DNA from: Providencia sneebia DSM 19967
Lineage (GTDB): Bacteria > Pseudomonadota > Gammaproteobacteria > Enterobacterales > Enterobacteriaceae
Direction: 5' to 3'
NCBI RefSeq assembly: GCF_000314895.2
Contig: NZ_CM001773.1
Coordinates: 3,792,780-3,856,779 of the forward strand
DNA: 64,000 nucleotides
Both the position numbers and the translations under genes were made by a program. Below the pieces are notes generated by a model. That model did not search any database. It was not told the origin of the DNA and saw only the letters and a list, made by a program, of their open reading frames with translations. Within the stretch, counting starts at the first letter, position 1. Every line of letters begins with the position of its first letter. Below, piece after piece: positions 1-64,000 of this stretch.

Positions 1-1
1 G

Positions 2-1840
2 GCAGCATTAATCGGTGCGCGTGAAGTTGCAGGCCCCGTTATTGCAATGACAATTACCTTAGCTGCTGTTTACGCGCCTATTGGCTTAATGTCTGGTTTA
101 ACTGGTGCTTTATTTAAGGAATTTGCCCTAACATTAGCAGGAGCCGTTGTTGTTTCAGGCATTGTCGCCCTGACGTTATCACCGGTGATGAGCTCATTTA
201 TGTTGAACTCACAACAAAATGAAGGTCGAATGGCGCATATGGCGGAAAATTTCTTCAATCGCCTTGCTAGCTATTACACTATTGGGCTTAATTTTTCGCT
301 AAAAAACCGGTGGATTACAGGTATTATTGCCATAGCAGTTTTTATTAGCCTACCTTTGTTATATCAATCAGCGCCTCGCGAATTAGCCCCCGTAGAAGAT
401 CAATCTGCGATTTTAACTGCAATAAAATCACCACAACATGCCAATCTTGAGTATGTAGAACGCTTTTCTCGTAAATTGCATGACGTGATGATGACCCTAC
501 CAGAAACTGAAAGTACATGGATTATTAATGGTACAGATGGTACTTCTTCCAGCTTTGGTGGAAGTAATTTAACTTCGTGGGAACAGCGAGAAAGACCGGC
601 ATCTCTTATCCAATCAGATTTACAAGGACGAGTTGGGGATGTTGAAGGGAATAGTATCTTTGTATTTCAGCTACCAGCACTCCCGGGGTCAACAGGCGGT
701 TTACCCATTCAAATGGTTCTTAGAAGCCCGCAAGGCTACCCTGTGCTGTATAAAACAATGGAAGAGATCAAACAGCAAGCTCGTGAAAGTGGCTTATTTA
801 TGGTTGTTGATAGCGATTTAGATTATAACAACCCTGTTGTTGAGGTAAAAGTGAATCGCTCAAAAGCCAATAGCCTTGGTATTAGTATGCAAGATATTGG
901 TGAATCACTGAATTTATTAGTGGGCGAAAACTACATTAACCGTTTTGGAATGGAAGGTCGCTCTTATGATGTGATCCCTCAAAGTATGCGAAGCCAGCGC
1001 CTCACACCAGATACACTTTCTCGGCATCATGTTAAAACGCAAAGTGGTGCGATGATCCCACTCTCCACCGTGGTAGATATCCAAACTGAAATTGAACCCA
1101 ATAAACTTTCACAGTTTAATCAACAAAACGCTGCAACCTTCCAAGCAATTCCTGCACCAGGGGTTACATTAGGTCAAGCGGTTGAATATTTAGATGCATT
1201 AGCAAAAGAATTGCCGGCAGGATTTAGCCATGACTGGCAGTCTGATTCTCGTCAATATCAGCAAGAAGGGAATACGCTCGCTTTCGCATTTATGGCTGCA
1301 CTTATCATCATTTATCTTGTTCTGGCAGCTCAATATGAAAGCTTAGTTGATCCGCTCATAATTTTAATCACCGTGCCATTATCTATCTGTGGCGCATTAA
1401 TTCCTCTCGCCTTAGGGTATGCCACGCTCAATATTTATACACAAATTGGCTTAGTCACATTGATTGGCTTGATCAGTAAGCATGGCATCTTGATGGTCGA
1501 ATTTGCCAATGAATTACAAGCTCATGAGAATTTAAACAAACGTGAAGCCATCTTAAAAGCAGCACAAATTCGTCTACGCCCAATTTTGATGACGACTGCG
1601 GCGATGGTCATCGGGTTAGTGCCACTATTATTTGCTACAGGTGCCGGAGCAAATAGTCGCTTTGGCTTAGGTCTAGTCATTGTCACAGGTATGTTAGTGG
1701 GTACGTTATTCACCCTGTTTATCTTACCAACCATTTATTCACTCCTTGCCCGTAACCACAGTGCTACCACCCTAACGCCTCGCCGTTATGAACTTGCAGA
1801 AGCTGAACGTTTACTCAAAAAAGATGAGGAAAAAGCCTAA
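2..1840 (+). CDS. RND-family multidrug efflux permease, C-terminal part (5' end outside window)
   Basis: The reading frame is open from base 2, so the gene begins upstream of the window; about 612 residues are visible, against roughly 1030 for a whole AcrB/HAE1-type pump. The visible part starts near the end of the first membrane half (AAVYAPIGLMSGLTGALFKEF, aligned by eye with AcrB about residue 430-460), continues through the second periplasmic porter domain, and ends with the second membrane bundle. The signature IGLISKHGILMVEFANE contains the lysine equivalent to the AcrB proton-relay lysine. It should form the inner-membrane, proton-driven trimer of a tripartite drug pump. The fusion protein and substrate are not visible, so no symbol is given. 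Confidence 0.93.
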   Translation, partial: AALIGAREVAGPVIAMTITLAAVYAPIGLMSGLTGALFKEFALTLAGAVVVSGIVALTLSPVMSSFMLNSQQNEGRMAHMAENFFNRLASYYTIGLNFSLKNRWITGIIAIAVFISLPLLYQSAPRELAPVEDQSAILTAIKSPQHANLEYVERFSRKLHDVMMTLPETESTWIINGTDGTSSSFGGSNLTSWEQRERPASLIQSDLQGRVGDVEGNSIFVFQLPALPGSTGGLPIQMVLRSPQGYPVLYKTMEEIKQQARESGLFMVVDSDLDYNNPVVEVKVNRSKANSLGISMQDIGESLNLLVGENYINRFGMEGRSYDVIPQSMRSQRLTPDTLSRHHVKTQSGAMIPLSTVVDIQTEIEPNKLSQFNQQNAATFQAIPAPGVTLGQAVEYLDALAKELPAGFSHDWQSDSRQYQQEGNTLAFAFMAALIIIYLVLAAQYESLVDPLIILITVPLSICGALIPLALGYATLNIYTQIGLVTLIGLISKHGILMVEFANELQAHENLNKREAILKAAQIRLRPILMTTAAMVIGLVPLLFATGAGANSRFGLGLVIVTGMLVGTLFTLFILPTIYSLLARNHSATTLTPRRYELAEAERLLKKDEEKA

Positions 1841-1992
1841 TGAATAGAACTATATCTCGCCATCAACCTAAAAATAATAATGAAGTTCAAAGTGATGAGG
1901 TTAATCCAATGAATAATAGCATTGCATTATTAATGATCTACCATGGCCTGCCAAAGACAAATAAGAAGCCCGCTTCGATCAAGGAAGCCTAG
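1840..1992 (+). CDS. Small ORF (50 aa) overlapping the end of the RND gene
   Basis: An ATG shares one base with the RND stop codon (TAATGA arrangement) and reads 50 codons, beginning MNRTISRHQPKNNNEV and ending PASIKEA. It is polar, with no signal peptide or membrane segment. The overlap would allow translational coupling, which is the only real argument for expression. No family is recognised. It may be chance open sequence between the pump gene and the hairpin that follows. Confidence 0.3.
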   Translation: MNRTISRHQPKNNNEVQSDEVNPMNNSIALLMIYHGLPKTNKKPASIKEA

Positions 1993-2011
1993 AGATTTAA
2001 GATAGTGCCAA

Positions 2012-2052
2012 GAAAAACGGCCAATCAACCTATTATTTATAGGATGTTGGCC
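2012..2052. terminator. Terminator-like hairpin between convergent RND and arnT genes
   Basis: GGCCAA (2019-2024) and CCTAT (2029-2033) pair with ATAGG (2039-2043) and TTGGCC (2047-2052) around a small internal loop. An A run at 2012-2017 gives a T run on the minus strand. It sits where two convergent transcripts should end. Confidence 0.5.
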
Positions 2053-2100
2053 ATTAAATTTCATTTTAAATCAATTTATTACATTACTCTTTATGAAGAA

Positions 2101-3749
2101 TTACTTCTCACCTTCATACAAAATGAAAACGAGATTGCCTTCTTTAATCACTTGCGGATTTCCGGGTAAAGATGACAATACTGCTTTTTGCGTTCCTTCT
2201 ACCACAATAGCAACATCTTGATAATTATGATCCGCTAAAAGCGTTGGCAGTTGATCCAAGGAATAAAAACGATTGGCTGCATCTGCATAGCCTAAGCCAT
2301 ATTCAAGTTCGCCCTTTTGATGTAGCATATTAATATCACTACGCTTTAATACCCATGCTAAGGCTGTACCTAATCCCACATTGTTGGTCAATAAATACCT
2401 TTTATCCGATAGCTGAGCGCGGTATTTTTCAACTAATTGTTGGGGCGTATTATTGCTCATAATTTTATTGGGGATCACATGACCTACCGTCAGGCTTAAT
2501 CCCAATGTACAAGCTGCAGCTAATGCCCAGAAACGGCGATTAAATGAAATAATGCCAATCAAAGCCCAAAAAAGAAATGCGCCAGAGGCGAGTAATCTCT
2601 TATTATCTTCATCAATCTGGTAAATCGTTAAATTTTGAAAGTGGTTGGATAAAAATATGCCACCCGCTAACAATAAACCAATAATTGTGTTAATTGCTGC
2701 GTTCAGACGGATTGCACCCACCTGTTTTTGTTGCAAAATTTTATCTATATATGACGCCATTAAAATAGCAATTGGCGCAATGCACGGCAAAAGATAGGTC
2801 AGTAACTTACCTTTCGTGATACTGAAGAAGATAAATGGTACTAAAAACCATAATAAAAAATAGACATGCTGGCCTTTTTGGCGAAAACCATTCATTAATG
2901 ATGCAAATAAATAGCCCAACCAAGGTAATACTGCCGCAATCAATATTGGAATATAAAACCAGAAAGGTGAGCGATTTTGAGCATTCTCGGCCATAAAGCG
3001 TTGAATATGTTCGACCCAAAAAAGTAACGCCAATAATCAGGTTCGCGGCTAGCAACAATCAAACCCCAAGGAAGGCAGATAACAAACATGGTAAACAGTG
3101 AGACAAAGGAGAAGCAGAAAACCTCTTTGAATTGTTTATAGTAAATAGAGCTAAAAAAAACAATCAAAGCAGGTAATACCAATACCAAAAAACCTTTTGT
3201 CATCACGCCAAGGCCACCTGCAACCCCAAGCAAAATAAAGGCGAGCAATTTTTGTGAGAAATCTTTAGTGGTCATTCCCCACTGAAGGAAAAACATCGCC
3301 ATCGTGACAAACGCCGTGACGATAGGATCGAGGACATTATAAGTACCAATGGCAAATACCATTAGCATAGAAAGGTAAATCAAAGCTGCATTAAAGGCGA
3401 CGTTGTGTTTTTTCCATGCCATTTTAGCGCTAAGGTAGATAAATAATGCACTAACTAGTGTACTAAAAACCACACCAAGTCGAACTGAAACATTATTTTC
3501 GCCGAAAAGCATTTGGAAAAAAGCGTTTACCCAATACCCAAAAATAGGTTTTTCAAAATAACGGATATCGAGAAGCTCAGGAACGCTCCAGTTATAGCTT
3601 AAGATCAATTCGCGGCTTATCTCAGCATACCGAAGCTCATCAGGTTGCCAAAGCAGTCGTCCATTCAGGGGAATAAAATATGTGACTAACACAAAACCGA
3701 ATAACAAAAACCATTTAAAATAGGCAACCTTACTATTTGCCATAATCAT
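2101..3749 (-). pseudogene. arnT: ArnT-type lipid A 4-amino-4-deoxy-L-arabinose transferase, frameshifted
   Basis: Two overlapping frames together make one ArnT-like protein of about 549 aa, the usual family length. The N-terminal frame (2940-3749) has membrane segments and the periplasmic acidic motif WQPDELRYAEISREL expected of the GT83 catalytic region. The C-terminal frame (2101-3033) resumes at WVEHIQRF. The ArnT junction should read WRYFFWVEHIQRF, but the sequence has six A's (plus strand 3018-3023) where seven would keep the frame. The intact enzyme moves L-Ara4N from undecaprenyl phosphate onto lipid A at the periplasmic face of the inner membrane and gives polymyxin resistance. It stands alone, away from arnBCADEF. 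A real null, a slippage-controlled switch and a homopolymer sequencing error are all possible. Confidence 0.85.
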
Positions 3750-4295
3750 TTTATATCAACCATATTTTAACTATTGCTCAATAAATAGATGCTGAATTGT
3801 ATCAATTTGATTTATCACGTTAATACAATCATCTCTTGATAATAAATCGCCCTATTATCGTTTCATCAGATAAACCCTTTATAAACAAATAATAAATTCA
3901 TTCTTTAATAAAGTTATTATCCCCAAAAAATTTCTTATAAATTAAGGCGATATCAAAATGTAAACATAAAATTCCTTGCGACATTAAGACTAACTATCCC
4001 AAAAATAGTTCATGTAAAATAAATCACTTAATGAAAAATAGAAAAATCTTACCAATAATTAAGATTCAGAAATAAAAAGATCTTATAACTCCATATAGAT
4101 AATAAAAAGTTTATTGGTCATAATTTTAGGTAAAATTGTATCATAATCAATAAAATATAATATTATGTTTTTCTATACCAATCGCGAAGAAAATAAGGAT
4201 ACCAGCTGTATAAGGTTAGTCAAATGACAAGTGACATATTAAAATATATCACTTGTCGACTTTCAAATTTGTGGATTTAAAGGGTAATCAGTATG
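3750..4295. other. AT-rich intergenic region between arnT and metY
   Basis: This is 546 bases of very AT-rich sequence with no supported gene. It must hold the arnT promoter on the minus strand, but no convincing -35/-10 pair stands out. The only strong structure is the hairpin at 4226-4257, listed separately. Confidence 0.6.
4226..4257. terminator. Long hairpin downstream of metY
   Basis: GACAAGTGA (4226-4234) pairs perfectly with TCACTTGTC (4249-4257). After one C-A mismatch the arms continue pairing through ATATT/AATAT, leaving almost no loop. It lies 38 bases past the metY stop. There is no strong U run on either side, so termination or mRNA 3'-end protection is an inference. Confidence 0.45.
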
Positions 4296-5570
4296 TTACT
4301 GAGCAGCAACTAATGCTTGTTCAAGATCAGCCAAAATATCATCAATATGCTCAATACCAATAGACAAACGGATCATATCTCGAGAAACACCTGCTTTTGC
4401 CAATTCAGCGTCATTTAGTTGACGATGTGTTGTTGAGGCTGGATGGCAAGCAAGGGATTTTGCATCACCAATATTAACCAGTCGAACAATTAAGTTTAGT
4501 GCATCAATAAAACGAGATCCTGCTTCCTGCCCACCTTTGATGCCAAATGACATGATACTTGCAGGTGTTCCCTTCATATACTTTTGCGCCAGCGCATGTT
4601 CAGGATGATTCGGTAAACCTGCATACTTAACCCAAGCAACTTGAGGATGATTTTCTAAATAATGGGCCACTTTTAATGCATTTTCAGTATGACGTTCCAT
4701 ACGCAATGCTAAAGTTTCCAAGCCTTGTAATATCAAGAAAGCATTAAATGGTGATAATGCAGCACCTGTGCCTCTTAAAGGCCCTACTCGGCAACGAGCA
4801 ATAAAGGCTGCGGCACCAAAATGTTCAGTGTAGCTTACGCCATGGTAGGCAATATCAGGCTCAACGAGCAAGGAAAAACGCTCAGCGTGCTCCGCCCAAG
4901 GAAATTGACCAGAATCGACAACCATACCGCCAATTGATGTACCATGCCCACCAATATATTTAGTTAATGAGTGGATCACAATATCTGCACCATATTCAAA
5001 CGGGCGGCATAAATATGGCGTTGCAACGGTATTATCCACAATTAATGGTACACCATGGCGATGTGCAACTTCGGCTAATGCCTCAATATCAACAATAAAA
5101 CCTGCTGGATTAGTAATAGATTCACAAAATACTGCCTTTGTTTTATCATCAATCAATGCTTCTAATGCTGCTAAATCATCATGTTCAGCAAAACGAGTTT
5201 CAATTCCTAAACGTGGTAATGCATGAGCTAAGAGGTTATATGTTCCGCCATAAAGTTTGGCAACGGAAACAATATTATCTCCTACTTGGGCTATTGTTTG
5301 GATGGCATAGGTTATCGCCGCCATACCGGATGCAACAGCAAGTCCTGCGACACCACCTTCTAAAGCAGCAACACGTTTTTCTAATACATCATTGGTTGGA
5401 TTCATGATCCGCGAATAAATATTACCTGCCACTTTTAGATCAAACAGATCTGCACCATGCTGTGTATCGTCGAAAGCATAAGAGGTGGTTTGGTAAATAG
5501 GGACAGCGACGGCTTTGGTTGTCGGATCTGCTGTGTAACCGGCATGAATCGATAATGTTTCTAATTTCAT
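4296..5570 (-). CDS. metY: O-acetylhomoserine sulfhydrylase (PLP-dependent, Cys/Met metabolism family)
   Basis: The 424-aa protein is a full-length member of the Cys/Met metabolism PLP enzyme family, subgroup O-acetylhomoserine aminocarboxypropyltransferase. It makes homocysteine from O-acetylhomoserine and sulfide in the cytoplasm. Visible marks are the N-terminal LETLSIHAGYTADPTTKAVAVPIYQTTSY, the substrate and phosphate-binding YSRIMNPT, and the PLP-lysine motif HSLTKYIGGHGTS. The length (about 420, rather than the 385 or so of MetB/MetC) and the RCRVGPLRGTGAALSPF insert fit MetY. The start has AAGGA seven bases upstream. It would offer direct sulfhydrylation beside trans-sulfuration and feed homocysteine to MetH, encoded at 45.9-49.6 kb. 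Confidence 0.93.
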   Translation of the reverse strand: MKLETLSIHAGYTADPTTKAVAVPIYQTTSYAFDDTQHGADLFDLKVAGNIYSRIMNPTNDVLEKRVAALEGGVAGLAVASGMAAITYAIQTIAQVGDNIVSVAKLYGGTYNLLAHALPRLGIETRFAEHDDLAALEALIDDKTKAVFCESITNPAGFIVDIEALAEVAHRHGVPLIVDNTVATPYLCRPFEYGADIVIHSLTKYIGGHGTSIGGMVVDSGQFPWAEHAERFSLLVEPDIAYHGVSYTEHFGAAAFIARCRVGPLRGTGAALSPFNAFLILQGLETLALRMERHTENALKVAHYLENHPQVAWVKYAGLPNHPEHALAQKYMKGTPASIMSFGIKGGQEAGSRFIDALNLIVRLVNIGDAKSLACHPASTTHRQLNDAELAKAGVSRDMIRLSIGIEHIDDILADLEQALVAAQ

Positions 5571-5697
5571 TTATTATCCTTATTATGATGATAGCGCTCT
5601 ATTTTTTATGCCGTATTGTTATATCTCTGCGGCTGGTATGAATAGATATAACCTTAGCGCTTCTCCCAGACAACTACCACCACTTGAAATTATTTCA
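5571..5697 (-). promoter_or_regulatory. metY leader: MetR-like box and structured 5' RNA candidate
   Basis: On the minus strand upstream of metY, GTTATATCT pairs perfectly with AGATATAAC (5644-5652 with 5618-5626; 17-nt loop). Two copies of the self-complementary AGCGCT (5656-5661 and 5593-5598) flank it and can close an outer stem. TGAAATTATTTCA at 5685-5697 fits the MetR consensus TGAA-N5-TTCA exactly. No terminator U run follows the hairpin. It does not match the SAM-I or SAM-II riboswitch signatures I know. The MetR-site assignment follows family knowledge; the RNA structure is inference. Confidence 0.45.
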
Positions 5698-5965
5698 TTT
5701 AACATGGTTCAGTCGCTACAAAGTCAATCACCGCATTATCTACCAACACGCGTTTTCTCAATATTCCGTCTTTAATCTGCTATAATCTGCTATTTTTTAT
5801 AACTAAATAATATATAAATATTGGTATTTATTACCCATATTAAATGACTTATTGATGGTTGATAAAATATCGTTAGGAAGTCAATCGTTGGTAATCGAGA
5901 TGCGTTCAAAACAGCTGGAAAGTCTTACTTAACAGCTGTCTTGAATAGTCAAAAGAGAGAGATGA

Positions 5966-7324
5966 TTAGAGATATACTGGAACTAAAATTTCTGTTGCAA
6001 TAATCACCACAACTAGCCCAACTAAGACCGGTACTGAGGTTCGTTTAACAACTTCAAATGGGGAAATTTTCGCCATACCGGAAACGGCAACAACAACACC
6101 TGACACCGGCGATAAAGTCCGTCCTAAGTTAGATGCTTGTAACATTGGAATGACCAAATAAGCCGGGTTTACGCCCATTTGTTTCGCAAGGTGTGGAATA
6201 AGTTCAACGAACGCATAAAACGGCGCATTCCCAGAACCTGTGGTCATTGCAGCCAACATGGTAATAATGACCAGTGCGACCATCATCACTATTGCACCAG
6301 AACCAAATGATTGAGCTAAATCAATCAGGCCTCTGATAAAGCCTATAGTACTTAGCCCTTGAGCAAATATACCTGCGGCAACTAACAGCATAACGACTGT
6401 CGCAAAGGCATCCGCCATTCCTCTATAACAAACATCTAAACCTGAATAAACATGCTTAGCACTAAAGCTACGTAGAAATTCAATGACTGCGGCAAGAATA
6501 ATACAGCCTACAATAATGGTGACAATATGTAATTCTGGTGCCCATTTACCATCAAATACCAACACACCAATAATTGGCGTAAAAGGTAAAATGGCATAGA
6601 AACTCGGCGCATGCGTTTTGATTTCATTCACATCCAACATTTCTAATTTCACGTGCTCTTTTCTATCAAGATAACGTTGCCAAAAGAAATGCGCTATAGA
6701 CATAGCCACAATAGCGGCAATAGAGATAGGCAGGGTGGTTTTAAAAGCAAAATCAATCAGCGGCATTTCGGCGGCTTGAGCAGCTAAAATCACATCACCC
6801 GATGTTGGTGCTAAAATAATAGCCGCAGGTGAAGCACAGATAGCAGCCGCTGCACCACGGCTTATCCCAACATTCACCATAACGGGGAATAAGGTTGCCA
6901 TGAGTAGCACGCCTAATCCTGTCGCAGAAGAGACGGCAAGGGACATCAAACAAGCAACAATATAAGCAGCTACCATCAATAAATAAGGAGAGTTGATCAT
7001 TTTTAAAGGTTTAGATGCAATTTTTACCACAACATCATTCGCCCCAATGTGAGTCATATAAGAAGCAAACCCACATAACACCATGATCATCATGCCAAGA
7101 TCGCCACCGCGGCTCATCAGCAAGAATTTAATATATTCTAAAATATCAGTTGTACGCCAACCTGTTGGTTTAACAGATTCGGGTAAGATATTTTTCCCCA
7201 TCATGACACTGATAATTAAAAGTAAAATACCGCCAGTCAACAGCACCCCAGTTGCCGAATAACCTTTGATAATATAACGCCCGACGCCAATCGCAACAAT
7301 GACGCCGATTAAGAGTTCGATCAT
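5966..7324 (-). CDS. dcuC: DcuC-family anaerobic C4-dicarboxylate transporter
   Basis: From the ATG at 7324 (AGGAG seven bases upstream, giving MIELLIGVIVAIGVGRY) the protein has 452 aa, close to the usual 461. A longer frame begins at 7378 but has no ribosome site. It is hydrophobic throughout with many membrane segments and short polar loops. Features include a central GLDVCYRGMADAFATVVMLLVAAGIFAQGL block, a TTGSGNAPFYAFVELIPHL motif and a C-terminal QASNLGRTLSPVSGVVVAVSGMAKISPF stretch typical of DcuC. It should mediate fumarate/succinate exchange or succinate efflux during fermentation. It is a single-gene unit; no dicarboxylate regulator is adjacent. Confidence 0.88.
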   Translation of the reverse strand: MIELLIGVIVAIGVGRYIIKGYSATGVLLTGGILLLIISVMMGKNILPESVKPTGWRTTDILEYIKFLLMSRGGDLGMMIMVLCGFASYMTHIGANDVVVKIASKPLKMINSPYLLMVAAYIVACLMSLAVSSATGLGVLLMATLFPVMVNVGISRGAAAAICASPAAIILAPTSGDVILAAQAAEMPLIDFAFKTTLPISIAAIVAMSIAHFFWQRYLDRKEHVKLEMLDVNEIKTHAPSFYAILPFTPIIGVLVFDGKWAPELHIVTIIVGCIILAAVIEFLRSFSAKHVYSGLDVCYRGMADAFATVVMLLVAAGIFAQGLSTIGFIRGLIDLAQSFGSGAIVMMVALVIITMLAAMTTGSGNAPFYAFVELIPHLAKQMGVNPAYLVIPMLQASNLGRTLSPVSGVVVAVSGMAKISPFEVVKRTSVPVLVGLVVVIIATEILVPVYL

Positions 7325-7661
7325 GTATATCTCCTGCCTGTTCCATTTTTTAATATTATTAACGCGTACTCTGCCCAAAACATACGCAAAACTTACTGAT
7401 GTTGATCATATCTGGGTTAAGAAAATAGCTCTATATTGCCGATAAACGTCATACTTCGATGGATATTATTCTTAATCACACTTAACTCATCATTTAATGA
7501 TTTAAAGCGTGATATCTATAGGTGAATGCATGACATTATTGGTCAGGTAATATAAAGGCTATTTTATCAATTTCAGAGGTTTTTTTGATAGACAAGACTA
7601 AAAAATGATTACGTCAAAAAAAACATCCTATGAACAATGAAATAGGATAAAAAGCGAACAA

Positions 7662-8117
7662 TTAGCGAAACTGCTCAAAAATCATATCACCGGAGAATCC
7701 ACGGTACTGTAAATAACGAATTTGCTTATTTTTTTCTTTAAAATCAGTCGGAATATCATCACCGAATTTTTTGCTGCGTACTTCCACAGCAAGTTCAAAC
7801 CAATCTATCTCAAGATTTTCCATCTCGGCATCAATAAGTGAAGATAAGAAACCTTTTTGTCTTAGTTCCTGTTTTATTCTCAGTGGCCCATAGCCCTTAC
7901 GGATATAGCTTTGTGTTAAAAGCATTAATACGCGATTATCATCTAGAAAATGTTGATCTTGTAGCTTCCCTAATACGAGCTCAATTAATTGCTCATCAAT
8001 AATTCCAGCATTTTTTTCATACATACGACGTTTCATACGTGCCTGTAACTCTGCCGTGCCATAATCACGTCGAGAAAGCATAAATAAAGCATATTGATAA
8101 AGTTCTGATTCATTCAT
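7662..8117 (-). CDS. recX: RecX-family regulatory protein, not next to recA
   Basis: The 151-aa protein matches the RecX fold of three-helix repeats. An N-terminal ALFMLSRRDYGTAELQARMKRR block is followed by YIRKGYGPLRIKQELRQKG, the best conserved RecX segment, and by a C-terminal IRYLQYRGFSGDMIFEQF block. It is slightly shorter than E. coli RecX (166 aa). RecX proteins bind RecA filaments and modulate strand exchange and SOS induction. In E. coli recX is directly downstream of recA; here the neighbours are dcuC and a small unknown gene. It is either the relocated sole recX or a second copy. The ribosome site before the ATG is poor. Confidence 0.85.
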   Translation of the reverse strand: MNESELYQYALFMLSRRDYGTAELQARMKRRMYEKNAGIIDEQLIELVLGKLQDQHFLDDNRVLMLLTQSYIRKGYGPLRIKQELRQKGFLSSLIDAEMENLEIDWFELAVEVRSKKFGDDIPTDFKEKNKQIRYLQYRGFSGDMIFEQFR

Positions 8118-8381
8118 GTAAACTATTCATCACCTAATAACTCATTAAATTAAAAGAAGTTTTATTCATAATATTCTGAACGATACATATTTCATTTATA
8201 TTAATGAATATGCACCAATTTAAAATCCAGTAAGTACCAAGCACTAATACAAATAATAGTACAAATAAATGTTGAAACTCAAAACCCATTCTCTAGCGTA
8301 AATTAGCCACCATTGATACTAGCGATTAAAGGCTCACTCAGGCACAATAACTTTATAACTAAATACAATATAGGTAACAAA

Positions 8382-8564
8382 ATGGCCGATTTAACCAAAG
8401 CGCAGAAAGAATATGTTGATGAGCTCGCCATGGAACGTGTTTATGACATGAATAATGACGATGTGTTGATTGATGCTCTCGAAAAGAAAGTGCATGAGAT
8501 GGAAGATCATTTAAAAGCTTACTTCCATGAACGTGTCCGTTTTCACCAAAACAATCCAAAATAA
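8382..8564 (+). CDS. Small acidic protein of unknown function (60 aa)
   Basis: The chosen ATG (8382) follows TAGG about seven bases upstream and gives MADLTKAQKEYVDELAMERV, a compact helical sequence with heptad-like LIDALEKKVHEMEDHLKAYFHERV. The frame is open further upstream to 8313 without a better start. There is no signal peptide or membrane segment. A strong inverted repeat follows the stop at once, consistent with a monocistronic transcript. I do not recognise the family. The coding-like composition and the start and stop context make it probably real. Confidence 0.6.
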   Translation: MADLTKAQKEYVDELAMERVYDMNNDDVLIDALEKKVHEMEDHLKAYFHERVRFHQNNPK

Positions 8565-8565
8565 T

Positions 8566-8613
8566 ATTGATTGCATGCCTAACATTAATTCTTAATGGTG
8601 GCATGCAATCAAT
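8566..8613. terminator. 48-nt near-palindromic hairpin after the 60-aa gene
   Basis: ATTGATTGCATGCC (8566-8579) pairs perfectly with GGCATGCAATCAAT (8600-8613). Inside, CATTAA (8583-8588) pairs with TTAATG (8592-8597) around TTC. There is no downstream U run, so it may stabilise the mRNA end rather than terminate transcription intrinsically. Confidence 0.5.
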
Positions 8614-9182
8614 CCTCACATCAAGACGACCTATTACTTATTTAAAAATAGATATGCCATTTTGCGCACATCATCCCTGACTATGAACTCTTTAAAATCG
8701 TTCATTTTTACACCAAAGCATTCGGCAACAAGAAAGCATTCATAGCATTAATTCTTATTCAAAAAAATTCAACATATTTTATGGGTAGATTATTTTTCAA
8801 GCATCCAATAAACTCTTTTTTGTATAATCATTATTCAACAAAACGAACAATTACGATAATTGTATAAAAACAAGCCAATCGTTTGATTAAAAAACAATCA
8901 AAATAACCATGTAATAACTAGATGTATAGTTTGTTTTTTATTCGAATTTGACTTAATCTCAGATTATCACCATCACAATTGATTATATAAATTTATAAAT
9001 AACATTTGTTATTAAAATTTAATTTAAAAAAATACACTATAAAACAATTAATTACAATCCATCACTTTTATTCATAATAAAACACAGTAATTTAGCTAAA
9101 TTCAGTCTGATAAAAGTAGCTCCTCAAAAATTATTCTGCTACTATTCGCTCGATTTTTGTTCAGAGAAACTAGGAGAAGCAA
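8614..9182. other. AT-rich intergenic region before bax
   Basis: This is 569 bases with long A/T runs. No coding stretch, RNA gene or repeat can be supported. It presumably contains the bax promoter, but no site can be chosen with confidence. Confidence 0.5.
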
Positions 9183-9989
9183 ATGCCCTCTCGAACGATG
9201 AGGACAAAAGCCGTCTTCGTTTTCTTACTATTATTTATATTTTCAGGTTTGAGTTTTGGCTCAACCAGCACCAGTACGACGATAAAGAAAGAGTATTCTC
9301 TCAAGGCCGCGCAGGGCTCAAATCAGGCCAAAACGTCCCTGCCTGATTTACGAAAATACCCTTCAGGTGCACCACGTAAGAAAGCGTTTTTAAAAACGGT
9401 TGTCCCAGTGATTGAAAAGGTCAATCAAGAAATAATGGCAGAACGTGAGTGGTTACTCTCAGTTCGCGCTAATAAAAAATGGAGTGCTCAAGAATCACGC
9501 CGCCTAGCACAAATTTGTCAAAGCTACGGCATGAACTGCGCTAACCCAAAACAAGTTAAGTGGGATAAGTTATTGAGCCGCGTTGATATTATGCCAACAC
9601 ATTTAGTTGCGACCCAAGCTGCAACCGAATCAGGTTGGGGAACATCAAAACTGGCACTGCAAAATGGCAATTTGTTTGGGATGAGATGCGGAAGAGGCTG
9701 CCAAATTAAGCAAGGCAAAATTAAAGGCTACTCTGCATATGATTCAGTTGAAGAAACTGTGTCAGCTTACATGAAAAACATGAATACCCATAATGCCTAC
9801 GAATCACTTCGTTCTTCACGGGCAAAACAGCGTCAATCGAAAGATGAGTTAGATACAACAAAGCTTATCAACGATATGAAAGGATATTCACAATTAGGTT
9901 CACATTATAATCGTTATCTACAAGAGATGTACTCGAGCAATGAAAAATTGATTACACAAGCTCAAAAAACAGTATCTACTCGCAGCTAA
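9183..9989 (+). CDS. bax: Bax-like glucosaminidase-domain protein
   Basis: The 268-aa protein starts after AGGAG and has an N-terminal signal sequence (TKAVFVFLLLFIFSGLSFG). The C-terminal two thirds carry a lysozyme-like glucosaminidase domain. ATQAATESGWGTSKLALQ contains the expected catalytic glutamate, followed by NGNLFGMRC and the aromatic core around GYSAYDSVEETVSAYMKNMNTH. Length and layout match E. coli Bax (274 aa). Members of the domain family cleave peptidoglycan glycan strands, but E. coli Bax itself is poorly characterised. The next genes appear to be for peptidoglycan O-acetylation, so the segment may be a cell-wall modification cluster. A good terminator ends it. Confidence 0.87.
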   Translation: MPSRTMRTKAVFVFLLLFIFSGLSFGSTSTSTTIKKEYSLKAAQGSNQAKTSLPDLRKYPSGAPRKKAFLKTVVPVIEKVNQEIMAEREWLLSVRANKKWSAQESRRLAQICQSYGMNCANPKQVKWDKLLSRVDIMPTHLVATQAATESGWGTSKLALQNGNLFGMRCGRGCQIKQGKIKGYSAYDSVEETVSAYMKNMNTHNAYESLRSSRAKQRQSKDELDTTKLINDMKGYSQLGSHYNRYLQEMYSSNEKLITQAQKTVSTRS

Positions 9990-10021
9990 TTTATTATTAA
10001 TATCACTAGGTAAACCCTCTA

Positions 10022-10055
10022 AAAAAATCCACTTTTCTATAAAGTGGATTTTTTC
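10022..10055 (+). terminator. Rho-independent terminator after bax
   Basis: ATCCACTTT pairs with AAAGTGGAT around TCTAT, flanked by an A run and a T run. It is a strong intrinsic terminator, usable in both directions. Confidence 0.85.
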
Positions 10056-10248
10056 TTATTGCATCAAAATTGATTATAAATATGATGTTCATTATTCTTT
10101 TTACTATACTCGCTATACTTCAAATTAGCGTGTAACTGGTAATGCACTCTTATCCTAAATTCGTGTTTTTATGGATAAAGCAATATTTACCAAAGTCACT
10201 AATTTGAGCTATTTTAATGTATATAATAAATAACAATTTGAGTCTTAT

Positions 10249-11667
10249 ATGAATTTCTTCTCATTTGAGTTTCTTGGCTCTTTTTTAATATTTTTCATTA
10301 TTTATTGGGCTTGCCAACCTAGTGCAAAACTCCAAAATGGATTACTTATCACCGCCAGCTATTTTTTTGTTTATTCATTTAATCCTGATTTCGCCTACAT
10401 TTTATTCGGCTACACCCTTTTTATTTATTTCCTAACTAATTGGGTTTCGAATTGGTTATCAACAAAATGGGTTTTTACCTTACTTGCCATTGGTATTATT
10501 AGTTGCTTTACCGCCTTTAAATATTATTCTTTCTTCCAAGAAACGCTCCAACAAACATTCGATAAATTTGGATTAAGTGTCGGATTGCCAATTATTGAAT
10601 TGTTGGCACCTCTTGGATTATCTTTCTATGCATTCCATTCTGTCAGTTATACCGTTTCAGTGTGCCGAAAAGAGATCCCTAAAGCCGACTTTTTTGATGT
10701 TGCTCTCTACCTGAGTTTCTTTCCAAGTATTGTTGCAGGCCCCATCAATCGTGCAAAAAACTTTATGCCGCAAATCCAAGCGGAAAGCCGAACAATATTA
10801 GATTCAAGACGAGCCATCTTGCTCATCTCTTTAGCCCTAGTAAAACTTTTTCTATTTAGTTCTTATTTATCTGAAAATTTTGTCAACCCTGTGTTTGATG
10901 CACCAGCGGGCTTCAGTGCCGGAGATATTTTAGTTGCGACTTACGCTTATGCGTGGAATATCTACTTCAACTTTTCAGGTTATACTAACTTAGTCACTGG
11001 CATCGCATTATTATTAGGTTTTCGCGTTCCTATTAACTTTAATGCGCCTTATTTAGCGGCAAATTTAAAAGAGTTTTGGGGTCGCTGGCATATCAGCTTA
11101 TCAACATTTATTCGGGATTATATTTACATTCCACTTGGCGGAAATCGTAAAGGTTTTAGCCGTATGAATCTAAATGTCTTCTTAGCAATGGTTATTTCTG
11201 GTTTATGGCATGGTGCTGCCATGACATTTATTGTTTGGGGCGCTATTCATGGGTTAGGCATTGTATTACTGAATTTGAAAAACTACAGTTTAGAAAAGTT
11301 GGGTTGGACAAAGAAAATACTTCCCCCTGCCGTTTCAACTTTACTTGCCCGTATTATGACATTCCACTTTGTCTGTTTTGCGTGGATATTTTTCCGTAGC
11401 CAAACTTTTGATGATGCACTCACCATGATATCGCTAATTGCAGCCCCTGGTTTTATGGCTTCTATTTCAGCGAGCTTAGGATTATTAATTGCATTTTGGG
11501 TATTATTGTTGAGCTATCCCTATTTTGTTCAGTCATATCATTATATTGCTAAGAAATATCAAGATATTGCTTGGTATTATTACCCTATTCCACTTGCCAT
11601 CATTTTAACTATTATGTTTATGCTTTCACCTTCGGGAATGCCGGGATTTATTTATGCTAACTTCTGA
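10249..11667 (+). CDS. patA: MBOAT O-acyltransferase, PatA-like (peptidoglycan O-acetylation membrane component)
   Basis: This is a 472-aa polytopic inner-membrane protein of the AlgI/MBOAT type. Visible marks are SFYAFHSVSYTVSVCRKEIP, the PSIVAGPINRAKNFMPQI region, LKEFWGRWHISLSTFIRDYIYIPLGGNRKG, and the putative active-site histidines in SGLWHGAAMTFIVWGAIHG. Such proteins pass acetyl groups across the membrane to a periplasmic SGNH partner. The next two genes overlap and encode SGNH proteins, so patA-patB-ape is the best reading, as in Neisseria and Campylobacter clusters. No alginate or cellulose genes are present to suggest another acceptor. The ribosome site is weak. The assignment to peptidoglycan is inference from context. 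Confidence 0.8.
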   Translation: MNFFSFEFLGSFLIFFIIYWACQPSAKLQNGLLITASYFFVYSFNPDFAYILFGYTLFIYFLTNWVSNWLSTKWVFTLLAIGIISCFTAFKYYSFFQETLQQTFDKFGLSVGLPIIELLAPLGLSFYAFHSVSYTVSVCRKEIPKADFFDVALYLSFFPSIVAGPINRAKNFMPQIQAESRTILDSRRAILLISLALVKLFLFSSYLSENFVNPVFDAPAGFSAGDILVATYAYAWNIYFNFSGYTNLVTGIALLLGFRVPINFNAPYLAANLKEFWGRWHISLSTFIRDYIYIPLGGNRKGFSRMNLNVFLAMVISGLWHGAAMTFIVWGAIHGLGIVLLNLKNYSLEKLGWTKKILPPAVSTLLARIMTFHFVCFAWIFFRSQTFDDALTMISLIAAPGFMASISASLGLLIAFWVLLLSYPYFVQSYHYIAKKYQDIAWYYYPIPLAIILTIMFMLSPSGMPGFIYANF

Positions 11668-12823
11668 GTTGAAAAAAAATCTCATCAAAGCCGGGCAAGT
11701 GCTATTTATTGTTTTTGTCGCAGGTCTACTATTAATCTGGCTAAACCAAAGTTCATTAGAGCGCTTTTGGCAGCAAAAATATCATCGCGATACGCCGTGG
11801 TCGGCCATGTCAGGTAATCCCATCTGGGATTATGGCGCTTATTTAAATGACGGAGTTCAAGCAGCAGGTAGCTCTTTTCTCTATCATGCCTCTGGGCAAC
11901 AAGCATTAGAAGCCAAGCAAAATGAGGCTCTAGCTCAAAATAATAATGAAAAACAGAGTTTTCCTGAAGGTTATCAAGTTGGATTACATTTTATAAATGG
12001 CTATATTTACCCGGCAAAATCGCTTTCTATCACCTTTCCTGAGCGCCTTAAACGTCAGCCATCTCAAGGTTTACTTAAAAATGTAACTTTACTTCCCGAA
12101 AAAATGTCATCTTCAGCACCAATTATTCCTAAGGAGATCGCTCAGTTGAAAAAAGGGGAAGAAGTCTTGTTTGCTGGCGACTCAATGATGCAGGGCGTCG
12201 CACCACATGTAAAAAACATGCTATTAAAAAAATATAATATCAATAGCATTAATCTTAGCAAACAAAGTACTGGCTTAGCCTATCCCCGCTTTTTTAATTG
12301 GCCAAAAACGATAGCGAATACCTTGGATAATAACCCAAATATTAAAGTACTAGTTGTATTCCTAGGGCCAAATGATCCATGGGATATGCCAGGCGATAGC
12401 GGCTATAAATATGTTAAATTCAAAAGCGGATCGTGGGAACAGATGTATCGTTCACGCATTAATGATATATTAACCGTTGCTCGACAACACAATGTCGATG
12501 TTATTTGGGTCGGTCCACCTAACATGCGTAAAGCAACTCTATCAGATGGTATGCAGTTCTTAAGAGGACTTTACCAATCCGAAGTTGAAAATAATGGTGA
12601 AATCTATTTTTCAGTCAATGATGTCTTTAAGTACAAAGACAACACCTATTCTGATTATTTCGGTGATGATAGCAGCAAAATTAAGCTAAGAAGTGGTGAT
12701 GGGATCCATTTCAGCCCCAAAGGACAATTGGCGATTGCTGAAAAAGTATTTTCATTAATCCATTTTGAAGAAGCACAAGAAGAAAAGGTCTCTCATGACA
12801 CCGAAAAAGTCGCGTCGAATTAA
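11654..12823 (+). CDS. patB: SGNH-family O-acetyltransferase, PatB-like
   Basis: The gene overlaps the MBOAT gene by 14 bases. The 389-aa product has an uncleaved N-terminal anchor (AGQVLFIVFVAGLLLIWL) and a periplasmic SGNH domain from about residue 170. Block I is FAGDSMMQG with the nucleophile serine, block III is FLGPNDPWD, and the C-terminal DGIHFSPKG supplies catalytic Asp and His. This matches the DUF459/PatB type, which takes acetate from the MBOAT partner and puts it on O-6 of MurNAc. By analogy it works with PatA at the outer face of the inner membrane. It could also be an esterase; the two-SGNH arrangement favours transferase first, esterase second. Confidence 0.78.
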   Translation: MLTSELKKNLIKAGQVLFIVFVAGLLLIWLNQSSLERFWQQKYHRDTPWSAMSGNPIWDYGAYLNDGVQAAGSSFLYHASGQQALEAKQNEALAQNNNEKQSFPEGYQVGLHFINGYIYPAKSLSITFPERLKRQPSQGLLKNVTLLPEKMSSSAPIIPKEIAQLKKGEEVLFAGDSMMQGVAPHVKNMLLKKYNINSINLSKQSTGLAYPRFFNWPKTIANTLDNNPNIKVLVVFLGPNDPWDMPGDSGYKYVKFKSGSWEQMYRSRINDILTVARQHNVDVIWVGPPNMRKATLSDGMQFLRGLYQSEVENNGEIYFSVNDVFKYKDNTYSDYFGDDSSKIKLRSGDGIHFSPKGQLAIAEKVFSLIHFEEAQEEKVSHDTEKVASN

Positions 12824-14024
12824 ACCTAGAATTGCTATAGCAAGCATGGTGGCATTGCTATCTCTTAGCCTATTATCTTGCCAACACGGTGCGGACAAGA
12901 AAACGAGCTCGCAAAAAAAAGATACTTTTCCACAAGTCAGTATTCAGGGGCAACTCACCAACAATGGTGAACCTAATCTTAGCCGACTAGCCAGTAAGCT
13001 AAAACAAAGCGATCAACAAGTCCATATTGTTCAGATTGGTGATTCCCATACTGCTGCTGACTTTTTCAGTGGGCATTTACGGGACTTATTCCAAAAGGAA
13101 TATGGCAATGCCGGAGCTGGGTTTGTTCCTGCTATTTCTGTACCGGGACAACGTACCGCAACCATTAATCGCAAAAGTGATAAAAAACAGTGGGAACTGT
13201 TTAGCAGCCGTAAAGATGAGCGATTTGATTACCCGTTAGGTGGAATAATTGCACAACCAATGACGACTTCAAGTTCAGTGGAGTTGCTGCCTTTACAAAC
13301 TGCAAATGACACCTATCAGCTACAAGCGCTCTACCAAGCTTCGAGTAATAGCAGCCAGCTCAGCGTTTCTCCTTCATCATCAGCAATCACTTTGCCAGCA
13401 ACCGGAAACTCTTGGTTTTTTTCTTCACCCGTAACAACCCAGCTTCCTGCTAATATTTTCATCAATAGCAGTAATAATCTCAAAATTGGTGGCTGGTTAT
13501 TGCGCTCAAATAAACCCGGTGTAATGTTGTCAGCAATCGGCATTAATGGTGCGACCATTAATATGCTTGATAAATGGCAAGCCCAGTGGAGTGAAACGCT
13601 AGCGCAAATGTCGCCTGATATGGTGATATTGGCTTATGGCACTAATGAAGCGTTTAACGATAATCTTGATTTAGATGCGTATCAGCAAAACTTGCGCCAG
13701 AAGATCCGCCTGCTTCGCCAACAAATGCCAGAAAGTGTTATTTTGCTAGTTGGCCCAAATGATTCAATTAAATTTAAAAATGCAGCTAGTTGCCAAGCTC
13801 AAATGCCAGTGCATTTATCAAATGTCATTCAAATTCAAAAAACGGTAGCAGCACAAGAGCATGCGCTATTTTGGGATTGGCAAGCCTTTATGGGCGGTCC
13901 ATGTTCCATTCGTTCTTGGGCAGTACAAGATCTCGCTCGCCCAGATAATGTACATTTATCCGCAGACGGCTATAAGAAAAGTGCCCAAGGCCTTTATAAT
14001 CAGCTGAATCAACTTATTCATTAA
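12795..14024 (+). CDS. SGNH-hydrolase lipoprotein, Ape1-like O-acetylpeptidoglycan esterase candidate
   Basis: The ATG at 12795 (AAAAGG upstream) lies inside the end of patB. The frame extends upstream only to a TTG, whereas the ATG gives a clean lipoprotein signal: basic KKSRRIKPR, hydrophobic IAIASMVALLSLSLL and lipobox cysteine 29. The 409-aa product has split SGNH blocks, IGDSHTAADFFSGHL near residue 95 and LAYGTNEAF then DNVHLSADGY after a beta-rich insert of about 180 residues. That split layout resembles Ape1-type esterases, whose inserted domain binds glycan. It would remove O-acetyl groups so that lytic transglycosylases can act. A terminator follows. Confidence 0.75.
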   Translation: MTPKKSRRIKPRIAIASMVALLSLSLLSCQHGADKKTSSQKKDTFPQVSIQGQLTNNGEPNLSRLASKLKQSDQQVHIVQIGDSHTAADFFSGHLRDLFQKEYGNAGAGFVPAISVPGQRTATINRKSDKKQWELFSSRKDERFDYPLGGIIAQPMTTSSSVELLPLQTANDTYQLQALYQASSNSSQLSVSPSSSAITLPATGNSWFFSSPVTTQLPANIFINSSNNLKIGGWLLRSNKPGVMLSAIGINGATINMLDKWQAQWSETLAQMSPDMVILAYGTNEAFNDNLDLDAYQQNLRQKIRLLRQQMPESVILLVGPNDSIKFKNAASCQAQMPVHLSNVIQIQKTVAAQEHALFWDWQAFMGGPCSIRSWAVQDLARPDNVHLSADGYKKSAQGLYNQLNQLIH

Positions 14025-14027
14025 TCT

Positions 14028-14063
14028 AAAAAAATGGCGAGAAAGTCCTCGCCATTTTTTTTC
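14028..14063. terminator. Bidirectional terminator between ape-like gene and gntU
   Basis: ATGGCGAG pairs with CTCGCCAT around AAAGTC, with seven A's on the left and eight T's on the right. It serves both convergent genes. Confidence 0.88.
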
Positions 14064-14072
14064 TTGATAACC

Positions 14073-15431
14073 TTATAAAAACATAAAGAAAACCATACCA
14101 ACAATAGCCCCTGTTGTTCCCAGAATAGTTTCCATCACGGTCCAAGTTTTCAAGGTCTGTGCTTCTGTGGCACCTGTAAATTTACCGTATAGCCAAAAAC
14201 CGGAATCATTAACATGGCTAAGAATGATTGAACCACCAGAAATACATGTCGCTAAAGCAGCTAACTGCGCTCCGTTGTAACCTAATTCACCAATAACCGG
14301 AAGCACCAACCCAACTGTTGTTAAACAGGCTACCGTTGCAGAGCCCTGAATGACCCTCACAGCACCTGCTAGCACAAAACATGCTACCGCAATAGGTAAA
14401 CCAGCACCAATAAGAGCATCTCCGAGAGCAGGCCCTACACCTGAATCTACAAGGATTTGTTTAAATACCCCACCCGCACCTGTCACTAATAAGATAATCC
14501 CAGCAGGTTGGATCGCCGCTGAGCACACCTCCATCACTTTTTCTTTGCTCATGCCATAGCGAAAGCCAAGACCATAAATAGCAACTAAACAAGCAATTAA
14601 TAATGCTGTAAATGGGTGACCAATAAATTCTAACCAATGTTCAAGCGTTGAAGCAGGCTCGACAAAATGGGTTCCAATCGTCTTTAAACCAACCAGCACT
14701 AATGGGAATAAAACTAAGCACAAGCTAAATCCAAAACTTGGCATTTTACCCTGTTCTTTAGCAGGTGGCTGATAATCATTTGGGATATCAATAGTAACGT
14801 GCTTACTAATAAAACTACCAAATAATGGCCCTGCTAAAATCATACCTGGAATTGCTGCACATAGGCCAATCAAGATCATCCAACCATAATCAGCTCCCAT
14901 CTGTGAGGCGACTAGCATTGGAGTAGGACCAGGTAATAGGAATGCCGCTGCTGCTGCAACACCAGCAAACAGAGGAATAGCCATTCGAACAACATTGTGC
15001 CCAGTACGATTAGCAACAGCAAATACAACACCAATTAACAGAACAACGGCAACATCAAAAAATAGGGGAAGAGCACAAATTAGCCCTGCAATCCCAACGG
15101 CATAGTGAGCTCGTTTTTCACCAAACAAATTTAACAACTTGCTAGCGACTTGGTCTAATGCACCCGTTTCATGTAAGATCTTGCCAAACATCGCCCCTAA
15201 AGCCACCACAATGGCTAAAAAGCCCAGTGTTCCAGCCATACCTTTTTGCATTGTCTCGGTAATATCTTGAATTGGCATGCCAGAGAAAAGCCCTGCACCA
15301 ATTGATACAATCATTAAGGCAATAAACGCATGTAAACGGGCATACATGACAAGAAATAACAGCAGCACCACAGAACCTACAGCGGTAAGAACCAATGTTA
15401 GTGTGCTGAGTGTTTCAACCGTTGTATTCAT
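14073..15431 (-). CDS. gntU: GntP-family gluconate:H+ symporter, GntU-like
   Basis: This 452-aa hydrophobic protein is almost collinear with E. coli GntU, e.g. TLTLVLTAVGSVVLLLFLVMYA near the start, AGTLGFLAIVVALGAMFGKILHETGA, PLFAGVAAAAAFLLPGPTPMLVASQMGADYGWMILIGLCAAIPGM and the C-terminal SHVNDSGFWLYGKFTGATEAQTLKTW. It imports gluconate with protons across the inner membrane. The ATG overlaps the gntK stop by four bases (ATGA), showing one gntK-gntU operon. Regulation by GntR is supported by paired operators upstream of gntK. Assignment to GntU rather than GntT rests on sequence resemblance and the operon order. Confidence 0.93.
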   Translation of the reverse strand: MNTTVETLSTLTLVLTAVGSVVLLLFLVMYARLHAFIALMIVSIGAGLFSGMPIQDITETMQKGMAGTLGFLAIVVALGAMFGKILHETGALDQVASKLLNLFGEKRAHYAVGIAGLICALPLFFDVAVVLLIGVVFAVANRTGHNVVRMAIPLFAGVAAAAAFLLPGPTPMLVASQMGADYGWMILIGLCAAIPGMILAGPLFGSFISKHVTIDIPNDYQPPAKEQGKMPSFGFSLCLVLFPLVLVGLKTIGTHFVEPASTLEHWLEFIGHPFTALLIACLVAIYGLGFRYGMSKEKVMEVCSAAIQPAGIILLVTGAGGVFKQILVDSGVGPALGDALIGAGLPIAVACFVLAGAVRVIQGSATVACLTTVGLVLPVIGELGYNGAQLAALATCISGGSIILSHVNDSGFWLYGKFTGATEAQTLKTWTVMETILGTTGAIVGMVFFMFL

Positions 15432-15970
15432 GAATTCTCCCCAGAGACAATTCGCTCAATAGTCAGACACGTATTTTCTATCACTTCATCAAGGGATGGA
15501 CGAATATCAACCACTAACACATCGGGTTCTGCTGATGTTGGTTCCTGTAGTGTTTGAAATTGTGACAGTAACATTTCAGGTTTAAAGAAGTGACCTTTCC
15601 GTGCTTTAAGGCGAGTTTCAATAAGTTCTGCATCACCTTTTAAGTAGATGAAATAGAGGTTTTTATTACCTTCTCTTAATTTATCTCGGTAACTTTTCTT
15701 CAATGCAGAACAAACGACGAGTGAAATAGAATTCGTTCTTTGCATGGCAAAAATTGCATCATTAAGTGCAGATAACCAAGGTTGGCGATCTTCATCATTG
15801 AGCGCTTGGCCAGAAGCCATTTTAGTTATATTAGCTCTAGGATGAAGAAAGTCCCCATCTAAGAAAGCGGCATTGATTTTTTGTGCGACACCATTGGCGA
15901 CCACAGATTTACCGCTACCCGATACCCCCATGAGAACAAATGTATAATTTTGTGTTTGGGTATCACTCAT
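15428..15970 (-). CDS. gntK: Gluconokinase
   Basis: The 180-aa P-loop kinase has Walker A GVSGSGKSVVA, the substrate motif FLDGDFLHPRANITKMASGQALNDEDRQPWL and the lid region CSALKKSYRDKLREG, all diagnostic of GntK. It phosphorylates gluconate to 6-phosphogluconate for the pentose phosphate or Entner-Doudoroff route. The start has GAGGAG six bases upstream. It is the first gene of the gntKU operon, with GntR operators about 90-115 bases upstream of the ATG and gntR itself just beyond them in the same orientation. Confidence 0.96.
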   Translation of the reverse strand: MSDTQTQNYTFVLMGVSGSGKSVVANGVAQKINAAFLDGDFLHPRANITKMASGQALNDEDRQPWLSALNDAIFAMQRTNSISLVVCSALKKSYRDKLREGNKNLYFIYLKGDAELIETRLKARKGHFFKPEMLLSQFQTLQEPTSAEPDVLVVDIRPSLDEVIENTCLTIERIVSGENS

Positions 15971-16058
15971 AGGAAACTCCTCAGTGTGTAAAATAGATAA
16001 AAATCAGTAGGGTTATTCATTAATTAGTTTAAATTTAGCAGTATTCATCGTTAACGTA

Positions 16059-16087
16059 ATGTTACCGGTAACTGTTACCAGTAACAT
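16059..16087. promoter_or_regulatory. Tandem GntR operators upstream of gntKU
   Basis: GTTACCGGTAAC (16061-16072) and GTTACCAGTAAC (16074-16085) are two head-to-tail palindromic boxes one base apart, each matching the GntR/LacI-type gluconate operator centred on TTACC/GGTAA. They sit between gntR and gntK. GntR should repress gntKU until gluconate is present. Confidence 0.88.
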
Positions 16088-16181
16088 TATCAGCAGCGAT
16101 TGACTTTTTAGCAATTGACTTTAGGAAGGAAAAAACGGAACTGTGATGCCTATCTCACTTAATAATGCATCACATACAAGG

Positions 16182-17177
16182 TTAAATACTTTCTCCGAGA
16201 AGTAGATCAAAACCTACATCGAATGATGTTTGTGATAATTTGTTACCCGTCATTTTGGCTAATAAAACTTCTGCAGCTTTACGCCCCATTAATTCTCTTG
16301 GGGTAAGCACACTCGCTAATTTAGGTGTCATCACTTGGCCAACATCATGCCCATGGAAACCTGCAATAGCTAACTCTTCTGGAATTTTTATACCCAGTCG
16401 CTGACATTCAAAGATCACACCAATAGCAAGGTCATCATTCGTGCAAAATAGCCCATCTGTTTCAGGGTATTTTTGCTTACATTCATGTAATAACTTCGCC
16501 CCTAGTGAATAAGATGAACTCATTGGCGTCATGATATTTTTAGGCTCTAAGCCCGCGTCGTACATAGCTTGTTCATAACCTTGTAAACGAATAATCGTTC
16601 GTTCATCCTGTCGAGCCCCCAAATAAACGACATGTCGGCAACCTCGCGCAATCATAACCGCTGTCATTTGGCGAGAAGCTTCAAAATTATCAATCCCTAC
16701 AGCAATATCTAAACATGGCGAAACACTATCCATAAGTTCCACAACGGGGATGCCAGCTGTTTTTAACATTTTTAAAGTACGCTCAGTGTGTGTACGCTCT
16801 GCCAAAATCACACCATCAATATTGTACGAAAGTAAAAATGTGAGTCGTTCTTCTTCTTTCTTAGGCAAATAACCATAGTGCGCCAACATTGTTTGATAAC
16901 CGTGGCGATCGGCAACCGTTTCAATTCCCCGGATCACCTCCGCAAAAACTTGGTTTGTTAACGATGGTAACAAAACACCAATTGAATGACTTGTCGCATT
17001 GGATAACAGATCTGGCGCTTTATTCGGTATATACCCCAATGTTTCAACAGCTTGAGCTATTTTACTGCGTAATGGTGCAGAAACTTGTTCAGGATCGCGC
17101 AAAAAGCGGCTAACTGTCATCTTAGTCACGCCGACTTGGTCGGCGACATCCTGTAGTGAAGGTCTTTTTTTCTTCAT
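16182..17177 (-). CDS. gntR: Gluconate-responsive LacI-family repressor GntR
   Basis: The 331-aa protein has the E. coli GntR layout: N-terminal LacI-type HTH and hinge (LQDVADQVGVTKMTVSRFLRDPEQVS, then LGYIPNKAPDLLSNATSHSIGVLLPSL), followed by a periplasmic-binding-protein-like sensor domain. The segment GLFCTNDDLAIGVIFECQRLGI and IAGFHGHDVGQVMTPKLASVLTP is typical of GntR. It represses gluconate genes by binding the paired operators between it and gntK and is released by gluconate. It is transcribed in the same direction as gntKU but is separated by the operator region, so a separate promoter for gntKU is likely. Confidence 0.95.
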   Translation of the reverse strand: MKKKRPSLQDVADQVGVTKMTVSRFLRDPEQVSAPLRSKIAQAVETLGYIPNKAPDLLSNATSHSIGVLLPSLTNQVFAEVIRGIETVADRHGYQTMLAHYGYLPKKEEERLTFLLSYNIDGVILAERTHTERTLKMLKTAGIPVVELMDSVSPCLDIAVGIDNFEASRQMTAVMIARGCRHVVYLGARQDERTIIRLQGYEQAMYDAGLEPKNIMTPMSSSYSLGAKLLHECKQKYPETDGLFCTNDDLAIGVIFECQRLGIKIPEELAIAGFHGHDVGQVMTPKLASVLTPRELMGRKAAEVLLAKMTGNKLSQTSFDVGFDLLLGESI

Positions 17178-17308
17178 ATATCCCGCATCGCTAGCATGGA
17201 GTTGATTAGCAATCTATGTTCAGTGATTTATCAAGGGATAGCAATATTGCTTACTGATTTACATCACAGAATAATTGAATTTGTCTCTTTTCTGTTTGAC
17301 TCTGTACT

Positions 17309-17351
17309 CTGACTCCGTTAACTTCCGCGCTGTATACAAATAAACATAACG
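17309..17351 (+). promoter_or_regulatory. ModE-type box over a candidate promoter of the MolABC-like operon
   Basis: At 17328-17351 lies CGCTGTAT-N8-ACATAACG, the same 24-bp format as the E. coli modA operator, with half-sites close to CGnTATAT. A possible -35 (CTGACT, 17309-17314) and -10 (TATACA, 17333-17338) with an 18-base spacer put the -10 inside the box, which would give repression by molybdate-bound ModE. The box is seen directly; the promoter is a weak call. Confidence 0.7.
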
Positions 17352-17368
17352 AAATAAGTATTAATATT

Positions 17369-18403
17369 ATGGGAATCAATCGAAGATACTTCCTTAAATC
17401 TTGTGCTGCACTCGCCGCGCTTTACTATTTACCTGCCTATAGTAAAACCGAGCTGCCCGTTGAAGAAGCGCTTTTTGGAACTTTACCTGCACCTGTAGAT
17501 ATTTGTAGAGTCATCAGTTCTGGTCCGCCAGCTGATTTGCTCTTATTTGCTATAGCACCTGAAAAAATGGTGGGATTTTCTGCCATTAATTTACAAAAAG
17601 GTCATTCAGAGCTATTTGCTAAAGAATGGCGTGATTTGCCTATTTACGGTAGATTAGCTGGTCGTGGTAGCACACTTTCCTTAGAAAAATTACTCGATTA
17701 TTCTCCGCAATTAATTATAGATACCGGCAATATTGATGAGACATATCGTTCTCAAGCCGAAAAAGTGGCTAATCAAACAGGTATTCCTTATTTATTGCTT
17801 GTGGGTAATTTACAAGATTCACCGCAACAATTGCATCAACTCGGAAAAGTGCTTAGTGTCGATCAACAAGCACAAATGCTTAGTGAGGTTGCTAATCGCT
17901 ACTTACAAGATGCTAGGCAATTCGCTAAAAGCAAAAATGAGCAACCGAGTTTTTACTTAGCAAGAGGCGCCAAAGGCTTAGAAACAGGGACTCAAGGCTC
18001 TATTCATACTGAAGCAATAGAAACTCTTGGTTTTCGTAATGTTGCGAATATACCCGGGTTTAAAGGGCTAACCACAGTTTCCATGGAACAATTGTATGAA
18101 TGGAACCCTGATATCATTATTACCCAATATGAAGAAGCAACTGAACTGATTAAACAATCAGCCTTATGGCAAGGCCTGACTGCCGTTTCATCCCATAAAT
18201 TACTCACCTTTACAGGAATGCCTTTTGGTTGGTTAGATGGCCCTCCGGGTATTAACCGTTTATTGGGAATGCGCAGGCTACAAAGCCATTTTGATCCGCA
18301 AGTTGCTAAAACTATTCGTGATGATATTAAGCAGTTCTTTGATCTGTTTTATCACTCTTCATTGACTGACACTCAACTTGATATGCTAATGGATAAGTCA
18401 TGA
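17369..18403 (+). CDS. MolA/FecB-type periplasmic substrate-binding protein (Tat or Sec exported)
   Basis: The 344-aa product begins MGINRRYFLKSCAALAALYYLPAYS, an export signal with an RRxFLK twin-arginine motif. The rest is a class III (PF01497 type) binding protein as used with FecCD/BtuC permeases, with LEKLLDYSPQLIIDTGN in the N lobe and WNPDIIITQYEEATELIKQSALWQGL in the C lobe. It heads a tight operon with permease, ATPase, methyltransferase and modD, and a ModE-type box lies 17 bases before the ATG. Haemophilus MolABC shows that this transporter type can carry molybdate or tungstate. A free oxyanion or a metal-chelate are both possible ligands. Confidence 0.85.
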   Translation: MGINRRYFLKSCAALAALYYLPAYSKTELPVEEALFGTLPAPVDICRVISSGPPADLLLFAIAPEKMVGFSAINLQKGHSELFAKEWRDLPIYGRLAGRGSTLSLEKLLDYSPQLIIDTGNIDETYRSQAEKVANQTGIPYLLLVGNLQDSPQQLHQLGKVLSVDQQAQMLSEVANRYLQDARQFAKSKNEQPSFYLARGAKGLETGTQGSIHTEAIETLGFRNVANIPGFKGLTTVSMEQLYEWNPDIIITQYEEATELIKQSALWQGLTAVSSHKLLTFTGMPFGWLDGPPGINRLLGMRRLQSHFDPQVAKTIRDDIKQFFDLFYHSSLTDTQLDMLMDKS

Positions 18404-19404
18404 GTCGCACCCTAAAGCTACTATTGCTTATTATGATTTTTATCATCAGTTTTGGCATAGCTTTATAAAGTGGTAAGTACTCACTTACAATAAGCCAACT
18501 CTTCCAACTATTTGCCTCAGAATTTAGTCATCAAACTGTTATTGATGATCCCCGGAATGCCACTGTATTTTGGCAGATTCGTTTTCCTCGCACACTGGCG
18601 GCTATTTTAATTGGTGGTGGATTAGCCATTGCAGGTGCGGCTTATCAAGGCATGTTTCGTAATCCTTTGGTTTCCCCTGATATCTTGGGCGTTTCCGCTG
18701 GAGCGGGTGTGGGTGCTGTCATTGGTATCTTTTTTAGCCAATCTCTAATTTATATCCAGATAGCGGCATTTATTGGTGGATTACTTGCTGTTAGCTTGGT
18801 CTGTTTAATTGCTCGTATGGCTCGCCAACACGACCCCATATTATCATTAGTGCTCGTTGGTGTGGCGATTAGTGCATTGTGTGGCTCTGCAATCTCCTTA
18901 ATGAAGATATTAGCGGATCCTTATACTCAGCTTCCATCAATCACCTTTTGGCTCCTTGGCGGCCTGTCATCCATCACACAAAGCGATCTGTTATCTGCAT
19001 TACCCATTATGTTACTTGGTATCATTCCATTGTTATTATTGCGCTGGAGAATGAATTTACTCAGTTTATCTGATGAAGAAGCCAGAAGTCTTGGTATCAA
19101 TGTGACTGTAATCCGTGCCATCTTTATTGTGTCTGCAACATTAATTACAGCAAGTGCGGTATCCATTGCCGGCATCATTGGTTGGATAGGTTTAATTGTC
19201 CCACATATTACCAGAATGATAGTGGGTGCTAACTTTCGCTATCAGCTACCAGCATCAATGGCAATTGGTGCAATCATGTTACTAATTACAGATACTCTTG
19301 CAAGAACCATTGCCTCAATTGAGCTTCCTTTAGGTATATTAACCTCTGCGGTTGGTGCGCCTTTCTTTTTAGCTATCTTGCTACAAACACGGAGAGCTAA
19401 ATGA
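18400..19404 (+). pseudogene. FecCD/MolB-type ABC permease with in-frame stop at codon 23
   Basis: The frame starts at the ATG overlapping the upstream stop (ATGA) and would encode 334 aa, normal for FecCD permeases. Codon 23 is TAA (18466-18468), in the middle of the first membrane helix and just before SGKYSLTISQLF, where related proteins read straight on. All later family marks are intact and in frame: FWQIRFPRTLAAILIGGGLAIAGAAYQGMFRNPLVSPDILGVSAGAG and GWIGLIVPHITRMIVGANF. The first ATG after the stop (18652) would lose two membrane segments. With a single substitution and no other damage, this is a very recent mutation, a read-through case or a sequence error. Confidence 0.85.
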
Positions 19405-20168
19405 GCCTAATTAGCGTCAAAGATGTCGCAATTGGTTACCATCATCAACCTATCATTGAACATATTAATCTTGAATTACAACAAGGTCTGATGACGTGCC
19501 TCTTAGGGGCTAATGGCTGTGGTAAAACAACCTTAATGAAAACATTGTTAGGATTACTTCCTACCATTCATGGTGAAATTCGACTCAAAAATAAACCCAT
19601 AACGGCCTATAAAGCTGTCGAAATTGCAAAAATTATTGCTTATGTTCCCCAAGCCCATGATACGCCGTTTACATTTACTGTCATTGATATGGTAATGATG
19701 GGGTTGACTCCGCATATTTCGTTATTTTCTGCGCCCGGCGCTAAAGAGCGGGCTTTAGGGCAACAGCAACTTGAACGATTAGGCATCGAACATCTTCAAT
19801 ATCGATTATATAGCACGCTAAGTGGTGGGGAAAAACAGCTAGTATTAATTGCACGTGCGTTAGTACAAAATCCATTAATGCTAATTATGGATGAACCCGC
19901 CGCCAGCCTTGATTTTGGTAATCAAATCAGATTATTAAACCAAATAGAACAGCTTAAAAAGCAAGGTATTACGGTATTAATGTCAACCCATCATCCACAA
20001 CATGCAGCGATCATAGCTGATAACGTGATCTTACTTGATAAAAAGCATGGCGCAAGACAAGGTAGCACATCAAGTATGTTAACACTTACTAACTTAGCAG
20101 AGCTTTACTCTATTGATGAGCAAAGTATCGCTGCACATGTTCAATTCTCTTCTCATTTTACTTGCTAG
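19401..20168 (+). CDS. MolC/FecE-type ABC transporter ATPase
   Basis: The 255-aa ATP-binding subunit has Walker A GANGCGKTTLMK, Q-loop YVPQAH, signature LSGGEKQLVLIARAL, Walker B LMLIMDEPAASLD and the H-loop STHHPQHA. The segment MVMMGLTPHISLFSAPGAKE has the form seen in Haemophilus MolC and FecE-like ATPases that couple to FecCD permeases. The start overlaps the permease stop by four bases. It would power import of the ligand delivered by the binding protein. It is intact although the permease gene is interrupted. Confidence 0.92.
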   Translation: MSLISVKDVAIGYHHQPIIEHINLELQQGLMTCLLGANGCGKTTLMKTLLGLLPTIHGEIRLKNKPITAYKAVEIAKIIAYVPQAHDTPFTFTVIDMVMMGLTPHISLFSAPGAKERALGQQQLERLGIEHLQYRLYSTLSGGEKQLVLIARALVQNPLMLIMDEPAASLDFGNQIRLLNQIEQLKKQGITVLMSTHHPQHAAIIADNVILLDKKHGARQGSTSSMLTLTNLAELYSIDEQSIAAHVQFSSHFTC

Positions 20169-20178
20169 GGGCAGATTT

Positions 20179-20997
20179 ATGCTTATTCACCAATTAGATT
20201 TTGCCAAGATGTACCAAGAACATATGCGACAAGCACAACGTACACGTAAAGAACCTGAACATTGGGATAAAAGAGCACAACAAATGGCTAAAAATTGCGC
20301 TAATCCTAATGATCCATATCTCATCCGGTTTCGTCAGTTAATGGATTTTACGGGTGCGAAAACATTGTTAGATGTTGGCTGTGGGCCTGGTTCAATTGCA
20401 TTAAGTCTCGCAAATCAATTTCAATCCGTTATCGGTATTGATTACAGCATTGGCATGTTGCATGCCGCTAAAGAACGCGCGAATGATTTGAATATCCATA
20501 ATGTGGAATTTGAACAAATAGCTTGGGAAGATAGTTGGGAAAACTTGCCGAAAGTCGATATCTCAGTCGCTTCTCGCTCAACGTTAGTTGATGATTTACA
20601 AGCAGCTTTACTGAAATTAAACCGACAAACTCGCCTGCGTGTTTATACCACTCATACCTTAAATCCAACATTTATTGATGAAAACATCATTAATGCAATT
20701 GGCCGTGAAGTGATCCGTCTACCAACATATATTTATGCTGTGAATATTCTCCATCAAATGGGGATCAGAGCTAAGGTCAATTTTATTAAAAGCCCAAATA
20801 TAGGCGGTTTTGATAGCTTCGATGCTTTTGTTGATAGCGTGAATTGGTCTTTAAAAGATCTCACACAAGATGAAACGGATAAATTACGTGCCTATTATGA
20901 TAAACGCGTTGCATTAGGGCAGACAATTCCTTATCCATCAAGAGATTGGGCAATGGTTTCATGGGATGTTGTCGATGAAGCGGATTTAACAATATGA
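20179..20997 (+). CDS. Class I SAM-dependent methyltransferase of the molybdate-type operon
   Basis: With the ATG at 20179 (AGGGG upstream; longer frames lack a site) the protein has 272 aa. The Rossmann motif I is TLLDVGCGPGSIALSLA, followed by VIGIDYSIGMLHAAKERA, both standard for class I methyltransferases. The C-terminal half (VDSVNWSLKDLTQDETDKLRAYYDKRV) is unlike common ubiquinone or rRNA methylases. It lies between the ABC ATPase and modD with very short spacing, so it is part of the unit. Methylation of a metal chelator is an inference; the substrate is unknown. Confidence 0.82.
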   Translation: MLIHQLDFAKMYQEHMRQAQRTRKEPEHWDKRAQQMAKNCANPNDPYLIRFRQLMDFTGAKTLLDVGCGPGSIALSLANQFQSVIGIDYSIGMLHAAKERANDLNIHNVEFEQIAWEDSWENLPKVDISVASRSTLVDDLQAALLKLNRQTRLRVYTTHTLNPTFIDENIINAIGREVIRLPTYIYAVNILHQMGIRAKVNFIKSPNIGGFDSFDAFVDSVNWSLKDLTQDETDKLRAYYDKRVALGQTIPYPSRDWAMVSWDVVDEADLTI

Positions 20998-21836
20998 TTT
21001 ATATTTCAGATAATTTTATCGACCAACTTCTGTTAGATGATATTCAATATGGTGATCTCACCACTCGTTCACTTGGGCTTCAACGCCAACAAGGTGTCAT
21101 GACATTTACGTCAAAAAAGGGTGGCTGTGTCAGTGGAATGAATATTGCCATGCGCATGCTAAATAAACTTAGTATTGAGTGCCAAGGTTTTTATCAAGAG
21201 GGTGAAATTGTCGAACCAAATAGCTGTTTAATAACCGCCTCAGGTTCTATAGAAGCACTTCATCAAGGTTGGAAAGCCGTTCAAAATGTGCTTGAGTGGT
21301 GCGGTGGTGTCAGCCATTATACTTACCAAATGGTAACACAACTTCAGCAATATCAACCTGATGGCCAATTAGCCTGCACGCGAAAATCAATTCCTGCCAC
21401 AAAACCATTAGCATTGACAGCAATTATTGCTGGAGGCGCAATCATTCATAGAGCAGGTAGCGCAGAAAGTATTTTATTGTTTACTAACCATCGAAATTGC
21501 CTTGCTGACCCAAATGATTGGCAGTCCCATATCCAACAATTAAGAACAGCGGCTCCCGAAAAACAGATTATTGTCGAAGCTGATAATATTGAACAAACTT
21601 ATCTCGCATTAGCCGCGAAAGCCGACATTATTCAACTTGATAAATTTACACCGCAGCAAGTACATCAATTACAGCAAGAAATAGATAAGCACCAATATTC
21701 GTGCCGTTTATCTGTTGCGGGTGGAATTAATCTACAAACAATAGCGGAATATGCAAAAACAGGCGTAACTATTTTTGTAACGTCAGCGCCTTACTACGCA
21801 CCACCTAGAGATATAAAAGTCCATATTTCCACATAA
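20994..21836 (+). CDS. modD: ModD, pyrophosphorylase-like molybdenum-transport-associated protein
   Basis: The 280-aa protein is homologous to quinolinate phosphoribosyltransferase (NadC) but of the ModD subgroup: LLLDDIQYGDLTTRSLG at the start, LEWCGGVSHYTYQMV, the ACTRKSIPATKPLAL strand in place of the NadC TRKT motif, and a C-terminal VAGGINLQTIAEYAKTGVTIFVTSAPYYAPP. ModD genes occur with molybdate transport operons, but no activity is established. The start overlaps the methyltransferase stop by four bases. Its presence is independent support, beside the ModE-type boxes, for molybdenum or tungsten as the transported metal. Confidence 0.9.
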   Translation: MIYISDNFIDQLLLDDIQYGDLTTRSLGLQRQQGVMTFTSKKGGCVSGMNIAMRMLNKLSIECQGFYQEGEIVEPNSCLITASGSIEALHQGWKAVQNVLEWCGGVSHYTYQMVTQLQQYQPDGQLACTRKSIPATKPLALTAIIAGGAIIHRAGSAESILLFTNHRNCLADPNDWQSHIQQLRTAAPEKQIIVEADNIEQTYLALAAKADIIQLDKFTPQQVHQLQQEIDKHQYSCRLSVAGGINLQTIAEYAKTGVTIFVTSAPYYAPPRDIKVHIST

Positions 21837-21862
21837 TATCGCCAATACGCTAAAACAAATTT

Positions 21863-21896
21863 GAACCTCATCAGCTTTATTGCGCTGGTGGAGTTC
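21863..21896 (+). other. Intercistronic hairpin between modD and the TonB receptor gene
   Basis: GAACCTCATCAGC (21863-21875) pairs with GCTGGTGGAGTTC (21884-21896) with one mismatch and two G-U pairs. There is no following U run. It may separate the operon from the receptor transcript or stabilise the upstream mRNA. Confidence 0.5.
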
Positions 21897-21919
21897 CTGA
21901 TTTATATAACGACATCTAT

Positions 21920-21943
21920 CGATATATAAAAAATAATATAACG
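21920..21943. promoter_or_regulatory. Perfect ModE-type palindrome upstream of the TonB receptor
   Basis: CGATATAT-N8-ATATAACG: both half-sites fit CGnTATAT exactly, and the spacing equals that of the box at 17328-17351. It ends 17 bases before the receptor ATG, the same distance as at the binding-protein gene. Repression of the outer-membrane receptor by ModE-molybdate is the direct reading. Confidence 0.8.
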
Positions 21944-21960
21944 AATGACTGGAATTTAAA

Positions 21961-23973
21961 ATGAAAATAAAACAAATAACCTATTTGGTTGGGATGGCTT
22001 TATTTACCACACATAGCTTTGCCACCACCACAGAAGAAGATAAAACCAATAAAGACGTCATGATGGTTTGGAGCACCCCGCTTGCTGCTGACGAAAACAT
22101 CATCACTCAATCGCAAATGAAGCAGCTCAATAAAACGAATGTTGCTCAAGCACTAAGCACAATGCCTGGGGTAGTGATCCAAAAATCAGGTAACCGCAAT
22201 GAAACGCAAGTTAATGTGCGTGGCTTTGATAGCCGACAAGTTCCAATCTTCTTTGATGGCATTCCAACTTATGTTCCCTATGATGGCACACTTGACCTTG
22301 GGCGCTTTATGACAAGCGAGCTATCGAGTGTTGAGCTATCAACAGGTTACACATCATTATTGCAAGGCCCTAACTTAATGGGTGGCGCAATTAACTTAAC
22401 CACTGCTACGCCTAAAAAACCATTAGAAGCAGATATCAGCTTAAATCAAGGTTTTGCGCGCGGTGCAGATAATGCCCATAACATTAGCGCTAGATTAGGT
22501 GGTAGAAATGACCTTGGCTTTATTCAAGTCAGTGGAAGTCAATATAAACAACGTTTCATGGGGTTACCTGACTCAGCGGATAATAACCCATTAGCAGGTA
22601 GCCATGGACGCCGTACAAATTCAGCAACAGATGATAAACGCCTAATGCTCAAAATGGGCTGGACGCCACGTGAAGCCGATGAATATGTAGTGACTTATTT
22701 AAAGCAAGATGGTGATAAAAATAGTGCGCCTAGTGCTGATAATAAAAAGCAACAAATTTGGCAGTGGCCAGAATATGACAAAGAAAGTTACTACTTTAAT
22801 GGTACAACACAGATCACTAACGATATAGCACTACAAAGCCGCCTATATCACGATAAATTTATTAATACATTACACCAATATAAATCTGTTCAGGATTATA
22901 AAGACGGCAAATTTAACTACAGCCATTATGATGATTACAGTAATGGCGCAGATATGCGTGTTGACTTTACACTCCGAGAACTGGATATGTTGTCCTTTGC
23001 CGCTCACTGGAAGGAAGATGTTCACCGTGCGCGCAGTAACAAATCTGTTCCTTATGGTCGCTATAAAGATCAAACTTGGTCAGTCGCAACTGAATACCAA
23101 TGGGTTGCAACGAATAACCTCGATATTATTGGCGGTATTGGTTATGACTGGCGCAATAGTGATGATGGCAAACGTTATCTATACAACAAAAAAAATGTTG
23201 TTACCGGCATTGAAACCTATGACGATAATAGCCAACATGCATTTAATTGGGAACTGATGGCACGCTACCACCTAGAAAATAGTGACACCATTCAATTCTC
23301 CGTTTCTGATAGAAGCCGCTTCCCAACTCAAAAAGAGCGCTATACCAAAAATAAAATGAAAAATAATGATAGCTTTATCATTAACCCTCATTTAGATGCA
23401 GAACACGCCCTGACCTTCGATCTCACTTATAAAGGGATGATAACGCCTGATTGGTCATACAATGCTAGCGCTTATTATAATCATGTTTCTGATGCCATTA
23501 TGGCGCATTATATGGGGTATAACGCTGCTGAAGATTCTGATGTTTACCAAAACCGTAATAGCGGTAAAGTGAATTATGCTGGGATTGATTTAGGAACAAA
23601 TGGCACAATAACTGATTGGATGGCAGTAGGATTAAGCTATAGTTATATTCACGCTGACCCTAAACATAAGAGCGTACGCCATGTGGCAGAATTACCAACA
23701 AATAAAGCTTTTGCTTGGGTTAAATTTACGCCTTATGAACCACTTAATATAACGATTACTGAAGAAGCTAGAAATTGGGGTTATAACAATATTGAAAGCA
23801 ATGAAAAAGTCAGTGGTTTCGCTAAAACAGACCTACGTTTAGATTATAATTTAGGCCATGGTGTTTCTATTAATACCTCTATTAATAACTTATTTGATAA
23901 ATCATATCAATATACTGCGGGTTATATTGAAGAAGGCCGTAATTATTGGTTAGGTATCGATTATAAATATTAA
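21961..23973 (+). CDS. TonB-dependent outer-membrane receptor, predicted molybdate/metallophore receptor
   Basis: The 670-aa protein has a signal peptide (MKIKQITYLVGMALFTTHSFA) and a TonB-box-like VMMVWSTP near the mature N-terminus. The plug domain reads ALSTMPGVVIQKSGNRNETQVNVRGFDSRQVPIFFDGIP and GPNLMGGAINLTT. A 22-strand-type barrel follows, closing with INTSINNLFDKSYQYTAGYIEEGRNYWLGIDYKY. The final residue is tyrosine rather than the commoner phenylalanine. It should import a large or scarce ligand using TonB energy and hand it to the binding protein encoded upstream. Ligand assignment rests on the ModE-type box and on modD, not on the receptor sequence. Confidence 0.92.
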   Translation: MKIKQITYLVGMALFTTHSFATTTEEDKTNKDVMMVWSTPLAADENIITQSQMKQLNKTNVAQALSTMPGVVIQKSGNRNETQVNVRGFDSRQVPIFFDGIPTYVPYDGTLDLGRFMTSELSSVELSTGYTSLLQGPNLMGGAINLTTATPKKPLEADISLNQGFARGADNAHNISARLGGRNDLGFIQVSGSQYKQRFMGLPDSADNNPLAGSHGRRTNSATDDKRLMLKMGWTPREADEYVVTYLKQDGDKNSAPSADNKKQQIWQWPEYDKESYYFNGTTQITNDIALQSRLYHDKFINTLHQYKSVQDYKDGKFNYSHYDDYSNGADMRVDFTLRELDMLSFAAHWKEDVHRARSNKSVPYGRYKDQTWSVATEYQWVATNNLDIIGGIGYDWRNSDDGKRYLYNKKNVVTGIETYDDNSQHAFNWELMARYHLENSDTIQFSVSDRSRFPTQKERYTKNKMKNNDSFIINPHLDAEHALTFDLTYKGMITPDWSYNASAYYNHVSDAIMAHYMGYNAAEDSDVYQNRNSGKVNYAGIDLGTNGTITDWMAVGLSYSYIHADPKHKSVRHVAELPTNKAFAWVKFTPYEPLNITITEEARNWGYNNIESNEKVSGFAKTDLRLDYNLGHGVSINTSINNLFDKSYQYTAGYIEEGRNYWLGIDYKY

Positions 23974-23982
23974 TTGCTACTA

Positions 23983-24010
23983 AATAGGTAAGGGAGCTCC
24001 CTTACCTATT
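23983..24010 (+). terminator. 28-nt perfect palindrome after the receptor gene
   Basis: AATAGGTAAGGGAG is followed at once by its exact reverse complement. It begins 9 bases past the stop codon and is followed by a moderately T-rich stretch. It is a probable terminator for the receptor transcript. Confidence 0.7.
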
Positions 24011-24425
24011 ATTATTCATTCATTTTTATATTAATAATTATTAGTAAAGCAGTAAATTATTTATTAGGATTTTTCTCAATATTTATCATTATTTAACAAC
24101 AAAATCATCACAAAGCAAAAAAATCAGAATTTTATTTCTTTTTTAAAACAAAATACAGTAAAATAAAGATTGACAATCTAAATAATTATTAATAATAAAA
24201 TATTAATCTATAATATTGTTCAGAACAATATATTTGAGACCAACCATCAAAAAAGCTCATCCCACAATACTTGAAGTTAATGCAAACCCTATTTAAACTA
24301 TATGAATTATAAATACTTATAAAAATATACAACATTTTACATATATTAATGTTTATCAATATTTCCCTTTACACTCTAATCACATTGATTCTTCTATAAT
24401 TATTTAAGAAATAAAGAGAGCACCA
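24011..24425. other. AT-rich region upstream of the marT-like gene
   Basis: This is 415 bases of extremely AT-rich DNA with no supported gene or repeat. Composition of this kind is typical of H-NS-silenced regulatory regions next to virulence regulators. That is an inference. Confidence 0.4.
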
Positions 24426-25382
24426 GTGTCCATGATAAAACATAAGAATTACCTTATTAATAATAAATTTGTATTTGAGATAAATAAGAGCCTTATTATT
24501 TTAAAAGATAATACGGACAAATTTGTTGAATTATCAAAACCTGCATCTCGATTACTTAAGGAAATTATTCTTTTAAACCAACAATCTAGAATAGCAACCC
24601 GTGAAGAATTACTTTCCAAAGTATGGGAACAATATGGTCTTGTTAGCTCTAATAATAACCTAAGCACCTATATTAGTGAGATTAGAAAGAAATTAAAAAA
24701 AATAGGGATAAATCCTAAATCAATAATTACAATACCCAAAAGAGGTTTCCGTTTCGAAGGTGAAGTCGAAGAAATAATACCTGAGGAAATTAACACATTA
24801 ACAACACATCAGGAAATTATCATACGTGGTGATAATGAACCAAGAACAGAAGAAATAAATAATACCTCTTCTCCTTTAAATATCATCAATTCAGATAACC
24901 AATCTACTCGTTTAGATGAAGATGTGAACTATTATACACCTGGACCTAACAATCCATTATTAGCACTAGCAAATATTGAAAAGCCAACAACACCTGTAAT
25001 TAAGAAGAATAAAAAAGTAAAAAATATCTATATTTTATTATCCACCGCTATGCTATTTATCATTTTATTAACACTATTTTTTCATTTCATGAAGTTTTCC
25101 GGTGATAATATGGAAATAAAAAATTATATCACTGCCAGTGAACGTGATCAGTGTATTATTCAAGTGCCAGCAACATTACTTGATAAAACAATCAGTGAAA
25201 ACATTAATATAATAAATAAAAAGCTCGATAAATATAATGTTTCTTGTGATGAACCAAAACGTGTCGTGTTACTTTCAGACCCAAGCATTGCACCAGATAA
25301 TGACAAAAATATTTCGCTTAGTATCTGTAAAGACAAAAATGATAAATATGACTGTATTTCAATTAATGATCAGAGAATTTAA
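24426..25382 (+). CDS. MarT/CadC/ToxR-type membrane-anchored transcriptional activator
   Basis: The 318-aa protein has an N-terminal OmpR-type winged helix (about residues 5-110: ATREELLSKVWEQYGLVSSNNNLSTYISEIRKKL and IITIPKRGFRFEGEV). A polar linker, one membrane segment (NIYILLSTAMLFIILLTLFFHFM) and a periplasmic tail of about 100 residues with cysteines follow. The start is GTG 24426 with GAGAG seven bases upstream; ATG 24432 is an alternative. It is followed without a gap by a FidL-like gene, the marT-fidL arrangement of Salmonella SPI-3. It faces a fimbrial operon, which is the likely target. DNA is bound from the membrane in response to a periplasmic signal not identifiable here. Confidence 0.85.
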   Translation: MSMIKHKNYLINNKFVFEINKSLIILKDNTDKFVELSKPASRLLKEIILLNQQSRIATREELLSKVWEQYGLVSSNNNLSTYISEIRKKLKKIGINPKSIITIPKRGFRFEGEVEEIIPEEINTLTTHQEIIIRGDNEPRTEEINNTSSPLNIINSDNQSTRLDEDVNYYTPGPNNPLLALANIEKPTTPVIKKNKKVKNIYILLSTAMLFIILLTLFFHFMKFSGDNMEIKNYITASERDQCIIQVPATLLDKTISENINIINKKLDKYNVSCDEPKRVVLLSDPSIAPDNDKNISLSICKDKNDKYDCISINDQRI

Positions 25383-25865
25383 ATGAAAAAGTATCTTATT
25401 TCCTTCTTAGTAATTTCTTTTATAGCCCTAATAACTATCATAGCCACCATAAATTATAAGAATAATAAATTTAATATTTGTCATTCAGATATTTTATGGA
25501 TTAAAGAGAATGGAACGTCTGATGGGATAGTAATGAAATCAAGAGTAAGCTTGCTTATTTCCAATGATTATACAGGAAGAATGAATATATATGGTTACAT
25601 TAAAGAAAATAATGTTTTTTATCGCCTTGATAGAGCCGTGTATTTCACTTATCAAGCTATAGATAATAAGAATAATTATTCTATTCATTTTAACTCATTA
25701 TCAGTCAGTGCTGCGGATAGTACACCACAAAAACTTTTTGCAAATTTTATTCAGCTAGAAGAGGATAAAATCAACTATTATATTAATGTGACAAAAATGA
25801 ATGATAATATTTATATTGTTAAGGACGAAGCTTATTCCTCATTCACTTGCTATTCGGACAAATAA
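25383..25865 (+). CDS. FidL-like single-pass membrane protein, partner of the MarT-like activator
   Basis: The 160-aa protein has an uncleaved N-terminal membrane segment (YLISFLVISFIALITIIATI) and a small periplasmic domain with ICHSDILWIKENG, ISNDYTGRMNIYGYI and a C-terminal FTCYSD cysteine. The layout and position directly after a MarT-type gene agree with FidL. ToxR/ToxS-type pairs suggest that it modulates the activator in the periplasm, though FidL function is not well established. Its ATG follows the upstream stop with no intervening base, so the two are co-translated. The gene is strongly AT-rich like its partner. Confidence 0.75.
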   Translation: MKKYLISFLVISFIALITIIATINYKNNKFNICHSDILWIKENGTSDGIVMKSRVSLLISNDYTGRMNIYGYIKENNVFYRLDRAVYFTYQAIDNKNNYSIHFNSLSVSAADSTPQKLFANFIQLEEDKINYYINVTKMNDNIYIVKDEAYSSFTCYSDK

Positions 25866-25896
25866 AAAGGCCTACCAACAAGAATGTTAGGTAGGC
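25857..25896 (-). terminator. Terminator of the fimbrial operon (minus strand)
   Basis: GCCTACC (25870-25876) pairs with GGTAGGC (25890-25896), extended by AACA/TGTT. On the minus strand it is followed by CCTTTTTATT, a good intrinsic terminator about 90 bases past the adhesin gene. It overlaps the end of the FidL-like gene. Confidence 0.75.
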
Positions 25897-25983
25897 AATA
25901 CCGTCAACGTGGTAAAAATGATGAATACAAAATCGAATAAAATTCGATAAATTCCAATAAATCTCTCATAACATTACTAATAA

Positions 25984-26835
25984 TTATGGCACAGCCATTA
26001 CTAGTGTAGTGCGCCCATTAAAACGTCCTAGTGTAACAGAACCCGTTGTGCGTAATGTTGATTCAACTTTCACTGTAACTGGTCTATTAGCCGGAATTGA
26101 AAGTACAATCCCAGAATTTGCCGCTTGGCCATTCAGCGTAACTTGTGATGTTATTTCGCCATTCGCTCGTAAATTAAGATACGGTCTTTGCATATCAGAA
26201 ATAAGCTTCACAGCCATACTTTGGTTACAAATAAGGTCAAATGTATCAGACTTCTTATTACCATTAATTTCATCAGGACTAAGAGTGCCATGATCTAATG
26301 TTACAGAAGTTCTACCATTATAAGAGAAATAACATTTACCCGCAGGTGGTGGTGCTATTCCACAAATTCCGCCTGGCAATAAATACGAAGAGCCACCTGT
26401 ATTTGATTTACCTAAGAAGAAACCGATACATTCCTCAGTTTTAATAGAACCACTATGTACACTATAACCTGAACGCGGAAGTGATAATCCGCACCGATTC
26501 ATCGCAACATCACGTATCTCATTTAATGTTCTATAACCAGCAAGATTAACTGCACATTTCCAATCTTTTCGACTATCAACCCCCCCTTTATTTGGAAGTT
26601 CATGATAGTGGTTAATACTGATATAACAATTTTTCAGGCCGTCTTTTCCTAATACTAAAGCACAAGGATTAGGTTCATTCGCACGATCCATCTCCCAATA
26701 TTGCATGACAAAATCATATCGGGTTTTATTGCTACTCGGCTTAGTCACATCTGTAATGTATGAAAAATAGGTCGATGCGTAGCTTGAAGATATAAACGTA
26801 AAAAATAATGCTGACATTAACAGTTTTTTATTCAT
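25984..26835 (-). CDS. MrpH-like fimbrial tip adhesin
   Basis: The 283-aa protein has a signal peptide (LLMSALFFTFISSSYA), an N-terminal receptor-binding domain and a C-terminal pilin domain (from about residue 165: GKCYFSYNGRTSVTLDHGTLSPDEINGNKKSDTFDLICNQ). This is the two-domain layout of MR/P tip adhesin MrpH (275 aa). His76, His78 (INHYHELP) and His127 (YSVHSGSIKTEECIGFFLG) stand where MrpH has its three zinc-binding histidines, and paired cysteines are kept. It is the last gene of the operon, as in mrpA-H. A zinc-dependent adhesin is therefore likely; the host receptor is unknown. Confidence 0.85.
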   Translation of the reverse strand: MNKKLLMSALFFTFISSSYASTYFSYITDVTKPSSNKTRYDFVMQYWEMDRANEPNPCALVLGKDGLKNCYISINHYHELPNKGGVDSRKDWKCAVNLAGYRTLNEIRDVAMNRCGLSLPRSGYSVHSGSIKTEECIGFFLGKSNTGGSSYLLPGGICGIAPPPAGKCYFSYNGRTSVTLDHGTLSPDEINGNKKSDTFDLICNQSMAVKLISDMQRPYLNLRANGEITSQVTLNGQAANSGIVLSIPANRPVTVKVESTLRTTGSVTLGRFNGRTTLVMAVP

Positions 26836-26895
26836 TATTTTTCCTAAAATTTAGTCCACTATTTTGATAGTGCTGAATGTTATTGGCTTGATTAT

Positions 26896-27429
26896 TTATT
26901 CATACTCGAATAAAAACGTTGCCGTAGCGGTAAAACGCCCATGACGAATAGTTCTATTTGCGATACCGTTATCTGACGCCTTTAAAAAAGTATAAAACTT
27001 CAATTCATTGCGTCCTTCTTGTTTCAGCGGGATCAAATTAGATAATGTATTTAACTCTACTGGAGTTCCGTCATAATACTCAAAGCCGATACCTAAATCA
27101 GGGTTAGCTGAAGCATCATTAAAGCCTAAAAAACCCGGTATATTATTATTTTGTGTTCCTAAGAATTTGACTTTGACTTTACTCGCGAGCGATAAATCGC
27201 AATCCGATAAGACCAACTTAACCTCTTTTTTCTTAAATTCGAAGTTACGTTCATAGATATCTAATAATCTTATTTCACCAAAATCTATAAATAATTCTTT
27301 ATCTGATGGGTTTATGGTGCAAGGCTCATTCACTAGAGAACCATAAACTTTCATATTATTAGCCAAAGATAATGACGACCAAAAACTGAACACAGATAAA
27401 AATAATAGTAGTACTGTTTTATAGTTCAT
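26896..27429 (-). CDS. Minor fimbrial subunit, MrpG-like
   Basis: The 177-aa protein has a signal peptide (VLLLFLSVFSFWSSLSLA), a fimbrial disulfide pair (NEPCTINP and SDCDLSL) and the C-terminal beta-strand ending FTATATFLFEYE used in donor-strand exchange. Its ATG overlaps the stop of the preceding subunit gene by one base. By position it matches MrpG, an adaptor near the tip next to the adhesin. Confidence 0.82.
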   Translation of the reverse strand: MNYKTVLLLFLSVFSFWSSLSLANNMKVYGSLVNEPCTINPSDKELFIDFGEIRLLDIYERNFEFKKKEVKLVLSDCDLSLASKVKVKFLGTQNNNIPGFLGFNDASANPDLGIGFEYYDGTPVELNTLSNLIPLKQEGRNELKFYTFLKASDNGIANRTIRHGRFTATATFLFEYE

Positions 27430-27923
27430 TACTGGTACTCCACAACGATTGTACCGTAAGCGGCAAAATCACCAGTAGGCAACTCTGCATTTCCATTTTT
27501 AACGAGCACAGCCCATAATGTTCCGGGGGATTTAGGGTCTATTAAATACTTTTTATCTAATTCTAACTCTTTATCACCTAATTGAAATTTAACGGCTAGA
27601 TTATTAATTCCAGAGTTTAACCCATTAAGATCAAAAGAACTTTTTGCTCCACTAATCGTAAGATATGTAGCCCAATTATTCTTATTCTCTTCACAGTGAA
27701 ACTGGTAATTAACTTCTCTTTTTTGCTCTTTCCCTTGAATTGATTTTATCGGCACATTACCAAAAGGAACTTCAATATCCTTACCATCATTAATTTTACA
27801 AGGAGGAGGCGTTATTAAATTTCCTGTGATAACTATGTCTGCCTCATTATCTTTAGCTGCTGACGGTAACGTGGCGAACATACCAATAAAAGAGACACAA
27901 ATTAACGGGGATATATATCGCAT
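27429..27923 (-). CDS. Minor fimbrial subunit, MrpF-like
   Basis: This 164-aa pilin has a signal peptide (ISPLICVSFIGMFATLPSAA), the cysteine pair PPPCKINDG and YQFHCEEN, the sequence VPFGNVPIKSIQG, and a C-terminal AYGTIVVEYQ strand with the penultimate tyrosine recognised by the chaperone. It resembles the next gene upstream (28% or more by eye in the C-terminal third), suggesting duplication. The probable role is an adaptor subunit in the tip fibrillum. Confidence 0.82.
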   Translation of the reverse strand: MRYISPLICVSFIGMFATLPSAAKDNEADIVITGNLITPPPCKINDGKDIEVPFGNVPIKSIQGKEQKREVNYQFHCEENKNNWATYLTISGAKSSFDLNGLNSGINNLAVKFQLGDKELELDKKYLIDPKSPGTLWAVLVKNGNAELPTGDFAAYGTIVVEYQ

Positions 27924-27937
27924 TTTGTTGCCTTTCC

Positions 27938-28432
27938 TTATTGATACGAAACTTTAAGTGTTGCATTAGCAGTAAATTTACGTGCAGGAAGTTCAGTATC
28001 TTTATTTTTAACTAATACGGCCGATATTTCAGGTTTTGGACTAAAAGTAAATGGGCGTTTAGTTCTAATTGGGAAATCTTGTGTCCCAAATTTAAATAAA
28101 ACGCCAAGTCCAGTAACATCTGTTTTTAACAGTTTCTGATCAAAATCAGAAGATACACCATCCACAAGAATATTGAGGCTAGGCATAGTCGATTGACCAT
28201 CACAAGTTACTGTATATTCGACCAGTTTTTTATAATATTCACCTTGAATACGAGTTGTTAATACGTCTCCAAAGTCAATTTCAATGAGTCGTCCATTATT
28301 CACCGAACACGGCTTCCCCACTACCTCCCCTTTAATATCTATATAGAGAAAGCCCGAAAAACTCAGAGCAGGAGGCACACTAAAAATAAATATTAGTGAG
28401 AGAAGCTTAGTTAAATATTTAATAGACACCAT
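27938..28432 (-). CDS. Minor fimbrial subunit, MrpE-like
   Basis: This 164-aa pilin has the signal KLLSLIFIFSVPPALS, the cysteine pair GKPCSVNNG and YTVTCDGQ, a motif IDFGDVLTTRIQGEYYKKLVEY and the chaperone-recognised end TANATLKVSYQ. It sits directly after the chaperone gene, as mrpE follows mrpD. A structural adaptor role is inferred from this order. Confidence 0.82.
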   Translation of the reverse strand: MVSIKYLTKLLSLIFIFSVPPALSFSGFLYIDIKGEVVGKPCSVNNGRLIEIDFGDVLTTRIQGEYYKKLVEYTVTCDGQSTMPSLNILVDGVSSDFDQKLLKTDVTGLGVLFKFGTQDFPIRTKRPFTFSPKPEISAVLVKNKDTELPARKFTANATLKVSYQ

Positions 28433-28444
28433 AATATTGTGACC

Positions 28445-29182
28445 TTATTTTTTAGGTACCACTGAACATTGATTTGCATGACAAGTAAAATTCAAATCAA
28501 CAGGGCCACCAAAATCATTAAGATAAACAAGAGTTGGGGATGTCCCAAGATTCCCAATAGCTTTACCTAAAGATTCTTGTCCAAAAGGTGCGATCATCAT
28601 TGGCTCAAAATTTGCCACTTCAAGATCACCTTGTTTAACCTTAGTTAGCGATATAAAGAAAGGTGATGGATTTTTTACAATATAATTACCACCTTGATTT
28701 AATATCTTAATTTCATTTTGCTGAGGAATAGATTCCATTCTCTCTTTTTGTTTTAAAGCTTTTGGACGATAAAAAATCTTTATTTTTGTCTGTAACGCAA
28801 TTTGTAAAACATTCGGCTTATCACTGCGGGGTGGTATTTCACGCACATTCAGGTAATAAACACTTTCACGATCATTTGGAAGTTGTAGCGCTGCGGGAAG
28901 CCCTTGGATCTTAATTTGGCTTTTAGAATCCGCTTCTATTCTATGCACTGGTGGGGTAACCAAAAATGGAGAATTAACTTTCACATCATTTTGATCTTCT
29001 ATCCAAGCTTGAGCCAAATAAGGATTATTTTTATTCTCATTGCTTAACGTCATACTCACTGATTTATCACCTTCGTTATAAATAACTCGGGTTCTATCTA
29101 AAGCAATTGCTGAATAAGCAAATTGAGATATTAATGCAGCACTTACAATTGTTGCTATTGAGACTGTTTTTAATAGTTTCAT
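28445..29182 (-). CDS. Periplasmic fimbrial chaperone, MrpD/PapD-like
   Basis: The PapD-type chaperone has a signal peptide (MKLLKTVSIATIVSAALISQFAYS). The immunoglobulin-like first domain reads ALDRTRVIYNEGDKSVSMTLSNENKNNPYLAQAWIEDQND, followed by FLVTPPVHRIEADSKSQIKI and YYLNVREIPP, the G1/F1 region that caps pilins. The ATG at 29182 has GGTGA six bases upstream and gives a clean signal peptide (245 aa); an ATG at 29200 adds six residues but has no ribosome site. It folds subunits in the periplasm and delivers them to the usher. Confidence 0.93.
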   Translation of the reverse strand: MKLLKTVSIATIVSAALISQFAYSAIALDRTRVIYNEGDKSVSMTLSNENKNNPYLAQAWIEDQNDVKVNSPFLVTPPVHRIEADSKSQIKIQGLPAALQLPNDRESVYYLNVREIPPRSDKPNVLQIALQTKIKIFYRPKALKQKERMESIPQQNEIKILNQGGNYIVKNPSPFFISLTKVKQGDLEVANFEPMMIAPFGQESLGKAIGNLGTSPTLVYLNDFGGPVDLNFTCHANQCSVVPKK

Positions 29183-29215
29183 AACTTTCACCGTTGACAT
29201 TTCATAAATTTATAA

Positions 29216-31708
29216 TTATTTACATGGTAGTAATATAGTATCTACCAAGCTATCATCTATTTTGGCTGGTAATTTAATATGGCACGAATCCCCATCACCC
29301 CAAATAACTTTTAAATCATCATTTGGGTTCACACCAGCTAAATAAACAAAACCTTTATCAGAAACTATACCGACTTCATTTTTGTCTTTACTTAATACTG
29401 ATGATCCGATTGGAGGTACACTATTATCTGCTAATGTAATAGTGCCTAATAATTTACCGCCTTCTATTATTTTAAACTTCCGATAACCAATAGCCCCTTC
29501 AGTTAAAGTTGCATATTGAGTTGACTGTAATGCTTCTGCATTATCAGGCAAATTTGCTAAATCAATTTTTAAGTTATTCCGCGTATAATCCATTACACTA
29601 GTGACAACTGCTTTACCATGTTTATTAGTTCTTATTGGGGTAATAGAGTTTTCTACAGGGATATCAGCAACGCCATTTGTATCAACTAAAATACGAGAAC
29701 CGCCAGTCGTAGAATTATTACGGTGGAATGCACCACCTTCAGGCGTTACTGTTAATCCACCTTTTAATTGCATAGATAACGTTGTTTGATTACTTTCTAT
29801 ATAAGTACCACTTGCCACCATTTGAGTTGAATCACCATCATAGGTATATGAACCTGATGTAATTAATTTATTTCTGTCCCAATTACCTGCGGAGACTAAA
29901 TAACTACTGCGGTTATCAATACGGCTATAATAATTTATATTATTATTATAATTACTATTTGCATAAGATCCGGAATAACTAATGCTAGAACCATTATTTT
30001 CTAATGGAACACTCACATTTAAATACATTCCATCATCTGTAGAATCTTGTGTTTTATTTCTATATGCAGTTAAGCTAACACTTATATTCTTAAGGTCAAA
30101 AGCATCAAAATAATTCGAAATCGTCATATTATATTGATTTGATGAAGAACGATTCCAATAAGTCTGATGAGAATAGTTTAAATACATATTGGCATTATAA
30201 TCAGGGAAAGATGTACCAAATATAACGGTATATAATTCTTTACCGCTATCTACATCACCACCATTATATCGACGGTCAATAAATTGGTTCATACTCATAA
30301 AGTTTTTTTCTGAGAAACGATAACCAGCAAATGTAATCTGGCTATTTATTTCATCAAATTGTTTAGAATATGTCAGATTATAAGAGTTACCCGTTAAAGT
30401 ACGGTTATCATCTAAATGCCCCATTTCAGCACGAGATATCGTAATGTTACCTGATAACACCCCAAATGGAGCAAGGTCACGACCTAAACCAAGAGCCAAA
30501 CTTTGATATTCAGTTGAGCCGATAATACCGCCATATAGAGTGCTGTTGTTTGTTGCACCCCATGATAATGTACCTAGACTAAACACTGGACCTTGCGTTT
30601 TATGTTCATCTTTACTTGGTTTACCCATCACAAGTTTGTAAATGAGCTGCCCAGGTCTTGTTAAAGTACCTAATCGTGACGTTTCAACTTGATAATTTGT
30701 CGAGCTACCATCCTGTTCTTGGATGGTGACATCCATTGTACCGCCACCAAATGAGTTTACATCTTGAATACGGAATGGGCCTGGGCTCACTTCCGATTGA
30801 TAGATAATCCGGCCATCTTGGCGAACAATAATCGTTGCGTTTGTTTTCGCTACACCTGCAATTTCAGGTGCATACCCTTGTAAAAGGGGTGGAAACATAG
30901 ATTCATTTGTTTCCAAGCTGGCACCAAGAAAACGAAAGCTATCAAATATCGTTGATGAAAGGTATTGTTCACCAAACGTTAAGCGGGCGCTTAATGAACG
31001 TATTGCACGATAAGCATAAATCTGGTTCCATGCCCACGTTTCGCTACCTTTATTTAATTGCCCTCTTTGGGCTTGCCAATCCGCTCTAGCGCGCCATGGC
31101 CCGAGGTTAAATCCCATCGTACCAATTGCAGTCAATCCACCATTAGTACCTGAATCATCCCCTTTATTCTGGTCAACAACGCGTGCAGTTGTATTGTAGT
31201 CAATGAATCCACCGACAATACCATCATCCCAACGTGCTGGCGGATCCCAGTCAGGATCTTGATATTCCATATAAGCTTGTGGAATATTAATTTGTAATGT
31301 ATTTTTGGCTAAATCACCTCTAACGCGCATATTTGGTATTGAGCGAATATCTAAACATTGACCATCTCGCAACCATTTAACTTTACTATCCCACTCTTTT
31401 CTCATTCCTAAATATTCAAATAGCTTTGGAGTAACACAAGCTAAAGATATTTTTTCATCATACTTAGGATTAAAAAATGTAATAGGTTGCTCAGCTGTGA
31501 TTTTAACTTTATTCACTTCTAGCATTAATGAATATTCATCAGGAGGGAGGTAATCAGCATGAGAGAATTTACTGAAGTCAATATTTTCAGTACTACTTCC
31601 GTCTAAAAAATCGGTATTAAAATCAACTCCATCCTCTGAAAATGCAGCCACAGGCATCAGCATTAAAAGCATCAACTGAGTGATCAGATTTAATTTTATG
31701 CTTTTCAT
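29216..31708 (-). CDS. Fimbrial outer-membrane usher, MrpC-like
   Basis: The 830-aa protein has a signal peptide, an N-terminal chaperone-binding domain (FNTDFLDGSSTENIDFSKFSHADYLPPDEY), a 24-strand-type barrel with plug (APEIAGVAKTNATIIVRQDGRIIYQSEVSPGPFRIQDV) and C-terminal domains ending with the cysteine pair GDSCHIKLP and TILLPCK. Length and motifs match the PapC/MrpC ushers. It is separated from the major subunit gene by a 32-bp palindrome that may reduce downstream expression. Confidence 0.95.
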   Translation of the reverse strand: MKSIKLNLITQLMLLMLMPVAAFSEDGVDFNTDFLDGSSTENIDFSKFSHADYLPPDEYSLMLEVNKVKITAEQPITFFNPKYDEKISLACVTPKLFEYLGMRKEWDSKVKWLRDGQCLDIRSIPNMRVRGDLAKNTLQINIPQAYMEYQDPDWDPPARWDDGIVGGFIDYNTTARVVDQNKGDDSGTNGGLTAIGTMGFNLGPWRARADWQAQRGQLNKGSETWAWNQIYAYRAIRSLSARLTFGEQYLSSTIFDSFRFLGASLETNESMFPPLLQGYAPEIAGVAKTNATIIVRQDGRIIYQSEVSPGPFRIQDVNSFGGGTMDVTIQEQDGSSTNYQVETSRLGTLTRPGQLIYKLVMGKPSKDEHKTQGPVFSLGTLSWGATNNSTLYGGIIGSTEYQSLALGLGRDLAPFGVLSGNITISRAEMGHLDDNRTLTGNSYNLTYSKQFDEINSQITFAGYRFSEKNFMSMNQFIDRRYNGGDVDSGKELYTVIFGTSFPDYNANMYLNYSHQTYWNRSSSNQYNMTISNYFDAFDLKNISVSLTAYRNKTQDSTDDGMYLNVSVPLENNGSSISYSGSYANSNYNNNINYYSRIDNRSSYLVSAGNWDRNKLITSGSYTYDGDSTQMVASGTYIESNQTTLSMQLKGGLTVTPEGGAFHRNNSTTGGSRILVDTNGVADIPVENSITPIRTNKHGKAVVTSVMDYTRNNLKIDLANLPDNAEALQSTQYATLTEGAIGYRKFKIIEGGKLLGTITLADNSVPPIGSSVLSKDKNEVGIVSDKGFVYLAGVNPNDDLKVIWGDGDSCHIKLPAKIDDSLVDTILLPCK

Positions 31709-31750
31709 TAAATAGTGCCATCAGTAAAGGAAAATATAAAATGGGTTATG

Positions 31751-31782
31751 AAAACATATGGCGTATATACGCCATATGTTTT
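31751..31782 (-). terminator. 32-nt perfect palindrome between major pilin and usher genes
   Basis: AAAACATATGGCGTAT (31751-31766) is followed directly by its exact reverse complement. The RNA hairpin ends in UUUU. Such elements after the first gene of fimbrial operons let most transcripts stop after the major subunit and protect its mRNA. Confidence 0.75.
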
Positions 31783-31803
31783 GCATATCGGGAAAATTAA
31801 TTC

Positions 31804-32424
31804 TTATTGGTAGATAACTTTGAAGTTAGCTACTGTATCGAAACGACCAGTTGTTGCTTTCTTACCGTCTGCTTCGTTACCTTTAACATATGCGCCGAAG
31901 TGCATAGTTGTTCTTGAGCCGTCACCGCCATTTAATACATAGCCGTCACCAACACTTGGGAATGCTTTACCAAATACGATTGGTGTATTTGCACCATCAG
32001 TGATGACGATACCCGCGTTTTCTACTTTACCGCCTAAACCAAGTAACTCACCTGTGAAACCTGTGAAACCTGTGAAACCAGAAACTGTTGAACCAGTGAA
32101 GCTGATTTTTGCATTTTTGTAAGTTTCAATTGAGCAATTTTTCAAAACGATATCGAATTTTTCTTCATCTGAACGATATTTACCAGAAGTCAGTTCATTC
32201 AATGCGATTTCACCGAAGTTAACTGTTTGGTTCAGGTTATTATCATCGATAGAGCAAGGTACATCGTTAATATAGCCAAGGAAATGAATAGTACCTTGTG
32301 AGCTTTCAGCTGTTTTAGCTGGTGAAGTTGGAGTAGTGCCATCATCAGCAGCAAATGCTGGAGACATAGTTACACCCATGCTTAAACCTAATGCGAGACT
32401 CAATGCTAATTTATTAAATTTCAT
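31804..32424 (-). CDS. Major fimbrial subunit, MrpA-like
   Basis: The 206-aa pilin has a signal peptide (LALSLALGLSMGVTMSPAFA), the cysteine pair VPCSIDD and LKNCSIE, the NFGEIALNEL motif and the C-terminal donor strand TVANFKVIYQ. It is first in the operon after a good ribosome site. Unusual is a perfect 9-bp tandem repeat (32051-32077, three copies) coding for the loop TGFTGFTGFTG, which makes this pilin longer than most and is likely to vary in copy number between strains. Confidence 0.92.
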   Translation of the reverse strand: MKFNKLALSLALGLSMGVTMSPAFAADDGTTPTSPAKTAESSQGTIHFLGYINDVPCSIDDNNLNQTVNFGEIALNELTSGKYRSDEEKFDIVLKNCSIETYKNAKISFTGSTVSGFTGFTGFTGELLGLGGKVENAGIVITDGANTPIVFGKAFPSVGDGYVLNGGDGSRTTMHFGAYVKGNEADGKKATTGRFDTVANFKVIYQ

Positions 32425-33528
32425 GACTCTATTACCTTTGATATAGTAGGAAGAAGTTCCTTTAACCTATTTCTTATTTCTCTATAAATAGATAAATATT
32501 TATCTGCTTATTTTCGAAACTTGAATTAATAATGGCTCCTTGCTTATTAATTCAATTGGTTTACAGAAACTTTTTAAATAAATTATTTCCATCCAATTTA
32601 TTACATTTATAAAGCTACTGAACCTATAAATACCTATTCTGGCTCTATAAGTTAGGTACCTACATCACCATCATCACCACTAAACTATTCTTTGTAATGG
32701 CTCTGATTGATTTTTTCGGTGTAGCTCAATTTCTAAGAAAATTGATACACAACAAAAATGTCACTCAGGAGGTTGTGCAGATATTTTCTGCCAACAACTC
32801 TACCTCAACGATATTTTTTGTCAAAAAACACGTATTTTAATCATATGAAAAGAATTTAAATCTAATAAATTAAAAAAAGACAACTAATAATAAATTTTAA
32901 GTGTTAATTACATATATTAATAATGAGACTTAGAAAAATTTATATAAAAATGTAAATTTATATTTCACTTAAAGAGCGATTATTGCAAAATATTTTTAAT
33001 TGTTGTTTTTTAAAAATATCTATAATTTAACTATAAATGATATCAAAATAGAAATTGATCATAATTTACAGATAAAAAACCTGTAAATAAAACCGATTAT
33101 TGGATTTAAATCTAAGTAAAAATAATATGCTGAGATAATTCCTAATCAAATGATTGACAATTTGAAACATTTTATGATACTCTTAATATGATAATTTGTT
33201 TATTAAATGTTAATTATTACTGGAGTATTTAACATATCCCCCACGGTATTTAATCAATTTCAATTGAAAACTTAGGGTATATATTTTTTTATTATTAAAT
33301 AACTTATTTTTTTATTCATTCTGTAAGAATTTTTTGTAAAAAAATCCTAATTAAAAATTGGTGTATACTTTTTTGTTAATAATCTTTTTATTTCATCTCA
33401 TCATGGATTATTCAAAATGAATTACTATGTATATATCAACTTCCACAGCCCCTATCCCTTAAAAATTTATGGTAAACTTAGATGCATAACAGCTAACAGC
33501 GCTCAGCTTTGTATCGAGATCAATTACT
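32425..33528. other. Long AT-rich intergenic region between fimbrial operon and zur
   Basis: These 1104 bases contain no supported gene. A perfect 14-nt palindrome lies at 32491-32504. I found no pair of matched inverted repeats bracketing a promoter and no recombinase gene nearby, so MrpI-style promoter inversion cannot be supported. The length and A/T runs suggest a complex, probably H-NS-bound, control region. Confidence 0.5.
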
Positions 33529-34044
33529 ATGAAAAAAATGAATGAAGAGAAACTGCTCAAAATGGCAGAACGAATTTGTGAATCTCGGGGAGTTAGATTG
33601 ACATCGCAAAGGGAAACAGTATTAAGGTTAATTGCACAACAACACGGTGCTATCAGTGCTTACGATTTACTTGATTTACTCCGTGAAGTTGAACCTCAAG
33701 CTAAACCACCAACTGTATACCGTGCTTTAGAGTTTTTGATGGAGCAGTCTTTTATTCATAAAATCGAATCAACTAATAGCTATGTAATTTGTCATCATGT
33801 TGATAATCCAAGCCACATTTCTGTTATGTTAATCTGTGACCATTGCGGAAGTGTTGAAGAGAGTGATTGCAGTGCAATAGAAGAAGCGATTCTAGCACTA
33901 GCCAAAGAAAATTTATTTCAGCTACGCCATACTGTCGTTGAGAATCATGGTTTATGCCAAGCTTGCGGTGAGATAGCGGGTTGCCAAGATCATGAGCATT
34001 GCAGTCATAATCATAAACAACCTCTTACAATAAAGAAGAAATAG
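33529..34044 (+). CDS. zur: Zinc uptake regulator Zur (Fur family)
   Basis: This 171-aa protein has a winged helix (VRLTSQRETVLRLIAQQHGAISAYDLLDLLREVEPQAKPPTVYRALEFL) and a dimerisation domain with zinc-site cysteines CDHCGSVEE and GLCQACGE, plus the ICHHVDNPSHISVMLICDHC histidine cluster. The tail is rich in His and Cys. It represses zinc uptake genes when zinc-loaded. ATG 33529 has GAGAT upstream; ATG 33538 is possible. In E. coli zur also follows lexA, but here dinF and yjbJ are absent and the gene is convergent with lexA. Confidence 0.95.
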   Translation: MKKMNEEKLLKMAERICESRGVRLTSQRETVLRLIAQQHGAISAYDLLDLLREVEPQAKPPTVYRALEFLMEQSFIHKIESTNSYVICHHVDNPSHISVMLICDHCGSVEESDCSAIEEAILALAKENLFQLRHTVVENHGLCQACGEIAGCQDHEHCSHNHKQPLTIKKK

Positions 34045-34279
34045 TTTGTTAATGGCTTACTTGTTAATAACTAAATAAGCTGAGTTAGCAAAAGCAATCA
34101 ATTTAATGGAAAAACAAATTACTCGATGGGAGAAAAAGCTAATGTATAACAACAACATCACAGGCAGACTCCCAACACTATGTACTTCACTACAACATTA
34201 GGTAAGGTCTGCCAGCAATACTGTTATCAAACTACAATATTTATCAAGCTATTATATTCGTCAAACTACGATATTAAGA

Positions 34280-34897
34280 TTAAGACCATTCACCGTTACG
34301 AATAACGCCAACGGCTAACCCTTCAATAGTAAAATTCTGCTGACGTAAATCAATAATAATGGGTGCAAATTCTGGATTTTCAGCAATTAATTCAACCCGA
34401 TTACCTTGTTGCTTGAAGCGTTTAACGGTGACTTCATCTTCAATACGAGCAACAACAACTTGTCCATTATGAACGTCTTGTGTTTTATGCACAGCTAAAA
34501 GGTCGCCATCCATAATCCCAATATCTTTCATAGACATACCATTAACACGCAATAAAAAATCCGCATGAGGTTTAAATAATTGAGGATCAACCTGATAATG
34601 GCTTTCAATATGTTCTTGCGCCAATAATGGTTCACCCGCAGCAACACGGCCAATCAAAGGCAATCCCTGAGTTTCACTTTCTTCTTCAAGTAATAAGCGA
34701 ATACCGCGCGAAGCACCAGAAACAATCTCAATAACCCCTTTTCGAGCTAACGCTTTCAGGTGTTCTTCTGCCGCATTAGGCGAACGAAAACCAAGGCTTG
34801 CTGCGATTTCAGCTCGTGTTGGTGGCATACCAGTTTGAGAAATGTGATCACGCACCAAATCATAAACCTGCTGTTGTCTAGCTGTCAGTGCTTTCAT
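34280..34897 (-). CDS. lexA: LexA repressor of the SOS response
   Basis: This 205-aa protein has an N-terminal winged helix ([47 protein letters not shown]), the self-cleavage site VAAGEPL (Ala-Gly), the catalytic serine in [13 protein letters not shown] and the catalytic lysine in [18 protein letters not shown] stands six bases before the ATG. RecA-stimulated autocleavage lifts repression of DNA repair genes. An SOS box lies 31 bases upstream. The next gene expected from E. coli, dinF, is missing here. Confidence 0.97.
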
Positions 34898-34927
34898 TTC
34901 GTTCCCCTGTTTGTTTATACAGTCAGA

Positions 34928-34943
34928 CTGTGAGTATATACAG
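34928..34943. promoter_or_regulatory. SOS box upstream of lexA
   Basis: CTGTGAGTATATACAG matches the LexA consensus CTGT-N8-ACAG. A second, degenerate half (CTGTATAAACAG on the minus strand) lies nearer the gene, in line with the two boxes of E. coli lexA. It gives autoregulation. Confidence 0.9.
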
Positions 34944-35001
34944 GTAAATGAAGATTTGAAACCTCTAAATCACTGAACTTGCTGATCCGTTAACTCAAAC
35001 T

Positions 35002-35376
35002 CTAATTTATACAATAACGCTGCCATAAAACGATAACCCAAATAAATATTGCTAAACCTATCGTCAGAAATACTGCTGCGGAGCCAATATCTTTCGCACG
35101 GCCAGATAATTCATGATATTCACTGCCAATGCGGTCTACTACAGACTCGATTGCACTATTAATAAGTTCAACAATAGCAACAAGCACAACTGAGCTAATA
35201 AGTAATAACCTATCTATATAACTAACATCCAAATAAAATGCGATAATTACTGCAATAATAGCTGCAACAGATTCCTGCCTAAAAGCTGCCTCATGAACCC
35301 AAGCCGCCTTTAATCCTTTAAGAGAATACCCTGCCGCTTTTATAACGCGTGTAAATCCCTTAGTTTGGTTTGCCAT
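35002..35376 (-). CDS. dgkA: Diacylglycerol kinase DgkA
   Basis: The 124-aa inner-membrane enzyme has three membrane helices, the amphipathic N-terminus GFTRVIKAAGYSLKGLKAAWVHEAAFRQE and the active-site ELINSAIESVVDRIGSEYHELSGRAKDIGSAAVF. It phosphorylates diacylglycerol released by MDO synthesis. AAGGA precedes the ATG. It is divergent from plsB, as in E. coli. Confidence 0.97.
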   Translation of the reverse strand: MANQTKGFTRVIKAAGYSLKGLKAAWVHEAAFRQESVAAIIAVIIAFYLDVSYIDRLLLISSVVLVAIVELINSAIESVVDRIGSEYHELSGRAKDIGSAAVFLTIGLAIFIWVIVLWQRYCIN

Positions 35377-35502
35377 ATTTATTCCTTAAAAAATACAAAC
35401 AATCATCATATTTTACGGTCAAAGTGAATTGTCAGTAACAGATTTGCCAGTTGATTTCTGGTATGCTTACGGAGCATTATTAACAAGAGGCTATAATCAT
35501 TT

Positions 35503-37989
35503 ATGTCACTTTGGCGTAAAATATATTACAACATGTTGAATTTACCACTAAAATTATTGGTAAAAAGTAAACTTATTCCAACAGATCCTATTTCAGAACT
35601 AGGGCTAGATACCAGTAGACCAACACTTTATGTGTTACCCTACCATTCTAAATCTGACCTTTTAACACTTCGTCAGCAATGTTTAGCTATCGGGCTTCCT
35701 GATCCTTTAGTCAATAATGACATCAATGGAACCCAGTTACCTGCTTATGTTTTTATTGATGATGGCCCACGTGTTTTTCGTTACTACTCACCAGATCCAC
35801 GCAAAGAATCCGTAAAAACATTCCATGCTTATCTAGATTTACACCGCAGTAATCCTAATCTAGATATTCAAATGTTACCGGCCTCTGTTATGTTTGGTCG
35901 CTCACCAGGTCGTGAAGGACATACACCTGCACCACCATTAAGGCTACTTAATGGTATCCAAAAATTCTTTGCACTTCTTTGGCTAGGAAGAGATAGTTTT
36001 GTTCGCTTTTCCCCCATAGTTTCAATGGGAGTGATGGCACAAGAACACGGCACAGACACTATTATTGCCAATAAACTTGCCCGAGTTGCGCGTATTCACT
36101 ATTCACGCCAGCGCCTTGCTGCTGTTGGCCCTAAACTACCCGTACGCCAAGAATTGTTCAATAAATTATTGACATCAAAAGCGATAGAAAAAGCGGTTGA
36201 AGATGAATCTCGTAGCAAAAAGATCCCATTAAAAAAAGCGCAACAAAATGCCGTCAATATGATGGAAGAAATTGCAGCCAATTTCTCCTATGAAGCTGTG
36301 CGCTTGACTGACCGTGTTCTTAGCTGGACATGGAACAGACTTTATCAAGGGATCAACGTCCAACACGCAGAAAGAGTGCGTCAATTAGCGCAAGATGGCC
36401 ATGAAATTGTTTATGTTCCATCACATCGTAGCCATATGGATTACCTGTTACTTTCTTATGTGCTCTATCACCAAGGCCTAGTTCCCCCTCACATTGCAGC
36501 AGGGATAAATCTAAATTTCTGGCCTGCTGGCCCGATTTTCCGCCGACTTGGTGCATTTTTTATTCGTCGAACCTTTAAAGGCAATAAGCTCTATTCGACC
36601 GTTTTTCGTGAATATCTGAGCGAATTGTTTGCTCGTGGTTATTCTATTGAGTACTTTGTTGAGGGTGGACGTTCTCGTACAGGCCGCTTGCTTGATCCGA
36701 AAACAGGGACATTATCAATGACATTGCAAGCAATGCTACGAGGTGACTCCCGCCCAATTACAATTGTACCAATCTATATCGGCTATGAACATGTTATGGA
36801 AGTGGGTACTTACGCCAAAGAGTTGCGTGGAGCAGAAAAAGAAAAAGAAGGCTTTTTCTCCATGATCCGCGGTTTGCGTAAGTTACGCAACTTAGGTCAA
36901 GGTTATGTTAACTTTGGTCAGCCTATTTCTTTACCTCAGTATTTAAATAAGCATGTTCCTCAATGGCGTGAATCAATTGATCCAATAGAGCCACAGCGCC
37001 CTAGCTGGCTGAACCCAACCGTGAGCAGTCTAGCGGATAACATTATGGTGAACATTAATAATGCTGCTGCTGCAAACGCAATTAATTTATGTTCAACAGC
37101 ACTCTTAGCATCACGCCAACGTGCCTTAACACGTGAGCAACTTATTGAACAGGTGGAGTGTTATTTACAACTGCTACGTAATGTTCCTTATACGGAAGAT
37201 GCAACAACGCCTGACAAAACAGCAGAGCAGTTGTTAGAGCATGCATTACAGATGGATAAATTCGAAGTAGAAAAAGACAGCATGGGAGATATTATTATTC
37301 TCCCGCGTGAAAATGCAGTTTTAATGACTTATTATCGAAATAACATTCATCACTTATTAGTCCTACCGTCGTTAATTGCCTCGATCGTGCTTCATCATGA
37401 GTCGATTAGTCGTCAACAGATCCATGAACAAGTTGCACAAATCTATCCATTCCTTAAAGCTGAGCTGTTTATGCGCTTTGACAGTGAATCATTAACTGAA
37501 ATGGTAGATACACTAATTGATGAGCTAAATCATCAAAAATTAGTGTGTTTAAAAGATGGCGAGATAGTGGCAATTAATTCACCTCGTATTCGGCCATTAC
37601 AGCTTCTGGCGGCGGGCGTACGAGAAACCTTACAACGCTATGCAATTACTTTATCTTTGCTAAATACAATACCGGAAATTAGCCGTAATACGCTAGAAAA
37701 AGAGAGCCGCATGCTAGCGCAAAGGCTGTCAGTGCTCCACGGTATTAATGCACCTGAGTTTTTTGATAAAGCCGTGTTTTCTATCTTGGTCGAAACACTC
37801 AGAGAAGAAGGTTACATTGATAATGATGAAAACCATATTTTTACTGCTAATGCGAAAAAATTGTACAGCGTCATTTCTCGTTTAATGTCACCAGAAATTC
37901 GCTTAACAATAGAAAGTGTTAGCCTACCTGATGAAAGCTCAGACAAAATATTAACTGCTGAGTCAAATAACGAGAAATCAGATAAGTAA
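35503..37989 (+). CDS. plsB: Glycerol-3-phosphate acyltransferase PlsB
   Basis: The 828-aa protein is full length (E. coli 807-827). The acyltransferase blocks are in order: block [16 protein letters not shown] with the HxxxxD catalytic pair, block [11 protein letters not shown], block [17 protein letters not shown] and block [13 protein letters not shown]. It starts phospholipid synthesis by acylating sn-glycerol-3-phosphate at the inner membrane. It is transcribed away from dgkA and converges with ubiA. A bidirectional terminator ends it. Confidence 0.97.
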
Positions 37990-38015
37990 TAATATCTTTC
38001 ATGCTCTATCATAAC

Positions 38016-38052
38016 AAAAAGGGTAATGCCAATTTAAGCATTACCCTTTTTT
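38016..38052. terminator. Bidirectional terminator between plsB and ubiA
   Basis: AAAAAGGGTAATGC pairs with GCATTACCCTTTTTT around a short loop. It has strong U runs on both strands. Confidence 0.9.
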
Positions 38053-38091
38053 ATCTTGCCTTGAAAAATATTTTACCAAGCTATCAAGCCA

Positions 38092-38946
38092 TTAAAAATA
38101 GCTCAAAATAATGCCGATAAATAAAACAAGGCCGATATAATTATTATTCATAAATGCTTTGAAACATAAGGCTCTTTCTCTATTTACCATCAGCTTTTGT
38201 TGGTAAATAAACAGCATCGCAGATAAGATTAAAGCGATATAATAAATAATATCCAAACCAGCTAATGCCCCGATCCAAATCAGCAATCCAATCATCACGA
38301 TTTGTAAAATACCAATAATCAGTTTGTCATATTCACCAAATAAAATAGCTGTCGATTTGACGCCAATTTTTAAATCATCATTGCGATCAACCATTGCATA
38401 TTGGGTGTCATAAATCACAGACCATAAAATATTGACCAAAAATAATAACCAACATACAAAAGGTAACGATTCACTCACAGCAGAGAATCCCATTGGGATT
38501 GACCACCCAAAAGCAGCCCCTAAGACAACTTGAGGTAAATGGCTCACCCTTTTAACAAAAGGATAAATCCACGCTAAGGCAAGCCCAGCAATAGACAACC
38601 AAATTGTCATTGTATTAAGGGTTAAAACTAACAGAAAAGAGAGAAGTACTAGGCTTAAAAATAGTATTTTTGCTTCTTTTTCTGTCACATTTCCACTGGG
38701 CAGTGGTCGGTGTTTTGTCCGCTCGACATGGCCGTCAAAATGGCGATCTGCAAAATCATTAATGACACATCCTGCGGCTCTCATTAAAAAAACACCCGCA
38801 GTAAATACAATTAAAAGATGCCAACTTGGTACACCTTGACTGGCAATCCACAACGCCCAATAAGTTGGCCACAATAAGAGTAGCGACCCAATAGGTCTAT
38901 CAATTCGCATCAAACGACTGTAAGCATGCCATTTACTTCGCGCCAT
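38092..38946 (-). CDS. ubiA: 4-Hydroxybenzoate octaprenyltransferase UbiA
   Basis: This polytopic prenyltransferase has the two Asp-rich motifs [23 protein letters not shown] and [12 protein letters not shown] that hold magnesium-prenyl diphosphate. The ATG at 38946 with AGGGA five bases upstream gives 284 aa; a GTG twelve bases earlier is less likely. It attaches the octaprenyl tail in ubiquinone synthesis. It follows ubiC by about 33 bases in one operon. Confidence 0.97.
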
Positions 38947-38979
38947 ACTTCCCTTCACTTGTCATGCTCCTTTTATTTT

Positions 38980-39486
38980 TTATCTTTTATATGCAGGTGA
39001 TTCAGGTAAAAACAATTCAGTTAATAATAAAGGATTATTCGATAGCCTTAATCGCGAACGACGCAGCCATCGCTGCTCCTGTTGCCCAATATGAATATAA
39101 TCACGAGTCAGATTATCATGACTAAATAGATAACGGCCTAAAGGCAGCGTACCAATATCGACAATTCTTTGGTCATCGCCACTCAATGTTTCTTGCGGAA
39201 TTAGCGTTCGCCCTAGCAACCAAGGGATATTATCCCCATAGATAATCACTTCTCTTAGCCAATAACTTGAGCTTTCAGGTAAACATTGAGCTTCATCATC
39301 ACTCAGCATGTTTCTGGAAACATATTTTTGCACATAAGGGGTGACAGTCAAAGACTGGCAATATTGTTCTAAGCGCTTTGTCATTGACCCGAGTTCTTGT
39401 AACCAACTTAACATATTTTCAGGAATAACATTATCAGTCTCTGATAACCATGTTATCGGGTGAGAGGTAAAAAGCGTATCATCCAT
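38980..39486 (-). CDS. ubiC: Chorismate pyruvate-lyase UbiC
   Basis: The 168-aa cytoplasmic enzyme has the UbiC marks SYWLREVIIYGDNIPWLLGRTLIPQETL with the product-binding arginine, and PLGRYLFSHDNLTRDYIHIG. It makes 4-hydroxybenzoate from chorismate for UbiA. ATG 39486 is preferred to the GTG just before it. It is first in the ubiCA operon. Confidence 0.95.
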   Translation of the reverse strand: MDDTLFTSHPITWLSETDNVIPENMLSWLQELGSMTKRLEQYCQSLTVTPYVQKYVSRNMLSDDEAQCLPESSSYWLREVIIYGDNIPWLLGRTLIPQETLSGDDQRIVDIGTLPLGRYLFSHDNLTRDYIHIGQQEQRWLRRSRLRLSNNPLLLTELFLPESPAYKR

Positions 39487-39724
39487 CACTTATCATTCCA
39501 GCACTAAAGGTGTGGCTTATATCATTAGGTTTATATTATGAAGGATATCACGTTGTTTTATTGTCAGGTTAAAGTTAACTAACAAATTTGTTAAAATTGC
39601 TTGAAATCCACACTAAATAGTAAAAATTATTAGCCTGCATGATAAAAAAACGCCACCAGCAGGCTAATATCTAACGCAGTAAAGGAAATTAAAATTCCAC
39701 TCACTGTGCCTTACTCACTAAAAA

Positions 39725-41371
39725 TCAACGCCATGATTTATAAGTATTAATCAATCCATTGGTTGAACTATCATGACTGCTGATAGGATCATTATTTTCT
39801 AATTCTGGCAGAATGCGACTTGCCAATTGTTTTCCTAACTCAACGCCCCATTGATCAAATGAGAAGATGTTTAAGATAGCACCTTGAGTGAAGATTTTAT
39901 GCTCATACATCGCAATCAATGCACCCAATGAATATGGTGTGATCTCTTTTAATAGAATGGAGTTTGTTGGGCGGTTGCCTTCAAATACTTTATAAGGCGC
40001 AACATATTCCATGTCCGCTGGGTTCTTACCTTGAGCGGCAAATTCTGCATCGACAACTTCACGTGTTTTACCAAATGCCAGAGCTTCAGTTTGCGCAAAG
40101 AAGTTAGAAAGTAGTTTTCCGTGATGGTCGCCAAGTGGGTTATGGGTCACTGCTGGTGCAATGAAATCACAAGGAACCATTTTAGTTCCCTGATGAATTA
40201 ATTGATAAAATGCATGTTGCCCGTTAGTTCCCGGCTCGCCCCAAATGATTGGGCCCGTTTGATAAGAAACTTTTTGGCCATCGCGACCAATATATTTACC
40301 ATTTGACTCCATATTGCCTTGTTGGAAATAAGCAGCAAAACGGTGCATATATTGGTCATAAGGTAAGATTGCTTCTGTTTCTGATTCAAAGAAATTGTTA
40401 TACCAAATGCCGATTAAGGCGAGTAAGACAGGAATATTGTCTTCAAAAGCCGTTTGCGCAAAGTATTTATCCATCGCATGAGCACCTTCAAGAAGATGAA
40501 CAAAGTTTTCATAACCAATAGATAAAACGATAGATAAACCAATGGCAGACCATAAAGAATAACGGCCACCGACCCAGTCCCAAAATTCAAACATATTGTC
40601 GGTATCAATACCAAACTTCTCAACTTGTTCCGCATTAGTAGATAAAGCAACAAAATGTTTCGCAACATGCTTTTCATCTTTTGCAGAAGCTAATAACCAA
40701 TCACGCGCAGAGTGCGCATTCGTCATCGTTTCTTGCGTTGTGAATGTTTTAGATGCAATTAAAAATAGTGTCGTTTCTGGGTTTAAATCTTTTAATGTTT
40801 CGACAAGTTGAGTGCCATCCACATTAGAAACAAAATGCATATTTAAGTGATTTTTATAAGGACGCAATGCCTCTGTCACCATGAATGGACCTAAATCAGA
40901 ACCACCAATACCGATATTCACGACATCAGTAATTGATTTACCTGTATAACCCTTCCATTCGCCGTTGATAATACGATCACTAAATTTATGCATTTTATCT
41001 AAAACAGCATTAACATCTGGCATGACATCTTTGCCATCAACATAAATTGGCGTGTTATCACGATTACGCAATGCAATATGCAAAACTGCACGATCTTCTG
41101 TTTTGTTTATTTTTTCACCGCTAAACATACTTTCAATCGCTGTTTTCAGCTCTGTCTCTTTTGCCAAGTCGAGAAGTTTGTTTAAGGTCTCTTCGGTGAT
41201 ACTGTTTTTTGAATAATCAACTAGGATTTGATCGTCGAATGTCGTAGAAAATTTGCTAAAACGGTCTTTATCTTGCTTAAATAAATCACGCATATGGACA
41301 TCTTTCATTTGCGCAAAATGCTGTTCCAACGCCCGCCATGCTGCTGTTTGGCTTGGGTTAATATTTTTCAT
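39725..41371 (-). CDS. pgi: Glucose-6-phosphate isomerase
   Basis: The ATG at 41371 gives [19 protein letters not shown], collinear with E. coli Pgi (549 aa); three codons upstream are also open. The protein has 548 aa. Motifs are [31 protein letters not shown] (phosphate-binding), the PROSITE-type [14 protein letters not shown], and the active-site glutamate and histidine in QGNMESNGK and [15 protein letters not shown]. It interconverts glucose-6-P and fructose-6-P. It is divergent from lysC, a local inversion relative to E. coli. Confidence 0.97.
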
Positions 41372-41656
41372 GGATAACACTCTCCAAAATATTTGAAATA
41401 AAAATGAGTTATAACCTGTAAAACAATTCTACTTATCCGTTTCTTGCGTCCGAATGATACCTATCATATTGGTCAATTCTCTCACATTTTTCCAGAGCTA
41501 AATCAAGCTATCGGGAAAAGCGATAATAAATCCGCCATCATTAGAATTACTGATTTATATAGATTCTTCATTGACGACACTCATTTAACCGGATATTTCT
41601 ATAAATAAAATGATTCAGTATAGATAAAATTTAAATAATCAAAAGGGATTGATACC

Positions 41657-43033
41657 ATGAATGCCGTAGCCTCTTCGTCAGAAAATAACTCGTTCGTTAT
41701 TGCAAAATTCGGTGGCACCAGTGTTGCTAACTTTGAAGCAATGAATAAAAGTGCCGATATCGTCCTTTTGAATAACAATGTCCGTATGGTAGTTCTCTCT
41801 GCTTCCGCAGGTATTACCAATTTACTGATTGAACTGGCCGAAGGCTGTGATGCAGAGAAGCGCAATGAGTTACTGCAAAAAGTTCAAGATATTCAATATG
41901 CGATTATTGATAAGTTACAGCATGCGGACGTGATCCGCGAAGAAATTAATCGCTTATTAGAAAATATCGCACATTTAGCTGATTCAGCGTCACTGGCGAC
42001 CTCTGATGCATTAACAGATGAAATGGTTAGCCATGGTGAATTGATGTCTACACTCTTATTTGTTGAAATACTCCGCCAGCGTGGAACAAACTCGCAATGG
42101 TTTGATGTCCGCAAGGTCATGAAAACTAACTCAACATTTGGTCGTGCAGAACCTGATTTATTACAACTAAAAGAGAGTGCGCAACAACTTTTACAAGCAC
42201 GCTTGCAAGATACCCTAATTGTTACACAAGGTTTTATTGGCCAAGATAGCAAAGGCCGTACAACAACTTTAGGGCGTGGTGGCAGTGATTACACTGCGGC
42301 GTTGCTAGCTGAAGTCCTTGATTTATCTCGTGTTGATATTTGGACTGATGTCCCGGGTATTTATACCACAGATCCTCGCGTGGTGCCTGCTGCTCAACGT
42401 ATTGATGAAATTGCCTTTGATGAAGCAGCTGAAATGGCGACATTTGGCGCGAAAATTTTGCATCCAGCCACCTTATTACCAGCAGTAAGAGCTGGAATTC
42501 CCGTATTTGTAGGCTCAAGCAAAGAACCTTCAGCGGGTGGAACATTGGTCTGTGATAAAACAACAAATCCCCCCCAATTTAGAGCGCTGGCACTACGCCG
42601 TAAACAAACACTGTTAACTCTGCATAGCCTAAAAATGCTACATGCACGTGGCTTTTTAGCGGAGATATTCACTATTTTGCTTCGCCATAATATTTCAGTG
42701 GATTTAATCACAACCTCTGAAGTTAGTGTCGCATTAACACTTGATACCACTGGCTCAACCGGAACAAATGGCAGCTTATTAACGAATGCACTAATGACTG
42801 AGCTATCTGCACTTTGTCGTGTAGAAGTGGAAGAAAACCTCGCATTGGTGGCTATCATCGGAAATGAGTTATCACAGGTAAATGGATTAGGCCGACAAAT
42901 ATTTGGCGTCTTGGAATCATTCAATATACGAATGATTAGCTATGGGGCGAGCAGCCATAATATCTGCCTGCTAGTACCCGGTAATGATGCTGAAGATATT
43001 GTTCGCACTCTACATTCAAATTTGTTTGAATAA
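41657..43033 (+). CDS. lysC: Lysine-sensitive aspartokinase III
   Basis: This 458-aa enzyme has the kinase start VIAKFGGTSVANFEAM, the catalytic GRGGSDYTAALLAEVL and DVPGIYTTDPRVVP, and two C-terminal ACT domains (LTLHSLKMLHARGFLAEIFTIL and ALVAIIGNELSQVNG). Length and sequence match LysC rather than the ThrA or MetL fusions. It phosphorylates aspartate at the head of the lysine pathway. E. coli lysC has a lysine riboswitch leader, but I see no L-box features in the 285 bases upstream here. Confidence 0.96.
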   Translation: MNAVASSSENNSFVIAKFGGTSVANFEAMNKSADIVLLNNNVRMVVLSASAGITNLLIELAEGCDAEKRNELLQKVQDIQYAIIDKLQHADVIREEINRLLENIAHLADSASLATSDALTDEMVSHGELMSTLLFVEILRQRGTNSQWFDVRKVMKTNSTFGRAEPDLLQLKESAQQLLQARLQDTLIVTQGFIGQDSKGRTTTLGRGGSDYTAALLAEVLDLSRVDIWTDVPGIYTTDPRVVPAAQRIDEIAFDEAAEMATFGAKILHPATLLPAVRAGIPVFVGSSKEPSAGGTLVCDKTTNPPQFRALALRRKQTLLTLHSLKMLHARGFLAEIFTILLRHNISVDLITTSEVSVALTLDTTGSTGTNGSLLTNALMTELSALCRVEVEENLALVAIIGNELSQVNGLGRQIFGVLESFNIRMISYGASSHNICLLVPGNDAEDIVRTLHSNLFE

Positions 43034-43053
43034 ACAATAAGTCGCGTTCTTAC

Positions 43054-43078
43054 ACTATCCCCAATCATTGGGGATAGT
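43054..43078. terminator. 25-nt palindrome between lysC and the Sel1-repeat gene
   Basis: ACTATCCCCAAT and ATTGGGGATAGT are perfect reverse complements around a single C. It lies between convergent genes. There is no long U run, but position and stability fit a shared terminator. Confidence 0.7.
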
Positions 43079-43104
43079 TGCATATATTATATTCACCGAT
43101 ATAA

Positions 43105-44589
43105 CTAATTTTTTGAGGTTTTTACGGGTTCTTTCGTTGTTTGAACATTCTGTGTAAATTGCAGCATCTCTGGAGACGTATTTTTATTTTCTTGTAATAA
43201 CTTTAAATTATTCGCTGCAATTTTATTGCCTAGCTTATCAGATCGCTCCAGCCACATAACCGCTCTGAAGATACTTTTATCCCCACCCATGCCTCGTGCA
43301 TACATTACAGCGAGATTATTTTGTGCATCACTCTCATTTTGAAAAGCCGATTGCAAAAATAACTGACGAGCTTTTTGTTCATCCTTCTTAACGCCTTTAC
43401 CTAACAAATAAAACATCCCAAGCTGGCTTTTAGATTGAACATTATCTTTTTCAGCTGTTGTTAACCAATTAATCAATGTGTTGTTATCAATATTATCTAA
43501 CTTCCCAGCGATATAGAGCTGAGCAAGCCTAACCTGTGCTTCCCTGACGTTTGCTTCCGCCATACTCAAATACCAATCAATCGCCTTTTGCTGATTTGGC
43601 GGTATATCACCAATCCCTTTCTCATAATACTCAGCCACTTTCATTCCAGCAGCCGCAGAGCCATTACTTCCCGCCTTTTGGTACCATTCAAAAGCCATAT
43701 TGACGTCTTGCCCGATACCTTTACCAGTTTCATACCCTTGCGCTAATGCATACTGCGCTTCTTCATTTTCTTGCAATGCAGCTCGTTTATACCAATAGAT
43801 AGATTGATAATCATTTTGTTCAAGAAATTCTGTACCATTATGGTAAAATTTCCCCATGTTAGCTTGCGCTGTCGAAGACCCCATATTGGCTGCTTGATGA
43901 TATAAATCAGCGGCTTTTTGCCCATCTTCTCGGACCCCTTGTCCCTTTTCATACATGACAGCCAAGTTATTTAAGGATGCTGCAACACCCAATTCCGCGC
44001 TCTTTTCATACCACATTCGCGCTTTTTGGTAATCAACATCACCACCAATACCATCGTGATAAAACATCCCTAAAGCAAATTGTCCAGAAGCTTGCCCTTG
44101 TTCCGCAGATTCGACGTACCATGCTTTCGCTTGTTTATAATTTTGTTCTACGCCTAACCCATTTTCATACAGATACCCTAAAGCATATTGGCAATACGCG
44201 TCGCCACTTTCAGCGCCTTTTCGATACCAACGAGCAGCTTCTTCATAGTTATCCTGATGTTGCGCGAGAACACCGAGATAATAATCCCCATCTGTATTAT
44301 TCAAATCAGATGCTTTTTTAAACCATGTATAAGCTTGTTTATCATCGACAGATAAGAAATCTGTTCCTTCTGCATAAGCAAGACCAATATCAATCATGGC
44401 TGCAACATCACCAGCTTGCGCAAGTTTTAATCTATTTTGAAATTCTACAGGGAGGTTATTTTGTAAAGTTGCAGGGGCAGATGATTGCGGCTTTTCTTTA
44501 TTAATCTCAGAGGGCGCTTCAATTGGTTGAGCTAATGCATAAGAAGCTTCACAGAAACAAAATAGCAGAATGAGGAGGCGAAAGTTCAT
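43105..44589 (-). CDS. Secreted Sel1-like (TPR-type) repeat protein
   Basis: The 494-aa protein has a signal peptide (RLLILLFCFCEASYALA) and then about ten Sel1-like repeats of roughly 36 residues, with the usual AxxxLGxxYxxGxGV...KAxxWYxKAAExG pattern, e.g. YALGYLYENGLGVEQNYKQAKAWYVESAEQG. Repeats fill residues about 60-460. Such proteins form solenoid scaffolds for protein-protein contacts, often in the periplasm. No enzyme domain or anchoring motif is visible. The partner and function are unknown. It is alone between two hairpins. Confidence 0.8.
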   Translation of the reverse strand: MNFRLLILLFCFCEASYALAQPIEAPSEINKEKPQSSAPATLQNNLPVEFQNRLKLAQAGDVAAMIDIGLAYAEGTDFLSVDDKQAYTWFKKASDLNNTDGDYYLGVLAQHQDNYEEAARWYRKGAESGDAYCQYALGYLYENGLGVEQNYKQAKAWYVESAEQGQASGQFALGMFYHDGIGGDVDYQKARMWYEKSAELGVAASLNNLAVMYEKGQGVREDGQKAADLYHQAANMGSSTAQANMGKFYHNGTEFLEQNDYQSIYWYKRAALQENEEAQYALAQGYETGKGIGQDVNMAFEWYQKAGSNGSAAAGMKVAEYYEKGIGDIPPNQQKAIDWYLSMAEANVREAQVRLAQLYIAGKLDNIDNNTLINWLTTAEKDNVQSKSQLGMFYLLGKGVKKDEQKARQLFLQSAFQNESDAQNNLAVMYARGMGGDKSIFRAVMWLERSDKLGNKIAANNLKLLQENKNTSPEMLQFTQNVQTTKEPVKTSKN

Positions 44590-44730
44590 CGAATAAGTCC
44601 ATTAACAGCATAATAGGCATACGATAACACTCCGCGATAAAAAGCATAAGAAATTCTACTCTTTATTTGTAAAAATAGTGATAAATCAGATAATTGTTTG
44701 ATTAATCACCTGATTTATATTTTATTGGTA

Positions 44731-45318
44731 TTAATTTACACGGTAGCCACCATGTTGGCTGGCAAATAAATTGAATTTTCCCCATTCAATCAAAAGATTT
44801 TCCAACGTTTCGTTGCTCACTTTACACAAACCCGCTATTTCGGCAATGACGAATTGATTATCATTCACTAATTCAGGTGTGAATACTTCAGCTATCCAAG
44901 CACTTTCTTGAACAGTAATAAGCCAGCCATCATTTGTGGCAAACTTATGAACTGGGATCATGCCTTCTTTGGTACTTTCTTGAGATAACAGTTTTTCTTC
45001 ATCACGTAGCGCCTGATGAAACGCCTCAATTTCTTCCTGCGAAGGCGTTGGTTCGACAAGCTGAGCTTCTTCTAGGTAGAGATAAATTTCTTCAGCACGA
45101 GCTGGTGTTAACTCACTTTTTAACCAAATAAGGTTAAAACAGTGATCATCTAGTAAGTCATCCGTGTCTAATCTATCCATAATTTGCAAAATGCTCATCA
45201 TGGCACTAACCTGATCTTCATTCATAAAAAAAGTTTCAGGCGCAGCATTATTTTGAATTTTATAGGGATAAACTGCTGTTGACGATAAATCACCTGCAAC
45301 AATAAATTCGTAGCTCAT
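44731..45318 (-). CDS. Protein of unknown function (195 aa)
   Basis: I do not recognise this acidic, probably cytoplasmic 195-aa protein. It starts MSYEFIVAGDLSSTAVYPYK, has a Glu-rich helical middle (LEEAQLVEPTPSQEEIEAFHQALRDEEKLL) and ends with what may be a small winged-helix-like segment (AEIAGLCKVSNETLENLLIEWGKFNLF). No signal peptide or membrane segment is seen. It has coding-like composition and no competing frame, so it is very likely a real gene. It stands between the Sel1-repeat gene and the ERIC elements. Confidence 0.7.
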   Translation of the reverse strand: MSYEFIVAGDLSSTAVYPYKIQNNAAPETFFMNEDQVSAMMSILQIMDRLDTDDLLDDHCFNLIWLKSELTPARAEEIYLYLEEAQLVEPTPSQEEIEAFHQALRDEEKLLSQESTKEGMIPVHKFATNDGWLITVQESAWIAEVFTPELVNDNQFVIAEIAGLCKVSNETLENLLIEWGKFNLFASQHGGYRVN

Positions 45319-45600
45319 TAGCTCAGCCTCTTTAAGTGTTATACCTTTAAGATGGAGACATAATACAAATAATTCAAGTTATACAGAAAACTACACCTAA
45401 AAAGAGGTCAAAAAAACAAGCCTATTGATTAAATAATAATATCGTGTGATGAATACTGCACCACTTTGCCCCATCTAACTGAATCACCGTGAATAGGCAC
45501 ATATAAAAGTGTTTAGCTCAGATAATTAAAAGCAACTAGCACAAACAATAACTCTCTTTAATTATCTACCATTGAAATAATTAAGATACATAACCCATTG

Positions 45601-45727
45601 TATACACTAAATAATTCGGGTTGTCGCACGGCGGCAAATGAAGCTATCCCGAGGAGCATACAAAAGTATGTGACTCGGGTAGCTGAAAGCAGCCAACACA
45701 GCGACAGTGCGAAATATGACTGGTATA
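45601..45727. repeat. ERIC (IRU) element, copy 1
   Basis: A 127-bp palindromic element bounded by TATA at both ends. Its core TCCCGAGGAGCATAC...GTATGTGACTCGGG corresponds to the enterobacterial ERIC core (TCCCCAGGAGCTTAC...GTAAGTGACTGGGG), and it ends with the typical GCCAAC...GAAATATGAC. It is non-coding; the open frames crossing it on both strands are chance. Confidence 0.88.
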
Positions 45728-45756
45728 TCAAAACAAACAAGGCATACAACCCATTG

Positions 45757-45883
45757 TATACACTAAATAATTCGGGTTGTCGCACGGCGGCAAATGAAGC
45801 TATCCCGAGGAGCATACAAAAGTATGTGACTCGGGTAGCTGAAAGCAGCCAACACAGCGACAGCGCGAAGTATGACGTGTATA
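45757..45883. repeat. ERIC (IRU) element, copy 2, next to the metH stop
   Basis: A second 127-bp copy in the same orientation, differing from copy 1 at only a few positions near the right end, where copy 2 has the more typical GAAGTATGAC. The 156-bp period includes the shared flank AACCCATTG. It ends about 10 bases before the metH stop codon, so it will be in the metH mRNA 3' end. Confidence 0.88.
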
Positions 45884-45892
45884 CGGGTATAC

Positions 45893-48800
45893 CTAGTCTT
45901 CGGGATCATACCCAAGATTAGGCGCTAACCATCGTTCTAACTCATTGACAGACATACCCTTACGCAATGCATAATCTTCTACTTGATCCCGCTGCAACTG
46001 AGCTACTGCAAAATATTTACTATCAGGGTGACTAAAATACCAACCGGATACCGAAGCACCTGGCCACATAGCGTAAGAACTTGTAAGCTGCATGCCTATT
46101 TGGTTTTCAACATCTAATAGCTGCCAAATCTTCGCTTTTTCAGTGTGATCTGGACAGGCTGGGTAACCAGGTGCTGGACGAATACCCTGATAATTTTCAC
46201 GAATTAGCTCATCATTTGACAAATCTTCATCGGCGCTATAACCCCAATACTCTTTTCTCACTTGCTGATGCAAATATTCGGCAAAAGCTTCTGCTAATCG
46301 GTCTGCTAAAGCTTTTAACATAATTTTATTATAATCATCATGTGCTTGTTCATATTCGTCGGCTAAGGCATCCTCTTCTAATCCTCCAGTCACCGCGAAT
46401 GCACCGATATAATCTTGCAAGCCACTCTCTTTAGGTGCCACAAAATCAGACAAACAATAGTTTGGAAACTCTTTTTTCTCCGTTTGCTGGCGCAGATTTA
46501 ATGCCACTGTTTTGACTGTATCTCTTGTTGAAGAAGCATAAATTTCAATATCATCACCAACACGATTTGTAGGAAATAACCCAAATACTCCTCTTGGTGT
46601 AAGTGATTTATTTTTTGCTAGCTTATCCAGCATTTCATTGGCATCGCATAATAATTTACGCGCTTCTTCCCCAATAATTTCATCTTCTAAAATACGCGGG
46701 TATTTTCCTGCCAAAGACCAAGTCATAAAGAAAGGTGTCCAATCTATATAATGACGAAGCGTATCAATTGAAGCTTTAACTTCTTTCACACCAATAAAAC
46801 GAGGCACTACTGGCTGATAATTTTGCCAATCAATTTTTACCGCATTTGACCGAGCAGCTTCTAATGAAACGGGTGGCGTTTTTGGTCTTCTACGGCCATG
46901 TTGTTCGCGCACGACCTCATATTCACGGCGAGTACGCTCGACAAAAGCCTCTTTTTGCGTGGCTGATAACAAGGCAGAGACAACACCAACCGTTCTTGAA
47001 GCATTCTGAACATAGGTTACTGAATGGCTATAATTTGGTTCGATTTTCACTGCTGTATGTGCTTTTGACGTTGTTGCTCCACCGATCATCAAAGGAAGTG
47101 TAAATCCTTGGCGCTCCATCTCTTTAGCAACATGCACCATTTCATCTAATGACGGTGTAATTAGCCCAGATAACCCAATAATATCAACATGTTGTTCTCT
47201 TGCAGTTTTTAAAATTGTCTCACAAGGCACCATCACGCCTAAATCAATAATTTCATAATTATTGCATTGCAAAACAACGCCTACGATATTTTTACCAATA
47301 TCGTGAACATCACCCTTCACAGTTGCTAATAAAATTTTACCTGCACTACTGCCCGACTGTTTTAGCTCCTGAATATAAGGTTCTAAATATGCAACAGCTT
47401 GTTTCATCACTCGTGCTGATTTTACAACTTGAGGTAAAAACATTTTCCCTTCCCCAAAGAGATCGCCAACCACATTCATGCCATTCATCAGTGGCCCTTC
47501 AATCACCTCAATGGGGCTAGTTGCGCGTTGCCTTGCTTCCTCAGTATCTTCAGTAATAAATTCAGTAATCCCTTTCACCAAGGCATATTCTAAGCGTTTT
47601 TCAACTTCCCAAGAGCGCCACTCTGCTTGCTGAACTTGTTGCTCACCACTACTGGTTGCGCGGTATTTTTCTGCTAATTCTAATAAACGCTCAGTGCTAT
47701 CTTCTCGGCGATTTAAAATAACATCTTCAACAGCATCTTTAAGTTCTGCCGGAAGATCATCATAGATGGCAAGTTGGCCCGCATTAACGATCCCCATATC
47801 CATACCATTACGGATCGCATAATAAAGAAAGACGGCGTGAATAGCCTCACGGACAGGATCATTCCCTCTAAATGAAAACGAGACATTAGATACGCCACCG
47901 GAAATCATTGCATGAGGAAGTTGTTCTTTGATGTCTTTACAGACTTCAATAAAATCAACAGCATAATTGTTATGTTCTTCAATTCCAGTTGCAACAGCAA
48001 AAATATTTGGGTCAAAAATAATATCTTCTGGTGGAAAATGGACGGTTTTCGTTAATATTTGGTAAGCACGTCGACAAATTTCTATTTTTCGTTCACGCGT
48101 ATCAGCTTGGCCTGCTTCATCAAAAGCCATAACCACCATGGCTGCACCATATTTACGTACTAATTTTGCATGTCCGATAAAAGCCGCCTCTCCCTCTTTC
48201 ATCGAAATAGAATTCACAATCCCTTTACCTTGAATACATTTAAGCCCTTTTTCAATAACCGCCCATTTTGAAGAGTCGATCATAATAGGCACACGGGCAA
48301 TATCAGGCTCACCTGCAATTAGATTTAGAAAACGCACCATCGCAGCTTCTGCATCCAACATGCCTTCATCCATGTTGATGTCAATAATTTGCGCACCATT
48401 TTCAACTTGTTGACGAGCAACATCTAACGCTTCTTGGTAATTGCCTTCTTTAATCAAACGTTTGAATTTTGCTGAACCCGTTACATTCGTCCGCTCACCA
48501 ACGTTAACAAATAAAGATGTTTTACCAATATTTAGTGGCTCTAAACCTGAAAGCCGACACTCAACAGGCTGTTTCGGCAAAATACGCGGGGCTATTCCCT
48601 TAACAGCTTCAGCCATCTTTTTGATATGTAACGGTGTTGTTCCACAACAACCACCAACAATATTTAAGAAACCAGCTTGTGCCCACTCACGAATTTGCCC
48701 TGCCATATTTTGTGCATCAAGATCATATTCACCAAAAGCATTCGGTAGACCTGCGTTTGGATGAGCACTCACATAGCACTCAGCAATCCTTGATAATTCA

Positions 48801-49576
48801 GAAACATACTGCCTTAGTTCATCAGGCCCAAGCGCGCAGTTCAGACCAAAAGAGAGAGGTTGAGCATGACGCAATGAATTATAAAAAGCTTCTGTTGTTT
48901 GCCCTGATAATGTACGGCCGGATGCATCCGTGATCGTGCCTGAAATCATAATTGGCAACGTGATCCCCAATGCTTCAAATTCTGTTTCTACAGCGAAAAT
49001 GGCCGCTTTTGCATTCAATGTATCAAAAATGGTTTCGATCATGATGAGATCAACACCACCTTTGATCAACGCTCTCGTTGATTCACGATAAGCATCCACT
49101 AACTGATCAAAACTGATATTACGAAAAGCGGGATCATTTACATCAGGAGAGATTGACGCCGTACGGTTGGTTGGCCCTAAAACACCGGCAACATAGCGCG
49201 GCTTCTCTGGTGTTTTTCGTGTCCATTCATCTGCACATTCACGAGCAATGCGCGCAGCAGCTTCATTAATTTCCGCAGATAACGATTCCATTTTGTAATC
49301 TGCCATTGCAATACTGGTTGAGTTAAATGTATTTGTCTCAACAATATCTGCACCCGCGTCAAAATATTGGTTATGGATCTCACGGATAATATCTGGTTGA
49401 GTCAGAACCAGAAGATCATTATTGCCCTTTACGTCACTCGTCCAGTCAATAAAACGCTCTCCTCGGAATTGCTCCTCAGTGAGTTTATATTTTTGGATCA
49501 TGGTTCCCATAGCGCCGTCTAATACTAAGATCCGTTTTTGTAATTCATGTTCTAACTGACTAATTTTACTGGACAC
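45893..49576 (-). CDS. metH: Cobalamin-dependent methionine synthase
   Basis: This 1227-aa protein has all four MetH modules. The homocysteine-binding domain has zinc cysteines (GLNCALG and GGCCGTTP) and is followed by the pterin-binding domain ([14 protein letters not shown] and [15 protein letters not shown]). The cobalamin domain has the base-off motif [12 protein letters not shown], and the activation domain ends the protein ([15 protein letters not shown]). It makes methionine from homocysteine and methyl-THF. The start is GTG with GGAGG upstream, as in E. coli. It is divergent from iclR, with a near-MetR site between. It would use homocysteine from MetY. Confidence 0.97.
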
Positions 49577-49645
49577 TCTTTAACGCCTCCCAAAAATAAC
49601 CATCATCAACCGACTCAACATTGCTTGAGCTACATATCAATGATA

Positions 49646-49658
49646 TGAACAGTTTTCT
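49646..49658 (-). promoter_or_regulatory. Near-consensus MetR site upstream of metH
   Basis: TGAACAGTTTTCT matches TGAA-N5-TTCA at seven of eight fixed positions, 70 bases upstream of metH. E. coli metH is activated by MetR. It is a weak sequence call supported by context. Confidence 0.35.
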
Positions 49659-49864
49659 TCCCTTTGCGGCAAATTATGATACGGGCAAGATATAAGTGAA
49701 ATTAACATTCATTTATCCTACCACAATTTTATTATGGGAAATTCAGCCAAATGATGAGAGTTTTTCAGGTTGTTAAAGATCGAGTTTTTAGCTGATCAGA
49801 TGAGTATTTTGGGAGGAAATCATCCATAATAGAAACAAAAGTTGATTCCATCAGGAGAGATTTA

Positions 49865-50695
49865 ATGGCGACTGCATCAATGAGTAAAAAAATAAAAAAG
49901 GCAAAGGGACCTGCAAGTGGTACTCCTGCGGCAGGACAAGTCCAGTCATTAAGTCGGGGACTGACACTTTTGGAATATATTTCTGAATCAACGGGAGGCA
50001 TTACATTAACCGATCTGGCACTACAAGCGGGCTTGCCGAATTCAACGACTCACCGTTTACTGATGACATTAGAGCAACATGGTTTTGTTCGCCAAACAGG
50101 TGATCTTGGTTTATGGGTAATTGCTTCAAACGCATTTATTATTGGCAGTAGCTTTTTAGAAAGCCGCAACTTGCTGGCGTTAGTTCACCCAATTTTACGT
50201 CGTCTAATGGAAGAATCTGGGGAAACCGTCAACCTCGCTATTCTCGACTATGCAGAATTTGATGCTGTGATCGTCGATCAAGTGCAATGTAATGCATTAA
50301 TGCGCATGTCTGCTCCCATTGGTGGCAAACTCCCATTACATGCATCTGGTGCAGGTAAAGCATTCATTGCCAATTTACCAGAAGAACAACTTATCCCACT
50401 GCTGAGCAAAAAAGGGTTACATGCTTACACGCCACATACTTTAACCAACCCATCCGCTTTAAAAGAGAACTTACAACAAGCTAAAAAACAAGGATTTTCT
50501 TATGATGATGAGGAGCATGCCTTAGGCTTAAGGTGTATTGGTGCGTGTATTTATGATGAACATAAAGAAGCATTCGCGGCAATTTCAATCTCAGGGCCAC
50601 TTTCTCGTGTAACAGATGATCGTATTACTGAATTAGGCGCAATGGTGATCAAAGCAGCAAAAGAGATCAGCCGTGAATATGGTGCGATCCGTTAA
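49865..50695 (+). CDS. iclR: IclR repressor of the glyoxylate bypass
   Basis: This 276-aa IclR-family protein has an N-terminal winged helix (VQSLSRGLTLLEYISESTGGITLTDLALQAGLPNSTTHRLLMTLEQHGFVRQ) and a GAF-like effector domain with GGKLPLHASGAGKAFIA and GLRCIGACIYDEHKEAFAAISISGP. It closely resembles E. coli IclR, and the divergent metH neighbour is the same. In E. coli it represses aceBAK. Here aceBA are not in the window and aceK is about 2 kb away with other genes between. Confidence 0.93.
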   Translation: MATASMSKKIKKAKGPASGTPAAGQVQSLSRGLTLLEYISESTGGITLTDLALQAGLPNSTTHRLLMTLEQHGFVRQTGDLGLWVIASNAFIIGSSFLESRNLLALVHPILRRLMEESGETVNLAILDYAEFDAVIVDQVQCNALMRMSAPIGGKLPLHASGAGKAFIANLPEEQLIPLLSKKGLHAYTPHTLTNPSALKENLQQAKKQGFSYDDEEHALGLRCIGACIYDEHKEAFAAISISGPLSRVTDDRITELGAMVIKAAKEISREYGAIR

Positions 50696-50706
50696 TTCAA
50701 AGAGTT

Positions 50707-50732
50707 ATGGCAGTGGATCACCCCACTGCCAT
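50707..50732. terminator. Bidirectional terminator-like hairpin after iclR
   Basis: ATGGCAGTGG pairs with CCACTGCCAT around ATCACC, between the convergent iclR and amidase genes. There is no long U run. Confidence 0.7.
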
Positions 50733-50749
50733 TGAATGTTGCTATCACA

Positions 50750-51622
50750 TTATAGAGCCAATAGCTTTGGAGATTGATTCAATTTCAAAAAGCTCGACAT
50801 GTTGCGATATTTCTCGATTAATGCGAATGCTATTGCTTCTGTTTCCGCATCCGGTAAGCCATCAATATTACGTGGTCTAAAATGCATTTGGAACGCACTA
50901 ATGGTTTTTTGAGTTTCTTCATCAAGTTCCCCTGAAAGTGGGATCTCCGTATAACCATAGAACTTTAATGCTTTTTGTAATTTTAAGAGATCACTCGATT
51001 CATCAATAGTTCGGCCAGAAAGATACTTTGTCACTGTCGCTGCATCAGGCCATGCACCAATTCCATGTTGAGACAATCTTTCCCATGGAAATGCCTTGCC
51101 CGGATCTTCTTTACGTAACGGCGCAATATCGCTATGACCAATAATATTTTCAGCCGGAATATTATAACGCTGCATAATATCCTTAATCAGCGGTATCAAA
51201 GCTACAATTTGTGATTCATTAAATTCAGGCCAAGTTTTATTACCTTGTTCGTCAAGTTGGTAACCCGGATTAACTATCTCAATACCGATCGAGCTATTAT
51301 TTAAGTTTCGGTGATATAACCAATGGCTGTGACCTGCATGCCAAGCTTTAAGTTCTTCTGGAACCAGCTGTAAAACAATAGGTTGATCACTTTTTTGCTC
51401 AGGTTCGCTTGTGACCAAATAATGGGAACTCACTTGGCCTTGAGTGAGTAAATGAAGAGAATAATCATCATCCGCAACAGTATAGTGCAAAATAACATAT
51501 TGAATTCTTTCACTTGTATTTTTAGATGGCTGACTTGAGTCAACGTAATATCCTGGACGGGAAGAAAGTGTCGAACACCCTGACAATAATAATAAAGCCA
51601 ATATACCGATAATCCGAAACAT
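50750..51622 (-). CDS. amiD: N-acetylmuramoyl-L-alanine amidase lipoprotein, AmiD-like
   Basis: This 290-aa lipoprotein has the signal FRIIGILALLLLSGC, an amidase_2 zinc domain (YVILHYTVADDDYSLHLLTQGQVSSHYLV, SIGIEIVNPG and IIGHSDIAPLRKEDPGKAFPW), and a C-terminal peptidoglycan-binding domain (LQKALKFYGYTEIPLSGELDEETQKTISAFQMHF). This matches E. coli AmiD (276 aa). It cleaves the MurNAc-L-Ala bond from the outer-membrane inner face and takes part in muropeptide turnover. The next gene has a DUF1460 amidase-like domain, suggesting a functional pair. Confidence 0.9.
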   Translation of the reverse strand: MFRIIGILALLLLSGCSTLSSRPGYYVDSSQPSKNTSERIQYVILHYTVADDDYSLHLLTQGQVSSHYLVTSEPEQKSDQPIVLQLVPEELKAWHAGHSHWLYHRNLNNSSIGIEIVNPGYQLDEQGNKTWPEFNESQIVALIPLIKDIMQRYNIPAENIIGHSDIAPLRKEDPGKAFPWERLSQHGIGAWPDAATVTKYLSGRTIDESSDLLKLQKALKFYGYTEIPLSGELDEETQKTISAFQMHFRPRNIDGLPDAETEAIAFALIEKYRNMSSFLKLNQSPKLLAL

Positions 51623-51833
51623 ACATAAATACCCTATTTGTTTTGCTAATAACCTATCAAAACATAGTGTAAAAATTAACTCTGTAAAAAAACGTCTGAC
51701 TTTATATCTATAACAATTTTATCTCTGTTTTTTCATTCTTTTAATGATTATTAAAGAATAAAACATTGATAAATTTAAATACTACAACTCAAAGAACGAC
51801 CAAAATAATCACAGCAAGTTAACGTGATGAAAA

Positions 51834-52601
51834 CTATCTTGACCTTAAAACAATAATACCGGGTTTCCCCTTTAAATAATTATTTAGTTCAATATCAACA
51901 ACTTTCAAATTACGCTTTAAAGATGATGCATTTCTAAAATAGATTTGACCATTTTGCCAGATAGCAATACCAACATGGCTAACATCCAATCCAGAATTGG
52001 GGGAATAAATGCCAATATAATCCCCAGTTTGAATCTGATTTAATACGTTTTTATCAATATTTCTCGTGGGAATATAATGAATAACACGATTTTTAATCGG
52101 CACAGTAGCCAGCAGTGGCTTTCCATTTTGTCCTAAATTAAGGTGTTTACTTATTTCGACAGAATTGTGGCTGATCTCTTGGGTTACATCTGAAATTAAA
52201 TTATCAGGGCGTGCAGACCAATCAGTAAAAAAATGATGTCGATTGATATACGATATATTCTCATCAGAATAACGAACTTGTTTCAGATTTTGCAAAAAAT
52301 CTTCGTAATTATCTGAGCGTTTGAGCGCTTCCGTATATTCAATAAACGTCATACAATCCAGCGCTTTTAGGTTTACAACTAAATTTTCTTGATTTGCTGA
52401 CACCATATTAAGCGTTTTATTATTATAAGGTGTCCCTAAAAAATATTCTGTAATCACCTTAGTGCGTTGCTGCGCTGCTAATCCTTTTGTTTTCTGCTGA
52501 ATATCATTCAATATCGTTAAAGAACCGGATTCCAACACAGTCTCAGAATAAGAACTATAAGTCGATAATAATAGAATAATAACAATCGCCTGCCTTAGCA
52601 T
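51834..52601 (-). CDS. DUF1460-family (NlpC/P60-like) putative muropeptide amidase
   Basis: This 255-aa exported protein has a signal (AIVIILLLSTYSSYS). The LDCMTFIEYTEAL segment carries the expected catalytic cysteine, and GLDVSHVGIAIWQNGQIYFRNAS carries the histidine of a papain-like pair. Both are marks of the DUF1460 family, whose characterised members are N-acetylmuramoyl-L-alanine amidases. YFLGTPYNNKTLN near the N-terminus is also typical. Substrate preference for anhydro-muropeptides is known for a family member but is only inferred here. Confidence 0.82.
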   Translation of the reverse strand: MLRQAIVIILLLSTYSSYSETVLESGSLTILNDIQQKTKGLAAQQRTKVITEYFLGTPYNNKTLNMVSANQENLVVNLKALDCMTFIEYTEALKRSDNYEDFLQNLKQVRYSDENISYINRHHFFTDWSARPDNLISDVTQEISHNSVEISKHLNLGQNGKPLLATVPIKNRVIHYIPTRNIDKNVLNQIQTGDYIGIYSPNSGLDVSHVGIAIWQNGQIYFRNASSLKRNLKVVDIELNNYLKGKPGIIVLRSR

Positions 52602-52706
52602 AAGGTAGAGCTTCCTATATTAATTGTTAAGACAAACGAAGTAACTCAGGTAACATCATTATCTACTTGAGTTTTAAACATATTAATAATAGCTTAAATA
52701 TCAAAT

Positions 52707-54437
52707 TTATACGTCATCAAAATTATGTCTAAAACGTAAATTTTCAGAATAAGCATACACATCTTCTATATAGCCACTGCGAATTCTATCTTGTAAGCTT
52801 TGCCAATATTGTGCTGTAAATAAATTTCCATGTTTTTCTTGTAGGTAATTGCGAACTTTTAAATCCTGACATAAGAATTGTATAAATTCTTCCGGGAAAA
52901 CATCTTGATCTCCTATGCTATACCACGGCTCGCTAGCGAGTTCTTGCTCTGGATACATAGGTTCAGGAATACGACGAAAATTCACTTCGGTCATATAACA
53001 AATTTTATCATAATCATAGAAAACCACTCGCCCATGTCGCGTTACACCAAAATTCTTAAACAGCATATCACCCGGAAATATATTGGCAGCCGCAAGTTGT
53101 TTAATTGCTTGGCCATATTCGTTAATGACATGAAATAACTGTTCTTCATCAGCATCATCCATATAAATATTAAGTGGTGTCATTTTTCTTTCCATATATA
53201 AATGACGAATAAGAATTTTATCACCTAAATCTTCTATTAATGATGGGACTTCTAAGCGTAACTCTTGCATTAATTCATCACTGATATAACGCTTATCTAT
53301 AATGAAATTTTCAAACTCTTGAGTATCTGCCATTCTCCCAACACGATCATGCTCTTTTACTAAGCGATAACACTCTTGGACTCGCTCTTTAGTGACCTCT
53401 TTTTGAGGTGCAAACTTATCTTTAATGAGCTTGAACACTCGGTCAAAAGAAGGCGATGTAAACACTAACATCACCATACCTTTCACACCTGGCGCTATTG
53501 AAAATTGTTCACAGGAGAAATTAATAAAAGCAAGGTACTCGCGGTAATACTCCGTTTTTCCATGTTTTTGGCAACCAATTGACATATATAACTCAGCAAT
53601 TGATTTACTTGGTAAAATTTCGCGTAGCCAAAAGACTAATGCTGCCGGAAATGGTACATAAACCATAAAATATGAACGAGCAAAACCAAATACAATACTC
53701 GCCTCATCAAACCCCGTTAAACATGTATCAATATAAATTTGACCTTGTTCATTATTATGAATGGGCAATAAAAATGGATGAACTTCATTATTAATAACAA
53801 TTTTTCCGACTAACCAAGCCGCTTTATTGCGATAAAACAGCTCATTAATAATTTGTAGGCTGATTTCTTGCTGCTGAATATTCGCAAATCGCTCGGATAA
53901 TGTATCTACAATAAATTGCACATCCTGAGCAAGAGAATACCACGGCAAACGTAGAGGTAATGCTTCCAAAATACTCTGCAATACATTCGGTAAATTATTA
54001 TTGATAAAATAATCTCGCGCTAATGGCCTTGGTATATCACTAAATCGACGAACTGGCTGAGAAGTAAAAATAAATAAATTATCCGTCGTCAGATCGCGAT
54101 GTTTAAAGATTCGACAATAAACAGAGTTAAAAAAACTTTCAGCAATCTCAAAACGTGGATAATCGGGTAATAATTCAGTATAAGCTCGTTTGATCGCAGA
54201 TAAATTATCAGCAGTCACTGATTGAGCTAAGCCCATAAACTGCAATTGGGCAACAACTAACCCCACATGATGATCATAAAGTTGTATTCTTTGCTTCATG
54301 GCATCTTGAACCGCATGCCAATCCGCGCGTTCAAAACGTTCTTGAGCACCAAGAGTCACTTCTAAAAATCGCCCATATTGAGCATCAAAACCTTGTAAAA
54401 TGGTTTGAGAAATAATCTGTTCTATTGATAATGACAT
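52707..54437 (-). CDS. aceK: Isocitrate dehydrogenase kinase/phosphatase, without aceBA
   Basis: The 576-aa protein is a full-length AceK (E. coli 578). The ATP-binding [32 protein letters not shown] and catalytic [80 protein letters not shown] regions are complete. It phosphorylates and dephosphorylates isocitrate dehydrogenase to divert carbon to the glyoxylate bypass. In E. coli it is third in aceBAK. Here it has its own start (GGGAGA upstream), and no malate synthase or isocitrate lyase gene precedes it. Confidence 0.96.
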
Positions 54438-54923
54438 ACATCTCTCCCAACAAAGTACCGCTCAATTTTATTAGTTATAGAAAACTTGGCAGTTATCAAA
54501 AAAATAATTAAATCATAGCATTATTTATTTTTCGCCATATATAAACCCATATTAGAATATCATTTTATGATAACTAACTTATAAGCTAATGGTAAAAATA
54601 TCCATAATTAGAAATAGCAGAATGAATCAAAATACCATCAATCTATTAAGGTTGTATCAATAATATTGAGTATATGTGAGATGTGTAAAAATACGAGGAA
54701 CGGCTTAACCATTGAATATTGATAATAAGGATTATAATTATAAATACTCTTAAATCATCTATGTACAGCACATCATTATTTATCTTTTTCCTATCTAAAT
54801 ACCTCTCATACTTGATTAATTCTTTCTAAGATATACTTGATAACGATAAAATAACTCAGAATAGTGAATAGAGTTGATACTTAATACTTTATTGTTATTC
54901 TATTAAGAAAAAGGATACAATTC
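54438..54923. other. AT-rich intergenic region upstream of aceK
   Basis: No gene or clear remnant of aceA or aceB is visible in these 486 bases. They should hold the aceK promoter on the minus strand. Confidence 0.5.
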
Positions 54924-55274
54924 ATTGATAATCAATTAAATAACATTAAAAAATCGGGAAAAGAACTAATTATAGTTATTATCAATTTATTCGTATTTTC
55001 ATTTATTATCAATGTAACTTCATCAAACTCATACAATTATGATGTTATTGCTAACACCCCACTGTGTGAAACGATCATTTATCCTTACTGAGCTAGAAAA
55101 ATACAGGCAATTATTACCATTTTACTTATAGTTGTTCCTTTATCGATCATAATAATAAAAAATATTATCAAAAAAGAGTATATAAAATTACCGCTTAGAG
55201 TAATTTGCAACCTCATCATACTTACTTGGATCTGGTGGGAATTTTTTGGGCAATATGAGAAGTGCTTTAGTTAA
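54924..55274 (+). pseudogene. Decayed small membrane protein gene
   Basis: A frame of 117 codons reads as a membrane protein with three hydrophobic segments: LIIVIINLFVFSFII, AIITILLIVVPLSIIII and VICNLIILTWIWWEFFG. It has a TGA at 55089-55091 after YPY and closes with TAA at 55272. AAGGA lies eight bases before an ATT that may replace the original ATG. The helix-forming sequence on both sides of the stop argues for a former gene. No family is recognised. Confidence 0.5.
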
Positions 55275-55343
55275 TGGAAAAATAACTTTATTTAGATTAT
55301 CCAAAATATTTAATATTTTTATTAATCAAGTTTAAATAAATCA

Positions 55344-56855
55344 TTAACTTAATCCTAATCGCTTGGTTAAACGCCGTAAGTTAGCAGGATCAAGTGATAA
55401 TTCTCTTGCTGTAGCAGCCCAATTTTGATTATTTCTTAGTAATGATTGTTTAATTAAATCACGCTGAAATTCATCTACAGCCATTTTTAAATTTTTCTCT
55501 TTGGCCGATGAATTTTCAGATGTAGTTATAACAGATACTTCTGAACTCAATGCAAAATGATTAATTTTTAAGATCAGACTTTCTGTTTTATTATCCGCTC
55601 TGGCTAATATAATCGCTCTATGGATTGCATGCTCTAATTCCCTTACATTACCCGGCCATGAATAATGTAATAAATAAAGACGTAATTCAGGACTAATGAT
55701 CACTTGAGCAAGATTAAAACGTTGGCGATATTGCTCACAAAAATACCCAACTAAAAGTAAAATATCTTCACCTCTTTCACGTAATGAAGGTACATGTAAA
55801 GGAAAAATACTTAAACGATGAAATAAATCTGCACGAAAATTACCCGCTAATACTTCTTCTCGTAAATCACGATTTGTTGCTGCTAAAACACGAACATTCA
55901 CACGTAAATTACGATCATCACCAATGCGTTGAATATCACCATATTGTAATACACGCAGTAGTTTTGCTTGAAGTGATAATGATAATTCCCCTATTTCATC
56001 CAAAAATAGCGTGCCATTATCTGCCATTTCAAACTTACCACTACGGTGGCTAATCGCGCCAGTAAAAGCGCCTTTAACATGCCCAAACAATTCACTTTCT
56101 GCAACGCTCTCAGGAAGAGCCGCACAATTTAAATAAACTAACGGATTATCTGCACGATTAGACATTTCATGAATGGCTTTCACAACAAGTTCTTTCCCTG
56201 TTCCTGTTTCTCCACTGACCAAAATATTCATATCAGCGAGTGCAACAATTGCTATCTCTTTTTTTAGTTGCATCATGACAGGGGATAAACCAATAATTTC
56301 AGTTTTGACGGTTGGCTTAAAAGAATTACTTGGCGTAAATAACATATTTTGATTTTCAAGTTGTTCAATCAATAATGCGTTATTTAATGCTCCGGCTGTT
56401 AATGCCGCAATTAAGCGCAGCTCTTCATCACTGAATGTATCGAATTGATGAGGATCCATACCATCAAGTGTCAATGTACCAATTAAATCCTGACCTGAAA
56501 AAAGTGGTAATCCTATACAGGCATGAACTTTCAAATGTTCTCTATCAGGAATAAGCCCATCATAGGGGTCTGGTAAATCACTATCGGCAGGAAAGCGCAC
56601 AATATCACCCGCTCTTGCAATCGTTTCAAGGCGAGGATGCCCCTCAAGTAAAAAACGGCGTCCTAGCACATCACGCGCTAAACCATCTATTGCTAATGGA
56701 ATAAACTGATGAGGCTCATAGCGGAGCAAAGCAGCGGCATCACAATGAAATACTTGACGAAGCCTTGTCACTAAACGCTGGAATCTATCTTGATGACCAA
56801 CATCTTTTTGTAATTCAATCGCAATTTTAGCCAACACATCAACAGAAAAGCCCAT
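55344..56855 (-). CDS. norR: NorR, nitric-oxide-responsive sigma-54 activator
   Basis: The ATG at 56855 (GAGG six bases upstream) gives [28 protein letters not shown], collinear with E. coli NorR; 503 aa. An upstream ATG at 56894 lies inside the regulatory sites and is unlikely. The domain order is an N-terminal GAF with non-haem iron, AAA+ with Walker [10 protein letters not shown] and the sigma-54 contact loop VKGAFTGA, and a C-terminal Fis-type HTH ([25 protein letters not shown]). It senses NO and activates a divergent sigma-54 promoter. The target here is ytfE instead of norVW. Confidence 0.95.
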
Positions 56856-56868
56856 AAAATACCTCATA

Positions 56869-56923
56869 GTCATTATGACTACTATTATGGTCATTTTAAC
56901 CCAACAAAGATAGTCATTTTAAC
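56869..56923. promoter_or_regulatory. Three NorR enhancer sites
   Basis: GTCATTATGAC (56869-56879), GTCATTTTAAC (56890-56900) and GTCATTTTAAC (56913-56923) each fit the NorR core GT-N7-AC. They are spaced 21 and 23 bases, about two helical turns. E. coli norV also has three NorR sites. Confidence 0.85.
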
Positions 56924-56976
56924 AATAAAAATTTCTATTAAAAATAAAAATCATTATAAAACAATAAAATAAAAAC

Positions 56977-56991
56977 TGGCACGTTTCTTGA
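56977..56991 (+). promoter_or_regulatory. Sigma-54 promoter of ytfE
   Basis: TGGCACGTTTCTTGA has the -24 GG and -12 element at the required spacing (GG-N10-GA; consensus GC). It is 54 bases downstream of the last NorR site and 81 bases before the ytfE ATG, on the correct strand for activation by NorR. Confidence 0.8.
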
Positions 56992-57072
56992 TTATATCAA
57001 TGTAACACAGAATCTTTTGCTTTATTACGCGCTCTTTGCGCATAATATTTTTCAAAATAAACAGGTGAAAAT

Positions 57073-57738
57073 ATGAGTTTACGCGACCAATCTTTAGGAC
57101 AACTGGCTTTATCTATTTCAGGTGCCAGCGCCATATTTCGTCAATATAATTTAGATTATTGCTGTGGTGGTAAAAGGTCATTAAGTAAATCAGCAGAAAA
57201 AGCCGGATTAGATATTAATGAAATTGAAAATAAATTAATCGCGCTTTCAGAAAAACCATTAGAAAAAGATTGGCGACAAGCTCCGCTTAGTGAAATTATT
57301 GATTTTATTATTGTCCGTTATCATGATAAACACAGATCACAATTGCCTGAACTTATTCTGCAAGCCGAAAAAGTTGAGCGTGTCCATGAAGCTAAACCTT
57401 CTGTTCCCAAAGGATTAACTCATCAACTAACACTTATATTAGATGAATTGACCAGCCATATGATGAAAGAAGAAAGAGTGCTTTTTCCTATGATAAAAAA
57501 TGGATTAGGCAGCCAAGCTGGCGCTCCAATTAGTGTTATGGAACATGAGCATGATGATGCAGGTGAAATTGTCGAAGTGATAAAATCCATTACTCAAAAC
57601 GTCACACCACCACCTGAAGCCTGTACAACATGGCGAGTACTTTATAATGGCATCAATGAATTTATTGATGACTTAATGAACCATATTAATCTAGAGAATA
57701 ATTTATTATTTCCGCGGGCATTAGCTGGAGATAAATAA
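57073..57738 (+). CDS. ytfE: YtfE/RIC-type di-iron iron-sulfur cluster repair protein
   Basis: This 221-aa protein has an N-terminal ScdA-type domain with the Cys-Cys motif ([23 protein letters not shown]) and a hemerythrin-like four-helix bundle. Iron ligand histidines and glutamates are in [36 protein letters not shown] and [17 protein letters not shown] proteins repair iron-sulfur clusters after nitrosative stress and can act on NO. In E. coli ytfE is under NsrR; here three NorR sites and a sigma-54 promoter give NorR control, as with norA of Ralstonia. A hairpin follows. Confidence 0.95.
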
Positions 57739-57746
57739 GTCATTGG

Positions 57747-57767
57747 TAGGGGATCTCATATCCCCTA
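57747..57767 (+). terminator. Hairpin after ytfE
   Basis: TAGGGGAT pairs with ATCCCCTA around CTCAT, just past the stop codon. It is followed by a short T-rich stretch. Probable terminator. Confidence 0.6.
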
Positions 57768-57898
57768 TTATAACTTACCTTAGATATAAAACTTATCTAT
57801 TATAAATGCTTTAAATACCTTTATATTCTAAGAAGTTATTGATAATAATTCAGTTTCCATTATCAAATATTACCTAACTTGAGATAACAGAAAGAAAA

Positions 57899-57926
57899 AT
57901 GAGCACACACTATTTAATGTGCTCAT
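57899..57926 (-). terminator. Terminator of the 81-aa / cold-shock-domain transcript
   Basis: ATGAGCACA (57899-57907) pairs with TGTGCTCAT (57918-57926). The A run at 57894-57899 gives a U run on the minus strand, 25 bases past the stop of the 81-aa gene. Confidence 0.8.
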
Positions 57927-57951
57927 TCCTAAATGTGCTTATTCGAAAATA

Positions 57952-58197
57952 TTACTCATTGCCCCATTGATTTAAGAATGTCGCAATTTCATCAATATGT
58001 TTTTCATCAATTTTTGCTTCTTTCGCCATCTCTGTTTGCGCTTCTTCGCTGATTTCTTCGTTATTCATTAAACGTGTTAGTAACAATTGAAAATAATGCG
58101 CTAAAGGGGTACGTTCTGATTCATCAACAGATATTTGAGTTTCTGCTTCGTACTCGTCAACAATATCGTAATATTTCAGTGAGATTTCATTATTCAT
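57952..58197 (-). CDS. Small acidic protein of unknown function (81 aa)
   Basis: The ATG at 58197 has GAGG six bases upstream and gives [20 protein letters not shown]; a longer frame to 58224 lacks a site. The protein is acidic and helical ([50 protein letters not shown]), with no export signal. It follows the cold-shock-domain gene by 44 bases and shares its terminator, so both are probably one operon. Not recognised. Confidence 0.7.
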
Positions 58198-58241
58198 ATA
58201 TTGCCTCAAGGTTTTAGCATACAAGATTAATATCGGAGATA

Positions 58242-58724
58242 TTAAAACTTAATCAGTTTTACTGTGGCATCGATATCTACTTCATCATCAGTAAAAGTGA
58301 GTTTTTTTCCGTGTAGTGTCGTGATTTCAATCTTTTTTAACGTACGGGTTTGATTAGGGTTATTCGCTGATCCTGATTTAAGACTATTCATTAGCATACC
58401 GACAGATAATATTGTATTTTCTTTATTAATATGCGTTTGGGCAGGTACTTCTTCGCTATAAACACGATAAGATTTTATTGCGGTGATCTTAATACGCTCA
58501 CCTGCGATATAAAGATATTTGCTATCAGGGATCACTTTAACCGCATAGGCAGATAAACCTTTTGTATTCGTTGTTGGTTCAAAAGTGACATTTGCGTCTT
58601 TCTTAATTAAATCAGGATTGGCAACTTTAACTATATGAAAATAACGGTTATCACCGTTTTCATCTTTAATAAATCCAAAACCTTTATCGTCAAACCACTT
58701 CGTGATTGTTCCATTCATTGCCAT
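58242..58724 (-). CDS. Cold-shock-domain protein with C-terminal extension
   Basis: This 160-aa protein has an N-terminal cold-shock domain, [31 protein letters not shown], with the RNP1-type KGFGFI and the RYFH variant of RNP2. A C-terminal part of about 90 residues ([26 protein letters not shown] and [28 protein letters not shown]) is beta-rich and of unknown function. Nucleic-acid binding is likely. It is longer than CspA-type proteins (70 aa) and has no membrane segments. A 24-bp palindrome lies upstream. Confidence 0.8.
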
Positions 58725-58807
58725 TATTGCCTACTTTATCGTCTACTTAATTTTTAACACGCACAATACACAGTATAAAGCACAATACTGATACAAACTA
58801 TGCCTTT

Positions 58808-58831
58808 AGTTTATAGTCTAGACTATAAACT
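58808..58831. promoter_or_regulatory. 24-bp perfect palindrome between divergent genes
   Basis: AGTTTATAGTCT is followed directly by its exact reverse complement. It lies 84 bases upstream of the cold-shock-domain gene and 92 bases upstream of the pseudouridine synthase gene. It looks like an operator for a dimeric regulator; the regulator is unknown. Confidence 0.5.
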
Positions 58832-58923
58832 GTCACAATCTATAGATAATCGTATTTAGATGTCATTCGCCAATCACATTAAAATTCGCTATTATCCTTA
58901 TCCGCTCTTTACTGGATAAGCTA

Positions 58924-59622
58924 ATGTCTAAGATTATTGATGATTTTATTGCGCCACCTTGCCATGACGAAATTAAATATATCTATCAAGATGAGCATTT
59001 AATTCTTATCAATAAGCCTTCTGGATTACTGAGTCTTTCAGGAAAAAATCCACAAAATTTAGATTCTGTACATCATCGATTAATCAAAATTTTCCCAAAT
59101 TGCACTCTAGTTCATCGCCTAGATTTTGGTACTTCTGGTTTGATGGTCATTGCTCGCAATAAAATAATTAATGCTGCACTTTGCCAGCAATTTAGCCAAC
59201 GTGCGGTAACAAAAGTTTATCATGCCCTACTTTGTGGGCACCTTCATAATGATGAAGGGATTATTGATGCACCAATTACTAAAGATCCTGCCCTATTTCC
59301 ACTAATGTCAATTAATGCTATCACAGGTAAACCCGCCCGTTCTCATTATCACGTTCTTGAACGTTTTTACCAAAGGTTAGAAGATGGCTCTTCTCTTCCT
59401 CTAACGCGGGTTAGACTCACACCAGAAACGGGACGTACGCATCAACTTCGCATTCACTGCCAATACTTGGGTCATCCTATTTTAGGCTGTGATTTATATG
59501 GTGGCCGCTTATTATCAGGAACTGAAAAAATACCTCGGCTGATGTTACATGCCAGCGAATTACATTTTATTCATCCTATAAGCGGCACACCAATTAATGC
59601 ACAATGTGAAAGCCCATTTTGA
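58924..59622 (+). CDS. RluA-family pseudouridine synthase
   Basis: This 232-aa enzyme has the catalytic motif LVHRLDFGTSGLMV with the essential aspartate, the N-terminal YQDEHLILINKPSGLLSLSG and the C-terminal GRTHQLRIHCQYLGHPILGCDLYG. It resembles RluA (219 aa; 23S rRNA U746 and tRNA U32) but is divergent, with an extra segment around RFYQRLEDGSSLPLTR. It isomerises uridine in rRNA or tRNA; the target is not decided by sequence. It converges with the DUF2058 gene, ten bases apart. Confidence 0.9.
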   Translation: MSKIIDDFIAPPCHDEIKYIYQDEHLILINKPSGLLSLSGKNPQNLDSVHHRLIKIFPNCTLVHRLDFGTSGLMVIARNKIINAALCQQFSQRAVTKVYHALLCGHLHNDEGIIDAPITKDPALFPLMSINAITGKPARSHYHVLERFYQRLEDGSSLPLTRVRLTPETGRTHQLRIHCQYLGHPILGCDLYGGRLLSGTEKIPRLMLHASELHFIHPISGTPINAQCESPF

Positions 59623-59632
59623 TAACAGATAA

Positions 59633-60172
59633 TTACCACATTAAATCATCTGGAATTTTAAAATCTGCATACGGGTCATCTTCATCTTGCTCTTCTTGGC
59701 TAAGTGCATTATTTAATAAAATGCTCTCAGCATCTCTTTGCATGATTTTATCCGCGACACTTGCAGGAATAATGGCATATTCAATTTTGCCATTGCTATC
59801 TACAATAAGACGAGCAATCGCAAGACGACCACTTATGAGCTGAGATTGTGTCAATTTATCAACAATAATATTTTTAATGACGTTGCTGTCAGTGAAATTA
59901 AAATCAATATCCCCTTTTGTTGGAATAATTCGATTCATCTCAATTAACTGTTTTACCTGAGCTTTATATTCTTTCGATAAAGCGACCTGCTTTTGCTGCT
60001 CATTAAGTTGTTTATCACGCTCAAGTTGCGCTTTCTTATTCTCTTCAACCGCTTCTCTCGCCTCACGCGCCTGAACACGTGATTTTTTAGCCGTTCTTTG
60101 TACTTTTGCCATCTTTTTGCTGGTCACAAGGCCGGCTTTTAACATCTGTTCTTGTAAAGTAAGTTTCGCCAT
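59633..60172 (-). CDS. yaiL: DUF2058 (YaiL-like) nucleoprotein
   Basis: This 179-aa protein starts MAKLTLQEQMLKAGLVTSKKMAKVQRTAKKSRVQAREAREA, the typical DUF2058 N-terminus with a long basic helical region, and ends with a compact domain (LISGRLAIARLIVDSNGKIEYAIIPASVADKI) and an acidic tail. The length matches E. coli YaiL (179 aa). Nucleic-acid association is the family assumption; molecular function is unknown. Confidence 0.88.
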   Translation of the reverse strand: MAKLTLQEQMLKAGLVTSKKMAKVQRTAKKSRVQAREAREAVEENKKAQLERDKQLNEQQKQVALSKEYKAQVKQLIEMNRIIPTKGDIDFNFTDSNVIKNIIVDKLTQSQLISGRLAIARLIVDSNGKIEYAIIPASVADKIMQRDAESILLNNALSQEEQDEDDPYADFKIPDDLMW

Positions 60173-60647
60173 TTTTCTATCTGCATTAATTAAGTCATTT
60201 ATCCGATTATACCTGTAATTTTTAAGAGTGCATTAAACGGCTTAATTGACTGGCTCATTATGATGAAGATAAAAGATTAACAACAAGTCATTGTACGGTT
60301 TGCAAGATACAAAATAGATGCAAAGCCATGAATATCCCATAAGGAAGGTGTAATTCAGCGTCTACCATTTTTCAAAAAATATTTATCCTTCTTTTCTAAT
60401 TCTTCCAAGATGAATAAGGGCATGTCAATTTATACCGCGACTTAATTCTAATGACATAGTGATGGCATACATAATATTAAAGACTTAATTATTACTCTTA
60501 TATTGCTATTTTGAGAAAAATAACACCATATAAACCTATATTGAGTAGAAGAATTTTCTAAATTTGTGATTTTGATTAATGAATAAGATAAATTTTTATT
60601 CTCATTATTCCTTATAATAAGGTTCTTAATATTGATATGGTGGTTTT
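60173..60647. other. Intergenic region between yaiL-like and DMT genes
   Basis: These 475 bases of AT-rich sequence separate divergent genes. No small gene, RNA or notable repeat is seen. Confidence 0.5.
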
Positions 60648-61574
60648 ATGCAACGAATTATTGTGATTCTGCTTTTTGCCGTTGTGACATTTACATGGGG
60701 AACAACATGGTTAGCGATGAAAATTGCAGGAGAGAGTATTCCTCCTTTATTTGCGACAGGATTACGTTTCCTTTCCGCATCACCATTCTTATTTATCTTA
60801 TTAATTTCTTTTAAAAAACCAATATTATTCCCACAGGGCCAACGTATTTTTCAACTGATAATTTGTTTATTCTATTTTGCAATTCCATTTTCTTTAATGA
60901 TATATGGTGAGCTTTATGTAAGCGCGAGCTTGGCTGCTATCATTTTTTCTATTATGCCTGTTGCCGTCTTAGTCGCATCAATAATATTACTCAAAGAATC
61001 AGTCAATCTTTATCAAGTTACAGGGTTAATTGTGACGCTCTTGGCATTAACTTTAATCTTAATTAATGAGTCAATTGACAGCTTAAATGGGGAAAGCATA
61101 GGAATTATAGCACTATTAAGTGCCGTTATATTGCATGCCTTTCTATATACTAAAACGAAAAAGATATGCAGTTCTATTTCTGTGCTTACCTTTAATGCTT
61201 TACCGTGTTTAGGTGCCGGATTACTACTTACGGCTGCAGGATGGTGGTTAGAACATCCGAATATCACGTTGGTGTCAGTTAATTCATTATATGCCGTTAT
61301 TTATTTAGGTGCATTTGCTGGCGTATTTGGAATTATGAGTTATTTTTTACTACAGAAAAAAGCGACACCTTTTCAAGCTTCAATGGTTTTTTTAATTTTT
61401 CCATTAGTCGCTATCTCGCTAGATACATTAATTTATGAAAAATCAATTGCCGATGAATCAATGCTTCTTCTTTTACCTTTAGGTGTGGGAATGTTTTTAC
61501 TCCTGCGAGGAAATACATTATCGAGTAAAGAGAATGAATCAATACCCTCAAAAACAATTGAGAGTGAGGCTTAA
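60648..61574 (+). CDS. EamA-family (DMT) transporter
   Basis: This 308-aa protein has ten predicted membrane segments in two EamA repeats, starting MQRIIVILLFAVVTFTWGTTWLAMKIAGESIPPLFATGLRFLSA, the usual first-repeat signature, and PVAVLVASIILLKESVNLYQVTGL at its end. The second repeat has FAGVFGIMSYFLLQKKATPFQASMVFLIFPLVAISLDTLIYEKS. It is a drug/metabolite exporter-type permease; the substrate cannot be predicted. It is monocistronic. Confidence 0.88.
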   Translation: MQRIIVILLFAVVTFTWGTTWLAMKIAGESIPPLFATGLRFLSASPFLFILLISFKKPILFPQGQRIFQLIICLFYFAIPFSLMIYGELYVSASLAAIIFSIMPVAVLVASIILLKESVNLYQVTGLIVTLLALTLILINESIDSLNGESIGIIALLSAVILHAFLYTKTKKICSSISVLTFNALPCLGAGLLLTAAGWWLEHPNITLVSVNSLYAVIYLGAFAGVFGIMSYFLLQKKATPFQASMVFLIFPLVAISLDTLIYEKSIADESMLLLLPLGVGMFLLLRGNTLSSKENESIPSKTIESEA

Positions 61575-62140
61575 AAACCAACCTAAGCTATTTGTCACAT
61601 TATTAGTTAGCAGCATGCTTTTGTTGCTAACGACATATGTTGACCACACAAAACTACTGTATTAAATAACACATTATTTTTAATTTGAGCAAATCTAGTG
61701 AAGCCAAATACAAACGATATGATACCTCTATGGTTTATTTCGGTGTAAGTCTGGAAGAAGAAACTCAGGCTATCCACAACAATCTCGATCGAGGGTAACA
61801 TTTTTGTATTAGCTCAGACTTTCGCTGATACGGTTTATATGTAAAACATGGTTAAACCTGACAGGTTTATTTGAACGAAAAGTGGAAACCTAACCGATAA
61901 CTGTAATAAATATCCTCCGGCATAGCCGGAGGTTTTTAATATGCGCCTATAAGGCTTTATTGCCTGCCGCGCCCTAACAGGCGCATATAACGGCTCTGAC
62001 ATTTGTTTCTATGAGTTACTTACTGCCCGTAAACGGGCTACCCGGATATATTCACTCGGAGGTTGATGTGGGTTGAGTTAGATTGACATGCATTGACTGG
62101 AAACGTGGGGAAAGCCTTACAAACACTGGATTTCAGATAC
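61575..62140. other. Hairpin-rich non-coding stretch left of the island boundary
   Basis: No full gene is seen. A 37-codon open stretch (61685-61798, reading SEAKYKRYDTSMVYFGVSLEE) looks protein-like but has no start signal and may be a gene remnant. Structures in order are GTTAGCA/TGCTAAC (61605-61631), the terminator at 61914-61937, ATGCGCCT/AGGCGCAT (61941-61948 with 61979-61986), and GCCCGT/ACGGGC (62025-62038). The cluster resembles the end of a mobile or repeated element, but I cannot name it. Confidence 0.45.
61914..61937 (+). terminator. GC-rich intrinsic terminator
   Basis: CCTCCGGC (61914-61921) pairs with GCCGGAGG (61925-61932) around ATA, followed by TTTTT. It is strong, but no obvious gene precedes it directly. 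Confidence 0.8.
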
Positions 62141-62164
62141 AAAAAAAGACGTCGGTTGACGTCT
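62141..62164 (-). terminator. Terminator downstream of the tRNA-Leu remnant (minus strand)
   Basis: AGACGTC (62147-62153) pairs with GACGTCT (62158-62164) around GGTT. The seven A's at 62141-62147 form the U run on the minus strand. It is placed as expected for a tRNA gene reading leftwards. Confidence 0.85.
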
Positions 62165-62177
62165 CTTGATGTTCTTA

Positions 62178-62197
62178 TGGTGCGAAGGCCGGACTCG
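62178..62197 (-). other. tRNA-Leu 3'-end copy: attachment site at a genomic-island boundary
   Basis: On the minus strand this reads CGAGTCCGGCCTTCGCACCA: the 3' half of a T arm, an acceptor strand and CCA. It nearly matches the end of E. coli leuX tRNA-Leu (CAA). The upstream tRNA body is absent, because the sequence beyond 62197 does not continue the T arm. A terminator follows in the tRNA direction. This is the signature of an attR-type core left by integration into a tRNA gene, with the intact tRNA at the far end of the island, outside the window. Confidence 0.75.
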
Positions 62198-62200
62198 TAC

Positions 62201-62270
62201 TTTACAGATAATGCATTGCTTTTATTCAGTATAAATTTACAGATAATTTTTTGTATACTTAAATGTATAC
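62201..62270. repeat. Short repeats next to the attachment core
   Basis: TTTACAGATAAT occurs at 62201-62212 and 62236-62247, and GTATAC at 62253-62258 and 62265-62270 (inverted, six bases apart). Repeats of this kind beside an att core can be integrase arm-type or excisionase sites. Function is inferred from position only. Confidence 0.45.
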
Positions 62271-62496
62271 TCAGTAGTTTGGGGTTTGAAAACTAAATTA
62301 ATTAGCATCACTCCCTCTCTTATATAAGCTTCTGCCATAATACCATTTTATCCTTCTTGTTGGACATTATTAAAATACTAACACCCTATCTCTTATCTAT
62401 TGTAATCCTTAGTAATTGTTAAAAATAACTTGTCAATGCCTTAACACTGCTCAACAACAACATTTAACTTAAGTGCAATTACGTTTAAGGACAGAC

Positions 62497-63405
62497 ATGG
62501 CTATAGGCTATTTTTTACGTGTTGGTGATAAAACAACTTGCGGTAGTCAGATTCTGACGGGTGATAATACTTTTATATTTCATGGAAGATCGGCTGCACG
62601 TCAGGGCGATCTAGTTACCTGTGGAAAGCATTCTGGGACATACAACATACTTGGTGGCGTTAGCAATGTATGGGGTAATGGCAGAATGATGGCGGGAACA
62701 CTGGATAGCTTTAGCTCCTGTCCATGCAAAGCAAGACTGATAAACTCGATCACTGATTGCTACAGCAAAGAAGATGAACCGATGTCTCGCGCATATAACC
62801 CTGTAGCTACCCAGGCTCCTATTCAGCAAACAATTAGCCAACCAAGTAATCATTATGCTCCTCCTATTATTGCCAATAACAGCAACAAAATTAAAATTGA
62901 TGCGCAACACCTAATTGATTGTGCTGATGAGCTTTGTGAAAAACACCTCTATTATCCAGACATAAAGAATGCATTCCAAAGTCAAGTAGAAGCTTTTGCT
63001 TATCTTATTGTTGATCAAGTTGAATCTGGCCAAAAAAGTTATGAACAAGGTTCTGCCGAGTTAAAGCAGGAAGAGAAAAGCTTACTGGAACAATCACTAA
63101 ACTGGTTAACTAATGGTCTTTCAATTTTTGGTGGTGCAGGCATGGTGTGGGCTGGTGGTGCATTATGTGGAACAGGGCTTGGCTGTATTATCGGAGCTCC
63201 TTTAATTGCACATGGCGCTAATGGTATTTACGAGGGTATAGAAGGTTTAGTAGAAGGACGAGACGATATCGATGGCCCACTAAGAGATACATTATTCAAT
63301 TGGAGTATACTCGTTTCAGCTGTGATCATTTTATTATTTTATTATTTTATTATTTTATTTAAAAATGATATGGGCATTAGAGTCTTTAGGACGGCGTTAA
63401 TATAG
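62497..63405 (+). CDS. PAAR-domain protein with DUF4225-like C-terminus (T6SS effector candidate), possibly truncated
   Basis: The ATG at 62497 (AAGGA upstream) gives 302 aa. Residues 1-90 form a PAAR domain (MAIGYFLRVGDKTTCGSQILTGDNTFIFHGRSAARQGDLVTCGKHSGTYNILGG, then GSFSSCPCKA-like metal-site cysteines). The middle is helical. Residues 205-265 (GLSIFGGAGMVWAGGALCGTGLGCIIGAPLIAHGANGIYEGIEGLVEGRDDIDGPLRD) match what I recall of DUF4225 proteins. The end, from about 270, is a hydrophobic tail encoded by an 8-bp repeat, unlike the usual continuation. PAAR proteins tip the type VI spike and carry toxins. No immunity gene is identified. Confidence 0.75.
   Translation: MAIGYFLRVGDKTTCGSQILTGDNTFIFHGRSAARQGDLVTCGKHSGTYNILGGVSNVWGNGRMMAGTLDSFSSCPCKARLINSITDCYSKEDEPMSRAYNPVATQAPIQQTISQPSNHYAPPIIANNSNKIKIDAQHLIDCADELCEKHLYYPDIKNAFQSQVEAFAYLIVDQVESGQKSYEQGSAELKQEEKSLLEQSLNWLTNGLSIFGGAGMVWAGGALCGTGLGCIIGAPLIAHGANGIYEGIEGLVEGRDDIDGPLRDTLFNWSILVSAVIILLFYYFIILFKNDMGIRVFRTALI
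63328..63359 (+). repeat. Four tandem copies of an 8-bp repeat inside the PAAR gene
   Basis: ATTTTATT occurs exactly four times in a row within the coding frame. Eight is not a multiple of three, so gain or loss of a unit changes the reading frame and the C-terminus. Such repeats are classic slippage tracts. Confidence 0.85.
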
Positions 63406-63427
63406 GGTAGAGCCTTAGTCTCTACCC
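63405..63427 (+). terminator. Hairpin after the PAAR gene
   Basis: GGGTAGAG (63405-63412) pairs with CTCTACCC (63420-63427), overlapping the stop codon. It lies between convergent genes. Probable terminator without a long U run. Confidence 0.6.
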
Positions 63428-63460
63428 ACATTATACCCACCCTAAGCATTCAATGGAGCT

Positions 63461-64000
63461 TCATTTGTTAATATACTCATACATCTTTTCAGTCATCACC
63501 CACAGCGCCTTATTCAATTTAATATCCCCATCAATACCGTTCACTGAACGAGTACGAGCGCGTTTACCTTTCGCATTTCTGCCTGATAATCCCCCTTTAA
63601 TTAAATTTTCTTGCAAACGTTGGTACACCGTCCAAAGATCGTCCTTCTTATCTTCTACACGGCGTGGTTGTAATACTTGCGCTTCGGTGATCGGTTGATG
63701 TTCTTCGCCATAACGATACATGAGAGCGGCTTGGGCGAAGATCTGTTGTGCTGGTGGCGGTAATTGTAAGGACTGCATTTGCTCACGTTTTTCAGCGATA
63801 GCATCAAACGTACCTAACACTTCGTAAGCCCCTTCAATCACTTTATCGACGACATTACCTTTGTGTGGAACTCTGACCTCTCCAAAGGTATCGCCACAAA
63901 CCAGCCCATTTTGACAAACATAGCGAAAAAAGCCGGGTAACATTTGATAGCTACTCGAACCATCATGGCTATTGAGTAAGATGATTTCAGGCACTTGGCT
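63461..64000 (-). CDS. DUF932 protein of mobile elements, C-terminal part (5' end outside window)
   Basis: The frame stays open to the window edge, so the start lies to the right; about 180 residues are visible. EIILLNSHDGSSSYQMLPGFFRYVCQNGLVCGDTFGEVRVPHKGNVVDKVIEGAYEVL is the characteristic DUF932 core, found in proteins such as YafZ of cryptic prophages, plasmids and integrative elements. The end (GLSGRNAKGKRARTRSVNGIDGDIKLNKALWVMTEKMYEYIN) is also typical. Function is unknown. It supports the view that DNA right of 62.2 kb is an integrated island. Confidence 0.88.
   Translation of the reverse strand, partial: SQVPEIILLNSHDGSSSYQMLPGFFRYVCQNGLVCGDTFGEVRVPHKGNVVDKVIEGAYEVLGTFDAIAEKREQMQSLQLPPPAQQIFAQAALMYRYGEEHQPITEAQVLQPRRVEDKKDDLWTVYQRLQENLIKGGLSGRNAKGKRARTRSVNGIDGDIKLNKALWVMTEKMYEYINK

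Follow-up and report, generated by a model that had tools for sequence, protein, structure and literature searches.

The segment at positions 17309 to 23973 of the window (the whole 64-kb stretch of Providencia sneebia DSM 19967 DNA analysed here) probably encodes a ModE-controlled uptake route that leads from the outer to the inner membrane and serves scarce or chelated molybdenum, with tungsten as a possible substrate, as judged from its gene families and predicted operators. It contains, in this order, a box, the genes for a substrate-binding protein (SBP), a FecCD permease, an ATPase, a methyltransferase and ModD, a second box and the gene for a TonB receptor. The initial annotation had proposed a TonB/ABC system of this kind, under ModE control and directed at molybdenum or tungsten, and the conservation of the boxes among relatives strongly supports that proposal.

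The gene content named in that annotation (MolABC-like ABC components, modD, a methyltransferase and a TonB receptor) was confirmed by domain matches and by TIGR01334. All of these genes lie on the plus strand. The SBP of the Peripla_BP_2 (helical-hinge) class (17369–18403), the FecCD-type permease (18400–19404) and the ABC ATPase (19401–20168) together provide the components of a MolBCA-type importer, and the predicted fold of the SBP is closest to 4pag, 4hn9 and 4ovk, followed by MolA (3psa). A class I SAM methyltransferase (20179–20997) comes next; its family counts 474 proteins at E ≤ 1e-3 among 6,855 candidates. ModD (20994–21836), a quinolinate phosphoribosyltransferase homologue with an altered pocket, matched TIGR01334 with 375.7 bits (cut-off 178.85). 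Relative to NadC, all 50 aligned ModDs carry Arg105→Lys, Lys172→Phe and Glu104→Trp exchanges, the first two at what are presumably quinolinate-binding positions, so that the quinolinate-binding set is not preserved, while the equivalents of Arg139, Lys140, His161, Arg162, Glu201 and Asp222 are kept. With these pocket residues altered and the others retained, ModD possibly performs the same chemistry as quinolinate phosphoribosyltransferase, but likely on a substrate other than quinolinate. The TonB-dependent outer-membrane receptor of the PrrA type (21961–23973) has both the plug (PF07715, 71.2 bits) and the beta-barrel (PF00593, 89.6 bits) of this class, and an orthologue with 80–90% identity occurs in each of the 23 other genus members, the copy in one of them (G014) being in two pieces.

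Both boxes are 24-bp palindromes that we predict to be ModE-type operators (no strand assigned). Box 1 (17328–17351; CGCTGTAT-N8-ACATAACG) lies 5' of the SBP gene and box 2 (21920–21943; CGATATAT-N8-ATATAACG) 5' of the receptor gene; the respective ATGs, at 17369 and 21961, are 17 nt 3' of the boxes, exactly as initially annotated. We scored them with a matrix built from 17 distinct modA operators from relatives and K-12, none of which stems from a prrA-type cluster (21 upstream regions were examined, L038 was left out because its modA start was unmatched, and three duplicates were merged); the modA operators themselves reached 20.0–27.5 bits in a leave-one-out analysis with their own matrix. 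The two palindromes, already described as being of one design, turned out to be the top two matches of the 64-kb window, with box 2 (24.3 bits) first, box 1 (23.3 bits) second and the third site at 13.1 bits, and no site scored as high as either box in 60 simulated windows (order-2 Markov). The two palindromes are not chance matches. The modA operator of the same genome shares the 24-bp design (CGCTGTAT-N8-ATATAGCG), as does the K-12 modA operator (CGTTATAT-N8-ACATAACG), which we take to be an experimentally proven ModE site. An operator resembling the ModE consensus ATCGNTATATA-N6-TATATANCGAT, as quoted in PMC545781, is found at both promoters. A strict pattern search of the genome recovered box 2 alone, and the reversed control likewise gave one site; the relaxed pattern CGNTRTAT-N8-ATAYANCG misses box 1 because the right half of this box reads ACATAACG, as in K-12 modA. 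Near box 1, TTGACT and TTAACT hexamers were picked by eye as a likely promoter.

A scan of named genomes yielded 58 loci, of which 53 (L094–L146), spanning Enterobacterales and Shewanella, were used after one distant partial match and four near-chance matches had been dropped. The gene order SBP, permease, ATPase, methyltransferase, ModD, receptor is kept wherever the genes are present, the methyltransferase occurring in 52 of the 53 loci and ModD in 49 (it is missing from three Shewanella loci and from L122, apparently a decayed symbiont copy). Of the 51 loci that can be assessed (two lack the SBP region), 50 have a box of at least 18 bits in front of the SBP gene, L112 being the only exception. 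The receptor has its own box of at least 18 bits in 27 of the 53 loci (two further loci score 14.5 and 16.3). Such receptor boxes are found in Providencia, Proteus, Morganella, Pectobacterium and two of the three Shewanella; they are lacking in the loci from Citrobacter, Escherichia, Klebsiella, Raoultella, Serratia and Enterobacter, where the receptor gene mostly lies close behind modD and presumably belongs to the same operon. The sites are thus conserved upstream of orthologues, and they are concentrated at these places: 77 of the 78 sites of at least 18 bits over 1,135,048 positions of the named loci fall into SBP or receptor upstream regions, and the remaining one lies directly 5' of the methyltransferase gene in a locus (L125) that yielded no SBP, permease or ATPase gene. 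Co-occurrence of the boxes with receptor, modD and methyltransferase, which the initial annotation had suggested as a check, was therefore found across the named loci. Within the genus, box 2 is recognisable in all 24 genomes (P. sneebia included), with diverging flanks and a right half that is degenerate in a few, and CGNTRTAT-N8-ATAYANCG occurs 89 times in these genomes versus 4 times for the reversed control; among the matches listed, sites outside the cluster lie at modA and upstream of moaA (L188, checked in one genome).

More distant relatives of the receptor point in the same direction. We collected 17 such loci from a class search (369 genomes, five distant matches), a phylum search (398 genomes, ten matches, i.e. 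the window's own, G024, two seen before and six new) and plasmid records (six hand-picked among the 50 listed of 74). Boxes or molybdenum genes were found near 11 of the 17 receptors and neither near the other 6, and a box of at least 16 bits within 450 nt upstream was present for 8 of the 17, compared to 4 of 301,704 other positions (Fisher p 6e-11). In L169 a ModE gene (TIGR00637, 99.8 bits, cut-off 98.5) is divergent from the receptor gene with a 24.6-bit box in between, and SBP, permease, ATPase and methyltransferase genes are also present; in L182 a ModE-type DNA-binding domain (tblastn, 38% identity) lies directly upstream of the receptor, again with a box (19.0 bits) between the two. 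On a P. aeruginosa plasmid (L156), a 26.2-bit box is followed by the receptor, a molybdopterin oxidoreductase, moaA and narIJHG, and in L157 a 22.8-bit box stands 5' of an SBP gene two genes upstream of the receptor. Receptor L183 is divergent from modABC with a weak 8.5-bit site only, and the 19-kb stretch of receptor L168 holds modBC, ModD and molbindin genes without a box. Two Pectobacterium loci carry a molbindin gene next to the SBP gene. The presence of modE or a ModE-type domain beside two distant receptors, and of modABC, ModD, molbindin and nar/moaA neighbours at some loci, lends further support to ModE control.

MolBCA of Haemophilus influenzae (HI1470–1472), which shares ∼20% identity with the window SBP over the fold match, is to our knowledge accompanied by no TonB receptor, methyltransferase or ModD. 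The operator design is that of the ModABC/ModE regulon of E. coli, and the ModE regulator is shared by the sister genomes; as far as we know, however, that regulon comprises inner-membrane transport, Moco synthesis and enzymes and no outer-membrane receptor. ModD (TIGR01334) is part of modABCD operons, whereas here it sits between the methyltransferase and the TonB receptor. MolBCA has been published as a low-affinity importer. The T6SS-ModA-IcmP system of P. aeruginosa resembles the window cluster in providing an outer-membrane step for molybdate (PMC8602904), and mention of a ModE box was not found in the accessible part of that paper. The closest counterpart is prrA-modD-yc73-fepC of uropathogenic E. 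coli CFT073 (ECs1693–1699 of O157:H7 Sakai, S-loop#83/OI#55), which has the same gene order and homologous genes, including receptors ∼51% identical to that of the window; while the Providencia receptor has its own box, the E. coli receptor follows closely behind modD. Among 5,426 complete E. coli genomes, 2,102 contain a match to this cluster, including those of O157:H7 and CFT073; K-12 lacks it at the corresponding place. It has been described as 'possibly mediating iron uptake', and the accessible parts of the published descriptions made no mention that we could find of ModE or molybdate control; the present data suggest re-reading it as a molybdenum system.

The common view is that molybdate crosses the outer membrane without a dedicated transporter. 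A conserved, ModE-switched receptor would imply that some molybdenum or tungsten is fetched actively, probably in bound form. Gene content, boxes, box conservation and the surrounding molybdenum genes are computational results; how ModE acts on the boxes by binding and repression, where the promoters lie, what the ligand is and what the methyltransferase and ModD do are inferred from the boxes and gene families, and on this basis the cluster would most likely operate as follows. When cell molybdate is low, ModE would leave both boxes and both promoters would open; the TonB receptor would then draw a metal compound across the outer membrane, the SBP–FecCD–ATPase importer would carry it inside, and the methyltransferase and ModD would alter the organic ligand so as to release or process the metal. 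With plentiful molybdate, ModE-molybdate would occupy the boxes, one of which (box 1) seems to overlap the likely transcription start, and shut the system.

As to the ligand, we favour a chelated or ligand-bound metal, on which the methyltransferase may act, over a bare oxyanion at trace level, which we regard as a minor possibility, and over something else, which appears unlikely; no chelator-synthesis gene was recognised in the few annotated flanks. A more detailed, decidedly tentative proposal is that the cluster represents a proteobacterial TonB-receptor family for ligand-bound molybdenum (a foreign siderophore-like chelate or a Moco-type pterin), switched by ModE, in which the methyltransferase caps a hydroxyl or thiol that chelates the metal and ModD adds a phosphoribosyl group to a ring acid, so that the ligand is destroyed and the metal stripped. 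If this were true, molybdenum and not iron would be what O157:H7 and uropathogenic E. coli acquire through the prrA cluster. The molybdenum reading gives ModD and the orphan methyltransferase roles that can be tested.

A variant of uptake of a bound metal, to which we give rather little weight, is that bare molybdate or tungstate enters at trace levels without any organic ligand, and that the methyltransferase and ModD take part in later steps of cofactor or storage chemistry. Metal-ion receptors of the TonB type have precedent in OprC and MnoT (PMC8602904), plain molybdate is handled by MolBC-A (PMC4031551), and the window receptor shows weak sequence links to OprC and ZnuD; against this, a methyltransferase would be superfluous for bare ion transport, and the gene is retained at all but one of the named loci.

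It is quite unlikely that the system serves iron (ferri-siderophore) or heme uptake, as published for prrA-modD-yc73-fepC, with the boxes adding molybdenum cross-control only. When compared with the Fur consensus, both window promoters gave best matches of 11/19, short of a Fur box, and in E. coli EcN_Sk the stretch before the SBP gene gave 13/19, both within the range of shuffled sequences (9–13); five named loci reached 14–15 of 19, and no clear Fur box was found in the 64-kb window. The location of some receptors beside modE, modABC or nar/moaA and the membership of ModD and molbindin in molybdenum-associated families also speak against iron or heme.

Bis-MGD is too large for porins, which would suit a second variant of bound-metal uptake, namely salvage of the molybdenum cofactor or its breakdown products, with the methyltransferase S-methylating a dithiolene-type ligand and thereby freeing the metal. 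In a Foldseek search, the methyltransferase model best matched TmtA, titled an S-methyltransferase, and GtmA, both presumably enzymes acting on gliotoxin thiols, but given TM-scores of ∼0.5 and rms deviations of 7.6–11.3 these matches are not diagnostic, and the few annotated flanks contain no pterin-synthesis gene save moaA at the distant P. aeruginosa receptor; we consider such salvage very unlikely. It is highly improbable that a different regulator, whose sites resemble those of ModE, acts at the palindromes and that the link to molybdenum is accidental: modE cannot be read in the P. sneebia genome, but ModE is present in all 23 sister genomes, the boxes match modA operators of the same genomes as well as that of K-12, and two distant receptors have modE or its DNA-binding domain as a neighbour. 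No modE gene was found in the P. sneebia assembly, in which 22 kb upstream of modABC read N, and the readable part of this genome has no orthologue of modF or gpmA, the modE neighbours in a relative.

The state of the system in P. sneebia DSM 19967 itself deserves comment on two points that are absent from the initial annotation, the unreadable modE and a stop codon in the permease gene. The permease frame (18400–19404) contains a TAA at codon 23 (18466–18468), and the next ATG, GTG or TTG start occurs only at 18652, whereas 47 of the 52 named loci having a permease match have an open N-terminal frame. Since the frame is cut here and open elsewhere, the uptake system may be impaired in this strain, or the stop base may have been misread. 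A molbindin gene, without a box of its own, is also present in the same genome. Upstream of the cluster and divergent from it lies a gene for a LacI-type regulator that is closest to the GntR/IdnR models.

An exact-pattern search of 24 genomes of the genus revealed a further ModE-like palindrome, of the type CGTTATAT-N8-ATATAACG, in at least 20 of them; by the same exact pattern it is absent from the genome of the window strain. We compared its surroundings in five loci (L192, L201, L205, L206 and L208, each near position 1500), in which no long open reading frame adjoins the palindrome, while a terminator-like hairpin (GGCCAGTATTTATACTGGC-T-run) lies approximately 50 nt past it on one strand and, in several of the five, an FNR-like TGATCAAGATCA is found on its opposite side. 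This arrangement of palindrome, hairpin and FNR-like site points to a candidate small RNA that would be controlled by ModE (and FNR). A search of Rfam gave no match for it.

In the window itself, a CRP/FNR-like site (TGATTTACATCACA, 17255–17268) lies upstream of box 1, the ModE-type operator before the binding-protein gene; several Providencia loci have it too, located between box 1 and the divergent gene of LacI type. Within the operon, codon 23 of the permease gene is an in-frame TAA (18466–18468). As the frame downstream of this codon is still highly similar to that of relatives, the stop is probably either of recent origin or a miscalled base.

Orthologues of modE, modF and gpmA were not found in the readable part of the window strain's genome. 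Outside the window, a 22-kb run of N (G000:C1:1503024–1525058, in the same genome) lies upstream of modABC, with tRNA-Lys genes on one side and, on the other, sequence unmatched in relatives that immediately precedes modABC.

The product of the gene after the receptor (24426–25382) contains a winged-helix domain of the response-regulator type. The gene is present in most, not all, of the Providencia loci compared and is far less conserved than the cluster (∼39–71% identity in the best stretches). In Klebsiella indica, a gene for a MOSC-domain (YiiM-like) protein (L131:11709–12569) is located immediately 3′ of the receptor. Three alphaproteobacterial loci with a distant receptor homologue (L157, L159 and L160) have genes for a di-heme oxidoreductase or a cytochrome c peroxidase close to it, and the Methylorubrum locus carries a second ModE-like site (L159:15155; 20.4 bits against the matrix trained on modA operators) near a DUF2478 gene.
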